A stretch of 39,148 nucleotides of DNA, from NCBI GenBank assembly GCA_013334575.1, contig JAAXXG010000009.1:1-39148 (forward strand). Direction: 5' to 3'. This DNA is from Candidatus Moraniibacteriota bacterium (lineage in GTDB: Bacteria; Patescibacteriota; Minisyncoccia; Moranbacterales; UBA1568). Under the pieces are notes generated by a model. It was not told the DNA's origin. It made no database searches and saw nothing but the letters and a program-made list of their open reading frames with translations. This document shows, one piece after another, positions 1-39,148 of this stretch. The translations under genes and the position numbers were made by a program. Numbering within the stretch: the first letter of the stretch is position 1; every line of letters begins with the position of its first letter.

Positions 1-1214
1 GGCCGCCGAGAGCGGTCATGCTCTCGGTGCGGGATTGGCACACGCGAGGGTTTACCGAACTCTCGGATTGGTTCTCCTGGGGCATCGTCAGTTTCCAGGT
101 CTACACAGGTGTTCACCCGTATCACGGCGGCCTCCCGGAATATCGGAAAGGCGAACTGGAACGACGGATGCGCGAAAATGCGTCCGTCTTCCATCCCGAC
201 ATCAGACTGAACCGGGCCGTCCGCGACTTCGGGTGTATACCGCCAAAACTGCTCGAATGGTACGAAGCGACCTTCCAGCAGGGCGAGCGCGTCATCCCGC
301 CCTCACCCTACGACACGGGAGGGAAAACGCCGAAGGCGGCGCTCACGAAACGCGTCCTCGTCGGACAGACCGGACACGTCATCCACGACGTCCTGTACCG
401 CGGGGCCGATCTGGCCATACGCGTCTTTCCCGAGGGAGCGATCCTGCTCCGCTCGGGGCGGCTGATAACAGCATGGGACGGAAGTACGATCACAGACTCT
501 GTCTCGGGAGAAGCGGAGGTCGTCCGTTCGGGCGATGGCTGGCTCATCGGAGAGCCCGGACCGGGCGGGGTTGGTCTGCGATTCGTTTCGGAAGAATCGG
601 AAGAAAAGCTCGCGACTCCGATACGCGCCCGCGGCGTCTTCCGATCCGGGAACCGCCTCTTCCTGATCGGAGAACGTGGCATCACGGAAATACGCGCCAC
701 GAAGATGGGACGGACAATTATCACGGCCGGCAAGACCTGGGGCGCGATGCCGAATGCAACGACATGGTTCGACGGCGTAGGCATTCAGGACGCGTTCGGT
801 GCGGCCTACCTGATCCTTCCCTTCGGGAAGAAAGGCTGCGCCCAGATCCGCGTGAGAGAACTGGACGGAAAACGGGTGGTCGGCGGTCAAGCCGGAGAGC
901 GCTTCGCTACGGTCGTTGCGATCGACAAGGACGGGGCATACCGCAAATACGAGTACTCGTTCGACGAACGCTACGGCAGCCATTCCCTCTGGGAAGGCGA
1001 AGCCGAACAGGCTGAACTGAACGTCGCCATCCTGCCGAAGGGGGTCTGTGCCACGATCGTAACCGATGGCGAACTGACGGTCTTCGTCCCCCGAAGCGGC
1101 ACGGTGAGACAAGTGAAAGATGGAGGCGTCTCGACCGACATGCTGCTCTCCCGCATCGGCGACACCGTCGTCTACCTGCGGAAGGGGGCAGTCTGGAAAA
1201 TGCGCCTGAAATAA
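1..1214 (+). CDS. Protein kinase-like protein with C-terminal repeat domain (5' partial)
   Basis: The reading frame is open to the window edge, so the ATG at 18 is probably internal and the N-terminal kinase lobe lies outside. The visible start holds SDWFSWGIVSFQVYTGVHPY, which resembles subdomains IX-XI of a Ser/Thr kinase C-lobe (the conserved Asp, then a W-G helix and TG.hP). After about residue 100 the protein changes to short beta-rich segments (for example LLRSGRLITAWDG and RSGDGWLIGEPG), which suggests a beta-propeller-like domain. It ends 27 nt before pncB, which has its own strong ribosome site, so the two are probably co-transcribed. Catalytic residues cannot be judged because the N-lobe and catalytic loop are missing. 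The kinase assignment rests on one motif region, and the substrate is unknown. Confidence 0.55.
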   Translation, partial: PPRAVMLSVRDWHTRGFTELSDWFSWGIVSFQVYTGVHPYHGGLPEYRKGELERRMRENASVFHPDIRLNRAVRDFGCIPPKLLEWYEATFQQGERVIPPSPYDTGGKTPKAALTKRVLVGQTGHVIHDVLYRGADLAIRVFPEGAILLRSGRLITAWDGSTITDSVSGEAEVVRSGDGWLIGEPGPGGVGLRFVSEESEEKLATPIRARGVFRSGNRLFLIGERGITEIRATKMGRTIITAGKTWGAMPNATTWFDGVGIQDAFGAAYLILPFGKKGCAQIRVRELDGKRVVGGQAGERFATVVAIDKDGAYRKYEYSFDERYGSHSLWEGEAEQAELNVAILPKGVCATIVTDGELTVFVPRSGTVRQVKDGGVSTDMLLSRIGDTVVYLRKGAVWKMRLK

Positions 1215-1241
1215 AAACCACAAAAGAACAAGGAGGACATC

Positions 1242-2525
1242 ATGAAACGAATAACGAAAACGGAAACACCGATCATACGGTCACTCCTCGATATCGACTT
1301 CTACAAGTTCACGATGGGACAATTCATCCATCGGTTCTATCCCGACATCGAGACGACCTTTGAACTCATCAACCGGGAGCGGGACATCCCGCTCTCCCGA
1401 ATCGTTCCCGAATCGGCCCTGCGCCGGGAGCTCGACCACGCGCGCACCCTGCGCCTTACGGACGAAGAGGTACGGTTTCTCCGGGAGACGGAGGCCTATG
1501 GAGGCAATCTCTTCTCGGAGGAGTATCTCGATTTCCTCCGAAACGGCCTCACGCTCCCGCCATACCGGCTCGAACGGAAGAAGGAACAGTATCTGCTCCG
1601 TTTCGACGGTCCATGGAAGACCGTCACGTTCTGGGAAACGATCGCTCTCGCCATCGTCTCGGAACTGTATTCCCGGTCGATCATGGCACCGCTCTCGGAA
1701 AATGAGCGAAGAAACGTCTACGCCGTCGCTCAGGAGCGTATCGCACGGAAACTTGATGCGCTCGCCGGGATACCAGACCTCCGTTTCGCCGACTTCGGGC
1801 AACGGAGACGGCACAGTGGCGACTGGCAGCGGGAGGTAGTGAGGATGTGTCTCGAGCAGACACGGAGCCAGTTCATCGGGACCTCGAACACGCTCCTTGC
1901 CAAAGAGATGCGCATCCCGTCGGTCGGCACGAACGCACACGAGCTTCCTATGATCCTGACCGCCGTCGCGGAAGATGGCTGGAAAGTGAGGGTCCAGTAT
2001 GAGGTGACGGAAAGATGGCAGGCACTCTACCGGGGAAAAAGCCCGAACCTGCTCGTCTTCCTGCCGGACACCTATGGGACGGCACAGTTCCTCAAACGCG
2101 CGCCTGAACGACTCGCGCGAGAATGGAAAGGGTTCCGTCAGGATTCGGGAAATCCGGAGCGGACGGCGGAACGCTACATCGGGTGGCTCCGAAAACACGG
2201 TGCGAATCCGAGGGAACGGCTCATCATCTTCTCGGACGGTCTGAACGAGGACGAGATGCTACACCTTCACAAGAGGTTTTCGGGAGAAATCGGCGTGGCG
2301 TTCGGATGGGGTACGCTCCTTACGAACGACTTCCGCGGCATCCGCTCCGACCTCCCGCTCCTCCGACCGTTCTCACTGGTCTGCAAGGCAACCCACGCGA
2401 ACCGCCGGCCAGTCGTCAAGCTCTCGGACAATGTTCAAAAAGCGACCGGCCCGGTATTCGAGGTAGAACGATACCTCCGGATATTCGGCCGAAATGGACG
2501 CGAGGATCGAACGGTCCTCGTCTGA
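1242..2525 (+). CDS. pncB: Nicotinate phosphoribosyltransferase
   Basis: The enzyme makes nicotinate mononucleotide from nicotinate and PRPP (with ATP) in the cytoplasmic Preiss-Handler NAD salvage pathway. At 427 aa it is full length for the family. Diagnostic segments are an N-terminal LLDIDFYKFTMGQ, FGQRRRHSGDWQ, GTSNTLLAKEM followed by SVGTNAHELPM (the region of the autophosphorylated His), FRQDSGNP in the PRPP/nicotinate site, and FGWGTLLTNDF near the C-terminus. The start at 1242 is fixed by AAGGAGGACATC just upstream. It follows the kinase-like gene by 27 nt and is closed by an intrinsic terminator right after the stop. Ends in TGA. Family assignment is secure. Confidence 0.96.
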   Translation: MKRITKTETPIIRSLLDIDFYKFTMGQFIHRFYPDIETTFELINRERDIPLSRIVPESALRRELDHARTLRLTDEEVRFLRETEAYGGNLFSEEYLDFLRNGLTLPPYRLERKKEQYLLRFDGPWKTVTFWETIALAIVSELYSRSIMAPLSENERRNVYAVAQERIARKLDALAGIPDLRFADFGQRRRHSGDWQREVVRMCLEQTRSQFIGTSNTLLAKEMRIPSVGTNAHELPMILTAVAEDGWKVRVQYEVTERWQALYRGKSPNLLVFLPDTYGTAQFLKRAPERLAREWKGFRQDSGNPERTAERYIGWLRKHGANPRERLIIFSDGLNEDEMLHLHKRFSGEIGVAFGWGTLLTNDFRGIRSDLPLLRPFSLVCKATHANRRPVVKLSDNVQKATGPVFEVERYLRIFGRNGREDRTVLV

Positions 2526-2529
2526 CAGA

Positions 2530-2562
2530 CACCCTGTATGGAACCATACAGGGTGTTTTCTT
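2530..2562 (+). terminator. Intrinsic terminator after pncB
   Basis: CACCCTGTATGG pairs with CCATACAGGGTG (12 bp), followed by TTTTCTT on the plus strand. It lies 5 nt after the pncB stop and between convergent genes. The T tract exists only on the plus side. Confidence 0.9.
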
Positions 2563-3205
2563 ATCTGTTTATCGAGTTCCTGAGCAAAGACCGATACCGT
2601 TCCGTCCGGAAACGGCCGGGAATCTCATCGACGAGCGAGACGTGATCGATGATCGGACTCGCGGAAAATGCCTCGTGTTCGAACTCTTCCTTTATCCGTA
2701 GGTATCCTTCCTCGGCAAGGTCCCGATATGCGAGCGTGATATGCGGCGTATACGGGGAGGGTTGTTCATACCAACGATCGAACCGCTCGGTCAGACCCGT
2801 TCGTACGGACTCGACGAGCAGACGGAGCGAATCCGGTATCTCGATACCGAGATATACGACATACGGCGTGACACCCGGCTGTCGTCCGCCGACCCAATCG
2901 TCCATGAACCCGAATCCGGAAACAACTATCGGAAACGGCTCAATATTTTCGACGGCCCGATCAAGCAGTTCCTTCGCATGCGACACATCCTCGTCCGGCA
3001 CCGATATCCCGGAACCGATCGTGATATGAGGCGCCCAGATATCGAGTGATGCCCGTGCTCCGGTCTCCACCGCGATCCGTTCCTGCAAGGCACGCACACG
3101 AGCCGTGAACCCGGAGTCAAAATAGGAAACGATGGAAAAATCTTTCAGACGATATCCATCACCCCTTCCGCAGCGGCGCGGCGCCGAGCATGAGTTTCTT
3201 GACAC
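2561..3205 (-). CDS. 2'-5' RNA ligase / 2H phosphoesterase family protein
   Basis: The two hallmark HxT motifs of the 2H superfamily are present and properly spaced: APHITIGSG and TPHITLAYRDL. Members hydrolyse cyclic phosphodiesters or 2'-5' linkages in RNA, usually in the cytoplasm, and many have no known substrate. The longest frame starts at a GTG (3205) that overlaps the 3' end of the helicase gene. The conserved fold begins near DFSIVSYF, and no ATG lies in frame close to it, so the true start is uncertain and may be this GTG. The gene is probably translationally coupled to the upstream helicase. Substrate cannot be inferred from sequence. Confidence 0.82.
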   Translation of the reverse strand: MSRNSCSAPRRCGRGDGYRLKDFSIVSYFDSGFTARVRALQERIAVETGARASLDIWAPHITIGSGISVPDEDVSHAKELLDRAVENIEPFPIVVSGFGFMDDWVGGRQPGVTPYVVYLGIEIPDSLRLLVESVRTGLTERFDRWYEQPSPYTPHITLAYRDLAEEGYLRIKEEFEHEAFSASPIIDHVSLVDEIPGRFRTERYRSLLRNSINR

Positions 3206-5432
3206 CGACGTGCCGGAAGGCGACCGTCGCGATCGTGCCCGAAACCGCGATCACGACCCCGCTCCCGAAATCCGGATGAGAGACGTTATCCCCCGGTCGG
3301 AAGTCCGTCTCCTTCGGGAACCCTTCGGCAGAAACGGTCCCACCGGCTCCCGAATCGCTCTTCGGCTTCCTCTTCGAGGCGCCCGAGCGCCGCGCAAACA
3401 GGTCGTCATGCGCCGTATGCCGGCGCTTCTTCGGCATCGCGGACAGGAACGACCGTTCCTCCTCGACCGTTTCCTCGAGGAGTGCGGACGGGATCTCCGA
3501 AATGAACCGCGAGGGCGGATTGACGCTCGTAGAGCCGAACAGCATGCGAGCCTCCGCGGAGAGAAGATAGAGCTTCTCCTTGGCCCGGGTAAGCCCCACG
3601 TACATGAGCCGTCGCTCCTCCTCGAGGTCTTCCTCGGAAAACGCGCTCCGAGAATGCGGGAAGACCCCCTCTTCCAACCCGACCAGGAAGACGACCGGGA
3701 ATTCAAGCCCCTTGGAGCTGTGGAGCGTCATAAGATGGACCGCGTCGGCGGAACCGTCGATCGAATCCGTATCCGACGAGAGAGCGACTTCCTCAAGGAA
3801 AACCGTCAGTGCCTCGGCAAGCGGCATCCCGTCGTACTTCTTGGCGACTCCGAACAGCTCGCGGACGTTCTGCTCGCGGTCCTCGCCCTCGGCCGTCCCG
3901 TCCCGCAGCGACGCGAGATACCCCGAATCCGTCGCAAGCGCCGACAGAAGCCGCGAAAAATCTCCCTCCCCTGCCGTATCGGCAACCTCGGCCCGAAGCT
4001 TCAGAAGGAACCCGGCGAAGGAGCGGATCGCGAGAAGCTTCTTCTCAGGAATTCCGCACTCGGAAGCGGTAAGCGCCTCGGCGGACGAAAGCGGATCGGT
4101 CCCGTGTGCGTCTGCCGCGGCAAGCCACTTCGAGATCGTCGCCGGCCCGATCGAACGCTTCGGTTCGTTCACGATCCGCTCGAGCGCGAGCCGGTCGTAC
4201 GGATTCGACAGCAGCCGCGCGTACGCGATCACATCCTTCACTTCCTTGCGCTGGTAGAACTTGAGTCCGCCGACGATCCGGTACGGCACGGAATATCGCA
4301 GGAACGCCTCTTCGAGCGCTCGGGACTGCGCGTTCGTCCGATAAAGCGCCGCATACGCGCCGGGACGACGGACTCCGTCGCGGACCTGCGAGGCGATCGT
4401 CCGCGCGACGAACTCGGCCTCCGCGGACTCGTCGGCGAAGGTACGTGCCGTGATGAGCTCCCCTTCCGTCGATTCGGTCCACAACTTTTTCTCCCGCTGA
4501 CTCCGGTTCTTCGCGATAACGCTGCCGGCCGCGTCGAGGATGATCTGTGTCGACCGGTAGTTGCGCTCGAGCATGATCACCTCGGCCTCGGGATAGTCGC
4601 GCTCGAACTCGAGGATGTTGCGGATATCGGCCTGCCGCCACCGGTAAATCGACTGGTAGTCGTCACCGATCACGAAGAGATTGCGCCGTTTCGCGGCGAG
4701 CAGCGTGATAAGGTCGTACTGGAGCGGGTTCGTGTCCTGATATTCGTCGACGAGGATATATCGGAACAGGTCCTGATACCGCGCCAGCGTGTCCGGATGC
4801 ATCCGGAACAGCTTCACGGTCAGGCGGAGAAGATCGTCGAAATCGAGACTCTGCGTCTTCGCCAGCTCCTCCTGATAGCGTCGGAACACGCGCGAGACCA
4901 GCTCCTCGTAGAAACCGCTGGCCTGCGCCGAGAACGATTCTTCGTCGAGTGAGGCGTTCTTCGCCCGCGAAATCGCCTCGAGAACCGACCTCGGCTTCAC
5001 CTGCTCGTCCGAAAGGTCGAGCTCCTTCATCGCCGACTTCACGATGGCGATCTGGTCGTCCGCATCGAGAATGTTGAACCGCGGGTCGATACCGAGCGTA
5101 CCGATATCCCGCCGGAGAATCTTGGCCGATATCGCGTGAAAGGTCCCGATGTTCGGGAATCCGCGGAATGCAAGCGGTCGATCGCTCTCCTCGGCCGCCT
5201 TCGCAAGAAGCCCCTCGAGCCGGTCCCGCATCTCGCCGGCCGCCTTGTTGGTGAAAGTGACCGCAAGGATGTTCCCGGGAGAGACCCCTTTCTTCGCGAT
5301 GAGATACGCGATCCGATGTGTGAGCGTCTTCGTTTTTCCCGACCCGGCACCAGCCAGAATCAGGACCGGCCCCTCGGTATGAAGGACGGCTTTCTTCTGC
5401 TCCGGATTAAGTCCCTGTTCCCAGAATTCCAT
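3159..5432 (-). CDS. UvrD/PcrA-type superfamily 1 DNA helicase
   Basis: This 3'-5' DNA helicase of repair and replication restart has 757 aa from the chosen ATG at 5432, preceded by AAGGGG; the longer ORF start has no support. Motif Q/I: LNPEQKKAVLHTEGPVLILAGAGSGKTKTL. Motif Ia: AVTFTNKAAGEM. Motif II: ILVDEYQDTN. Motif III: VIGDDYQSIYRWRQAD. Motif IV: ERNYRSTQ. Motif V/VI: MTLHSSKGLEFPVVFLVGLEEG and RRLMYVGLTRAKEKL. The C-terminus carries DFGSGVVIAVSGTIATVAF, like the tudor-type tail of PcrA that contacts RNA polymerase. It overlaps the 2H phosphoesterase gene at its 3' end. PcrA and UvrD cannot be separated here; the tail favours PcrA. Confidence 0.95.
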   Translation of the reverse strand: MEFWEQGLNPEQKKAVLHTEGPVLILAGAGSGKTKTLTHRIAYLIAKKGVSPGNILAVTFTNKAAGEMRDRLEGLLAKAAEESDRPLAFRGFPNIGTFHAISAKILRRDIGTLGIDPRFNILDADDQIAIVKSAMKELDLSDEQVKPRSVLEAISRAKNASLDEESFSAQASGFYEELVSRVFRRYQEELAKTQSLDFDDLLRLTVKLFRMHPDTLARYQDLFRYILVDEYQDTNPLQYDLITLLAAKRRNLFVIGDDYQSIYRWRQADIRNILEFERDYPEAEVIMLERNYRSTQIILDAAGSVIAKNRSQREKKLWTESTEGELITARTFADESAEAEFVARTIASQVRDGVRRPGAYAALYRTNAQSRALEEAFLRYSVPYRIVGGLKFYQRKEVKDVIAYARLLSNPYDRLALERIVNEPKRSIGPATISKWLAAADAHGTDPLSSAEALTASECGIPEKKLLAIRSFAGFLLKLRAEVADTAGEGDFSRLLSALATDSGYLASLRDGTAEGEDREQNVRELFGVAKKYDGMPLAEALTVFLEEVALSSDTDSIDGSADAVHLMTLHSSKGLEFPVVFLVGLEEGVFPHSRSAFSEEDLEEERRLMYVGLTRAKEKLYLLSAEARMLFGSTSVNPPSRFISEIPSALLEETVEEERSFLSAMPKKRRHTAHDDLFARRSGASKRKPKSDSGAGGTVSAEGFPKETDFRPGDNVSHPDFGSGVVIAVSGTIATVAFRHVGVKKLMLGAAPLRKG

Positions 5433-5460
5433 AGTGCATCCCCTTTCGTGGCGTCCCTTC

Positions 5461-5466
5461 AGTGTA
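5461..5466 (-). promoter_or_regulatory. Extended -10 promoter of the helicase gene
   Basis: The minus strand reads TGC-TACACT 29 nt upstream of the helicase ATG. No good -35 is visible 17 nt upstream. The same TGn-TAnACT form recurs before other genes in this window. Confidence 0.55.
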
Positions 5467-5504
5467 GCACGACAGAACGGGACGCGGGACGGTTCCCGGA
5501 AGGA

Positions 5505-5540
5505 GAAAAAAGGAAAGGCTCCTCGTTGAGGAGCCTTTTT
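5505..5540 (-). terminator. Bidirectional-looking intrinsic terminator
   Basis: AGGCTCCTC/GAGGAGCCT form a 9-bp stem with a 3-nt loop. On the minus strand it is followed by TTTCCTTTTTT, and on the plus strand by TTTTT. It lies 9 nt past the stop of the unknown gene 5549-6253 and insulates the helicase promoter. Confidence 0.88.
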
Positions 5541-5548
5541 CCGTTCAT

Positions 5549-6253
5549 TCATCGGGATCCGAGTCCGTTCAGGCACTCCGTAAGGACCTCGGCCTCGATT
5601 CCGCGGACGCGGTGGTGGCTTCCGTTCCTGGAAGACATTTCTCCGGCCAGACTCTCATGGAGGGCTATCGAAGCAAGCTCCACGACATCGAGGAACTTGC
5701 GCTGGGCCAGATAGAAGATCGTGGAGATCACCTGCACGTTCTGCGGGAACCTCGGGAAACGACACTCGCAGTATCCGCTCAGATTCCTCCACAGCTCGAG
5801 GATATGCTCCGGATGCGTCACGTAATACCGCCGTTCCTCTTCCGAAGACAGAAAGTCCTCCGGGAACATGATATGATGGACAGCCTCCCGATCGATCGAA
5901 AACAGCCTCCGGGCGATCGGCAGCACATGATCGTACGTGATACGGATGGCGTATGCTTCGAGAAGTCCCCGCCTCCTCAGTTTGAACAGTTCCAGATTCA
6001 ATCCGTACAGGAACGTCTTCATCGCACTCGCATGCGATTCTCCCGTTCCGGCGGGCAGGAACCGCAACAGCTTCCGTACCGACACCGGCCCTGAAAAATC
6101 GGACGGGAAAACGTCGGGACCAGGCCGAATGGCCGGGTCCTCCCCGCGAAAACTCAAACCGCCGCCTTCCGGTCCGCAGACATGGACCGAGTCGGGAACG
6201 TCTTGGCCGAGCAGCCTCCGCAATTCCCGTTCGTCATCTCCATGAAGGTTCAT
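5549..6253 (-). CDS. Unknown protein, paralogue of the gene at 16934-17485
   Basis: A 234-aa protein of unknown function. The ATG at 6253 has an ideal AGGAGG upstream, so the longer ORF start was rejected. No membrane segment or known catalytic motif is visible. The C-terminal half shares a pattern with the 183-aa protein at 16934-17485: an IMFPE strand (HHIMFPEDF here, RIIMFPEGEF there), then a helical stretch, then an F-D-x-hEhAS-Ah helix (LDVVELASIALHE versus FDAIEAASRALIE) and a conserved basic/acidic C-terminal helix. This suggests a small lineage-specific family. It has its own terminator and diverges from the DUF212 gene. The gene is real; its function is unknown. Confidence 0.75.
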   Translation of the reverse strand: MNLHGDDERELRRLLGQDVPDSVHVCGPEGGGLSFRGEDPAIRPGPDVFPSDFSGPVSVRKLLRFLPAGTGESHASAMKTFLYGLNLELFKLRRRGLLEAYAIRITYDHVLPIARRLFSIDREAVHHIMFPEDFLSSEEERRYYVTHPEHILELWRNLSGYCECRFPRFPQNVQVISTIFYLAQRKFLDVVELASIALHESLAGEMSSRNGSHHRVRGIEAEVLTECLNGLGSR

Positions 6254-6369
6254 AATATACCTCCTTTTCTGGTTCCCTGAATAAAAAGAACTCCTGATTG
6301 TCACTAACGACTTATCGTTCCACTAAATCCGTCTTTTGACAAGCCGCGAGAAACGATATCGATCGATGC

Positions 6370-6375
6370 TATACT
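6370..6375 (+). promoter_or_regulatory. Extended -10 promoter of the DUF212 gene
   Basis: TGC-TATACT sits 31 nt before the ATG at 6406. A TTGACA occurs upstream, but at 28 nt it is too far to act as the -35. The divergent gene at 5549-6253 faces away across a small hairpin (AACGA/TCGTT, 6305-6318). Confidence 0.6.
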
Positions 6376-6405
6376 GGAATCGTACGCGATCCGTAACCAG
6401 CGCCT

Positions 6406-6837
6406 ATGGAGCCTTCATTTCTCGTCTTCCTTATCCCGATCGGTGTCGGCATCGGGACACAGGCCGTCAAGTTCGCCATCTTCACGGCAAAACACGGTTG
6501 GAAACCGGAGTACATGTTCACGCACGGTCACATGCCCTCGGCGCACACCGCCTTCGCCGTCTCGCTCGCCACAAGCGTCGGCTGGTACGAAGGAGTCGGC
6601 TCCGGCTCATTCGCCGTCGCGGCGGCGCTCGCCTTCATCCTCGTAGACGACGCGGCCCGCATCCGCATGCACCTCGGCGATCAGGGCCGCTATCTCAACA
6701 TGCTCGTCGAACAGCTCGACCTCGACGAGAGCAAGTTCCCCCGCCTCAAGGAACGCGTCGGCCATCGCGTCAGCGAAGTCGTCGTCGGTGCACTCATCGG
6801 CCTCCTCGCGACCCTCTTCCTCGCGGCGACCCTGTGA
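6406..6837 (+). CDS. DUF212 family membrane protein (PAP2/haloperoxidase-related)
   Basis: This 143-aa integral membrane protein matches the DUF212 (divergent PAP family) pattern: an N-terminal hydrophobic helix, GHMPSAHTAFAVSLAT, a third hydrophobic helix ending in ILVDDAARIRMHLGDQ, then LKERVGHRVSEVVVGALIG with a C-terminal helix. The MPSAH and GHR..E elements resemble phosphatidic acid phosphatase active-site motifs, so a lipid or polyprenyl phosphate substrate is plausible but unproven for the family. The start ATG follows a promoter by about 25 nt and has no strong Shine-Dalgarno. Single-gene transcript. Confidence 0.85.
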   Translation: MEPSFLVFLIPIGVGIGTQAVKFAIFTAKHGWKPEYMFTHGHMPSAHTAFAVSLATSVGWYEGVGSGSFAVAAALAFILVDDAARIRMHLGDQGRYLNMLVEQLDLDESKFPRLKERVGHRVSEVVVGALIGLLATLFLAATL

Positions 6838-6859
6838 CGCATTGCCATCTTCTCGACAC

Positions 6860-6887
6860 GTAGAAACGGGGCATGCCCCGTCTCTAC
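6860..6887. repeat. Short palindromic repeat (REP-like)
   Basis: Near-perfect inverted repeat with 12-nt arms (one mismatch) around CATG: GTAGAAACGGGG / CCCCGTCTCTAC. It resembles a dispersed palindromic unit seen in many bacterial intergenic regions. Confidence 0.6.
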
Positions 6888-6921
6888 CGCCGTCCTCACG
6901 CAACGAATCGGCGGATACGAA

Positions 6922-6947
6922 AACGGACCCGTACGGGTCCGTTTTTT
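6922..6947. terminator. Intrinsic terminator between convergent genes
   Basis: AACGGACCC-GTAC-GGGTCCGTT hairpin. TTTTTT follows on the plus strand and TTTTCG on the minus strand. It can serve both the DUF212 gene (plus) and the 178-aa gene (minus, stop at 6961). Confidence 0.85.
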
Positions 6948-6960
6948 CGACAACACACCG

Positions 6961-7497
6961 TCAGTCCTGCGGCATGAAATCCGAATCGACCTTGCCCGCT
7001 CTCGGGTGACCGAATCCGACTTTCTGATCGCTTTCCGAAAGATCCGGAACCGGCATCACCCGGCCGTCTCCACGGCTCATCCGCCGGGGAACCGGCTTTC
7101 CGATACCCCCTTCCTCGTGTCCGAACCCGCGGCTAAACTCGGGCTCCGCTTCCGAAAAATCAGGAATATCGCCGAACTCGCCCATAAGCGATTCCGCATC
7201 CTCCGGAGGAAGCTCCCCGCCATGCTTCCACTCCCCTCGCTCGATCTTTCCATTCGCCCATTCGATCTTCTCGTCTACGATCTTCAGTTGCGCGATCAAT
7301 CGATCCTTCTTTGCGACATCCGCCAAAGCCACGGCATCCCTGCCGTTCATATACGAAATCATGTTCTCGAGAGTCGACTTGCGTTCATGGAGAAAGTCGA
7401 GAAAATCCCTCTTCGGCTTCGGATTCTCCCGTTCCTCCTGAACGTCCGGCTCCCCGACAGGCTCCCGAAGCGGAAGTACCGGCATTTTTTCTTTCAT
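6961..7497 (-). CDS. Unknown acidic protein, last gene of a small operon
   Basis: 178 aa, not recognised. The N-terminal third is Pro- and Glu-rich, the middle (DFLDFLHERKSTLENMISYM and RLIAQLKIVDEKIEWANGKI) looks like a short coiled coil, and the C-terminal half is Gly/Pro/Asp-rich and probably disordered. No signal peptide or membrane helix. ATG at 7497 without clear Shine-Dalgarno. It is co-directional with the two small genes upstream (7573-7782 and 7802-7975) and with the CRISPR array, and is closed by the 6922 terminator. Function unknown; proximity to CRISPR is only positional. Confidence 0.65.
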   Translation of the reverse strand: MKEKMPVLPLREPVGEPDVQEERENPKPKRDFLDFLHERKSTLENMISYMNGRDAVALADVAKKDRLIAQLKIVDEKIEWANGKIERGEWKHGGELPPEDAESLMGEFGDIPDFSEAEPEFSRGFGHEEGGIGKPVPRRMSRGDGRVMPVPDLSESDQKVGFGHPRAGKVDSDFMPQD

Positions 7498-7535
7498 ATG
7501 TGAGACATTACGGCTTATGTGTGTCAGGTCTTATA

Positions 7536-7561
7536 GAAACGGACCTCGAAGGGCCCGTTTC
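7536..7561 (-). other. Hairpin between two small genes
   Basis: The minus strand reads GAAACGGGCC-CTTCGA-GGTCCGTTTC (10 pairs including one G-U). No T tract follows, so it is a weak terminator or an mRNA processing/stability hairpin between the 69-aa and 178-aa genes. Confidence 0.45.
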
Positions 7562-7572
7562 GGAAACTCAAA

Positions 7573-7782
7573 TCACGCGGCGATTCTTTTTTCAGGAGTC
7601 TCGTCTTCCTCTTTGTCTTCCGGGAGGAAATGGCCGCTTTCGGCCGCTTCGAGAGCCTCCTTCAGTTTCGCTTCCTCATCCGGATTCACGTCGAACAAAG
7701 CCGGCTCCTCACTCTTGATATCCTCATGCGCGCCAGGGAGCGTGGCATGGATATCGAAATTCTCAGACATATTCTTATACAT
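7573..7782 (-). CDS. Small acidic protein of unknown function
   Basis: 69 aa from the ATG at 7782, or 65 aa from a second ATG at 7770. Very rich in Glu/Asp/Lys with a predicted amphipathic helix (DEEAKLKEALEAAESG). It starts 19 nt after the stop of the 57-aa gene, so the two are probably co-transcribed. No family recognised. Confidence 0.55.
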   Translation of the reverse strand: MYKNMSENFDIHATLPGAHEDIKSEEPALFDVNPDEEAKLKEALEAAESGHFLPEDKEEDETPEKRIAA

Positions 7783-7801
7783 TCGGATTAGAAACCAATT
7801 C

Positions 7802-7975
7802 CTATAGCAGACCCATGTTCCCGAACAGGGTCAGCGTGATGACCGGCATGAGCGCGATCAGGAACGCGAACGCCATCTCCTGCTGCTCTTGTGCCCTTGT
7901 GCAGTGTTCGCACACATGAGACGCTTCCGTCTCCTTATGCACCTGCCCCGACGTCACCATGGAATCCTTTTCCAT
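7802..7975 (-). CDS. 57-aa small membrane protein with CxxC (not in ORF track)
   Basis: Reading the minus strand from the ATG at 7975 gives a 57-aa protein ending in TAG. The N-terminal half is hydrophilic with VCEHC (a CxxC pair), and the C-terminal half is one hydrophobic helix (MAFAFLIALMPVITLTLF). An alternative ATG at 7960 has AAGGA just upstream and would give 52 aa. It lies directly beyond the CRISPR array, behind a promoter at 8065-8093, and is first of three small co-directional genes. Too short for the ORF track. Coding status rests on the coherent soluble-then-membrane pattern and operon position. The CxxC may bind metal or form a disulphide. Function unknown. Confidence 0.55.
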   Translation of the reverse strand: MEKDSMVTSGQVHKETEASHVCEHCTRAQEQQEMAFAFLIALMPVITLTLFGNMGLL

Positions 7976-8019
7976 AGTTTTTTTGTCTTACGGTTTACTT
8001 TCTTGGCTCTTCAAAAGGA

Positions 8020-8051
8020 AAAACGGGCTCCCATATCTGGGCACCCGTTTT
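8020..8051 (-). terminator. Hairpin beyond the array: array terminator or 5'UTR hairpin
   Basis: The minus strand reads AAAACGGG-tg-CCC-loop-GGG-ag-CCCGTTTT followed by TTCCTTTTG. It lies 57 nt past the distal repeat and could end the array transcript. It also lies just downstream of the promoter at 8065-8093, so it would form the first structure of the small-gene mRNA. Confidence 0.6.
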
Positions 8052-8064
8052 CCACTTCAGGTAT

Positions 8065-8093
8065 AGTATAGCGTATTTTACGAAGAAAAGCAA
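8065..8093 (-). promoter_or_regulatory. Promoter of the small-gene operon
   Basis: Minus strand TTGCTT, 17-nt spacer, TATACT. It sits between the distal end of the CRISPR array and the 57-aa gene, with the predicted start near 8058. Confidence 0.6.
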
Positions 8094-8107
8094 GTTCAAA
8101 CTAAACC

Positions 8108-10006
8108 CTGCCAAACAGTAGAAATCTTATAGGCGCATTCGGGAAAGAAGCGTAAGTTCTTCGAATAAGATCTACAACAGTAGAAATCTTATAGGCGCAT
8201 TCGGGCAGTCGTTTTCCAGGGCGGGCCATAGATCTACAACAGTAGAAATCTTATAGGCGCATTCGGGCCGGCACTATCTCTTCCGATGCCGTCATCTACA
8301 ACAGTAGAAATCTTATAGGCGCATTCGGGCCTCTCCGCTCATGCCGGGAGGGCTATCTACAACAGTAGAAATCTTATAGGCGCATTCGGGTCAGAAGGTT
8401 CCAAAATGGAACAGACTATCTACAACAGTAGAAATCTTATAGGCGCATTCGGGGCTTTTTTAGTCCTTCAACCTTGCTTATCTACAACAGTAGAAATCTT
8501 ATAGGCGCATTCGGGCAAATACGCTTGGACAGGACCAGATATCTACAACAGTAGAAATCTTATAGGCGCATTCGGGGAAACACGCAACGATGGAGCGCCA
8601 ACATCTACAACAGTAGAAATCTTATAGGCGCATTCGGGACGCGTTACGGCGTACAAAACGCGCCATCTACAACAGTAGAAATCTTATAGGCGCATTCGGG
8701 CTTCCGCTCGTAGGGAATACCATCAACATCTACAACAGTAGAAATCTTATAGGCGCATTCGGGCATCTCAGGGAGGCGAGGATGCAGGAATCTACAACAG
8801 TAGAAATCTTATAGGCGCATTCGGGGGCTAACAATTACTCGTAGCAGTAGTATCTACAACAGTAGAAATCTTATAGGCGCATTCGGGATGAATCGCATTC
8901 GTCCTCTTTGAAGAATCTACAACAGTAGAAATCTTATAGGCGCATTCGGGGAACGCGAACTCGACGATCTTCGTGAATCTACAACAGTAGAAATCTTATA
9001 GGCGCATTCGGGGGATGCCGAGATACAGGGCAGTTGTAATCTACAACAGTAGAAATCTTATAGGCGCATTCGGGAGGCGGCTCTTTGAACTACAAAACCG
9101 ATCTACAACAGTAGAAATCTTATAGGCGCATTCGGGTATTCGAGCGCCGTCGCGAACAAACAATCTACAACAGTAGAAATCTTATAGGCGCATTCGGGAA
9201 ATATGCTGTCAAGACTTTTATCAGATCTACAACAGTAGAAATCTTATAGGCGCATTCGGGAATCTTGAGATAGCGAAATCAGAGCTATCTACAACAGTAG
9301 AAATCTTATAGGCGCATTCGGGGGATATGTCGATCAGTCAAATCTCGTATCTACAACAGTAGAAATCTTATAGGCGCATTCGGGGGATATGTCGATCAGT
9401 CAAATCTCGTATCTACAACAGTAGAAATCTTATAGGCGCATTCGGGGAGGGGATGGCGCTTGCCACCCTACTCATCTACAACAGTAGAAATCTTATAGGC
9501 GCATTCGGGGGTTCTCCTACCGGGAACGCCGTCATATCTACAACAGTAGAAATCTTATAGGCGCATTCGGGAAAATAAGCACGCCGCGAGTACAGTCATC
9601 TACAACAGTAGAAATCTTATAGGCGCATTCGGGTACTTATCGTTCAAGCGAGCTATCTCTATCTACAACAGTAGAAATCTTATAGGCGCATTCGGGATGT
9701 TTTATTCCTGCTCAGTAGGAATATCTACAACAGTAGAAATCTTATAGGCGCATTCGGGCCGGGATTTGTCCTGTATAGATTCGAATCTACAACAGTAGAA
9801 ATCTTATAGGCGCATTCGGGATATGTACACAATGCAAGGAAGAAGTGATCTACAACAGTAGAAATCTTATAGGCGCATTCGGGGCGTCTGGCACGTGATC
9901 GTCTTTTTATCTACAACAGTAGAAATCTTATAGGCGCATTCGGGGATGGTCACCCAGTCGCCGCTCTGGTATCTACAACAGTAGAAATCTTATAGGCGCA
10001 TTCGGG
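8108..10006 (-). CRISPR. Type V-A CRISPR array, 31 repeats / 30 spacers
   Basis: 36-nt repeats at a 61-63-nt period, with spacers of 25-27 nt. In transcript sense (minus strand) each repeat ends in AGATTTCTACTGTTGTAGAT, the Cas12a pseudoknot/stem element (TCTAC-TGTT-GTAGA), so the spacer is 3' of it as required for Cas12a crRNAs. The copies I read are identical except the last (8108-8143), where the six distal bases are CTGCCA in plus sense instead of ATCTAC. This decayed terminal repeat fixes the distal end at 8.1 kb and the leader end at 10.0 kb, next to cas2. Two adjacent spacers (9323-9348 and 9385-9410) are identical. No spacer obviously matches the rest of this window by eye. Confidence 0.98.
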
Positions 10007-10156
10007 AGGTCCGATGCTTTATTCAAGCCAAAAGTATGCAAATAGCTCACGAAGGAGGCTACGAACTCTTGGCTTGAATAAGCCATTCCGATTTCTCGGA
10101 CACTCGGGTTTTTGCGCGAAAATGTTCCCATAAAGATTTTCACCGTTCGGGAATTT
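10007..10156 (-). promoter_or_regulatory. CRISPR leader with large inverted repeat
   Basis: 150 nt between cas2 and the first repeat. Ten bases from the repeat it holds an inverted repeat: left arm 10016-10031 (GCTTTATTCAAGCCAA) and right arm 10069-10083 (TTGGCTTGAATAAGC), with a 37-nt loop and one bulged T. A second short hairpin (CCGA-GAAA-TCGG on the minus strand) lies at 10088-10099. A weak promoter-like TTGAAA...CTTTAT is present near 10125-10160. Leaders normally carry the array promoter and the integrase-anchoring signal; which role the hairpin plays is not known. Confidence 0.7.
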
Positions 10157-10435
10157 TCAAAGAATCACAATCTCCTTTTCCTCGTTCTCCGCATACCCAT
10201 ATCGCAGGATCCGTTTCTTGCAGCCTTCGCAGATCCGATAGATGAGTATGCTGTCCGCCCCGGTAAACTGTTTCCGGTACCGCAATTCTATCTCATCGAG
10301 GATATTGCGCAAGACCCGATCGCTGTTGCGGATTTCGAACACCGAATACTGGATGCGGCGACCATGCTTCTCCAGAAACTTCGCGAACCGCGCCCGGGTC
10401 CGGTCGGATTCGAAATCGTACGAGACGATCATCAT
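10157..10435 (-). CDS. cas2: CRISPR-associated endoribonuclease-fold protein Cas2
   Basis: 92 aa, normal for Cas2, the dimeric scaffold of the Cas1-Cas2 spacer integrase. The N-terminal strand with conserved Asp (MMIVSYDFESDRTRARFAKF), the middle GRRIQYSVFEI and RYRKQFTGADSILIYRI follow the Cas2 ferredoxin fold. Its ATG overlaps the cas1 TGA as ATGA, so translation is coupled. It is the last cas gene before the leader. Identity is clear from fold pattern and position. Confidence 0.96.
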   Translation of the reverse strand: MMIVSYDFESDRTRARFAKFLEKHGRRIQYSVFEIRNSDRVLRNILDEIELRYRKQFTGADSILIYRICEGCKKRILRYGYAENEEKEIVIL

Positions 10436-11403
10436 ATGCGAGGCTTACGGATATCGAACTCGGGCAAATCGTCGGTTCCATTGAGAATCGCGTAGTAGAA
10501 ATCGCGGATATAGGCATAGATATCCTCTTTCCGTTCCAAAATCGCCTCCATAAAGAGCTGCGCGTACCGCGGACTTTCCTTGTATCCGAGGTAATACTGT
10601 TTCCGTTTCGTGGAATAGCGGAAGTCCTCCTTCCGTATCTGACCGAGATTGTGCATCTTGAGCAGCTTCCGGTCGATGATGGAGCGGAACGGCTCCTCGA
10701 CATCGCAAGCGAGTGACTTGCGCTGGAAAAACAACTGATGATAGATACCACGATAGGTATCGAATCCAAAGAGACGAAGCAAGGAATCGACATAGTTGAA
10801 GAGCATCGAATATCCGATATCGAGCAGGATATTCTCCGGGTCGGCCTTTCCACGCGGGACCCGCCGACGCCACCCCATGTCCGCGAAGTATGCCCGGAAG
10901 AAATACCGGCTCGCGCCGCCCTCCAGCCCGAGAAGTGACTGCATTGAATCGGCGAGGTCGACATTCGCGAGTACACCCCGTTCGATCTCTTCCGACGGCG
11001 CAGTGTCGCGCTCACGCAGCAGGCGAAACTGGTTTCGGACCTTGTTCTTTACGATATGACGGGCGATTCTCAATCCCCGTTCCGGCGATAAGGCGTATTG
11101 CCGTTCCCGCAAAAGGTAGTTCCCTTCGGCTGCGGCACCGACCGTCGCATATGTCTCCAGGTTCCGCTTCAGGAAGAATACCGAGACGCCGTTCTCGAGG
11201 CACTTCCGCAAGAGTACGCTCGTGAAGGAGATTTCCCCGAGGACAAATACCGAAAGCGCTTTCTCCGTCGCGACCTGGCTCACCACCTTACCGTCCCGTT
11301 CGAGCGCGATATTCTGGTTCTTAATCTTCAGACGGATATCCTTCCCGAATTCGGGACGGAAGAAGACGATCTGTTTCTCCCGGAAATCAGGCAGTGTGAG
11401 CAT
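10432..11403 (-). CDS. cas1: CRISPR integrase Cas1
   Basis: Cas1 catalyses integration of prespacers at the leader-repeat junction. 323 aa from the ATG at 11403 (MLTLPDFREK); the ORF-track start 49 residues earlier would run into cas4 and lacks support. Catalytic positions are visible: E161 in LLGLEGGASRYFF, H222 in GIYHQLFFQ, and D234/E237 in SLACDVEEPFR. The chosen start overlaps the cas4 3' end by 17 nt and the stop overlaps cas2 by 4 nt, so cas4-cas1-cas2 is a tightly coupled adaptation operon. All expected residues are intact. Confidence 0.97.
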   Translation of the reverse strand: MLTLPDFREKQIVFFRPEFGKDIRLKIKNQNIALERDGKVVSQVATEKALSVFVLGEISFTSVLLRKCLENGVSVFFLKRNLETYATVGAAAEGNYLLRERQYALSPERGLRIARHIVKNKVRNQFRLLRERDTAPSEEIERGVLANVDLADSMQSLLGLEGGASRYFFRAYFADMGWRRRVPRGKADPENILLDIGYSMLFNYVDSLLRLFGFDTYRGIYHQLFFQRKSLACDVEEPFRSIIDRKLLKMHNLGQIRKEDFRYSTKRKQYYLGYKESPRYAQLFMEAILERKEDIYAYIRDFYYAILNGTDDLPEFDIRKPRI

Positions 11404-11971
11404 ATGATTGTTCCATAATCGAACCTTCCGGCCGACAGAGCGTCCGATAAATGCATCCGCGGCACTTCGCCGTGTTTTTCTCAAGCGGCGCATCGGCGAC
11501 ATCGAACGCCCGCATCCGATCGAGAGTCCCTTCGAACGCATATAACTCATCCCCCTCGGGAAGCGGGACCTCGTACCGCCGATTATCGTCCAGGGAACGT
11601 ATGACCAGACGCTCGACCGGAAACCCAGCCTCGGAGAGCGAAAAGTACTGTGCGTACAGCTGGAACCGGTATCCCTGATGCACCATCTTCACGTTCGATT
11701 TCCGCTCGATGAGCGTCTTCGTCTCCTTGTCGAAAAGGTCGATCTTGCCGACGAGACCGTATCGCTCGGAATACACCTCCTCGCCTTGCAGATATCGGCC
11801 GTCCGGGCCGTATGTTCCCTCATCGACCGTCCGATGATTCAGCCGTCCCCTAGCCTGCGGTGAGGCATGATAGGTCGCATCCGAAAACGACTCGTACACC
11901 GAATGGAAGTAGAGCGATCGCGGACAAAACAGGAAATCGTTGATCTTGGAGATCTGTATGAGCGACTCCAT
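11387..11971 (-). CDS. cas4: Cas4 RecB-like exonuclease (Fe-S)
   Basis: Cas4 trims prespacers and helps select the PAM during adaptation. The preferred ATG at 11971 gives 194 aa; the ORF-track start at 12025 would lie inside a hairpin. The four Fe-S cysteines are present: C16 (FLFCPRSLYF) and C170, C173, C179 (CRGCIYRTLC). RecB motifs: GKIDLF (D78), LIERKSN (E89/K91) and QLYAQY. It overlaps cas1 by 17 nt. Upstream, a 14-bp hairpin separates it from cas12a. It appears functional. Confidence 0.95.
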   Translation of the reverse strand: MESLIQISKINDFLFCPRSLYFHSVYESFSDATYHASPQARGRLNHRTVDEGTYGPDGRYLQGEEVYSERYGLVGKIDLFDKETKTLIERKSNVKMVHQGYRFQLYAQYFSLSEAGFPVERLVIRSLDDNRRYEVPLPEGDELYAFEGTLDRMRAFDVADAPLEKNTAKCRGCIYRTLCRPEGSIMEQSYAHTA

Positions 11972-11981
11972 AGAACCACGC

Positions 11982-12019
11982 GAAAAGAAACAGCCTACGG
12001 TATACCCGTAGACTGTTTC
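11982..12019 (-). terminator. Hairpin between cas12a and cas4
   Basis: The minus strand reads GAAACAGTCTACGG-GTATA-CCGTAGGCTGTTTC: 14 pairs including one G-U, followed by TTTTCG. It starts 22 nt after the cas12a stop and ends 16 nt before the cas4 ATG. It may be a partial terminator or a processing site that sets different levels for the effector and the adaptation genes. Confidence 0.65.
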
Positions 12020-12040
12020 TGTCAACCGTGGTTGATGCCT

Positions 12041-15000
12041 TTACTTTATGACCTCCGCATCCCAATCAGAATCCGAGATAAAAAGATTCGGATACTTTTC
12101 ACCTTTTCCAAGTTTACCGTTCTTTTTCCGATGTTCGAAATCGGAAATCCGACTGAGCATCATTCGCCCCTTTCGCGCGATATTGTACGCGCCGTTCGCA
12201 TCTCCATTCCATTCGTGTTTTTTCCCATCGGATCCGATAAACCCCTCGTCGCTTCTGAAATCGCACGCCGGACAATGAATCATATCTCGCTCGTCACCGT
12301 CAGCCGTGGTCTCCGTATATCGCATCCGAGTCAGAAGATTGATAGTCGCAAGAAGATTCCTATAGAAGTCCGACTTCACGAGGCCTTCCTTACGCGAAAG
12401 GGTTTCTACAGACAAGTCGTGACCGGACCGAGGATCGATTCCCACGCCACGAAACAGTTCATCCAAACGTTCCGTCACGTCTATCCGATTGGAAACGCTC
12501 TTTCCATTCATCCGACTCCAAACATACCGAACCGCTCTGTGCGTAGAGAGTTTCTCCGGCGCATAGTCGATCTCGTACGAGCCTCGTTTGTTCTTTCGTG
12601 ATTCATGCAAGCCCTTGTGTGAAATCTCATATCCCTCGTCGTTTCTGACGATTGATACCTTCCCGAGATATATCCGAGCCTGTTCCTCATTCGCATACGC
12701 TTCCCACATACCCGGCTTCCTCCGCCAGCCACAGACCGGACAGGTCGTGGACGTGAAACCGGCTCTGGTATACAACATGATACCGACCTGTAATTTCTTC
12801 TCGATATCCTGATAATTCGAGACGAGCGGGGTCAATTGAAGCCCGTTTACCGGGTGACCCGGCTTTTCCGGATCAGTCTCGGATTTATCGACAAGATAGT
12901 TCAGTTTCTTCGCCAGCGCGAGCTCAAACTTCTGATATACCTGCCGCTCGATCTTCTGCCTGCCACGCTTGAATCCCGTATTCAGATCCTCCAAGACGAT
13001 GACCGCATTATTCTGAAGTGCAAGATCGGCGACCTTCCTGACAACCTGCGACACATAACCGTTCTTCAGTTCCTTTATCGTCCCGATGGTCTTCCATTCC
13101 TCTCGGGCAATCTTCCGTTCCGCTTCCCGCTTCTCCAATTTGGAGAGATAATCCGTCGGTTCGGCCTTTCCGTTTTCCTGTATCTCATTGAATGATCCCG
13201 ATTCCCGAAGCACGCCATCAGGCCCTATCAGCGAATAATATACGAGATGCTTCTCGCCGCGATCGAGACCAAGAACACAGGGCTTATCATTGTTCGACGC
13301 TAAAATCTCATTTGTTTTTTCATTGAACCTTCGGTGGTGCAACTCCTTGAAGTTCTCACTAATGGAATCATTCAACGCGTTCAGAATAATCGGACAATGA
13401 AACAGATAGGCATCTTCCGTATACCGCTTTTTCGCGATAACCATGTACTCTTTCGCATTGACTGTCTTTCTTTTCTCCTCTTTAACTTCAATGGATGCAG
13501 GCCGAAAAAATATCGCACCACCGCCACTCAATTTCAGACTCTCGTACTCCGCATTTTCTTGTGAAAAAAGATTTTTCCAGTACAGCGCTTGAAGGTCGCC
13601 TTTCGTTTTCTTTTCCACCCCAATATCTTTGGAGCAGATTTCAAATAGGTAAAGAAAGACATCTTTATCCTTCTTTTTTGTCGAATATACGCCACGTTCA
13701 ACGAATTCGTCAGAAACGGAATCCCAAGAAATCGAATAGAGTGTCAGCGCGGAAACATCTTTCGCAAGCTGCTTCGGGTCCGCATAGTTCTTATCTATGA
13801 TTAACTCGAGTTCCGGAAAAGTAATCGCGTATTTTCGCAACAAGGTTTTCACTTTTCCAATGAGAGTGGAGGCATCTAATCTTTCAGCATCCGTCTTATA
13901 TTTTACTCCATACTCCCCGAGATACACCGAGCCGTACAAAGTCTGTGATTTCAATTGTCGATAATCCATCTTTTCGTATGACCCGCTTGCGGATGATTCC
14001 GGATACTTATTCGCATCGAACAATCGCGGATCGGTCGTAATACCGAGATAGTATCGCGCAGATTTACGAAAGATATATGCATGGAATTGAGCGTTTCCTT
14101 TCGGGCTTTCTTGCCATCCGCCAAGCAGATTTCCTTCGTCAAAGGTCATCAGTATCTTCTCCTCACTCCAAGGTTTCTTCGTAAGATAGTTACGAACTGC
14201 ATCATACGTTGCGCCGAGAGAATATTCGTTGGAATAATCTTCCAGTACGGAATAGAAATCCTGATTACGATCGAGGTGATCAATATCCTTTGACGTGAAA
14301 TACCGCACCATCCGATGAAAGCGTAGAAGGGAGTCGAGATATTCCTTGATAATCTGCACGTGCGTTTCCCGCGCTTCTCCCTCTCCGAGCTTGCCTGACT
14401 TCAGGAATGATGAAATCCGCTCCGAAGTCTCTCTATGACCGGGAATCCTCTTTCCCGACACAACATCGGCAAAACCCTTTTCGGCATCGATGAATTGCTG
14501 TAAGAAAACAATGGAAAATATACGATAGTTTTCCTTGTGCGAAATTTCTTCATCTTTCCCTACGACGCCGCCTCGGACTGCGCCTGAGACGACGAAATCC
14601 TTCCACAACGATATTCCTTCATTCTTCTCGTTCTCCAAGGCGCGCCGAAAATCAGCGATTGAGACCGCTTTCGGCAAAGCATATTCTTCCTCGGATTCAT
14701 CGCTCTTTTTTCTCTTGTTGCCGAGTCCGCCAGAGCCAAGCAACGCGTTTCTTCCGTCATCCGTCAGATACTTGTGCAACAGCGTATTCAAGGCGACCTT
14801 TGAGAAATAAACCGACTTCTGCAATACTTCATCATTCAATCCGCGCCGAACGATGTTTTCGAGCGTCCGGATCCTCGTATCACCGCCATTCCCGAGTCGC
14901 TCCGATTCCGCTTCGAAGTACAATTTCTCCAGCCGACCGACGAGATCATCATCCGATTCTATCGCATCCAGAAACAGAGGCCTGTCACGCTGTCCAAGTA

Positions 15001-15871
15001 TCTGATTGTGAAGTGTAAGAAGAAATGTCGCGCCGCAATTCGGATGACTCTGCCTATATTCATTGATTCTCTTGTTCATCGCGCCGACCGACTCGTTGTA
15101 TCCTTCGATTCCTTCCTGCAACAAGACACCGGGGTACGATTTCGGGTTCATCATCTTCTTTTCAGAGTCCGTCAATCGGAAGCCAGGGTATTCGCTGAAA
15201 TGCTCAAACGCGAATATATTTGCAAAATACCGCTCCAGGTTCACGTCTACCATCCGGTATGCCAGAGCGGTGTTTTCATTGCCTCCGGAATATAGATTCT
15301 TTCTCGACTGATTGTATCCGTCGAGATATCCGAAAAACCTGTCGAATTTCGATATCGTCTCAACCTGCTCCGGATCCGAAAATTTCCGTTTCAGTAATTC
15401 AATAATCTTTTTCTCCGAAAGGATATCCGGATTCCGTTTCTTGAATTCGATATCTGAATAGGTTTCTTCCGCCCACTTCTTCGCCGTTTCATTGAAACGC
15501 GCCACGATTCCGAACCTCAGATCACTATACCGCCCACCTTTCCCATACCTGCCACGCAACTGTTCACTTTTTTTACTCTTGGCATTCTTATCGGTTTCCT
15601 GTTTCCATTTCTTCCATTCCTCATACGCATCGGAAAAATATTTCGAATCGAAATCCAAAAGCGACTCCCGGATAAATTCACGATGAAGATCGTCAAGGAG
15701 TGCCTTTATTTTCAAATATGCCTCGTACACTTCCTTGTCCTTCGGAACGATTCCGTTTTTCTCCAACAATTCTTTTGTCTTTTCTGTCGGCTCCAGACGA
15801 AACCGCAATGTCTTCGAAAGCGCATACTTCCTCGTGAACTCATCGAAAACGGAACTCTTATGCTGACCCAT
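12041..15871 (-). CDS. cas12a: Cas12a (Cpf1) effector nuclease with four-Cys Nuc domain
   Basis: The crRNA-guided DNA nuclease of type V-A. 1276 aa from the ATG at 15871; the ORF track begins at a TTG nine codons earlier. The N-terminus (FTRKYALSKTLRFRLEP) is the family signature. WED/PI parts are seen in LLGGWQESPKGN and LQALYWKNLFS. RuvC residues, numbered from the ATG: D870 (LGLDRGEKH), E961 (VLEDLNTGFK) and D1224 (NGDANGAYNIA). A normal bridge helix (REEWKTIGTIKELKNGY) lies between RuvC-I and II, which argues against Cas12a2. R1184 (RMRY) matches the Nuc arginine. Unusual points are C1044/C1047 (CPVCGWRR) and C1200/C1203 (CPACDF), an intact zinc-ribbon pattern, and no His where the pre-crRNA-cleaving His lies in Fn/As Cas12a. 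No Shine-Dalgarno is visible. The matching repeats are just downstream. Confidence 0.97.
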   Translation of the reverse strand: MGQHKSSVFDEFTRKYALSKTLRFRLEPTEKTKELLEKNGIVPKDKEVYEAYLKIKALLDDLHREFIRESLLDFDSKYFSDAYEEWKKWKQETDKNAKSKKSEQLRGRYGKGGRYSDLRFGIVARFNETAKKWAEETYSDIEFKKRNPDILSEKKIIELLKRKFSDPEQVETISKFDRFFGYLDGYNQSRKNLYSGGNENTALAYRMVDVNLERYFANIFAFEHFSEYPGFRLTDSEKKMMNPKSYPGVLLQEGIEGYNESVGAMNKRINEYRQSHPNCGATFLLTLHNQILGQRDRPLFLDAIESDDDLVGRLEKLYFEAESERLGNGGDTRIRTLENIVRRGLNDEVLQKSVYFSKVALNTLLHKYLTDDGRNALLGSGGLGNKRKKSDESEEEYALPKAVSIADFRRALENEKNEGISLWKDFVVSGAVRGGVVGKDEEISHKENYRIFSIVFLQQFIDAEKGFADVVSGKRIPGHRETSERISSFLKSGKLGEGEARETHVQIIKEYLDSLLRFHRMVRYFTSKDIDHLDRNQDFYSVLEDYSNEYSLGATYDAVRNYLTKKPWSEEKILMTFDEGNLLGGWQESPKGNAQFHAYIFRKSARYYLGITTDPRLFDANKYPESSASGSYEKMDYRQLKSQTLYGSVYLGEYGVKYKTDAERLDASTLIGKVKTLLRKYAITFPELELIIDKNYADPKQLAKDVSALTLYSISWDSVSDEFVERGVYSTKKKDKDVFLYLFEICSKDIGVEKKTKGDLQALYWKNLFSQENAEYESLKLSGGGAIFFRPASIEVKEEKRKTVNAKEYMVIAKKRYTEDAYLFHCPIILNALNDSISENFKELHHRRFNEKTNEILASNNDKPCVLGLDRGEKHLVYYSLIGPDGVLRESGSFNEIQENGKAEPTDYLSKLEKREAERKIAREEWKTIGTIKELKNGYVSQVVRKVADLALQNNAVIVLEDLNTGFKRGRQKIERQVYQKFELALAKKLNYLVDKSETDPEKPGHPVNGLQLTPLVSNYQDIEKKLQVGIMLYTRAGFTSTTCPVCGWRRKPGMWEAYANEEQARIYLGKVSIVRNDEGYEISHKGLHESRKNKRGSYEIDYAPEKLSTHRAVRYVWSRMNGKSVSNRIDVTERLDELFRGVGIDPRSGHDLSVETLSRKEGLVKSDFYRNLLATINLLTRMRYTETTADGDERDMIHCPACDFRSDEGFIGSDGKKHEWNGDANGAYNIARKGRMMLSRISDFEHRKKNGKLGKGEKYPNLFISDSDWDAEVIK

Positions 15872-16081
15872 AGGAATCGTACAAGGGTTACGCTTCAATC
15901 ATCCCACCGAACAACCTGCCCTGCAAGCGGTTTTTTCGATTTCGAAATTTTTTTTCGGCTTATATGAGCCATGAAAATTGACGTTTTCCGATTTCAACGG
16001 AAACGAGGCGCGGACTGGAATGTCTCCAGCAGGTCTTCCGCGGCGTCCGGGAGACTCCGCCGTGCGTCGGACGGAATATGA
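15872..16081 (-). promoter_or_regulatory. cas12a upstream region, weak promoter candidate
   Basis: About 210 nt without a gene. A poor promoter candidate on the minus strand is TTGCAG, 17 nt, GATGAT, ending about 30 nt before the ATG. A run of A/T (AAAAAAAATTTCGAAATCGAAAAAA on the minus strand, split by C/G) lies at 15935-15959. The small ORFs on both strands look like shadows. Promoter call is tentative. Confidence 0.3.
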
Positions 16082-16115
16082 AAACGACCCGACCGGATTC
16101 CCGATAGGGTCGTTT
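16082..16115 (-). terminator. Intrinsic terminator of the HD-hydrolase gene
   Basis: AAACGACCC/GGGTCGTTT arms with a 16-nt loop, which itself can pair. On the minus strand the right arm runs into TTTTC. It lies 28 nt after the stop at 16143. Confidence 0.7.
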
Positions 16116-16142
16116 CGTTCCCGACGAATCAGCCGGGACATA

Positions 16143-16774
16143 TCATGCCGCCAGGGACGCCTCAGCGATCGAAAGCGCCTTTTCCATCTCCTTTTCGATG
16201 TAATCGGCATACATGACGAAGGTGTTGCCACATGAACGGAGTGCCTGGAGCAGTTTAGGCATCACGAGCTTCCGCGTCTCGTCGATCTGTTTCCGCCGCT
16301 TTTCAGGCGGACACGCGAGCAACGTCCGACAGTTATGCAGACGGTCGAGCGCCTTTCCAAGCACCGTCAACGCGTCCCCGCGAATCACGCGGTCGAGGTA
16401 TTCTTCCTCGTTCTCCTCGTTCTTCTTCCGTTTCGTCAGCGCCTGTACCCGCGTCGCGGTAACGACTCCGAAGTTCAGCCTGATCCGATAAGGGGAAAGC
16501 AGGAACGAATCTTCCTGCATATCATGCAGCAGGTACGCGATAACCGCATCCGGGTCCTGCCCTCCGAGCTCGTCGATATATATATCCAGGCGACGGATTT
16601 CGGATGATCGAAAAATCTCGACCCGTCATCACGGACTTGTTTCGCATGCCCGTATTTCGAACATTGATACGCGAATGAAGTCCGTTCGATTTCGTAGGGG
16701 TCAAGGAACAACTCCAGCCTGGAAAGATAATTCACCCTCCCGGGCGGACGGAGTACGGCAACCGGTCTTGTCAT
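16143..16774 (-). pseudogene. RelA/SpoT-type HD (alarmone hydrolase-like), frameshifted at (AT)5
   Basis: Two overlapping minus-strand frames together encode one HD domain of the (p)ppGpp hydrolase type. The first frame gives YGHAKQVRDDGSRFFDHPKS (the R..G..F.HP start of the domain). The second gives DPDAVIAYLLHDMQEDSF (the HDxxED motif) and later KALDRLHNCRTL (DRLHN). The frames join exactly at a run of five AT dinucleotides (16576-16585): removing one AT or slipping by -1 restores a single ~210-aa protein resembling a small alarmone hydrolase. The 99-aa and 125-aa ORFs of the track are its halves. ATG at 16774 has AGGAG upstream. All visible metal/catalytic residues are intact, so this may be a recent mutation, phase variation, programmed frameshift or sequencing error. 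Confidence 0.8.
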
Positions 16775-16906
16775 TTCGATTCTCCTGGTTTTGGTTCTGA
16801 AAATACTGGAAGGGTATGCAACCGTCGTTTTCCATCGGAGTCAATCCGGCAAGAAAACGGCTGGATACGACTGTACGACTGGAAGAACAGTGCCGGAAAC
16901 GACGAA

Positions 16907-16933
16907 CGGGAGCATCCTTTCCGGATACTCCCG
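16907..16933 (-). terminator. Intrinsic terminator of the gene at 16934-17485
   Basis: Minus strand CGGGAGTATCC-GGAAA-GGATGCTCCCG (11 pairs, one G-U), immediately after the stop codon. The following T content is modest (TTCGTCGTTTCC). Confidence 0.65.
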
Positions 16934-17485
16934 TCACTTTTTCGTCTTCGAGGTGATCGCTCTCCGGAGCGCACGCATTTCGATCCTTCGAACCGCCGCG
17001 ACGGATTGTTCGCCAGTCATCGTAAGACGTTTCGCTTCGATAAGCGCGCGGGATGCCGCTTCGATGGCATCGAACCAGCGCTCCTGTCCGCGATAGAACA
17101 GATACTCGCAGACGGCGATCCGGAGCGGATCCCTTGCTCCGACCCGCTCAATCACATCCTGGCAGAGCGCGCCGACCTCGTACGCATGCTCGCGATATCC
17201 GAACTCGCCTTCCGGGAACATGATTATGCGCATCGACCGCTCGTCGGGAAACCGACGTTTGTCGACATGTTCTTCCAACGAGAATCCGATTTCTTTTCCA
17301 TACCGGAATTTCAACTCCTCGCCGTACCGTCGACAGAAGTCTCCGATAAAATCCCGGACGGCCATCGGGTGTGCGAATTCGGATCCCGAAGGGAATACCT
17401 GAAGCGTCACCGTCTCCGCTTTCACGCGCCGATTCCTCTTCACATTCACGTCCCGCTGAGGGCGGGAACGGCTTTTTCGTGCCAT
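16934..17485 (-). CDS. Unknown protein, paralogue of the gene at 5549-6253
   Basis: 183 aa from the ATG at 17485, chosen because AGGAGG lies 5 nt upstream; the longer ORF is not needed. The N-terminus is strongly basic (ARKSRSRPQRDVNVKRNRR), as in nucleic-acid-binding tails. The rest is a helical domain sharing IMFPEGEF and the FDAIEAASRALIE helix with the 234-aa protein at 5549-6253. No catalytic motif recognised. It has its own promoter (17581-17608) and terminator. Function unknown. Confidence 0.75.
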   Translation of the reverse strand: MARKSRSRPQRDVNVKRNRRVKAETVTLQVFPSGSEFAHPMAVRDFIGDFCRRYGEELKFRYGKEIGFSLEEHVDKRRFPDERSMRIIMFPEGEFGYREHAYEVGALCQDVIERVGARDPLRIAVCEYLFYRGQERWFDAIEAASRALIEAKRLTMTGEQSVAAVRRIEMRALRRAITSKTKK

Positions 17486-17580
17486 TTTCGCCTCCTGTGG
17501 TTGTGGACAAATGAGGGACTGCCTCTCCATCCTGGTTTTCAGTCAAAGAACCGTCCGACCGACTTTTCGGCAGACCACAT

Positions 17581-17608
17581 ATCTTACACGGAATGTACAT
17601 ATTGTCAA
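17581..17608 (-). promoter_or_regulatory. Promoter of the gene at 16934-17485
   Basis: Minus strand TTGACA, 16-nt spacer, TAAGAT. The predicted leader of about 90 nt carries several short repeats (GTCGGTCGGACGG). It lies just downstream of the terminator of the previous gene. Confidence 0.6.
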
Positions 17609-17612
17609 GGGT

Positions 17613-17641
17613 ACCAAAAACCTCCCGCTTTCGGGAGGTTT
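17613..17641 (-). terminator. Intrinsic terminator of the gene at 17655-18347
   Basis: AAACCTCCCG-AAAG-CGGGAGGTTT on the minus strand, followed by TTGG after the TTTTT run. Perfect 10-bp stem, 13 nt past the stop. Confidence 0.9.
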
Positions 17642-17654
17642 GGCCATCACCGAC

Positions 17655-18347
17655 CTAGCGCATCTTTCCGACAAACCTTTGCAGGATGCTTGTATGTACT
17701 TCCGCAGCCCGTATCGCATTATCCGTTTCTTTCGCCCTTTCCTGTCTTTGCTTCTCCTGATCCGCTTCCCGCGACGCGAAATGCTCCTTCCGGTATGCCG
17801 ACAGGCCGAGATACGCCTTGCGATGCCTCATGTATTCCTTGAACGACTCATGCGCCCGTGATATGTCGACGTATGCGGGATCGCTCTCCGAAGTTCGCCC
17901 TTCTTGGTTCAACCGGATGATTTCACCCTTCACATGCTCCATGACCTGATCGAGAACCGCGCGTTCCGCTTCGCTTCCCGGCCCTGGAACGAGGCCACCT
18001 TCGCCGATACCGATACGGCCGCGCATATCTTCATACGCTTCCTGCATCCTTTGGCCGTGTTCGACAATCGCATCAGACAATTCCTCGTACGTCTTCGCCT
18101 TGAAATGCTCGTCTTCACCCTCGATAGCTTCCGTCGCCGCTTCGGACGGTTTCTCGTGGGAACGCCCGAGATATTCGTCGACCTTCCATCGTTCCTCCTC
18201 GGTCAACGGACGCATCCGACCGGCTCGTTTGTCGGACTCATCCGCATATACCGGTATATTGAGATGTACACGGGCCTGCTGTTCCTTGGCAAGCTCCAGG
18301 TCCAAGCCCGGCACCCCGCCGCCATCGATCCGTTTCTCATCCGTCAT
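17655..18347 (-). CDS. Unknown charged, helical protein
   Basis: 230 aa, not recognised. Very rich in Glu, Lys and Arg with long predicted helices (YEELSDAIVEHGQRMQEAYEDM and a C-terminal stretch ADQEKQRQERAKETDNAIRA) and no hydrophobic segment, so it is probably cytoplasmic and partly coiled coil. ATG at 18347 lies about 30 nt after an extended -10 promoter. It has a clean terminator and so is a single-gene unit between the unknown paralogue and murE. Confidence 0.7.
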   Translation of the reverse strand: MTDEKRIDGGGVPGLDLELAKEQQARVHLNIPVYADESDKRAGRMRPLTEEERWKVDEYLGRSHEKPSEAATEAIEGEDEHFKAKTYEELSDAIVEHGQRMQEAYEDMRGRIGIGEGGLVPGPGSEAERAVLDQVMEHVKGEIIRLNQEGRTSESDPAYVDISRAHESFKEYMRHRKAYLGLSAYRKEHFASREADQEKQRQERAKETDNAIRAAEVHTSILQRFVGKMR

Positions 18348-18376
18348 ATCCGCGTGTAATAACGTTTATCACATCC

Positions 18377-18382
18377 AGTATA
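18377..18382 (-). promoter_or_regulatory. Extended -10 promoter of the gene at 17655-18347
   Basis: Minus strand TGG-TATACT, 30 nt before the ATG. No -35 match. Same form as the promoters at 6370, 27035 and 30317. Confidence 0.55.
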
Positions 18383-18410
18383 CCACGCGGAACGCATGGT
18401 ACGCGGAGGG

Positions 18411-19676
18411 CTACCGCCCCATAACGGACAATTCCTCCAGGATCACCTTCCGATCATTCCACGGGATCTTTCGATCGCCGACCTGCATCATCTCCTCGGC
18501 GCCCTTGCCGGTCACCAGCATGATGTCGCCCGGCGCAAGCAGGGAAAGACCCTTCCGAATCGCCTCGCGACGATCGCGGATACGGAAGAGCGTCCGATCC
18601 CTTTCCCTGTTCCGGATTCCAGCCTCCACCTCGTCGAGAATCCGCTCCGGATCCTCGGTATACGGGTCCTCGTCGGTAAGGATGACGACATCGGCGACCG
18701 ACGAGACGATCTCGCCCATGATCGGCCGCTTGCCGCGATCCCGGTCGCCGCAGGCCCCGAAGACCGAGACGACCTTAGAACCGCCTTTCCGCATTGAGGA
18801 AACGAGATCGTACAGCTTGCCGAGCGCATCCGGCGTGACGGCGTAGTCGACGATGATATCGGCCCCGAGACCGTTCAGGATATGTTCCATCCGTCCCGGC
18901 ACGAGCGAGACCTCCGAAGCCGCACGGGCGCACGTTGCCACGGAAACTCCGGAGAGCGCTGCCGCGGCCGTCGCCGCGAGCGCATTCTCGACATTGAATC
19001 TGCCCGGAATATGCAGAACGAACTCCGTTTCACCGACCGAGAACCTCGATCCGGTCAACGAACACTCCAGCCGTTCCGCGAGGAAATCAGCCGCGGATTC
19101 GACCGTCGAATAGGTCGCCTTTCGTTTCGCTCCGGCAAGAAAATAGTCCGGCTCCCACATGTCGAGGTTCACGACCGCCGTACCCGCCCGATCGAACAGC
19201 CGACGCTTCGCGCGACGATACGCTTCCATGGTCCTGTGATAGTCGAGGTGCTCGCGCGTCACGTTCGTGATGACCGCGACGTCGAACCGGACACCGGAAA
19301 CCCGACCCTGATCGAGCGCGTGCGACGAGACCTCGAGCACGACATGAGTGCAGCCCGCGTCCTTCGCCTCGCGAAGGAATCTCTGTAGGGAATACCCGCC
19401 GAGCGTCGTGAATTTCGACGCGTTCACGGTCTCATGCCCGGCGATCCGGAACGCAATGGTCGAGGCGAGCGCGACGCGTTTCCCGTCCGCTTCGAGCATC
19501 CGCGCGAGGAAGTTCGCGGTCGTCGTCTTGCCGTCGGTCCCGGTGATCCCGACGATCGTCATCCCCTTCGCCGGGAATCCAAACAACGCGGCGGACAGCC
19601 AAGCCTCCGCGATATGCGCAAGATTCTTCATCGACTGTGGGACGATCTTCGAAAGATATTTCTTGAGGTATTTCAT
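18411..19676 (-). CDS. murE: MurE-type UDP-N-acetylmuramyl peptide ligase, N-terminally short
   Basis: A cytoplasmic Mur ligase that adds an amino acid to the peptidoglycan precursor with ATP. 421 aa, shorter than classical MurE (about 490) because the UDP-binding N-terminal domain is reduced to about 40 residues. ATP site: GITGTDGKTTT. Central domain: LEVSSHALDQGRVSG and TNVTREHLDYH. C-terminal domain: FGACGDRDRGKRPIMGEI and LTDEDPYTEDP, where DNPR would be read in diaminopimelate-specific enzymes. The third-position amino acid is therefore uncertain. The start ATG at 19676 has no strong ribosome site. The reduced form is common among CPR genomes. Confidence 0.9.
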   Translation of the reverse strand: MKYLKKYLSKIVPQSMKNLAHIAEAWLSAALFGFPAKGMTIVGITGTDGKTTTANFLARMLEADGKRVALASTIAFRIAGHETVNASKFTTLGGYSLQRFLREAKDAGCTHVVLEVSSHALDQGRVSGVRFDVAVITNVTREHLDYHRTMEAYRRAKRRLFDRAGTAVVNLDMWEPDYFLAGAKRKATYSTVESAADFLAERLECSLTGSRFSVGETEFVLHIPGRFNVENALAATAAAALSGVSVATCARAASEVSLVPGRMEHILNGLGADIIVDYAVTPDALGKLYDLVSSMRKGGSKVVSVFGACGDRDRGKRPIMGEIVSSVADVVILTDEDPYTEDPERILDEVEAGIRNRERDRTLFRIRDRREAIRKGLSLLAPGDIMLVTGKGAEEMMQVGDRKIPWNDRKVILEELSVMGR

Positions 19677-19754
19677 AATTATCGCAAAATTTGGATTCCG
19701 TCATCCGAAGCGCAATCGAAGAACCTTTCGAAAAACACCCTCTCTTCTTTTCGA

Positions 19755-19980
19755 GGCCGATTCCTCGACTCGAAGACCGCCCGAAATGACAGCTAATATG
19801 CGCTGCAATGCTTCTCCTTGTCATCCCGAGCCGAAGTCCGGCGCATGCCGGAGTAGCCGAGGGATCCGCGATACATACCGCTACCCTTTCTCCTGGCAGA
19901 TTCCTCCACTCGCAGGCTCGGTCGGAATGACAACGAAAAACTTACCGTTTGTCATCCCGAGCGTAGTCGAGGGATCTGCG
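19755..19980. repeat. GTCATCCCGAG... inverted-repeat elements, murE side
   Basis: The 320-nt gap 19677-19996 holds no gene. It carries at least one full element (about 19823-19929) beginning GTCATCCCGAGCC and ending GGTCGGAATGAC, a partial copy ending near 19795, and a half copy (19950-19980, GTCATCCCGAGCGTAGTCGA). Terminal GTCAT/ATGAC and the internal TCCGGCGCATGCCGGA palindrome recur in the copies beyond the GIY-YIG gene. Confidence 0.75.
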
Positions 19981-19996
19981 AACGATACGCCGACAT

Positions 19997-20278
19997 TCAC
20001 AATGTCGGATACAGGTCTTCCCAAGACGGATTCTCCTTTTCGATCAGGAATATTTTCTTCTCCCGCCGCCACTTCTTCAGCTGTTTTTCACGTTCAAGCG
20101 CGGAATAAACGTTCTCCGTCTGCTCATAATGCACCAGCCTATCGATATTGTACCGTTCCGTGAAGCCCGGCACAACCTTGTTCTTATGTTCCCAAATCCG
20201 CCGTTTCAAGTCGCCGGTCACGCCGATATACAGCGTCCTATTGACACTGGAAAGGATGTAAACGCAGAATGTTTTCAT
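19997..20278 (-). CDS. GIY-YIG domain protein (YhbQ/UvrC-type small nuclease)
   Basis: 93 aa from the ATG at 20278 (MKTFCVYILSSVNRTLYIGV), a single GIY-YIG domain. The motif is CVYILS...LYIGVT, followed by DLKRRIWEHKN, and the Glu of LEREKQLKKWRREKK is also present. Such stand-alone domains are frequent in CPR genomes and are presumed DNA endonucleases of unknown role. The gene is flanked on both sides by the same inverted-repeat family, so it may have been captured by, or be mobilised with, those repeats. Confidence 0.88.
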   Translation of the reverse strand: MKTFCVYILSSVNRTLYIGVTGDLKRRIWEHKNKVVPGFTERYNIDRLVHYEQTENVYSALEREKQLKKWRREKKIFLIEKENPSWEDLYPTL

Positions 20279-20296
20279 ACATTCACGACGTAGTTT

Positions 20297-20616
20297 TTCA
20301 TCCCGAGCCGAAATCCGGCGCATGCCGGAGCAGCCGAGGGATCTGCTCTTGTCATCCCGGGCGTGGCTTTTGTCATCCCGAGCGTAGTCGAGGGATCTGC
20401 AATAAACGGAGGTGAATCATTTTATAAGGCAGATTCCTCCACTCGCGGACTCGGTCGGAATGACAGCAACAGGCTTTTTGTTTTTCATCCGCGTGGCTTT
20501 TGTCATCCCGAGCCGAAATCCGGCGCATGCCGGAGCAGCCGAGGGATCTGCAATAAACGGAGGTGAATCATTTTATAAGGCAGATTCCTCCACTCGCGGA
20601 TTCGGTCGGAATGACC
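20297..20616. repeat. Tandem cluster of GTCATCCCGAG... elements, femX side
   Basis: The 360-nt gap between femX and the GIY-YIG gene is almost entirely repeat. Two elements (about 20370-20464 and 20499-20616) share a nearly identical ~75-nt core that starts GAGGGATCTGCAATAAACGG and ends TCGGTCGGAATGAC. Further left-end fragments lie at about 20297-20346 and 20351-20362. No gene is supported here; ORFs in the track are repeat translations. Confidence 0.8.
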
Positions 20617-20638
20617 ATAACGGGAAGGCGCTCCTTCA

Positions 20639-21709
20639 TCAAGTCAGACCTTTTGCCTTCCGTATCATCCTATATGCCAAGTACCTCACGGGTGACAGGA
20701 CGATATCGTACGCGCCGGGAAAGACCGTCGCGGACGTCTTCGGCGAGAAACCGGTCTTGAAGCGCGTGATACCGAGCCATTTCCCCTCGCCACGCTCCAG
20801 TTCCGCCATATTGACGCCGCCGAAGTCGTATCGGGCACATCCGCGCCGCTTCGCCTCGAGCATCGCCTCCCACTGCAGAAGAAACGGGGCCATGTCCGAC
20901 CGATGCCGGTCGTCCGACCCGCCGTGAAGATACGTCGCCGTATCTCCATGAAACACGACCAGGTTCGCCGCGACGATCTCACCGTCTTTCTCGGCTGCGA
21001 AGATCTTCCCGTCATCGCCGAGAAGCGTTTCGCACATCGCCTCGTAGTACGCTCTCGGATGCGGAACGATCCCTTTGCGGTCCGCGGTGCCGGTCACGAG
21101 CCGGATGAACGCCTCGACATGTTCCGGGTCCGTGGAAACGATAACCCGGACTCCGCGCTTCCGCGCGACGCCGATATTATACCGGGTCTTCGGCTTCATC
21201 GCCGCGAGCAGTTCCTCTTCGGAAAGCGAAAGATCGACCACGAAGGTCTCGCGCGGCTGCATATCGTGCGGCGCCTTCACGATCCGATATCCCGCCAAAA
21301 CCTCACGTATTTCCGCAAGCGCCGCTTCCGTTTCCGGTTCGATCCGGATCCATCCCGCACGAGCCGTCCTCGCCTTCTCGAGAAGCTCCTCCGACGCTTC
21401 CCGCATGATTCCTGATTCCCGATCAGAGCTCTCGTTCCCCGTGTTCATCCGGTTATCGGGATATGATAATCGGGTGCTGTTTCGAAATCCGTCCCCGTTG
21501 TCTGTTTTTTGTTGATTGGCATATGTCCTCGGCCCTCGCGGCACGTACAGGTACTTCCCGACGACCGGTAAAGCATGAACGATACCGTTCGCCGACCAGT
21601 CGGGGTCGCCAAGCCGGACGACCGGATGCCCGGCCGCTTCCTGAAACCGAATCCACTCCTCCGATTGGAGAAGTTCGTCGGATTGATTTTCAGTCAAAGA
21701 GGTATTCAT
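20639..21709 (-). CDS. FemAB/FemX-family aminoacyltransferase
   Basis: Enzymes of this family add amino acids to the lipid II stem peptide from aminoacyl-tRNA, at the inner membrane face. 356 aa from the ATG at 21709. Typical segments are PKTRYNIGVARKRGVRVI, FIRLVTGTADRKGI, AAEKDGEIVAANLVVFHG, ATYLHGGSDDRHR and YDFGGVNMAE. Between YLYVPRGP and the ELLEKAR helix there is an extra segment of about 45 residues, Asn/Asp/Ser-rich and of repeat-like DNA, that looks inserted. It lies downstream of ruvA with a 233-nt repeat-filled gap. It may act with MurE in wall precursor synthesis. Confidence 0.85.
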   Translation of the reverse strand: MNTSLTENQSDELLQSEEWIRFQEAAGHPVVRLGDPDWSANGIVHALPVVGKYLYVPRGPRTYANQQKTDNGDGFRNSTRLSYPDNRMNTGNESSDRESGIMREASEELLEKARTARAGWIRIEPETEAALAEIREVLAGYRIVKAPHDMQPRETFVVDLSLSEEELLAAMKPKTRYNIGVARKRGVRVIVSTDPEHVEAFIRLVTGTADRKGIVPHPRAYYEAMCETLLGDDGKIFAAEKDGEIVAANLVVFHGDTATYLHGGSDDRHRSDMAPFLLQWEAMLEAKRRGCARYDFGGVNMAELERGEGKWLGITRFKTGFSPKTSATVFPGAYDIVLSPVRYLAYRMIRKAKGLT

Positions 21710-21836
21710 CTTTTCTTTCTCAGAACGGACCTCCGTATTGCCGCGCCATTGAAAGCCTAAACTCACAATGATGGGTGCAAACGTTTTCGTATTTCAAAAC
21801 TCCTGTCCGCATACGAATCCGCCTCCGCGAGACCGG

Positions 21837-21894
21837 GTCTTCGAGGGCGTGGCGGTCCAGGACTTCTTGCCCCTGGATTGCTTCGGTCGAAGAC
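21837..21894. repeat. Inverted-repeat element between ruvA and femX
   Basis: Imperfect hairpin: GTCTTCGAGGGCGTGGCGG...CCAGGAC at the left and CCTGGATTGCTTCGGTCGAAGAC at the right. The left arm closely resembles the complement of the element at 27072-27168, so both belong to one dispersed family. Confidence 0.6.
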
Positions 21895-21942
21895 TCCCTC
21901 GCAAAGACTCGGTGTTGTCAGTTGTGAGTTGTAAGTCATCCC

Positions 21943-22515
21943 TTACTTCTTCCCGAGCAGCCGCAACGCCGCACGGACCTTCTCGCCGACATCCTTGGTC
22001 TCCGGAGGAACGGCCTTGAGCGCGTCGCGAGCCTCGGCGACCTTGTACCCGAGCGACAGGAGCGCCTCTATCGCCTCGCCGTCCGCGCTCGTCGCACGGG
22101 CGCCCGTTCCGGTCGGCGCCGATACCTTGTTCTGCAGCTCGATGATGACACGCTCGGCCGTCTTTTTACCGACTCCGGACACCTGTGTGAGAAGTGACGG
22201 ATCCCGATTCACGATCGCGGCGCGTATCGTGTCGGTATCAGCGATCGAAAGGATGCCGAGCGCCGCCTTGGGTCCGATGCCGGAAACCGAGATGAGCGAT
22301 TCGAATATGGAAAGCTCGTCCTCCGACAGGAAGCCGTAGAGCGCGAGCGTATCCTCGCGGACATAGGTATGGATATGGAAGGAGACTTCTTCGACACCGG
22401 CGACCTTGCCGAGAACGTAAGCCGAGGTCTGAACCCGATACCCGACGCCGGACACGTCGACGATGACGGCCCCGCTGCGGATGCCAAGATTTTTTCCCGA
22501 AAGTCGTGCGATCAT
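21943..22515 (-). CDS. ruvA: Holliday junction branch migration protein RuvA
   Basis: 190 aa, normal length. RuvA binds Holliday junctions as a tetramer and loads RuvB. The start is MIARLSGKNLG at 22515; the 123 extra residues in the ORF track are translated repeats. Domain I: VIVDVSGVGYRVQT, THTYV-like HIHTYVREDTLALYGF. Domain II helix-hairpin-helix pairs: LISVSGIGPKAALGIL and LTQVSGVGKKTAERVIIEL. Domain III: AIEALLSLGYKVAEA. ruvB and ruvC are not in the window. Identification is secure. Confidence 0.97.
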   Translation of the reverse strand: MIARLSGKNLGIRSGAVIVDVSGVGYRVQTSAYVLGKVAGVEEVSFHIHTYVREDTLALYGFLSEDELSIFESLISVSGIGPKAALGILSIADTDTIRAAIVNRDPSLLTQVSGVGKKTAERVIIELQNKVSAPTGTGARATSADGEAIEALLSLGYKVAEARDALKAVPPETKDVGEKVRAALRLLGKK

Positions 22516-22539
22516 ACGATAGGCAGTCTCTTTTTTCCT

Positions 22540-22735
22540 GTCATTCCCGCGAAGGCGGGAATCCTCGCCGTCTCCGCTCCGACGCGCCCCTCCGCTACCC
22601 GGAAATCCCTTCCATGATAGCGGAAATCGCGGAATACCGCCAAGAATCGACAAACAAACCCTCTTGTCATTCCCGCGAAGACAGGAATCCAAGCCGCTTC
22701 GATAGATCGAAGATTCCCGCCTTCGCGGGAATGAC
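22540..22735. repeat. Two GTCATTCCCGCGAAGGCGGGAAT-type elements
   Basis: A left-end copy at about 22540-22561 (TCATTCCCGCGAAGGCGGGA) and a full inverted element at 22666-22735 beginning GTCATTCCCGCGAAG and ending TTCGCGGGAATGAC. The same family forms the 71-bp element at 27979-28049. Confidence 0.75.
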
Positions 22736-22816
22736 ACGTAATTCAGTGTTATTTCCCTTATTCCCGGCAATGCCACTTGCCAGGCCGGGAAAACCGTGAT
22801 ACAAAGGATTCGACCC

Positions 22817-22978
22817 AGAACCTGTCCCAAAAGTCTCTTTCGTAGCGAGACTCGGAGGTTTCGAGCGAAAAACATGAAGGTCAAGGAGAGCTATCCGGAG
22901 GATAACGCGACGAGACCCGAATGTTTTGCAGCCGAAAGTTCCGTGTCGTAGCGGAAAAGGGCTTTCGGGATAGGTTCT
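22817..22978. mobile_element. 162-bp MITE-like element upstream of rpsT
   Basis: Terminal inverted repeats AGAACCTGTCCCAAAAG and CTTTCGGGATAGGTTCT (14 of 17 complementary). Internal complementary pieces (AAAAACAT/ATGTTTT and CTTTCGTAGCGAGAC against GTGTCGTAGCGG) suggest it can fold. No ORF of note. Together with 22540-22735 it fills the 493-nt gap between ruvA and rpsT. The rpsT promoter must lie in or before it, because only 30 nt separate it from the start codon. Confidence 0.6.
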
Positions 22979-23008
22979 AAAAGGTCGTTTTTTCATCAAA
23001 CGAAGACT

Positions 23009-23278
23009 ATGCCGATCAAGAAGAACGCCAAGAAGTACATGCGCGTCACCGAAAAGAAGACCGCGCGCAACAAAGCCGTGAAGGGAGTCCTGAAAGGCGC
23101 CGTAAAGGCGGCCCGCGAAGCGATCGTCGCCGGATCGGTCGACACCGCCAAGGAGTCGTTCAAGAAGGCGCAGAAAGCCATCGACAAGGCGGTCGCGAAG
23201 GGCATCATGAAGAAGAATACCGCCGCCCGCCGCAAGTCCCGTCTCAACTCCGCCATCAAGAAGGTCGCCGCGAAGTAG
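23009..23278 (+). CDS. rpsT: 30S ribosomal protein S20
   Basis: 89 aa, normal for S20, a 16S rRNA-binding protein of the small subunit. Lys/Arg/Ala-rich helices with the family pattern: MPIKKNAKKYMRVTEKKTAR at the N-terminus, AIVAGSVDTAKESFKKAQKA, IDKAVAKGIMKKNTAARRKS and LNSAIKK at the end. The start lies 30 nt after a MITE-like element. It is a single-gene unit with a terminator about 92 nt after the stop. Confidence 0.97.
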   Translation: MPIKKNAKKYMRVTEKKTARNKAVKGVLKGAVKAAREAIVAGSVDTAKESFKKAQKAIDKAVAKGIMKKNTAARRKSRLNSAIKKVAAK

Positions 23279-23288
23279 TCATCTGCAT

Positions 23289-23330
23289 TGTCATCCCGAG
23301 CGAGTCGGCGAGCCGAGGGAACTGCCGGCC
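23289..23330. repeat. Left-end fragment of the GTCATCCCGAG repeat
   Basis: GTCATCCCGAGCGAGTCGGC... after rpsT matches the left end of the elements at 19.8-20.6 kb, with AGATTCCGACC remains near 23353. Confidence 0.5.
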
Positions 23331-23369
23331 TCCGCATGAAGTATCTTTTCGACAGATTCCGACCAGAAG

Positions 23370-23398
23370 AAAACCCCGCCATTCGGTGGGGTTTTTGT
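23370..23398 (+). terminator. Intrinsic terminator downstream of rpsT
   Basis: AAAACCCCGCC-ATTC-GGTGGGGTTTT (11-bp stem, one G-T) followed by TGTTT. Confidence 0.85.
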
Positions 23399-23465
23399 TT
23401 CAAATACGATACCGTACGTCACCAAAGAGAAAAGCTTTTCTTGGCTATTGGCAAATCCCGACAAA

Positions 23466-23498
23466 TATGAAAACGGCGAAGAGTTTCTCCGCCGTTTT
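23466..23498 (-). terminator. Terminator of the radical SAM operon
   Basis: AAAACGGCG/CGCCGTTTT arms with an 11-nt loop, 18 nt past the stop at 23516; the minus strand ends in TTTTC. Confidence 0.75.
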
Positions 23499-23515
23499 GT
23501 TGATACCTACATAGA

Positions 23516-24847
23516 TCAGATTCTCTGGGAATGATCGTTTATCTCCCGCATCTCGGCTCTGAGCTCCTGAGCCAGGATACCATCAAGATATGCGGGAGGC
23601 ACCGTATACAGAAGGCGCTCCCACGGCTCATCAGGGTATTTTTCTCTCCAGAATGGAAACAATTCCGATCCAGGGACAGGGGAATTGAAGAAGACATTTA
23701 CAACAATCCCCGCCTCTTTCAGCTCCTTCGCGAAGCGGATCGTCTCCCGAATGGAACTTTCCTTCTCCAGAACAAGCACGCCGGACGTGTCGAATGCAGC
23801 TATGCCGATCTGAAGAAACGCCTCCAGCTGCAATCTGCCTTCCTTATATGCCCCGAACTTACGGAGCAATTCCAGACATTCGTCATGTCGATGTGGCTTC
23901 CGGATCAGACGAAGCGACTCATCGGAAGCGCTCTCGAACGGCAAGCCAATCCTGACATATGTACCGCCACGAAGCGCCTCTTCCAGCCAACCGAGAAACA
24001 AGGGATTGCGCATGCTCCGAACGGTCAGCCCGTTCGGAAACTCGACCCCTTCGAAGCCTAAATCGATTATCTGTCCGAGAAGAGATACCTTAGACCGGAC
24101 ATCCGCTTCCGCCCAGCCGAGAAAGTTGTCATCCTCTAACTGAAGGCAGCGGACCCCGGAACATCGTAACGCCAGCATCTCTTTCATGACCGACGACCCT
24201 GACCGTTCCCGGCGAATCATATTCCTACTCGGACAGAAAAGACATGTCCCGCCACATCCGACCGACGTCGTTATCTGACCCGCCGGCTCCACGATCGGCC
24301 GACCGGAATGAAAACGGCCGATTTCCCGATAGCGTTCGGAATACCCGGAAAATATCTCCCGATCAGGAAGGGTATCGATCGAATAGGATCGCCATGGGAG
24401 ACTGACATTCATCGGACTTCCGAATGAGAGCGCCGTACTGATTTCACACTTACGCAATGATGGCGGCAGATACTTCCGCGGGACGGTAGCGATACCGGGT
24501 CCGCCGAGAATTATTCTCAAAGCCATCTTTTCTCGAGATAACAAATCGACAAGCCGTTCCGCCACACCGAGTTCGGCCGACACTCCAACGTGTATCCCGA
24601 GAATTTCCGGCGACCGGAGACGGATCCGTTCGACAAGTTCGGAAAGGGGCAATCCGAAAGAAAACCAGCTAGCATCCTTTACATGATGTTCCAGCAGAAC
24701 AGAGCCATGTTCCACCCGGGCGTCGAGATATTCCACCCGGCATTCGAGATATGCGGATAGATATGCCGCCCAGTGCGGCGGATATATGCGGATCTGGTCG
24801 GAGCCCGATATGACCGGAATATCGATCAGTAACAGTTTTGTATTCAT
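23516..24847 (-). CDS. B12-binding-type radical SAM enzyme
   Basis: 443 aa. The N-terminal ~160 residues look like a Rossmann/cobalamin-binding-type domain (MNTKLLLIDIPVISGSDQIR, LGIHVGVSAELG, IILGGPGIATVP). The radical SAM cluster motif CxxxCxxC follows in TTSVGCGGTCLFCPSRN, then LEDDNFLGW and GLPFESASDESLRLIRKP, typical of the radical SAM barrel. The classic DxHxxG cobalamin motif is not evident, so B12 use is uncertain. It is the last gene of a four-gene run with a methyltransferase, a 52-aa peptide and a SPASM enzyme, so a role in peptide modification (for example C-methylation) is inferred, not shown. ATG at 24847, 61 nt after the methyltransferase. Confidence 0.85.
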   Translation of the reverse strand: MNTKLLLIDIPVISGSDQIRIYPPHWAAYLSAYLECRVEYLDARVEHGSVLLEHHVKDASWFSFGLPLSELVERIRLRSPEILGIHVGVSAELGVAERLVDLLSREKMALRIILGGPGIATVPRKYLPPSLRKCEISTALSFGSPMNVSLPWRSYSIDTLPDREIFSGYSERYREIGRFHSGRPIVEPAGQITTSVGCGGTCLFCPSRNMIRRERSGSSVMKEMLALRCSGVRCLQLEDDNFLGWAEADVRSKVSLLGQIIDLGFEGVEFPNGLTVRSMRNPLFLGWLEEALRGGTYVRIGLPFESASDESLRLIRKPHRHDECLELLRKFGAYKEGRLQLEAFLQIGIAAFDTSGVLVLEKESSIRETIRFAKELKEAGIVVNVFFNSPVPGSELFPFWREKYPDEPWERLLYTVPPAYLDGILAQELRAEMREINDHSQRI

Positions 24848-24908
24848 GTTCTGAAGATGTTTCGACGCGACCCGACGGTTACCGGATCACGTCATCGTTT
24901 CAAAAGAC

Positions 24909-25553
24909 TCATCTGATAGCCGTTACGAGATATCCGATCGGGGTCGGACTGACGATCTCGTACCGGGAAAACGAAGCGGACTGGAACAGTTGCGTGAGCT
25001 CCCGATAGGTGAATCGTCGCGAATACAGGCCGGCTTCCAGATAAACCTCGTTTCCGGTCTCCTTCCTGATCGCGAGTCCGAGCCGCGCATAGTTCGCGAC
25101 CTGTGCCGAACGCGCCCGCTCGGAATACACGCTTACCAGGATCCGCCCTCCAAGCCGACAGACGCGGAACATCTCGCGAAGCACGTCCCGCTCGATACCG
25201 GGCATATTGCTCATCGTATGATTAAGACAAAGCACCGTATCGAAAGACTCGTCAGGAAAACGGAGCGCATCGGCACGCATGAGATACGTCTCAACCGCTC
25301 TCCCGCGCAGCCGTTCCCGCGCCTTCCGAAGCGCCAAGCGACTGAAATCGATACCGACGATGCGACTAGCTCCGTGAAGCATTTCCAGGATACGACCATC
25401 GCCGCAACCGACTTCCAGCGTATCGCCGAATGAGCCGCTTCGCGAGCGTATCATCCCGTCCTCCTGTTCAACGCACTCCGCGATGGCGGCGGGCGGACCC
25501 GAAAGCATCGACCCGAAATCGAAGGTCTCGTAGAATTTTCTGACATCATTCAT
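24909..25553 (-). CDS. Class I SAM-dependent methyltransferase
   Basis: 214 aa with a Rossmann-type methyltransferase core: DTLEVGCGDGRILEML (motif I), IVGIDFSRLALRKARE (post I), LMRADALRFPDESFDTVLCLN (motifs II/III) and CRLGGRILVSVYS. It resembles the Methyltransf_11 group, whose substrates are varied. ATG at 25553 has GGAGGACAAC upstream. It is separated from the upstream 52-aa peptide gene by an intrinsic terminator, so it is probably expressed by read-through. Probable tailoring enzyme of the peptide cluster (inference). Confidence 0.88.
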   Translation of the reverse strand: MNDVRKFYETFDFGSMLSGPPAAIAECVEQEDGMIRSRSGSFGDTLEVGCGDGRILEMLHGASRIVGIDFSRLALRKARERLRGRAVETYLMRADALRFPDESFDTVLCLNHTMSNMPGIERDVLREMFRVCRLGGRILVSVYSERARSAQVANYARLGLAIRKETGNEVYLEAGLYSRRFTYRELTQLFQSASFSRYEIVSPTPIGYLVTAIR

Positions 25554-25564
25554 GTTGTCCTCCG

Positions 25565-25598
25565 AAAAAAGAGGAGCGGCCTCCGATGGATCCGCTCC
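25565..25598 (-). terminator. Terminator/attenuator between peptide gene and methyltransferase
   Basis: Minus strand GGAGCGG-12 nt-CCGCTCC followed by TCTTTTTT. It lies 24 nt after the 52-aa gene stop and its T tract ends 12 nt before the methyltransferase ATG, so it can limit transcription of the downstream enzymes. Confidence 0.85.
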
Positions 25599-25621
25599 GT
25601 TTTCGTTTTTTTGGTAATCGC

Positions 25622-25780
25622 TTATCGCTGCGTCTCTACGGCGATCGTGGAGACATACATCGAGTAGACGCCTTCGGTGGGATTACCGGAAAGCATCCGC
25701 CTGACCCGCCTTGCAAGACGGCGTTCGCGTTGCCTGCGTTCGGTCGGGTGTAACCGCGACACGGTTATCATGATGATCAT
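25622..25780 (-). CDS. Candidate RiPP precursor peptide (52 aa)
   Basis: Start ATG at 25780, with AGGAGG 5 nt upstream, giving 52 aa; the ORF track begins 15 codons earlier and overlaps the SPASM gene. The N-terminal 30 residues are extremely basic (HPTERRQRERRLARRVRRML), like a leader, and the C-terminal 22 (SGNPTEGVYSMYVSTIAVET, then QR) are neutral, rich in small, aromatic and hydroxyl residues and free of Cys, like a core. It is sandwiched between a radical SAM/SPASM enzyme and a methyltransferase. It is followed directly by a terminator, so it should be more abundant than the downstream enzymes. No known precursor family recognised. It could instead be an unrelated small basic protein. 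Confidence 0.55.
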   Translation of the reverse strand: MIIMITVSRLHPTERRQRERRLARRVRRMLSGNPTEGVYSMYVSTIAVETQR

Positions 25781-25794
25781 CCCTGCCTCCTTGT

Positions 25795-26886
25795 TTATGT
25801 GTTGTTCATTGTTCGAAAGACGCACTCACGCATGCATCCGCCGGAAGTCAGCTTGTGCATCGGGATCGTACAGAGTCTTTCCTCTTCGCACCCCCGGCAT
25901 GTGTCCGGCCGGGGCGTATTACGGAATACCCCGTATCTCTCTTCCCAGACCTCGGCCACCCGATCGACCCGGAAATTTCCCTGAACGAACGAGCGATCGA
26001 TATGGGCACAGCCTGAGAACGATCCGTCATACAGGATGCCGAGACAGGTCTTGCCGGCGATACAGCTCCACACGTAAGGCCGCACCAACCCCTCCCATCC
26101 AGCCCCGAGCCATCCGATACAGCCAAGCTCGATCTGAACGACATTCTCTTCCCCGGACGTATCCACTCCCCGCTCATAGACGAACTCGACAAGCGCACGC
26201 AGCTCCTCACCGTTCAGCGTCCGAGATTCCTCCGCACGTCCGACGTTCTCGATCGGGAGCAAACGCCACCGATGCGGATTCAGATCACGGATGACGGACC
26301 AGAGTTCGCCGAGCGACCCGATATTCTCCGGCGTCACGACGGTCGTCACGGTTATGAAGAACTCTTCGAGCGACCCGAGCAGCAATCTGGCGAGCTCGAC
26401 GACGCTTCGGAAATGTCCCCGCTCGCCGCGAAGGGAATCGTGCAGGGGTTCCGGACCGTCGAGATCGAGACCGATGCCTCGCACTCCGCAGGAAAACAAC
26501 TCCGGTATCATCTCGCGATGAGAGGCGAGATATCGCCCGTTCGTCTGTATCGTGCTGACCCATCCGAACGCGTCACGAACGAAGCCGAGCACGTCCAGAA
26601 GGTCGCCTCGCAGGAACGGCTCACCGCCGGTCAAGGTGAGATACCTGAATCCGGACAGGTCGATCGTCTGGGCGATTTCCCGGAAGAGTCCCTTTATCTC
26701 GCCGGTAGAGAGTTCCTGCGACGCCACCATGCGTTCGGACGGAGAGCCGCAGTGAGAACAATGCATGTCGCACCGCCTCGTCGTCTCCCACTGGATGATT
26801 TCCAACGGATGTGAGACGAATTTCCGCTCAAGATTCATCCTCCAGAGAGAGAACTCCTCCCGAGATACCGTTTCTTTCGCTTTCAT
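25795..26886 (-). CDS. Radical SAM/SPASM peptide-maturase-like enzyme
   Basis: 363 aa. The radical SAM 4Fe-4S motif is CxxxCxxC in TTRRCDMHCSHCGSP, followed by LTLTGGEPFLRGD (GGE SAM-binding motif) and GIGLDLDGPEPLHDSLRG. The C-terminus is a SPASM-type auxiliary cluster domain: SCIAGK, then DGSFSGCAHIDRSFVQGNFR, DTCRGCEEERLC and SGGCMREC. Such enzymes install thioether, cyclophane, epimer or similar modifications on ribosomal peptides. The stop lies 14 nt before the 52-aa peptide ATG. Own promoter at 26925-26952. Substrate assignment is inferred from the neighbour. Confidence 0.9.
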   Translation of the reverse strand: MKAKETVSREEFSLWRMNLERKFVSHPLEIIQWETTRRCDMHCSHCGSPSERMVASQELSTGEIKGLFREIAQTIDLSGFRYLTLTGGEPFLRGDLLDVLGFVRDAFGWVSTIQTNGRYLASHREMIPELFSCGVRGIGLDLDGPEPLHDSLRGERGHFRSVVELARLLLGSLEEFFITVTTVVTPENIGSLGELWSVIRDLNPHRWRLLPIENVGRAEESRTLNGEELRALVEFVYERGVDTSGEENVVQIELGCIGWLGAGWEGLVRPYVWSCIAGKTCLGILYDGSFSGCAHIDRSFVQGNFRVDRVAEVWEERYGVFRNTPRPDTCRGCEEERLCTIPMHKLTSGGCMRECVFRTMNNT

Positions 26887-26924
26887 TCTTTCTGATGGTT
26901 TATGGTTTTCAAAGATCCGCTCTT

Positions 26925-26952
26925 ACTATACCCCCACGATCTTTTTATTCAA
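26925..26952 (-). promoter_or_regulatory. Promoter of the radical SAM operon
   Basis: Minus strand TTGAAT, 16-nt spacer, TATAGT, 39 nt before the SPASM ATG. The motif CGACTAATGAG (26960-26970) sits directly upstream of the -35 and recurs at 27062-27072 by the divergent promoter. Confidence 0.65.
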
Positions 26953-27011
26953 CAAGTATCGACTAATGAGAAAAATATTTCGAGCGATATTTCGAATATT
27001 TGGCTTGTTTA

Positions 27012-27040
27012 TTTACTTTTTTAGCAATCCATGCTATACT
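27012..27040 (+). promoter_or_regulatory. Promoter of the TrmB-type regulator
   Basis: TTTACT, 17-nt spacer, with extended -10 TGC-TATACT at 27035-27040. An inverted repeat TAGTCG-N8-CGACTA (27048-27067) covers the predicted start site and is a candidate operator. The region 26887-27196 holds no gene. Confidence 0.65.
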
Positions 27041-27071
27041 TGAATAGTAGTCGGTTTTGTACGACTAATGA

Positions 27072-27168
27072 GTCATTTCGAACCGCCAACAGGCGGTGAA
27101 GCGATCCAGCAAGACATGTATACCGGTCCTGGATTGCCACGCACTCGAAGACTCGCGCTCGCAATGAC
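27072..27168. repeat. GTCAT...ATGAC element in the regulator 5' leader
   Basis: 97 bp beginning GTCATTTCGAACCGCC and ending CTCGCAATGAC, lying between promoter and start codon of the regulator. Its internal sequence (CCTGGATTGCCACGCACTCG) matches the element at 21837-21894 in the other orientation. Confidence 0.65.
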
Positions 27169-27196
27169 ATCTACAAGAGCGCCTGAATCCACCCCT

Positions 27197-27967
27197 ATGA
27201 ACATACGTGAAGTCCTGCGGAAGTCTGGAATAGACGGAAAAAAGTCGGACGTGTACCTTGCCTGTCTGGAAACAGGCAAGGCGACCGCGTACGCGATTGC
27301 GAAACGGACGGGCCTGCGTCGGCCGACCGTATATGACATCCTCGACCGTCTCATGAAGGAAGGCCTTGTCTACCGGTCCGTCGCCAAGGGGACGCGTTAT
27401 TATTCCCCCGCAGACCCGGAAGCGCTCCTCGAGCGGACCAGGCGGCAAGGACGCGAGCTCGCCGCGGTCATGCCGGAACTCCAGGCGCTCTACACCGGCC
27501 CCAAGGTGAAACCGGTCATCCGGCATTTCGAAGGGAAGGACGGTATCGCAGAAATGCACGAAGACAGCCTTCGGTCGCTCCGCAAAGGCGACGAGATCCT
27601 CGGGTACGTCGGCGAGGACATCATGAAGTATCTTCCGGCATATGCCGAAGACTACGTCAGGCGACGCGTTGAAAAAGGCATCGTCTTTCGCGGTATCTAC
27701 AAGCGAAGCCGAGACTTCGACCCGTACATGGAGAAGAATCGCGAACAGCTCCGAATCGGCATCGTCCTCCCTGAAGCGGCATTTCCGCTTGGCAACGAGA
27801 CAAACATCTACGGCAACAAAGTCGCCGTCGCCAACTATGGGAACGAGATGTTCGGCATGCTCATCGAATCCAAGCAATTCGCCGACTCCCAGCGCGCCAT
27901 CTTCGAACTCGCCTGGAAAGGCGCAACGGCCGAAAAAACACACGAAAACCATCGGAAACCGTCGTAA
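27197..27967 (+). CDS. TrmB-family transcriptional regulator
   Basis: 256 aa from the ATG at 27197 (MNIREVLRKSGIDGKKSDVY); the 43 earlier residues of the ORF track translate a repeat element. The N-terminal winged helix reads GKATAYAIAKRTGLRRPTVYDILDRLMKEGLVYR, followed by GTRYYSPADPEALLE as the wing. A C-terminal domain (HFEGKDGIAEMHEDSLR...) is of the type common in archaeal and CPR TrmB-like proteins, with an unknown ligand. It diverges from the radical SAM operon and shares the CGACTAATGAG motif region with it, so it is a candidate regulator of that operon (inference). A second family member lies at 38112. Confidence 0.85.
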   Translation: MNIREVLRKSGIDGKKSDVYLACLETGKATAYAIAKRTGLRRPTVYDILDRLMKEGLVYRSVAKGTRYYSPADPEALLERTRRQGRELAAVMPELQALYTGPKVKPVIRHFEGKDGIAEMHEDSLRSLRKGDEILGYVGEDIMKYLPAYAEDYVRRRVEKGIVFRGIYKRSRDFDPYMEKNREQLRIGIVLPEAAFPLGNETNIYGNKVAVANYGNEMFGMLIESKQFADSQRAIFELAWKGATAEKTHENHRKPS

Positions 27968-27978
27968 TCCCTTACCTC

Positions 27979-28049
27979 GTCATTCCCGCGAAGGCGGGAA
28001 TCTCGACGAAGACCGTTAAAAATAAGATTCCCGCCTTCGCGGGAATGAC
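27979..28049. repeat. 71-bp perfect inverted-repeat element
   Basis: 25-bp perfect arms (GTCATTCCCGCGAAGGCGGG... and its complement) around a 21-nt centre. It lies between convergent genes and may also act as a transcription terminator. Same family as 22540-22735. Confidence 0.85.
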
Positions 28050-28077
28050 AGTACAAAAAAAATGAGAGAGCGAACTG

Positions 28078-29031
28078 TTATAACTTCTCCACGAAAAGCG
28101 TGAGGGCGAGTTCGGGGTCGATCTTTCCCGATTTCATGTCCGCATCGAGGTCGGCAAGAAGCCGAAGGGCCCGCTTGAGCCGTGGAAGCGGGAACGCCCC
28201 CATTCTCGCGACAAGCTTCCCTGCCGTGTACGGCTTCATTCCGGTCGCGCGGGCGATATCGTCCGCCCTCGTATTCCCGCGGTCGAACTCGCCGCGGACC
28301 CGGAACAGTTCGCGGATCTGCCACGCGAGGAGCCCGAACAGTTTCTGCACGCCGCCGGAATCGGCACGCGCTTCCCGTAACAGCAACTCGAGTGCGCGGC
28401 CGCGATTTCCGGCAACGAGCGCGTCGAGTGCCGCGAAGACCTTCTCCTGCGGCTGTTCACGGACAAACGTCTCCACATCGGCACGACTCACCTCGCCTTC
28501 CCCCTTGAAAAGCGCGACCTTCGCGGCTTCCGAGGAAAGACGGGCCGAATCCGTGCCGCACGCCGCGATAAGAAACGAGAGCGCATCGCGCGAGAACGAG
28601 ACCGACGGCGACACGGCCATTGCCTCTTTCCGGGCGAACGCCTCCGCCTCGCGCGGGGGCAGTTCGTCGAACGATTCCGTCTTCCCGGCCTGTTTCCGAA
28701 GAAACGCGTACGGTTCGTCCTTGGCCTTGGGCGCGACCGTCTGCGAAAAGACGACCGACACGTCGTCTCCGAGACCCTTAAGCGTCTCCCTGACTTTCTT
28801 TGCCTCATCAGTCGGCAAAGAGAGCGCCTCTCGGACATCAAGCAGCGTCTTCGTCGAGAACAGTCCCGACGTACCGGCCTCGGCGATCGCGGCAGCGACG
28901 GAGCCGGGTTTTTCGAAGGCGTCGATGACCGTCACCGTGCCATCCGGATACTTGGAAAGGAACCCGAGTCTCAATTCGGTACGGCGTCTCACGAGTCGGA
29001 ACCTGTCTTTTCCGGTAAGCAATACGATCAT
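28078..29031 (-). CDS. holA: DNA polymerase III delta subunit
   Basis: 317 aa, usual for the clamp-loader delta subunit that opens the beta clamp. N-terminal MIVLLTGKDRFRLVRRRTEL, a middle KKVRETLKGLGDDVSVVFSQ region, SFLIAACGTDSARLSSEAAKVAL, then EKVFAALDALVAGNRGRALELL and the C-terminal LLAWQIRELFRVR...KPYTAGKLVARMG collar region match the HolA family. Starts 10 nt after a strong terminator of the upstream gene, so its promoter is unclear; it may rely on read-through. Confident family call. Confidence 0.92.
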   Translation of the reverse strand: MIVLLTGKDRFRLVRRRTELRLGFLSKYPDGTVTVIDAFEKPGSVAAAIAEAGTSGLFSTKTLLDVREALSLPTDEAKKVRETLKGLGDDVSVVFSQTVAPKAKDEPYAFLRKQAGKTESFDELPPREAEAFARKEAMAVSPSVSFSRDALSFLIAACGTDSARLSSEAAKVALFKGEGEVSRADVETFVREQPQEKVFAALDALVAGNRGRALELLLREARADSGGVQKLFGLLAWQIRELFRVRGEFDRGNTRADDIARATGMKPYTAGKLVARMGAFPLPRLKRALRLLADLDADMKSGKIDPELALTLFVEKL

Positions 29032-29040
29032 GACGGAAAC

Positions 29041-29066
29041 AAAAAAGGGAGGGTACGAACCCTCCC
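29041..29066 (-). terminator. Intrinsic terminator of the DUF3048 gene
   Basis: Minus strand GGGAGGG-TTCGTA-CCCTCCC followed by TTTTTTG; 30 nt past the stop at 29096 and just before holA. Confidence 0.92.
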
Positions 29067-29095
29067 AGTATATCAGACCGGAAACCGAAACGGCG

Positions 29096-30292
29096 TCAGA
29101 CGGCCGGGTGCCATTCGACCTCCTGCTGCGGAATCACCACCTCGACCCAGATCTGGCCGGGAACGAACTTCACTTCCTGACCGCTCTGATCGTAAAAGGT
29201 AAGCTTCGAGTCAGCACTTGCCCTCGACTTCTTCCAGGTTCCGGAAAGCTCCTTGCCATTCATATAGAACTTGGCCGATCCGCTGTCCTTGGTATCGAAC
29301 CACGGATCACCGAGCTGGAGATTGTTGTATCGGCCCGAGATATTGGTCGGTCCGGTCTTTTCCCCGGCCGGAAGGCCGGCCCACGGATCCTGCACGCCGC
29401 GCGCCGTATAGTCGACATCTGCGAGTATCTGTTCGTTTTCCGCTACGACGACCACGATGTTCTTTGGCGCGATGCGCTGCCCGTTGTTCCGGTCGACATC
29501 GGGCTCCCCGCCCCAGGTCCGCAGGTACGAATTCGAGGCTCGGTCATAATCGTACTCCGCTTCCATGATGCCCGGATATCCGACCCGGAGACGCCCTCCC
29601 TGCGGACGTTCCGATTCGGAAGCCTCGGCCTGATGCGGATAGCCCGAGAATGTCGTCGTCGAACGGTATCCGAATTCCTTGGAACAGGCTAGGATTTCCT
29701 CCCCCTTCGCGAATCCGGTATCCTCGACCCGCATCGGACCCGTCCGTTCCTTTCGGAAACAGCACTGCGGAGCCTTCTTTCCACCCTCACCGTTGCAGTC
29801 GATATTGTCGATCACCCCGTCGTCGAGCTTCTTGATGGCGAACGCCGATCCGCCCCATCCGACGAAGACCGCATCGAGTCCCTTCGCGACATTGATATAA
29901 TCATGCCTCGCGCTGCGGAGCGCTCCGATCTCGGTCGGGATATCGCACAGGTACACGCCCATGAGCCGGGTGACGAAGATTCCCTCTGCCGGATTCGGCA
30001 TCTCGAAGACCATATCCGCCTGAGAGAAGCCGGCCACCGGTCGGGCCTGCTTGTCGACAGGCTGCATGAACGCGAACGGGCGGCGGTTCCAGTTCTCGCA
30101 CGCGAGTCCCGAAATCGGACTCACGTTTCCTTCGTTCAACGGCCCCGAAGGCGACCCGGACTGCTCGTTCGTGACCGAAATGCGGTCCACGCGGTTCCGA
30201 CGGAACAGGTCGCGGCCGAACGTGAAATACGCCGCGACGGCCGCGATAAGCAACGCGAAGACGGCAACGACGACCTTCTGTCTCTTGTCCAT
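29096..30292 (-). CDS. DUF3048 (YerB-like) membrane-anchored protein
   Basis: 398 aa from the ATG at 30292. An N-terminal signal anchor (KVVVAVFALLIAAVAAYFTF) follows a short basic start, so the bulk lies outside the membrane. The extracellular part has DUF3048 marks: SPISGLACENWNRRPFAFM, QARPVAGFSQADMVFEMP, GIFVTRLMGVYLCD, GALRSARHDYINVA, and a C-terminal NISGRYNNLQLGDPWFDTK with QIWVEVV. The DUF3048 function is unknown; Bacillus YerB is a lipoprotein of this family. Four or more Cys in the secreted part may form disulphides. Own promoter and terminator. Confidence 0.9.
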   Translation of the reverse strand: MDKRQKVVVAVFALLIAAVAAYFTFGRDLFRRNRVDRISVTNEQSGSPSGPLNEGNVSPISGLACENWNRRPFAFMQPVDKQARPVAGFSQADMVFEMPNPAEGIFVTRLMGVYLCDIPTEIGALRSARHDYINVAKGLDAVFVGWGGSAFAIKKLDDGVIDNIDCNGEGGKKAPQCCFRKERTGPMRVEDTGFAKGEEILACSKEFGYRSTTTFSGYPHQAEASESERPQGGRLRVGYPGIMEAEYDYDRASNSYLRTWGGEPDVDRNNGQRIAPKNIVVVVAENEQILADVDYTARGVQDPWAGLPAGEKTGPTNISGRYNNLQLGDPWFDTKDSGSAKFYMNGKELSGTWKKSRASADSKLTFYDQSGQEVKFVPGQIWVEVVIPQQEVEWHPAV

Positions 30293-30316
30293 AGACGTAT
30301 ATGAATTGACTCCGTC

Positions 30317-30322
30317 AGTATA
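30317..30322 (-). promoter_or_regulatory. Extended -10 promoter of the DUF3048 gene
   Basis: Minus strand TGG-TATACT, 25 nt before the ATG at 30292 and just past the polA stop. No -35 match. Confidence 0.6.
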
Positions 30323-30349
30323 CCACACGCAAAGATCGGAGAAAGCCCC

Positions 30350-32980
30350 TTATTTCAGCTCCCCCCAGTTCCCGCCGACCTTTGCCTCGACGATGAGCGG
30401 GACGGACAGCTCATAGGCGGCTTCCATCGCTCCCCTCGCTCGCGCGGCGAATCCTTCCGCGATATCCTCAGCGACCTCGAAAACGAGTTCGTCGTGCACC
30501 TGGAGCAGTATCCGCGCCCGATCGCCGTATTCCGGCAGGATTTCCGCGACCCGCAGCATGGCGAGCTTCATGATATCCGCCGCGAGCCCCTGGATCGGCA
30601 TATTGATCGCCATCCGTTCGCCGGCCGAGACGAGAGCCCGGTTCGACGAGAGTAACTCGGGTACGTACCGACGGCGTCCGAGTTCCGTCTCGACATAGCC
30701 ACGCTCGGCCGCGGACGCCTTCGTCGATTCCATATACCGCGCAACCCCGGGAAAGCGCGTAAAATAGTTTTCGATGAACGTCGCGGCTTCGTCGACCGGC
30801 ATACCGAGACGCTGTGAGAGGCCGTATGCGCTCATGCCATACATGATGCCGAAGTTGAACACCTTGGCCTGCCGTCGCATGTCCGGTGTCACGCTTTCCG
30901 GTGCGACAGAGAAGACGAGTGCGGCCGTCGCCCGATGGATATCTTCGCCGGCTCGGAAGGCCCGAGTCAGTTCCTCGTCCCCCGAGACGTGCGCCATGAC
31001 CCGGAGTTCGATCTGCGAATAGTCGAGGCCGGCAAGAAGGCATCCCTTCTCCGAGACGAAAGCGCCGCGGATGGCCTTGCTCCACTTCTCGCTCGCGGGG
31101 ATGTTCTGCAGGTTCGGATCGATCGAGGAGAGGCGTCCTGTCGCCGTCACCGCCTGCTGGAAGGTCGTATGAAGCCGCGACGACACGTCCACGCGCGCCG
31201 GAAACGCATCGAGATAGGTGGTCTTCAGTTTGAACAGCTCCCGTTCTTCCTCGATAAGCGCCACGATCGGATGCTCGCGAAGCTTCTCGAGCTCGCTCGA
31301 CGCGGTCGAAACACCGGTCTTCGTCCTCTTCAGTCCCGTGGTCGGGATTCCCAGGTCCGAAAACAGCACTTCCGCGAGCTGCTTCGGCGAATTGACATTG
31401 AATTCGCGGCCTGCAAGATCGTAGATCCGCTTCTCGACCGATTTGAGCTCCTTTCCGAGTCCGTCGGAGAGCGTCCGAAAGACAGCGGTGTCGAGCCGTA
31501 TTCCGGACTTCTCCATCCGTGCCAAGATCGGAATAAGCGGCATCTCGACCTCGGTGAAGAGCCGCGAAAGCGTCCACTTGCCGTCCTGTTCCGCGGACAC
31601 GGAATCCATCTTCTCCCGAAGTCGTCCGACGAGACGAAGGATTCCGTCCGCCACACTCGGAAATGCCTCATCGGGAAATTCTTCCGAAAGCAAAACGCCG
31701 AGTTCGACCCGCGACCCGGCCGAAAGAAGATACCCGGCAATCATCACGTCGTACGAGATACCCGCCAGAGAGACCCCTTCCGCATCCAGGGCATGCCACG
31801 CGGTTTTCGCATCGAAAAACGCCTTCGGTCTCCCGGTATCGGCGAGGAATACGGAGAGCGAAGCCTTGCACGTCCCGTTCCACTCGACCGATACCGCTTC
31901 CTTCCCGGACGAAAGCTCCACCGAAGCGATGCCCGCGCCTCCGAAGAGCGATTCCTCGCCCGAAACGAGATGCACCGCGACCGAACCGCCGTTCGTTTCC
32001 TTCAGGAACGTTTCAATTTCTTCCACCGTTTTCAGCGTCTTCGCCTTCTTTCGTTTCGTCCCCGTCTTCCCTGTTGTCAGTTGTGAGTTGTTGGTTGTAA
32101 GTTCGCCCCCCGGTATCCGCTTCAGGAGACTGTGAAAACCCATACGACGGAAAAAATCCGACACGACCGAGACATCGAAATCCTTCGCGACGCACGCTGC
32201 CGCATCGAACGAGACCGGCGCGGCCGTATCGATCGTCCCGAGCTTCTTCGAAAAGAACGCCGCCTCGCGGTCGGCCGCAAGCTTCTTTCGGACGGATTCC
32301 TTCACCGAATCGAGCCCCTCGTACACCCGCTCCAGCGAACCGTATTCGGCAAGCAGGTCCGTCGCGGTCTTCGCGCCGATTCCCGCGACACCGGGAATAT
32401 TGTCCGAAGCGTCACCGGCAAGTCCCTTGTAGTCCGGAAGGGCCGACGCCGGAAAACCGTACTTTGCAAGAACCGCCGCCTCGTCATACAGGACGATGTC
32501 CTTGATGCCCTTGCGTAGCGCGAACACCTTGATCAGAGGAGACACGAGCTGGAGTGCATCGTTGTCACCGGTCACGATGACCGTCGGGATTCCCCGCTCG
32601 GCAGCCTGTCTGGCGATCGTTCCCACGCAATCGTCCGCCTCGTACCCTTCCTTCTCGTAGATCGGAATATTGAACGCGCGGACCAGATCCTTCACGATCG
32701 GGATCTGCTCGTAGAGGTCGTCGGGCGCCTTTTGCCGCGTCCCTTTGTAGTCCGCGTACGCCTCGTGCCGGAAGGTCGGTGCCGCCAGGTCGAATGACGC
32801 CGCGATGTACTCCGGATGGAATTTCTCCAACACCGAAAGGAGGGTCATCGCGACCCCGTACACCGCACCGGTAGCCTGCCCCTCCTTATTCGTGAGTGGC
32901 GGCAGGGCATGGTACGCCCGATGCACGAGCGCGTTTCCGTCGAGGAGTACCAGCATCCCGTTTTTCCTGTCTTTCGCCAT
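30350..32980 (-). CDS. polA: DNA polymerase I (proofreading site apparently lost)
   Basis: 876 aa. The 5'-3' exonuclease occupies residues 1-290 (LLDGNALVHRAYHALPP, EGYEADDCVGTIA, VTGDNDALQLV, GLAGDASDNIPGVAGIGAKTA). The middle domain (about 310-480) has no DxE pair where E. coli has DTET (here AVHLVSGEESLF), so 3'-5' proofreading is probably absent. The polymerase domain has motif A (LAGLDYSQIELRVMAH), motif B (RRQAKVFNFGIMYGMSAYGL, Phe at the nucleotide-selecting position) and motif C (LLQVHDELVFEV). Between the exonuclease and middle domain, residues around 293-303 (ELTTNNSQLTTG) are encoded by a dispersed DNA repeat. ATG at 32980. Confidence 0.97.
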   Translation of the reverse strand: MAKDRKNGMLVLLDGNALVHRAYHALPPLTNKEGQATGAVYGVAMTLLSVLEKFHPEYIAASFDLAAPTFRHEAYADYKGTRQKAPDDLYEQIPIVKDLVRAFNIPIYEKEGYEADDCVGTIARQAAERGIPTVIVTGDNDALQLVSPLIKVFALRKGIKDIVLYDEAAVLAKYGFPASALPDYKGLAGDASDNIPGVAGIGAKTATDLLAEYGSLERVYEGLDSVKESVRKKLAADREAAFFSKKLGTIDTAAPVSFDAAACVAKDFDVSVVSDFFRRMGFHSLLKRIPGGELTTNNSQLTTGKTGTKRKKAKTLKTVEEIETFLKETNGGSVAVHLVSGEESLFGGAGIASVELSSGKEAVSVEWNGTCKASLSVFLADTGRPKAFFDAKTAWHALDAEGVSLAGISYDVMIAGYLLSAGSRVELGVLLSEEFPDEAFPSVADGILRLVGRLREKMDSVSAEQDGKWTLSRLFTEVEMPLIPILARMEKSGIRLDTAVFRTLSDGLGKELKSVEKRIYDLAGREFNVNSPKQLAEVLFSDLGIPTTGLKRTKTGVSTASSELEKLREHPIVALIEEERELFKLKTTYLDAFPARVDVSSRLHTTFQQAVTATGRLSSIDPNLQNIPASEKWSKAIRGAFVSEKGCLLAGLDYSQIELRVMAHVSGDEELTRAFRAGEDIHRATAALVFSVAPESVTPDMRRQAKVFNFGIMYGMSAYGLSQRLGMPVDEAATFIENYFTRFPGVARYMESTKASAAERGYVETELGRRRYVPELLSSNRALVSAGERMAINMPIQGLAADIMKLAMLRVAEILPEYGDRARILLQVHDELVFEVAEDIAEGFAARARGAMEAAYELSVPLIVEAKVGGNWGELK
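32073..32103 (-). repeat. Dispersed GTTGTCAGTTGTGAGTTG repeat inside polA
   Basis: GTTGTCAGTTGTGAGTTG followed by a variant GTTGGTTGTAAGTT within the polA interdomain linker. The same string (GTTGTCAGTTGTGAGTTGTA) occurs at 21914-21936 next to the ruvA stop. Confidence 0.7.
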
Positions 32981-32992
32981 AGCGCTTCACAT

Positions 32993-33008
32993 TTTCCGAT
33001 ATCGGAAA
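32993..33008. promoter_or_regulatory. 16-bp perfect palindrome upstream of polA
   Basis: TTTCCGATATCGGAAA, 13 nt before the polA ATG. It could be an operator or an mRNA hairpin near the ribosome site. The -10 of polA is not clear (TAGAGT near 33037-33042 is possible). Confidence 0.4.
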
Positions 33009-33144
33009 CCGCAACAATCCGTTCTCCTTCCACTCTACACGTTTTATCTATCCCGTACAGCCTCTCAGCAACATACGTGTAACCATCTTCTCTCCGGCTC
33101 GCTTCGCACTTCTCCTTTCTTTTTTCCCTTTCCGGAGCCGATAT

Positions 33145-33204
33145 TTGACTTTTACATAAAAATATGCTACACTGTTCAGTTCTAGAAAACGGTTCTTTCT
33201 AGAA
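33145..33204 (+). promoter_or_regulatory. Promoter with two TTCTAGAA operator-like sites
   Basis: TTGACT (33145-33150), 17-nt spacer, TGC-TACACT (33168-33173): the best plus-strand promoter in the window. Two identical 8-bp palindromes TTCTAGAA follow at 33180-33187 and 33197-33204, 17 nt apart and overlapping the start of transcription, a typical repressor-site layout. Confidence 0.7.
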
Positions 33205-33473
33205 ATAAACCCCTCTCTCTAACATGGGAGGGAAGGATGGAAATGCAACGGGTTTCGAGTCTTCGTGCCGGATGACCTTCGGCTTGGAGGACCAGTCGCG
33301 AACGCGACAATCCGACCATCAGTTTCCATCGGCATCAAATGAAGGGATCGCAAGAAGCGCTAAATCAGCGAATTTCCGACTTTCTCCTCCGATCCCTTTT
33401 CCATTCCAGTCCGACAACGTTTGGCGGGCTGAAACGGGAAAGTTTGTACGTTAACAACAAAACCATTACCAAC
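33205..33473 (+). other. Long, possibly structured 5' leader
   Basis: About 290 nt separate the promoter from the next credible ATG (33474). A closing helix GATGGAAA (33236-33243) / TTTCCATC (33323-33330) encloses smaller hairpins, including GTCGC-GAAC-GCGAC (33295-33308) and GCCG/CGGC (33267-33282). The 76-aa ORF at 33224-33454 has shadow-like composition (Ser/Arg/Gly) and is not called. It does not match a riboswitch class I can name. Confidence 0.4.
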
Positions 33474-34394
33474 ATGAACATATCATGCAAATTTACTGGC
33501 TACTTAGAAGAGAACAAAGACGGAAGGATCGCGCAGGAACTGAAAATAAACCCTCTTCTCATCCCATATGCAGAGGAAGTTTTCAATGAATCCGGAACTC
33601 TCTGGCAAGAGCCGAAGGCGCTGTATGAGGACCTGATCTATCGCGCTCTCGTGCGGACCAAAAAAGACGGAGATACGAGGTCGGCCATCCTTGATATTCT
33701 GAAAAAAAGCGCGTTCGCCCTGTGCGACGGCGTGTCGTTCGAATTATCAAGCATAATTCGCAATCAACTCGACGGCTTTAATATCACGCACTTCCGTCAG
33801 GACTTCGGCATTTTGCCTTCCCATCCAGATGCCCCGACAATTTTCCGAGACATCATTTTCGAAACACGGATATTAAACCCCTGGGGGTTCGACCCCATGC
33901 TGTTCGACTATCTCGCCGGCGCGGGTATGTATGACTTCGTTCAAAATGCCCACTTCGATACCACCGAAGATTTCCAGACCTTTTTGAGAACACAAATCAT
34001 CAGTCGAGCCGGACACGCTCACTGGCACAAACCGCTCAGGCATTTTGCGCCGTTCCTTTCGAGAGGGTTGTTCGATGATTTGCTCAGCGCTTTTCTCCAC
34101 CCGTTATCAGACACGCGGAAGAGCACGCTTAAATTGATCGCGTTGGATACCCTAATCAGGAACGTCAGTACGTTGCAAATGAAAAAGACGCAACAACTTC
34201 TGCTTACTGAGCAAGATGCCGGCCCGGAATGGCAGGAATTCGTCCTCGACACTCTCCGAAAGATCGGAAATCCCTTTCTTATTAGCCGTGAGAATACGCT
34301 TCAAACATTCATCGACGCAGGAAGGGCAGAGGAGCGCATAATCAGTAAGGCGCGAGACATTCTCGAATGGGCTACCGACCAAAAAAGAAGTTGA
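33474..34394 (+). CDS. Unknown helical protein
   Basis: 306 aa from the ATG at 33474 (MNISCKFTGYLEENK); the ORF-track start 45 codons earlier lies in the leader and is less likely. No family recognised. The sequence is a series of amphipathic helices (PYAEEVFNESGTLWQEPKAL, RKSTLKLIALDTLIRNVSTL) reminiscent of HEAT-like or other alpha-helical repeat proteins, without signal peptide or membrane segment. The DNA is richer in A/T than most neighbours, which might indicate acquisition. Preceded by a strong, operator-flanked promoter and ended by a strong terminator, so it is a tightly controlled single-gene unit. Confidence 0.7.
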   Translation: MNISCKFTGYLEENKDGRIAQELKINPLLIPYAEEVFNESGTLWQEPKALYEDLIYRALVRTKKDGDTRSAILDILKKSAFALCDGVSFELSSIIRNQLDGFNITHFRQDFGILPSHPDAPTIFRDIIFETRILNPWGFDPMLFDYLAGAGMYDFVQNAHFDTTEDFQTFLRTQIISRAGHAHWHKPLRHFAPFLSRGLFDDLLSAFLHPLSDTRKSTLKLIALDTLIRNVSTLQMKKTQQLLLTEQDAGPEWQEFVLDTLRKIGNPFLISRENTLQTFIDAGRAEERIISKARDILEWATDQKRS

Positions 34395-34434
34395 GAAACG
34401 ACAGCTAACACGTCGGGAACTGTTCCGATTTTAT

Positions 34435-34468
34435 GAAGGGCGCGGTAAACGTCGCCCTTCTTTTTTTT
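34435..34468 (+). terminator. Intrinsic terminator
   Basis: GAAGGGCG-10 nt-CGCCCTTC followed by TTTTTTTT, 41 nt after the stop at 34394. Confidence 0.93.
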
Positions 34469-34608
34469 GCCTCCCTATATTCCTTATCAGCCCATCTCGT
34501 CACCGACCTCTTTCTTCATTCCCAGACCGTACCGCCATGAACAAGTCACCGCTATTCATCCCCCCTTCACTTCCACTCTCCCGCCTCCTTCCTCCCTGTC
34601 CGGCCCGA

Positions 34609-34617
34609 TGATAGAAT
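34609..34617 (+). promoter_or_regulatory. Extended -10 directly before an ATG (leaderless)
   Basis: TGA-TAGAAT ends 6 nt before the ATG at 34624, so the predicted transcription start coincides with the start codon. No Shine-Dalgarno is present. Confidence 0.5.
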
Positions 34618-34623
34618 GTCGAC

Positions 34624-37600
34624 ATGAAAGAGACTCCCGCTCCATACGTTCAGAACACTCCGGAGAAAAGACGCGCCCCGGAGCCGTTTGGCGATTCTTC
34701 AGTTACCGAAAAGGAGAGTCTCGATTTCGACGAGGCGCTCGTCAATATCGACCAATGGGTAAAGGAGCTGTGCCGAAACCAATATCCGAATTTCTCGGCG
34801 CGCCCCGTCTTTGAAAAGAGCGACCATCCGATGTCCGCCTGGGAAAACGCGATCGAGTGGGCGGTCGGGGTCGAGACGAAAAGAAGTCCCGAAGAAAGGT
34901 CGGCGCGCAGGTACCGGGAGGAATACCGGCTCGGAATGGCAAGAGCCATCGAATCCATCATCGAGTTCATCGAGGAGCTCCCAGACACCGACTCGCGGCG
35001 GGTGCGTCATTTCTGTCACGCCGTTTACGAGGAATTGTTCTCGTATTCACCGTCCATCATTGAGTACGTCGACATCGCCGATGCGATTCACCTGTCCGCC
35101 AAAAGCTCAAGAAACCAGTTTGTCCGCGAATACATCTCACCGAACCTGATCGGTGAGAACGTCTATGAACTGGCGTTCATGGATACCGGAACGACCGATC
35201 ATATCGTCGAACGCCTCTCCTCTCTGCCGACGGAAGAGCTCGTCGACGTCATACGCCAGATGCCGACCCTGCTCGCCGCCACGCAGGCCCAGGGTGACTG
35301 GGCGGAACCTGCCTTTCGGAACATCGCGGTAATTCTCGAGAGTCTCCGTGAATCCGTCACGAAGCCGATCGTCGGATACGCTATCGATATAAGCGCGGAA
35401 CGAATGCGCGAGGAAATCCGGAACCCGAGCCGCGGCCTTCTCGTGATGCACGGAGATCCGAGCTTCGGCCGGATGGACGAAAAACTTGACTCCGAGAAGT
35501 CGGAAATGTCCGAGAGGCTCTCGGGCCGCATCGACCCGGATACGACGATTCCGTACGATCTGCGGATGCAACGGATCGCCGCGGACGCCGTCGCGATGCT
35601 CGACAACAGCCTCACTCCGCAGCACATCGCGAGACTCGATCGTGAAACGCTGGATGAGATTACGGCTACCCCCTTATCACCGAAGATCCCGCGTCTTCGT
35701 CATCTTCTTGAATCTCTCTCGGAAGCGGAGTCGATTGACGACATCCGACCGGAAACACTCATCGCGTTCGTCACTGAAAGACTGCGCGATACGGAACCGG
35801 ACGAATCCGGCCCCGCATCGTTTCTGTCGGACATCTCAGATACGGTCAGCGAACGGGAGTGGGCCGCGTACTTCGATGCGGAAGACTTCATGGAGAAAAT
35901 CCGCGATATCGCCCAGACGGAATATCAGCGGATTCACGGAGAACTCTACGCGGTTCTCGACGACACGGAGACGGCCATGATCCGAAAAACCGTCGACAAG
36001 CTGCGGGAGTCGCTCCGCAAACCGGCATCAGTCGAAACGGATGCCGGGACCCGTGAGTCCGTAGGAAGCATCATATCACCGTTGCTCGATGACATAGAGA
36101 ATTCCCTGGATTCGGATGCGCCGACTCAATCGGCGGGCCGGCTTCTCAGCGGCCTCATCGGGTTTCTTCGCGAGCATGCGCTATTCCCGGAGCTGGTATC
36201 GGAGTACGGCCAGGACTTCCTCGGGATGACGGAAGAGCGTCAGATTCTCCTCGACCGATACTCATCCGAGGAAGAAGCCTCGAGACAGCGCATTCTCAGG
36301 GAACACGAGAATGAGCTGACGACTCACTCGGACGCCATTCATCGCGTCATTACGACCCTTCGGGACGGTTGGACTGAATTCCGGGACGACCTGAGCGCCT
36401 TTGCCGAGGCGGAGCTTGAAAGACTGCGGGAAAATGATCCGTCGACGACGGCGCATCCGATCAGATATCGGAACCTGTCCGATATCCCGGACATTGCTCC
36501 GTATTCATCGGGCGAGGAGCGCCCCCTCCTTCTCCAGCGCCTTCACGAACCGGCGATGCTATCGCATATCGGGAACGATCTCGGGATAGACCTCCTTCGT
36601 CTTCCGATTCGGGCCCAAATTCACCTCCTCACCTACGTCGGCGATCAGGAGGATTCCGGATTCCGGAGGATCAGGAACGGCCTGAAGAGGCATACCCCTA
36701 TCGCCGATGATCTCGCCTATTCCTTCCTCGCGACGGCGGAGAGTCCCGAGTACGGCGAGACGATCCTCTCGCTCGCGGAACGGCTCGATACGGAGACGCT
36801 CGGACCGATACTCCGGAAATATGCCGAGATCACCAAGGACGCCGACGCAGTCTCAGAGTACATCCGTGAATCATTTCCGAATCTTGAGCCGGAAGGCGTC
36901 GAACGCGAGACCCTGGCGATCTCGAAGAATCTCCTGCGACGCGGACGAGATCTCCTCGTCGAGTTTTCGAAGCAATCCGACACCGACCCGGAAACGCTCC
37001 TTCGGAAACTCGACGAGGCACGAACGGACGTCATCCTCTACAAAACCGCATTCCGAACGCTTCATGAGTCGGGATCGAAAGAGGACCTCGCCGAGATGAT
37101 GAGATCGGAGATCGTCTCACTGCAAGGAACCGAATTGGGCGAAGACGAGCAAAATGACCTACTCTCGATATACGGTCGAAACTACCCCGAGTCAGAGCAG
37201 TATCCGGCGGAATTCCGAGAGAAGATTTTCGACGGCCTCCGATCGGCGTTCAGGAATCCCGATTCGCGGTTCTATCTCTTGCGGCGGGAAGGAAAAATCA
37301 TCGGTTTTCGACGCTTCGACGCGAAAGGAGAAACGGAAGGCGGAAAATCGAGGAAATATGCCGGATCATTCAATGTCGATTCTGCCTATCGAGACGCGAA
37401 GATCGGTGAGGTCTTCTATCAGGTCACACTGGAACGGGAAGGAGCGGATTCCGTCATCGAAGCATACGTCGATCCGGAAGCGCCGGTTTCGAGTTTCTAC
37501 GTGGAGCGCTATGGCTATGGCATCGACGGCGTAACTGAAATCTCCGGCAAACCATTCCTCCAGATGCGACGCGATCTCGAGGCAAACGGGGCGTTCATCA

Positions 37601-37878
37601 CGCGAAGTTCGGACTTCGATGAGCTCGTCCCGGATATCACCGAGCACATGGAGGAAATAAACGAGCGGTTGTCTTCCGTATCCGTTCACACGGTCGATCG
37701 GTCCGAACTCTTCGATCTCGTACGAGCGAAGACGAAGGAGGGCTGGACACTCACACGCCTCCCTTACGGTGAGGGCGGAAGAGACGGAGGCAAAGTCATC
37801 GCCGTATTCGAGAATCCATCACTCCGCAAGCGGGTAGCGAACGCTACCGTGAAAGAGACGATGTCCGAAGCGGCGTAG
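34624..37878 (+). CDS. Large unknown protein with C-terminal GNAT-like domain
   Basis: 1084 aa. The first ~870 residues are helical, acidic and not recognisable, with repeated patterns such as RHLLESLSEAESIDDI and LRKLDEARTDVILYK. Around residues 870-1000 there is a GNAT-type acetyltransferase pattern: FREKIFDGLRSAF, a strand pair RFYLLRREGKIIGFRRF, SFNVDSAYRDAKIGEVFYQVTL (beta4/alpha3, acetyl-CoA region) and AYVDPEAPVSSFYVERYGYG. No signal peptide or membrane helix. The start has no Shine-Dalgarno and follows a -10 element at leaderless distance. Substrate unknown; large GNAT-tailed proteins of this kind may be lineage-specific. Confidence 0.75.
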   Translation: MKETPAPYVQNTPEKRRAPEPFGDSSVTEKESLDFDEALVNIDQWVKELCRNQYPNFSARPVFEKSDHPMSAWENAIEWAVGVETKRSPEERSARRYREEYRLGMARAIESIIEFIEELPDTDSRRVRHFCHAVYEELFSYSPSIIEYVDIADAIHLSAKSSRNQFVREYISPNLIGENVYELAFMDTGTTDHIVERLSSLPTEELVDVIRQMPTLLAATQAQGDWAEPAFRNIAVILESLRESVTKPIVGYAIDISAERMREEIRNPSRGLLVMHGDPSFGRMDEKLDSEKSEMSERLSGRIDPDTTIPYDLRMQRIAADAVAMLDNSLTPQHIARLDRETLDEITATPLSPKIPRLRHLLESLSEAESIDDIRPETLIAFVTERLRDTEPDESGPASFLSDISDTVSEREWAAYFDAEDFMEKIRDIAQTEYQRIHGELYAVLDDTETAMIRKTVDKLRESLRKPASVETDAGTRESVGSIISPLLDDIENSLDSDAPTQSAGRLLSGLIGFLREHALFPELVSEYGQDFLGMTEERQILLDRYSSEEEASRQRILREHENELTTHSDAIHRVITTLRDGWTEFRDDLSAFAEAELERLRENDPSTTAHPIRYRNLSDIPDIAPYSSGEERPLLLQRLHEPAMLSHIGNDLGIDLLRLPIRAQIHLLTYVGDQEDSGFRRIRNGLKRHTPIADDLAYSFLATAESPEYGETILSLAERLDTETLGPILRKYAEITKDADAVSEYIRESFPNLEPEGVERETLAISKNLLRRGRDLLVEFSKQSDTDPETLLRKLDEARTDVILYKTAFRTLHESGSKEDLAEMMRSEIVSLQGTELGEDEQNDLLSIYGRNYPESEQYPAEFREKIFDGLRSAFRNPDSRFYLLRREGKIIGFRRFDAKGETEGGKSRKYAGSFNVDSAYRDAKIGEVFYQVTLEREGADSVIEAYVDPEAPVSSFYVERYGYGIDGVTEISGKPFLQMRRDLEANGAFITRSSDFDELVPDITEHMEEINERLSSVSVHTVDRSELFDLVRAKTKEGWTLTRLPYGEGGRDGGKVIAVFENPSLRKRVANATVKETMSEAA

Positions 37879-37944
37879 CCGAGCGACAGGAAGCAGTCGG
37901 TAAACGGCAGCGGGGTACTGAGAGTAGTAGGTAGAGTTAGGTTA

Positions 37945-38070
37945 GATTCACCTTCTCCCTTCGGGAGCGATTTCGTCTTTAAAGACGAAATCGTCCGAAG
38001 GACGGATGAGGGGACCCTCACCCCAACCCCCAGCATTCGCGGGGCTTTGCCTCTCCCGGAGGAAGAGGAG
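37945..38070. repeat. Dispersed repeat with 26-bp perfect palindrome
   Basis: The 233-nt gap 37879-38111 holds no gene. CGATTTCGTCTTTAAAGACG... (37968-37993) is a perfect palindrome. The flanking text (CCTTCTCCCTTCGGGAG, CCTCACCCCAACCCCC, CCTCTCCCGGAGGAAGAGGA) resembles a widespread bacterial intergenic repeat. Confidence 0.6.
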
Positions 38071-38111
38071 GGTTCTATTTTCCCACTTCTCACTTCCAGC
38101 TTCTTCTTCCG

Positions 38112-38990
38112 TCACAGTCGCACGAAATATTCATCATCGTCATAGACTCCCTCTTCACGAGGTGGCGGTCCGTCCGCAGCGGCGCCGCTCGGTTCCGTGC
38201 CGTCCGCCTTCGTCCGCTGGGAAACCATAAGCGGTGCCGTCTTCTCCCACAAAGCCTCAAAAACGTATTTATGGACCTGATAAAGATGAGGATCATGCAG
38301 TATCACCCCGATCGTCTTGTCCGGCGCATAGGTGATATATGAAACCGTTCCATCATAGATTTCCATCGAACTGTGAAAAGGCTTCGCGTCCTTGGCCGAT
38401 ATGAGCCGAATATCGGTCACTGACGGGAAATATCCCTTCACGTACTCCCGCGCAAACGACGTATCCAGGAGAAGCGCCTTTTTCATGATACCGAGCCGTT
38501 CCCGCTCTCTGGCGTATCGCAGGCTCACTTTCGGCGTCATCTTCATCACCGATTCGATATCGGAATAGGTATAGATTTCGGTCTTACTCGTGAGCGAGTG
38601 CCACAGCACTTTCTCCTTTGCATCCTCCCCCTCGTAGATCTCCACGCCCGGTGCGCCGGAGACCATATTGAAGTTCGAAATGAGCGAGGGAAGTACCCCG
38701 TCGAGGGAAAGCTCGGCATCCTTGAGCGATTTCCGTCGATGCTCGACCAAGTCCCTGAGTACCGACGGGTGCTTGGGGAAAAATCGGGCCACTTTCCCCT
38801 CTTCCTCCTCCTTGCCGGCCAGACCCAGTCCGACCAGATCGTCGAGTACCTTATAAACAAGACCTCGTTTGAGGCTCGTTTTCTTGGCAAGCGAGCCGGC
38901 CGGCTGGATCCCGTGTGTCAGAAGCGCTTCATACACCTCCGCCTGCGCCGGAGTAAGGCCTGATTTTGAGAGCGTTTCGACGAATGACAT
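38112..38990 (-). CDS. TrmB-family transcriptional regulator
   Basis: 292 aa. N-terminal winged helix: LTPAQAEVYEALLTHG, then AGSLAKKTSLKRGLVYKVLDDLVGLGLAGK (recognition helix region) and ARFFPKHPSVLRDLVEH. C-terminal effector domain: EIYEGEDAKEKVLWHSL, YSDIESVMKMTPKVSLRYARE and IGVILHDPHLYQVHKYVFEALWE, of the same general type as the regulator at 27197. The acidic C-terminal tail (EEGVYDDDEYF) is probably disordered. Own sigma70-type promoter; a TCTAGA-containing stretch lies in its 5' leader. Target unknown. Confidence 0.87.
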   Translation of the reverse strand: MSFVETLSKSGLTPAQAEVYEALLTHGIQPAGSLAKKTSLKRGLVYKVLDDLVGLGLAGKEEEEGKVARFFPKHPSVLRDLVEHRRKSLKDAELSLDGVLPSLISNFNMVSGAPGVEIYEGEDAKEKVLWHSLTSKTEIYTYSDIESVMKMTPKVSLRYARERERLGIMKKALLLDTSFAREYVKGYFPSVTDIRLISAKDAKPFHSSMEIYDGTVSYITYAPDKTIGVILHDPHLYQVHKYVFEALWEKTAPLMVSQRTKADGTEPSGAAADGPPPREEGVYDDDEYFVRL

Positions 38991-39017
38991 ACGTCTAGAT
39001 ACTCATTTTCTGCTTCT

Positions 39018-39046
39018 ATTCTACACCTATATTCTTTCTTTGTCAA
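39018..39046 (-). promoter_or_regulatory. Promoter of the regulator at 38112-38990
   Basis: Minus strand TTGACA, 17-nt spacer, TAGAAT; the start codon is 28 nt downstream of the -10. The leader contains TATCTAGACGTA (38992-39003). Confidence 0.8.
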
Positions 39047-39148
39047 TACTTTGTGACATTTATTGTGCTCGATATGAGTATTTTTTACTTTTTTTATAGC
39101 AATATAGCGTATACTAGTCACACATTATTGACACACCGTCAAAATGTT

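Follow-up and report, generated by a model that had tools for sequence, protein, structure and literature searches.

A compact and apparently mobile set of five genes is present in the window, by which we mean the whole 39,148-nt stretch of contig JAAXXG010000009.1 from Candidatus Moraniibacteriota bacterium (GCA_013334575.1), at the place where a preliminary description of this DNA had put it (Table 1). In a congener, the site is seen unoccupied, the rpsT-holA junction being found without the cassette.

Table 1. Genes and other features of the cassette in the window.
Feature	Position	Strand	Evidence
TrmB-family transcriptional regulator, 256 aa, divergent	27197..27967	+	Pfam TrmB; G753 homologue
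Intergenic region between the divergent genes; promoter-like sites on either strand	26887..27196	.	minus 26952-26925; plus 27012-27040
Radical SAM/SPASM gene, proposed peptide maturase, 363 aa	25795..26886	-	Pfam Radical_SAM and SPASM; NCBIfam; G753 homologue; AlphaFold model
52-aa proposed precursor peptide, MIIMITVSRLHPTERRQRERRLARRVRRMLSGNPTEGVYSMYVSTIAVETQR	25622..25780	-	Shine-Dalgarno; G753 counterpart
RNA hairpin in the peptide/methyltransferase gap with a T run behind it; may be a partial terminator	25570..25605	-	fold z; terminator scan
Class I SAM-dependent methyltransferase, 214 aa	24909..25553	-	Methyltransf_25; G753 homologue at the matching position
B12-binding-type radical SAM protein resembling class B methylases, 443 aa	23516..24847	-	Pfam Radical_SAM, B12-binding
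Terminator-like 13-pair hairpin closing the minus-strand operon	23470..23498	-	terminator scan

The radical SAM/SPASM protein passes the Pfam cut-offs for Radical_SAM (59.0 bits) and SPASM (33.4 bits), and its CxxxCxxC motif reads CDMHCSHC. Its predicted structure (AlphaFold, pLDDT 78, pTM 0.82) is nearest to those of RiPP maturases, the best PDB matches being SkfB, SuiB and CteB-type enzymes, with PqqE also among the matches. Only 14 nt separate its stop codon from the start of the 52-aa frame, for which the strong Shine-Dalgarno sequence noted earlier was confirmed (AAGGAGG, 5 nt upstream of the ATG). No Pfam or NCBIfam model matches the 52-aa peptide.

One other genome, G753, which belongs to the same order and a different family, is the only other one known to have a GVYSMYV cassette. 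Its arrangement matches that of the window, with a TrmB protein (58% identity), a SPASM protein (54%), a 58-aa peptide (L014:2565-2741) and a methyltransferase (43%), and these four genes are thus co-conserved in two families. A SPASM enzyme and a short peptide, a combination that had been read as RiPP-type, therefore also occur together in a second, divergent locus: a search for short open reading frames with a conserved tail beside SPASM homologues recovered PTxGVYSMYV there, along with the genes of the SPASM enzyme, methyltransferase and divergent TrmB regulator. Most residues of the two peptides differ, yet both keep GVYSMYV, and the tiny gene is therefore real. Their local alignment scores 73 compared with a maximum of 47 in 20,000 shuffles, and seven of the nine identical codons of PTxGVYSMYV have changed synonymously. 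Across the 11-codon core, the differences at codon positions 1, 2 and 3 number one, one and seven. The 52-codon frame is thus under selection at the protein level; neither a missing conserved small frame beside the homologous SPASM gene nor a lack of purifying selection, named beforehand as grounds for giving up the proposal, was therefore what we found. We conclude that the 52-codon gene probably encodes the precursor from which a modified peptide of a new type is made.

Between these two peptides, conservation is limited to the short C-terminal segment, and the N-terminal half is variable. A conserved leader bound by a recognition element is common, though not universal, among RiPP systems. 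Here, the aligned leaders show no likeness beyond a few positions, and Pfam and NCBIfam revealed no recognition-element domain in the cassette proteins. The window leader is Arg-rich, whereas in G753 the leader is mixed in charge and different in sequence; Arg richness, earlier taken as a signature, is therefore not a defining feature. Neither peptide contains Cys. The window peptide has no Trp and, by inspection, no signal peptide; having no Cys, it also has no lipobox.

No close relative beyond G753 was found in 28 genomes of the family, in 131 genomes of the order, or in draws from the class and phylum, which were nested, with repetition adding little. Searches of the orders and classes around distant matches gave no further close relative either, a scan of a genome collection with the single window sequence returned only 26%-identical stretches, and there were no relatives in viral contigs. 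Nine viral matches to the GVYSMYV DNA were rejected as chance, as they lie in very short or unrelated frames; the heptamer alone is therefore not diagnostic.

The methyltransferase (Pfam Methyltransf_25, 65.2 bits) shares the identical N-terminal stretch VRKFYETFDF with its G753 homologue and is part of the conserved core cassette. The same could not be upheld for the B12-type radical SAM enzyme, which had been counted among the core parts. This protein contains the sequence CGGTCLFC and resembles class B radical SAM methylases, matching Radical_SAM above cut-off (32.3 bits) and B12-binding just under it (28.6 compared with 32.1 bits); a structure predicted from the single sequence reached a pLDDT of 34. 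It is absent from the G753 cassette and has no match elsewhere in that genome, which is 74% complete, and we therefore regard it as accessory. At E<=1e-20, a search of 367 further genomes from the class gave no relatives of it, and plasmids had none either.

The divergent regulator matches Pfam TrmB with 55.5 bits. It is far closer to the TrmB protein of the G753 cassette (58%) than to the TrmB paralogues of five congeners, with which identity is at most 39%. Its start is better placed at 27197 than at 27068, in agreement with the start of the homologue and with the promoter-like site at 27012-27040, in a region where the number of promoter-like matches is near chance expectation. On the TrmB side, the upstream promoter-region DNA is alike in the window and G753 (score 33, shuffle maximum 27). 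The hairpin behind the peptide gene has a fold z of -2.4, and the terminator scan picked out a 5-pair part of it as well. In G753, the corresponding gap has a fold z of -5.2, and its hairpin lacks a T run.

A short encoded peptide is thus linked to an enzyme of a peptide-modifying class, and the link is conserved in both genomes. We propose that the locus is a RiPP-type cassette of the radical SAM kind, with GVYSMYV as the segment that the SPASM enzyme modifies and the methyltransferase decorates, a reading in which we have good confidence. In this mechanism, the SPASM enzyme would recognise the 52-aa peptide, which is very likely its substrate, and the 5'-deoxyadenosyl radical that it generates would modify the Tyr-containing segment; that the modified site lies within GVYSMYV is likely. 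The class I methyltransferase would methylate the same peptide, either after or before the SPASM step, and we consider it reasonably probable that the peptide is its target. If the B12-type enzyme also acts on the peptide, a point on which we are slightly more doubtful than convinced, it would probably add a further C-methyl group in the window genome. The divergent TrmB protein would control the cassette, and the hairpin that follows the peptide gene may shift expression towards the SPASM enzyme and the peptide and away from the downstream genes. Some observations speak against this proposal: the GVYSMYV cassette is known in two genomes only, no recognition-element domain, peptidase or exporter adjoins it, and none of the motifs established for characterised enzymes occurs in the core. 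The dissimilar leaders and the separate branch formed by the two SPASM enzymes, described below, belong here as well.

Alternatively, the peptide could give rise to a small redox cofactor derived from Tyr, in the way that PqqA yields PQQ and MftA yields mycofactocin, instead of an exported peptide. The core is Tyr-centred, the cassette has no signal peptide, exporter or bacteriocin-type neighbours, and PqqE, which like MftC is a SPASM enzyme, is among the structural matches. However, the Glu/Tyr pair of PqqA is not kept, the core Glu of the window peptide being Ala in G753, and the Val-Tyr of MftA is C-terminal, whereas GVY in the 52-aa peptide is internal, 13 residues from the C-terminal end. 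In addition, scores with the models for PqqE and MftC reach only about 55-61 bits, and no PqqB/C/D- or MftB/D/E-like gene adjoins the cassette. We consider this explanation improbable.

A splicease-type reaction on the Tyr-centred substrate is less probable again. TIGR04103 (nif11-class maturase 3), which we take to be the PlpX family, scores 79-97 bits, the window enzyme reaching 79 bits against a cut-off of 725. In the spliceotide systems, PlpX is likewise a SPASM enzyme that works at Tyr of a ribosomal precursor, PlpA (PMC10533398, PMC11002830), published splicease tags contain LYGLP (PMC10533398), and the small proteins beside distant relatives of the window enzyme carry YGxP motifs. However, both cores read VYSMYV, with Tyr-Ser and Tyr-Val and no Xaa-Tyr-Gly, there is neither a Nif11 or nitrile-hydratase leader nor an adjoining PlpY-type recognition-element gene, and in the tree TIGR04103 groups with TIGR03913, apart from the window enzyme.

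We think it very unlikely that the peptide is an unmodified protein partner, either a chaperone or a subunit, of the enzymes. Some SPASM enzymes do come with short accessory proteins, PlpY-type recognition elements among them (PMC11002830), but no family model matches the peptide, and a short conserved C-terminal segment behind a variable N-terminal half suits a substrate better than a folded domain. Leaders that act in attenuation usually carry a run of codons for one amino acid. A hairpin follows the short frame in both genomes, but we reject, as the least probable reading of all, a regulatory leader between the SPASM and methyltransferase genes, because the tail is conserved as protein and not as codons; the frame also has no single-amino-acid codon run, and the upstream gene belongs to a peptide-modifying enzyme class.

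By the defining features tested, the cassette fits none of the known RiPP families. SuiB, SkfB and CteB, the maturases of streptide, sporulation killing factor and thermocellin-type peptides, carry N-terminal domains that bind the peptide, and they modify Cys or Lys-Trp. The window enzyme shares their predicted fold but only about 16-19% identity, it lacks such a domain, and its peptide lacks both Cys and Trp. Similarly, the cores offer no Cys for the thioether links of sactipeptides and ranthipeptides. YSM and YVS/YVA fit the loose aromatic-x-x pattern of three-residue cyclophane (triceptide) precursors; none of the best-scoring NCBIfam models listed is, as far as we recognise, a triceptide maturase. 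The GDL-motif peptides (DUF1843), which accompany the maturase TIGR03913, are also short, Cys-free and with Tyr motifs (KPYGVA, PMYMAT), but their motif is N-terminal, the GVYSMYV peptide is not evidently related to them in sequence, and TIGR03913 scores 93 bits against a cut-off of 592.

The SPASM enzyme lies near the TIGR04133 family, for which small partners are already on record: in Bacteroidota and Treponema, a SPASM enzyme stands beside a small, putative lipoprotein with a Tyr motif. This is the best family match, but the scores of 186 bits for the window protein and 205 bits for that of G753 are far below the curated cut-off of 425. The window partner also differs in being encoded downstream and in having no lipobox, signal peptide or YG, and the cassette in its linked methyltransferase and divergent TrmB gene. 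In the tree, the two SPASM enzymes form their own long-stemmed branch, whose link to TIGR04133 proper has weak support. The claim of novelty therefore stands in part: no family model or retrieved paper describes the cassette, but the SPASM enzyme is close to a family with known small partners.

The RiPP predictions that we found in the literature for small-genome bacteria concern graspetides, which come from bacteria of the same broad kind but are modified by ATP-grasp ligases and not by radical SAM enzymes (PMC8939145). Few biosynthetic clusters are known in such CPR-type bacteria, and two radical SAM enzymes and a methyltransferase acting on a 52-codon peptide would open signalling, cofactor or competition chemistry to study. 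More tentatively, and with less conviction than for any part of the mechanism above, one might speculate that the cassette represents a new RiPP class with a Tyr-x-x-Tyr core, a leader without recognition element and a divergent SPASM lineage. Here, an undescribed Tyr-directed reaction, such as a cross-link or a backbone rearrangement, would be followed by methylation and, in one lineage, by B12-dependent C-methylation, and the wider TIGR04133-like group would also be Tyr-directed and protein-modifying.

A search for literature on TIGR04133 or its lipoprotein partner returned no paper. The distant SPASM matches in three genomes (G253, G130 and G221) sit on long branches with no small partner evident beside them, and the case for pairing does not draw on them. 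Within the phylum, another five TIGR04133-like loci (L005, L006, L007, L008 and L018) have a short frame just upstream of the SPASM gene, in L007 with a transposase gene in between, and the SPASM genes of Treponema, Parabacteroides and Phocaeicola adjoin a small lipoprotein gene. Most of these distant partners carry a Tyr-centred motif, often YGxP (MYGSP, KYGPP, CYGMP, EYGSP, EYGTP). A Tyr-centred substrate pattern shared across several uncharacterised SPASM families would turn these orphan enzymes into a directly testable set.

Between rpsT and holA, the window carries four minus-strand genes, coding for two radical SAM enzymes, a 52-aa peptide and a methyltransferase, and one divergent plus-strand gene for a TrmB-family regulator. 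The scan of the window found promoter-like sites on both strands of the divergent gap. The combination of a SPASM enzyme and a short peptide is of a known kind; what is new, as far as the tools used here show, is the precursor, the lineage of the enzyme and the set of genes. The source genome, of which the window is contig 16, measures 1.13 Mb and is 99% complete; genomes sampled in the same phylum span about 0.5-1.3 Mb, suggesting a bacterium of the CPR/Patescibacteria type. Two low-GC stretches (about 45%; the window is roughly 57% GC) lie at 7718-10112, without an ORF of at least 100 aa, and at 12041-15898, which contains a 1285-aa ORF.

Features of the cassette and its surroundings in the window
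Feature	Position	Strand	Remark
rpsT	23009-23278		flanks cassette on one side
Terminator-like hairpin, 13 pairs	23498-23470		past last cassette gene
B12-type radical SAM	23516-24847	minus	
Class I methyltransferase	24909-25553	minus	
52-aa peptide	25622-25780	minus	
SPASM radical SAM	25795-26886	minus	
TrmB-family regulator	start best placed at 27197	plus	divergent
holA	28078-29031		flanks cassette on other side
20-bp copies of CCCGCCTTCGCGGGAATGAC	22540-22559, 22666-22685, 22716-22735, 27979-27998, 28030-28049		

The peptide gene starts 14 nt after the SPASM stop codon, with AAGGAGG placed 5 nt ahead of its ATG. An order-level search returned one close SPASM relative (54% identical, E = 1.6e-129), in G753, a genome from a different family, where a divergent TrmB gene, the SPASM gene, a short frame and a methyltransferase gene follow in this order. 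The short frame (L014:2565-2741) encodes MMVIIDGKSIQLAPEAVERIAGKMKELSETVAKALDADPTAGVYSMYVAFPAIEQVRA, which aligns with the window peptide at a score of 73 (maximum of 20,000 shuffles, 47) and shares the segment PTxGVYSMYV. Seven of the nine identical codons in this segment are synonymously changed, the remaining two being ATG and one TAT, and across 11 codons the first, second and third positions differ 1, 1 and 7 times. The preliminary description had stated that homologous SPASM loci lacking any conserved small ORF, or a 52-aa frame not under purifying selection, would speak against the system; the G753 counterpart and the codon pattern settle both points in favour of the peptide gene. The Arg-rich leader that it had also described is particular to the window, since the N-terminal halves of the two peptides are dissimilar. 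With two genomes, the window's and G753, the GVYSMYV cassette can only tentatively be called a family.

Besides SPASM enzyme and peptide, both cassettes share the TrmB regulator (58% identical) and the methyltransferase (43%), in which VRKFYETFDF near the N-terminus is identical. The window TrmB scores 315 bits against the G753 cassette TrmB versus at best 131 bits against many TrmB paralogues in five congeners, indicating that the regulator moves together with the cassette. Part of the promoter DNA on the TrmB side is similar in both (score 33; shuffles at most 27), and the TrmB start was assigned from the G753 homologue start and the promoter position. The B12-type enzyme, previously counted as a core member, is missing from the G753 cassette and gave no hit in the 74%-complete G753 genome or in 367 other genomes of the class, and is therefore regarded as an accessory of the window lineage. 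An RNA hairpin lies between the peptide and methyltransferase genes (z = -2.4 in the window, -5.2 in G753), followed by a T run in the window but not in G753. In G753, four TrmB-family genes are found in 9 kb around the cassette (L017:2715-11534), and the stretch between TrmB and SPASM holds a hydrophobic 63-aa frame (L014:1242-1433) whose ribosome-binding site is good and which has no evident window counterpart.

The AlphaFold model of the SPASM enzyme (pLDDT 78, pTM 0.82; C-terminal part of low confidence) is nearest in fold to the RiPP maturases SkfB, SuiB and CteB. We propose that the enzyme would act on GVYSMYV and that the methyltransferase would decorate the peptide. Compared with spliceotide systems (PMC10533398, PMC11002830), the peptide has no Xaa-Tyr-Gly and the cassette no recognition-element gene, which counts against a spliceotide reaction. 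The peptide lacks the precursor signatures of PQQ and mycofactocin, and thioether chemistry within it is ruled out because it contains no Cys. It has no match among Pfam, NCBIfam or PHROG models, and the RiPPs of CPR bacteria found in our literature search are graspetides (PMC8939145).

TIGR04133, a SPASM family with a putative lipoprotein partner, is the best model for the window enzyme (186 bits; cut-off 425), the G753 enzyme and a further six proteins sampled from the phylum; our literature search found nothing on this family or its partner. In the tree, the window and G753 enzymes form a fully supported pair on a long stem, which joins the TIGR04133 group with weak support, and TIGR04103, which we take to be the splicease-type family (PlpX), clusters with TIGR03913, the maturase family of GDL-motif peptides, and not with the window enzyme. 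Five of the six other genes adjoin short membrane or secreted proteins bearing Tyr motifs (MYGSP; EYGVTYTP; KYGPP and AYGIQ; IYAPP; TYMAG). At the KYGPP/AYGIQ locus (G509, L007:172-1495), a transposase gene separates the YG-containing short ORF from the SPASM gene, and the pairing may be broken. At the sixth locus (L019, genome G803), the adjacent membrane proteins have no clear YG motif; a second SPASM-like gene with related membrane-protein frames adjoining (L019:3496-5823) sits there between two genes that apparently encode both subunits of a 2-oxoacid:ferredoxin oxidoreductase. TIGR04133-type genes of Bacteroidota and Treponema adjoin lipoproteins with EYGSP, EYGTP and CYGMP, and GDL-motif peptides carry KPYGVA and PMYMAT. 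The YGxP motif (CYGMP, EYGSP, EYGTP, MYGSP) of small partners at L010:2628-3017, L011:2075-2917, L012:3511-3999 and L018:4264-4518 resembles LYGLP of published splicease tags (PMC10533398). In the Treponema partner, the Tyr of the motif immediately follows the apparent lipobox Cys. Judging from these sequences, orphan TIGR04133-type enzymes may modify surface lipoproteins in a Tyr-directed manner, and a Tyr-centred target is a plausible common theme across these SPASM families, the motifs having been chosen by eye.

The SPASM gene was not found in 27 other genomes of the family. The congener G004 keeps murE, femAB, ruvA, rpsT, holA, the DUF3048 gene and the next large gene in window order and has, at the cassette site, about 0.5 kb with an unrelated 103-aa frame; the cassette was thus gained or lost as one block. 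On both sides it is flanked by the 20-bp repeats, which lie in inverted pairs and of which none is expected by chance.
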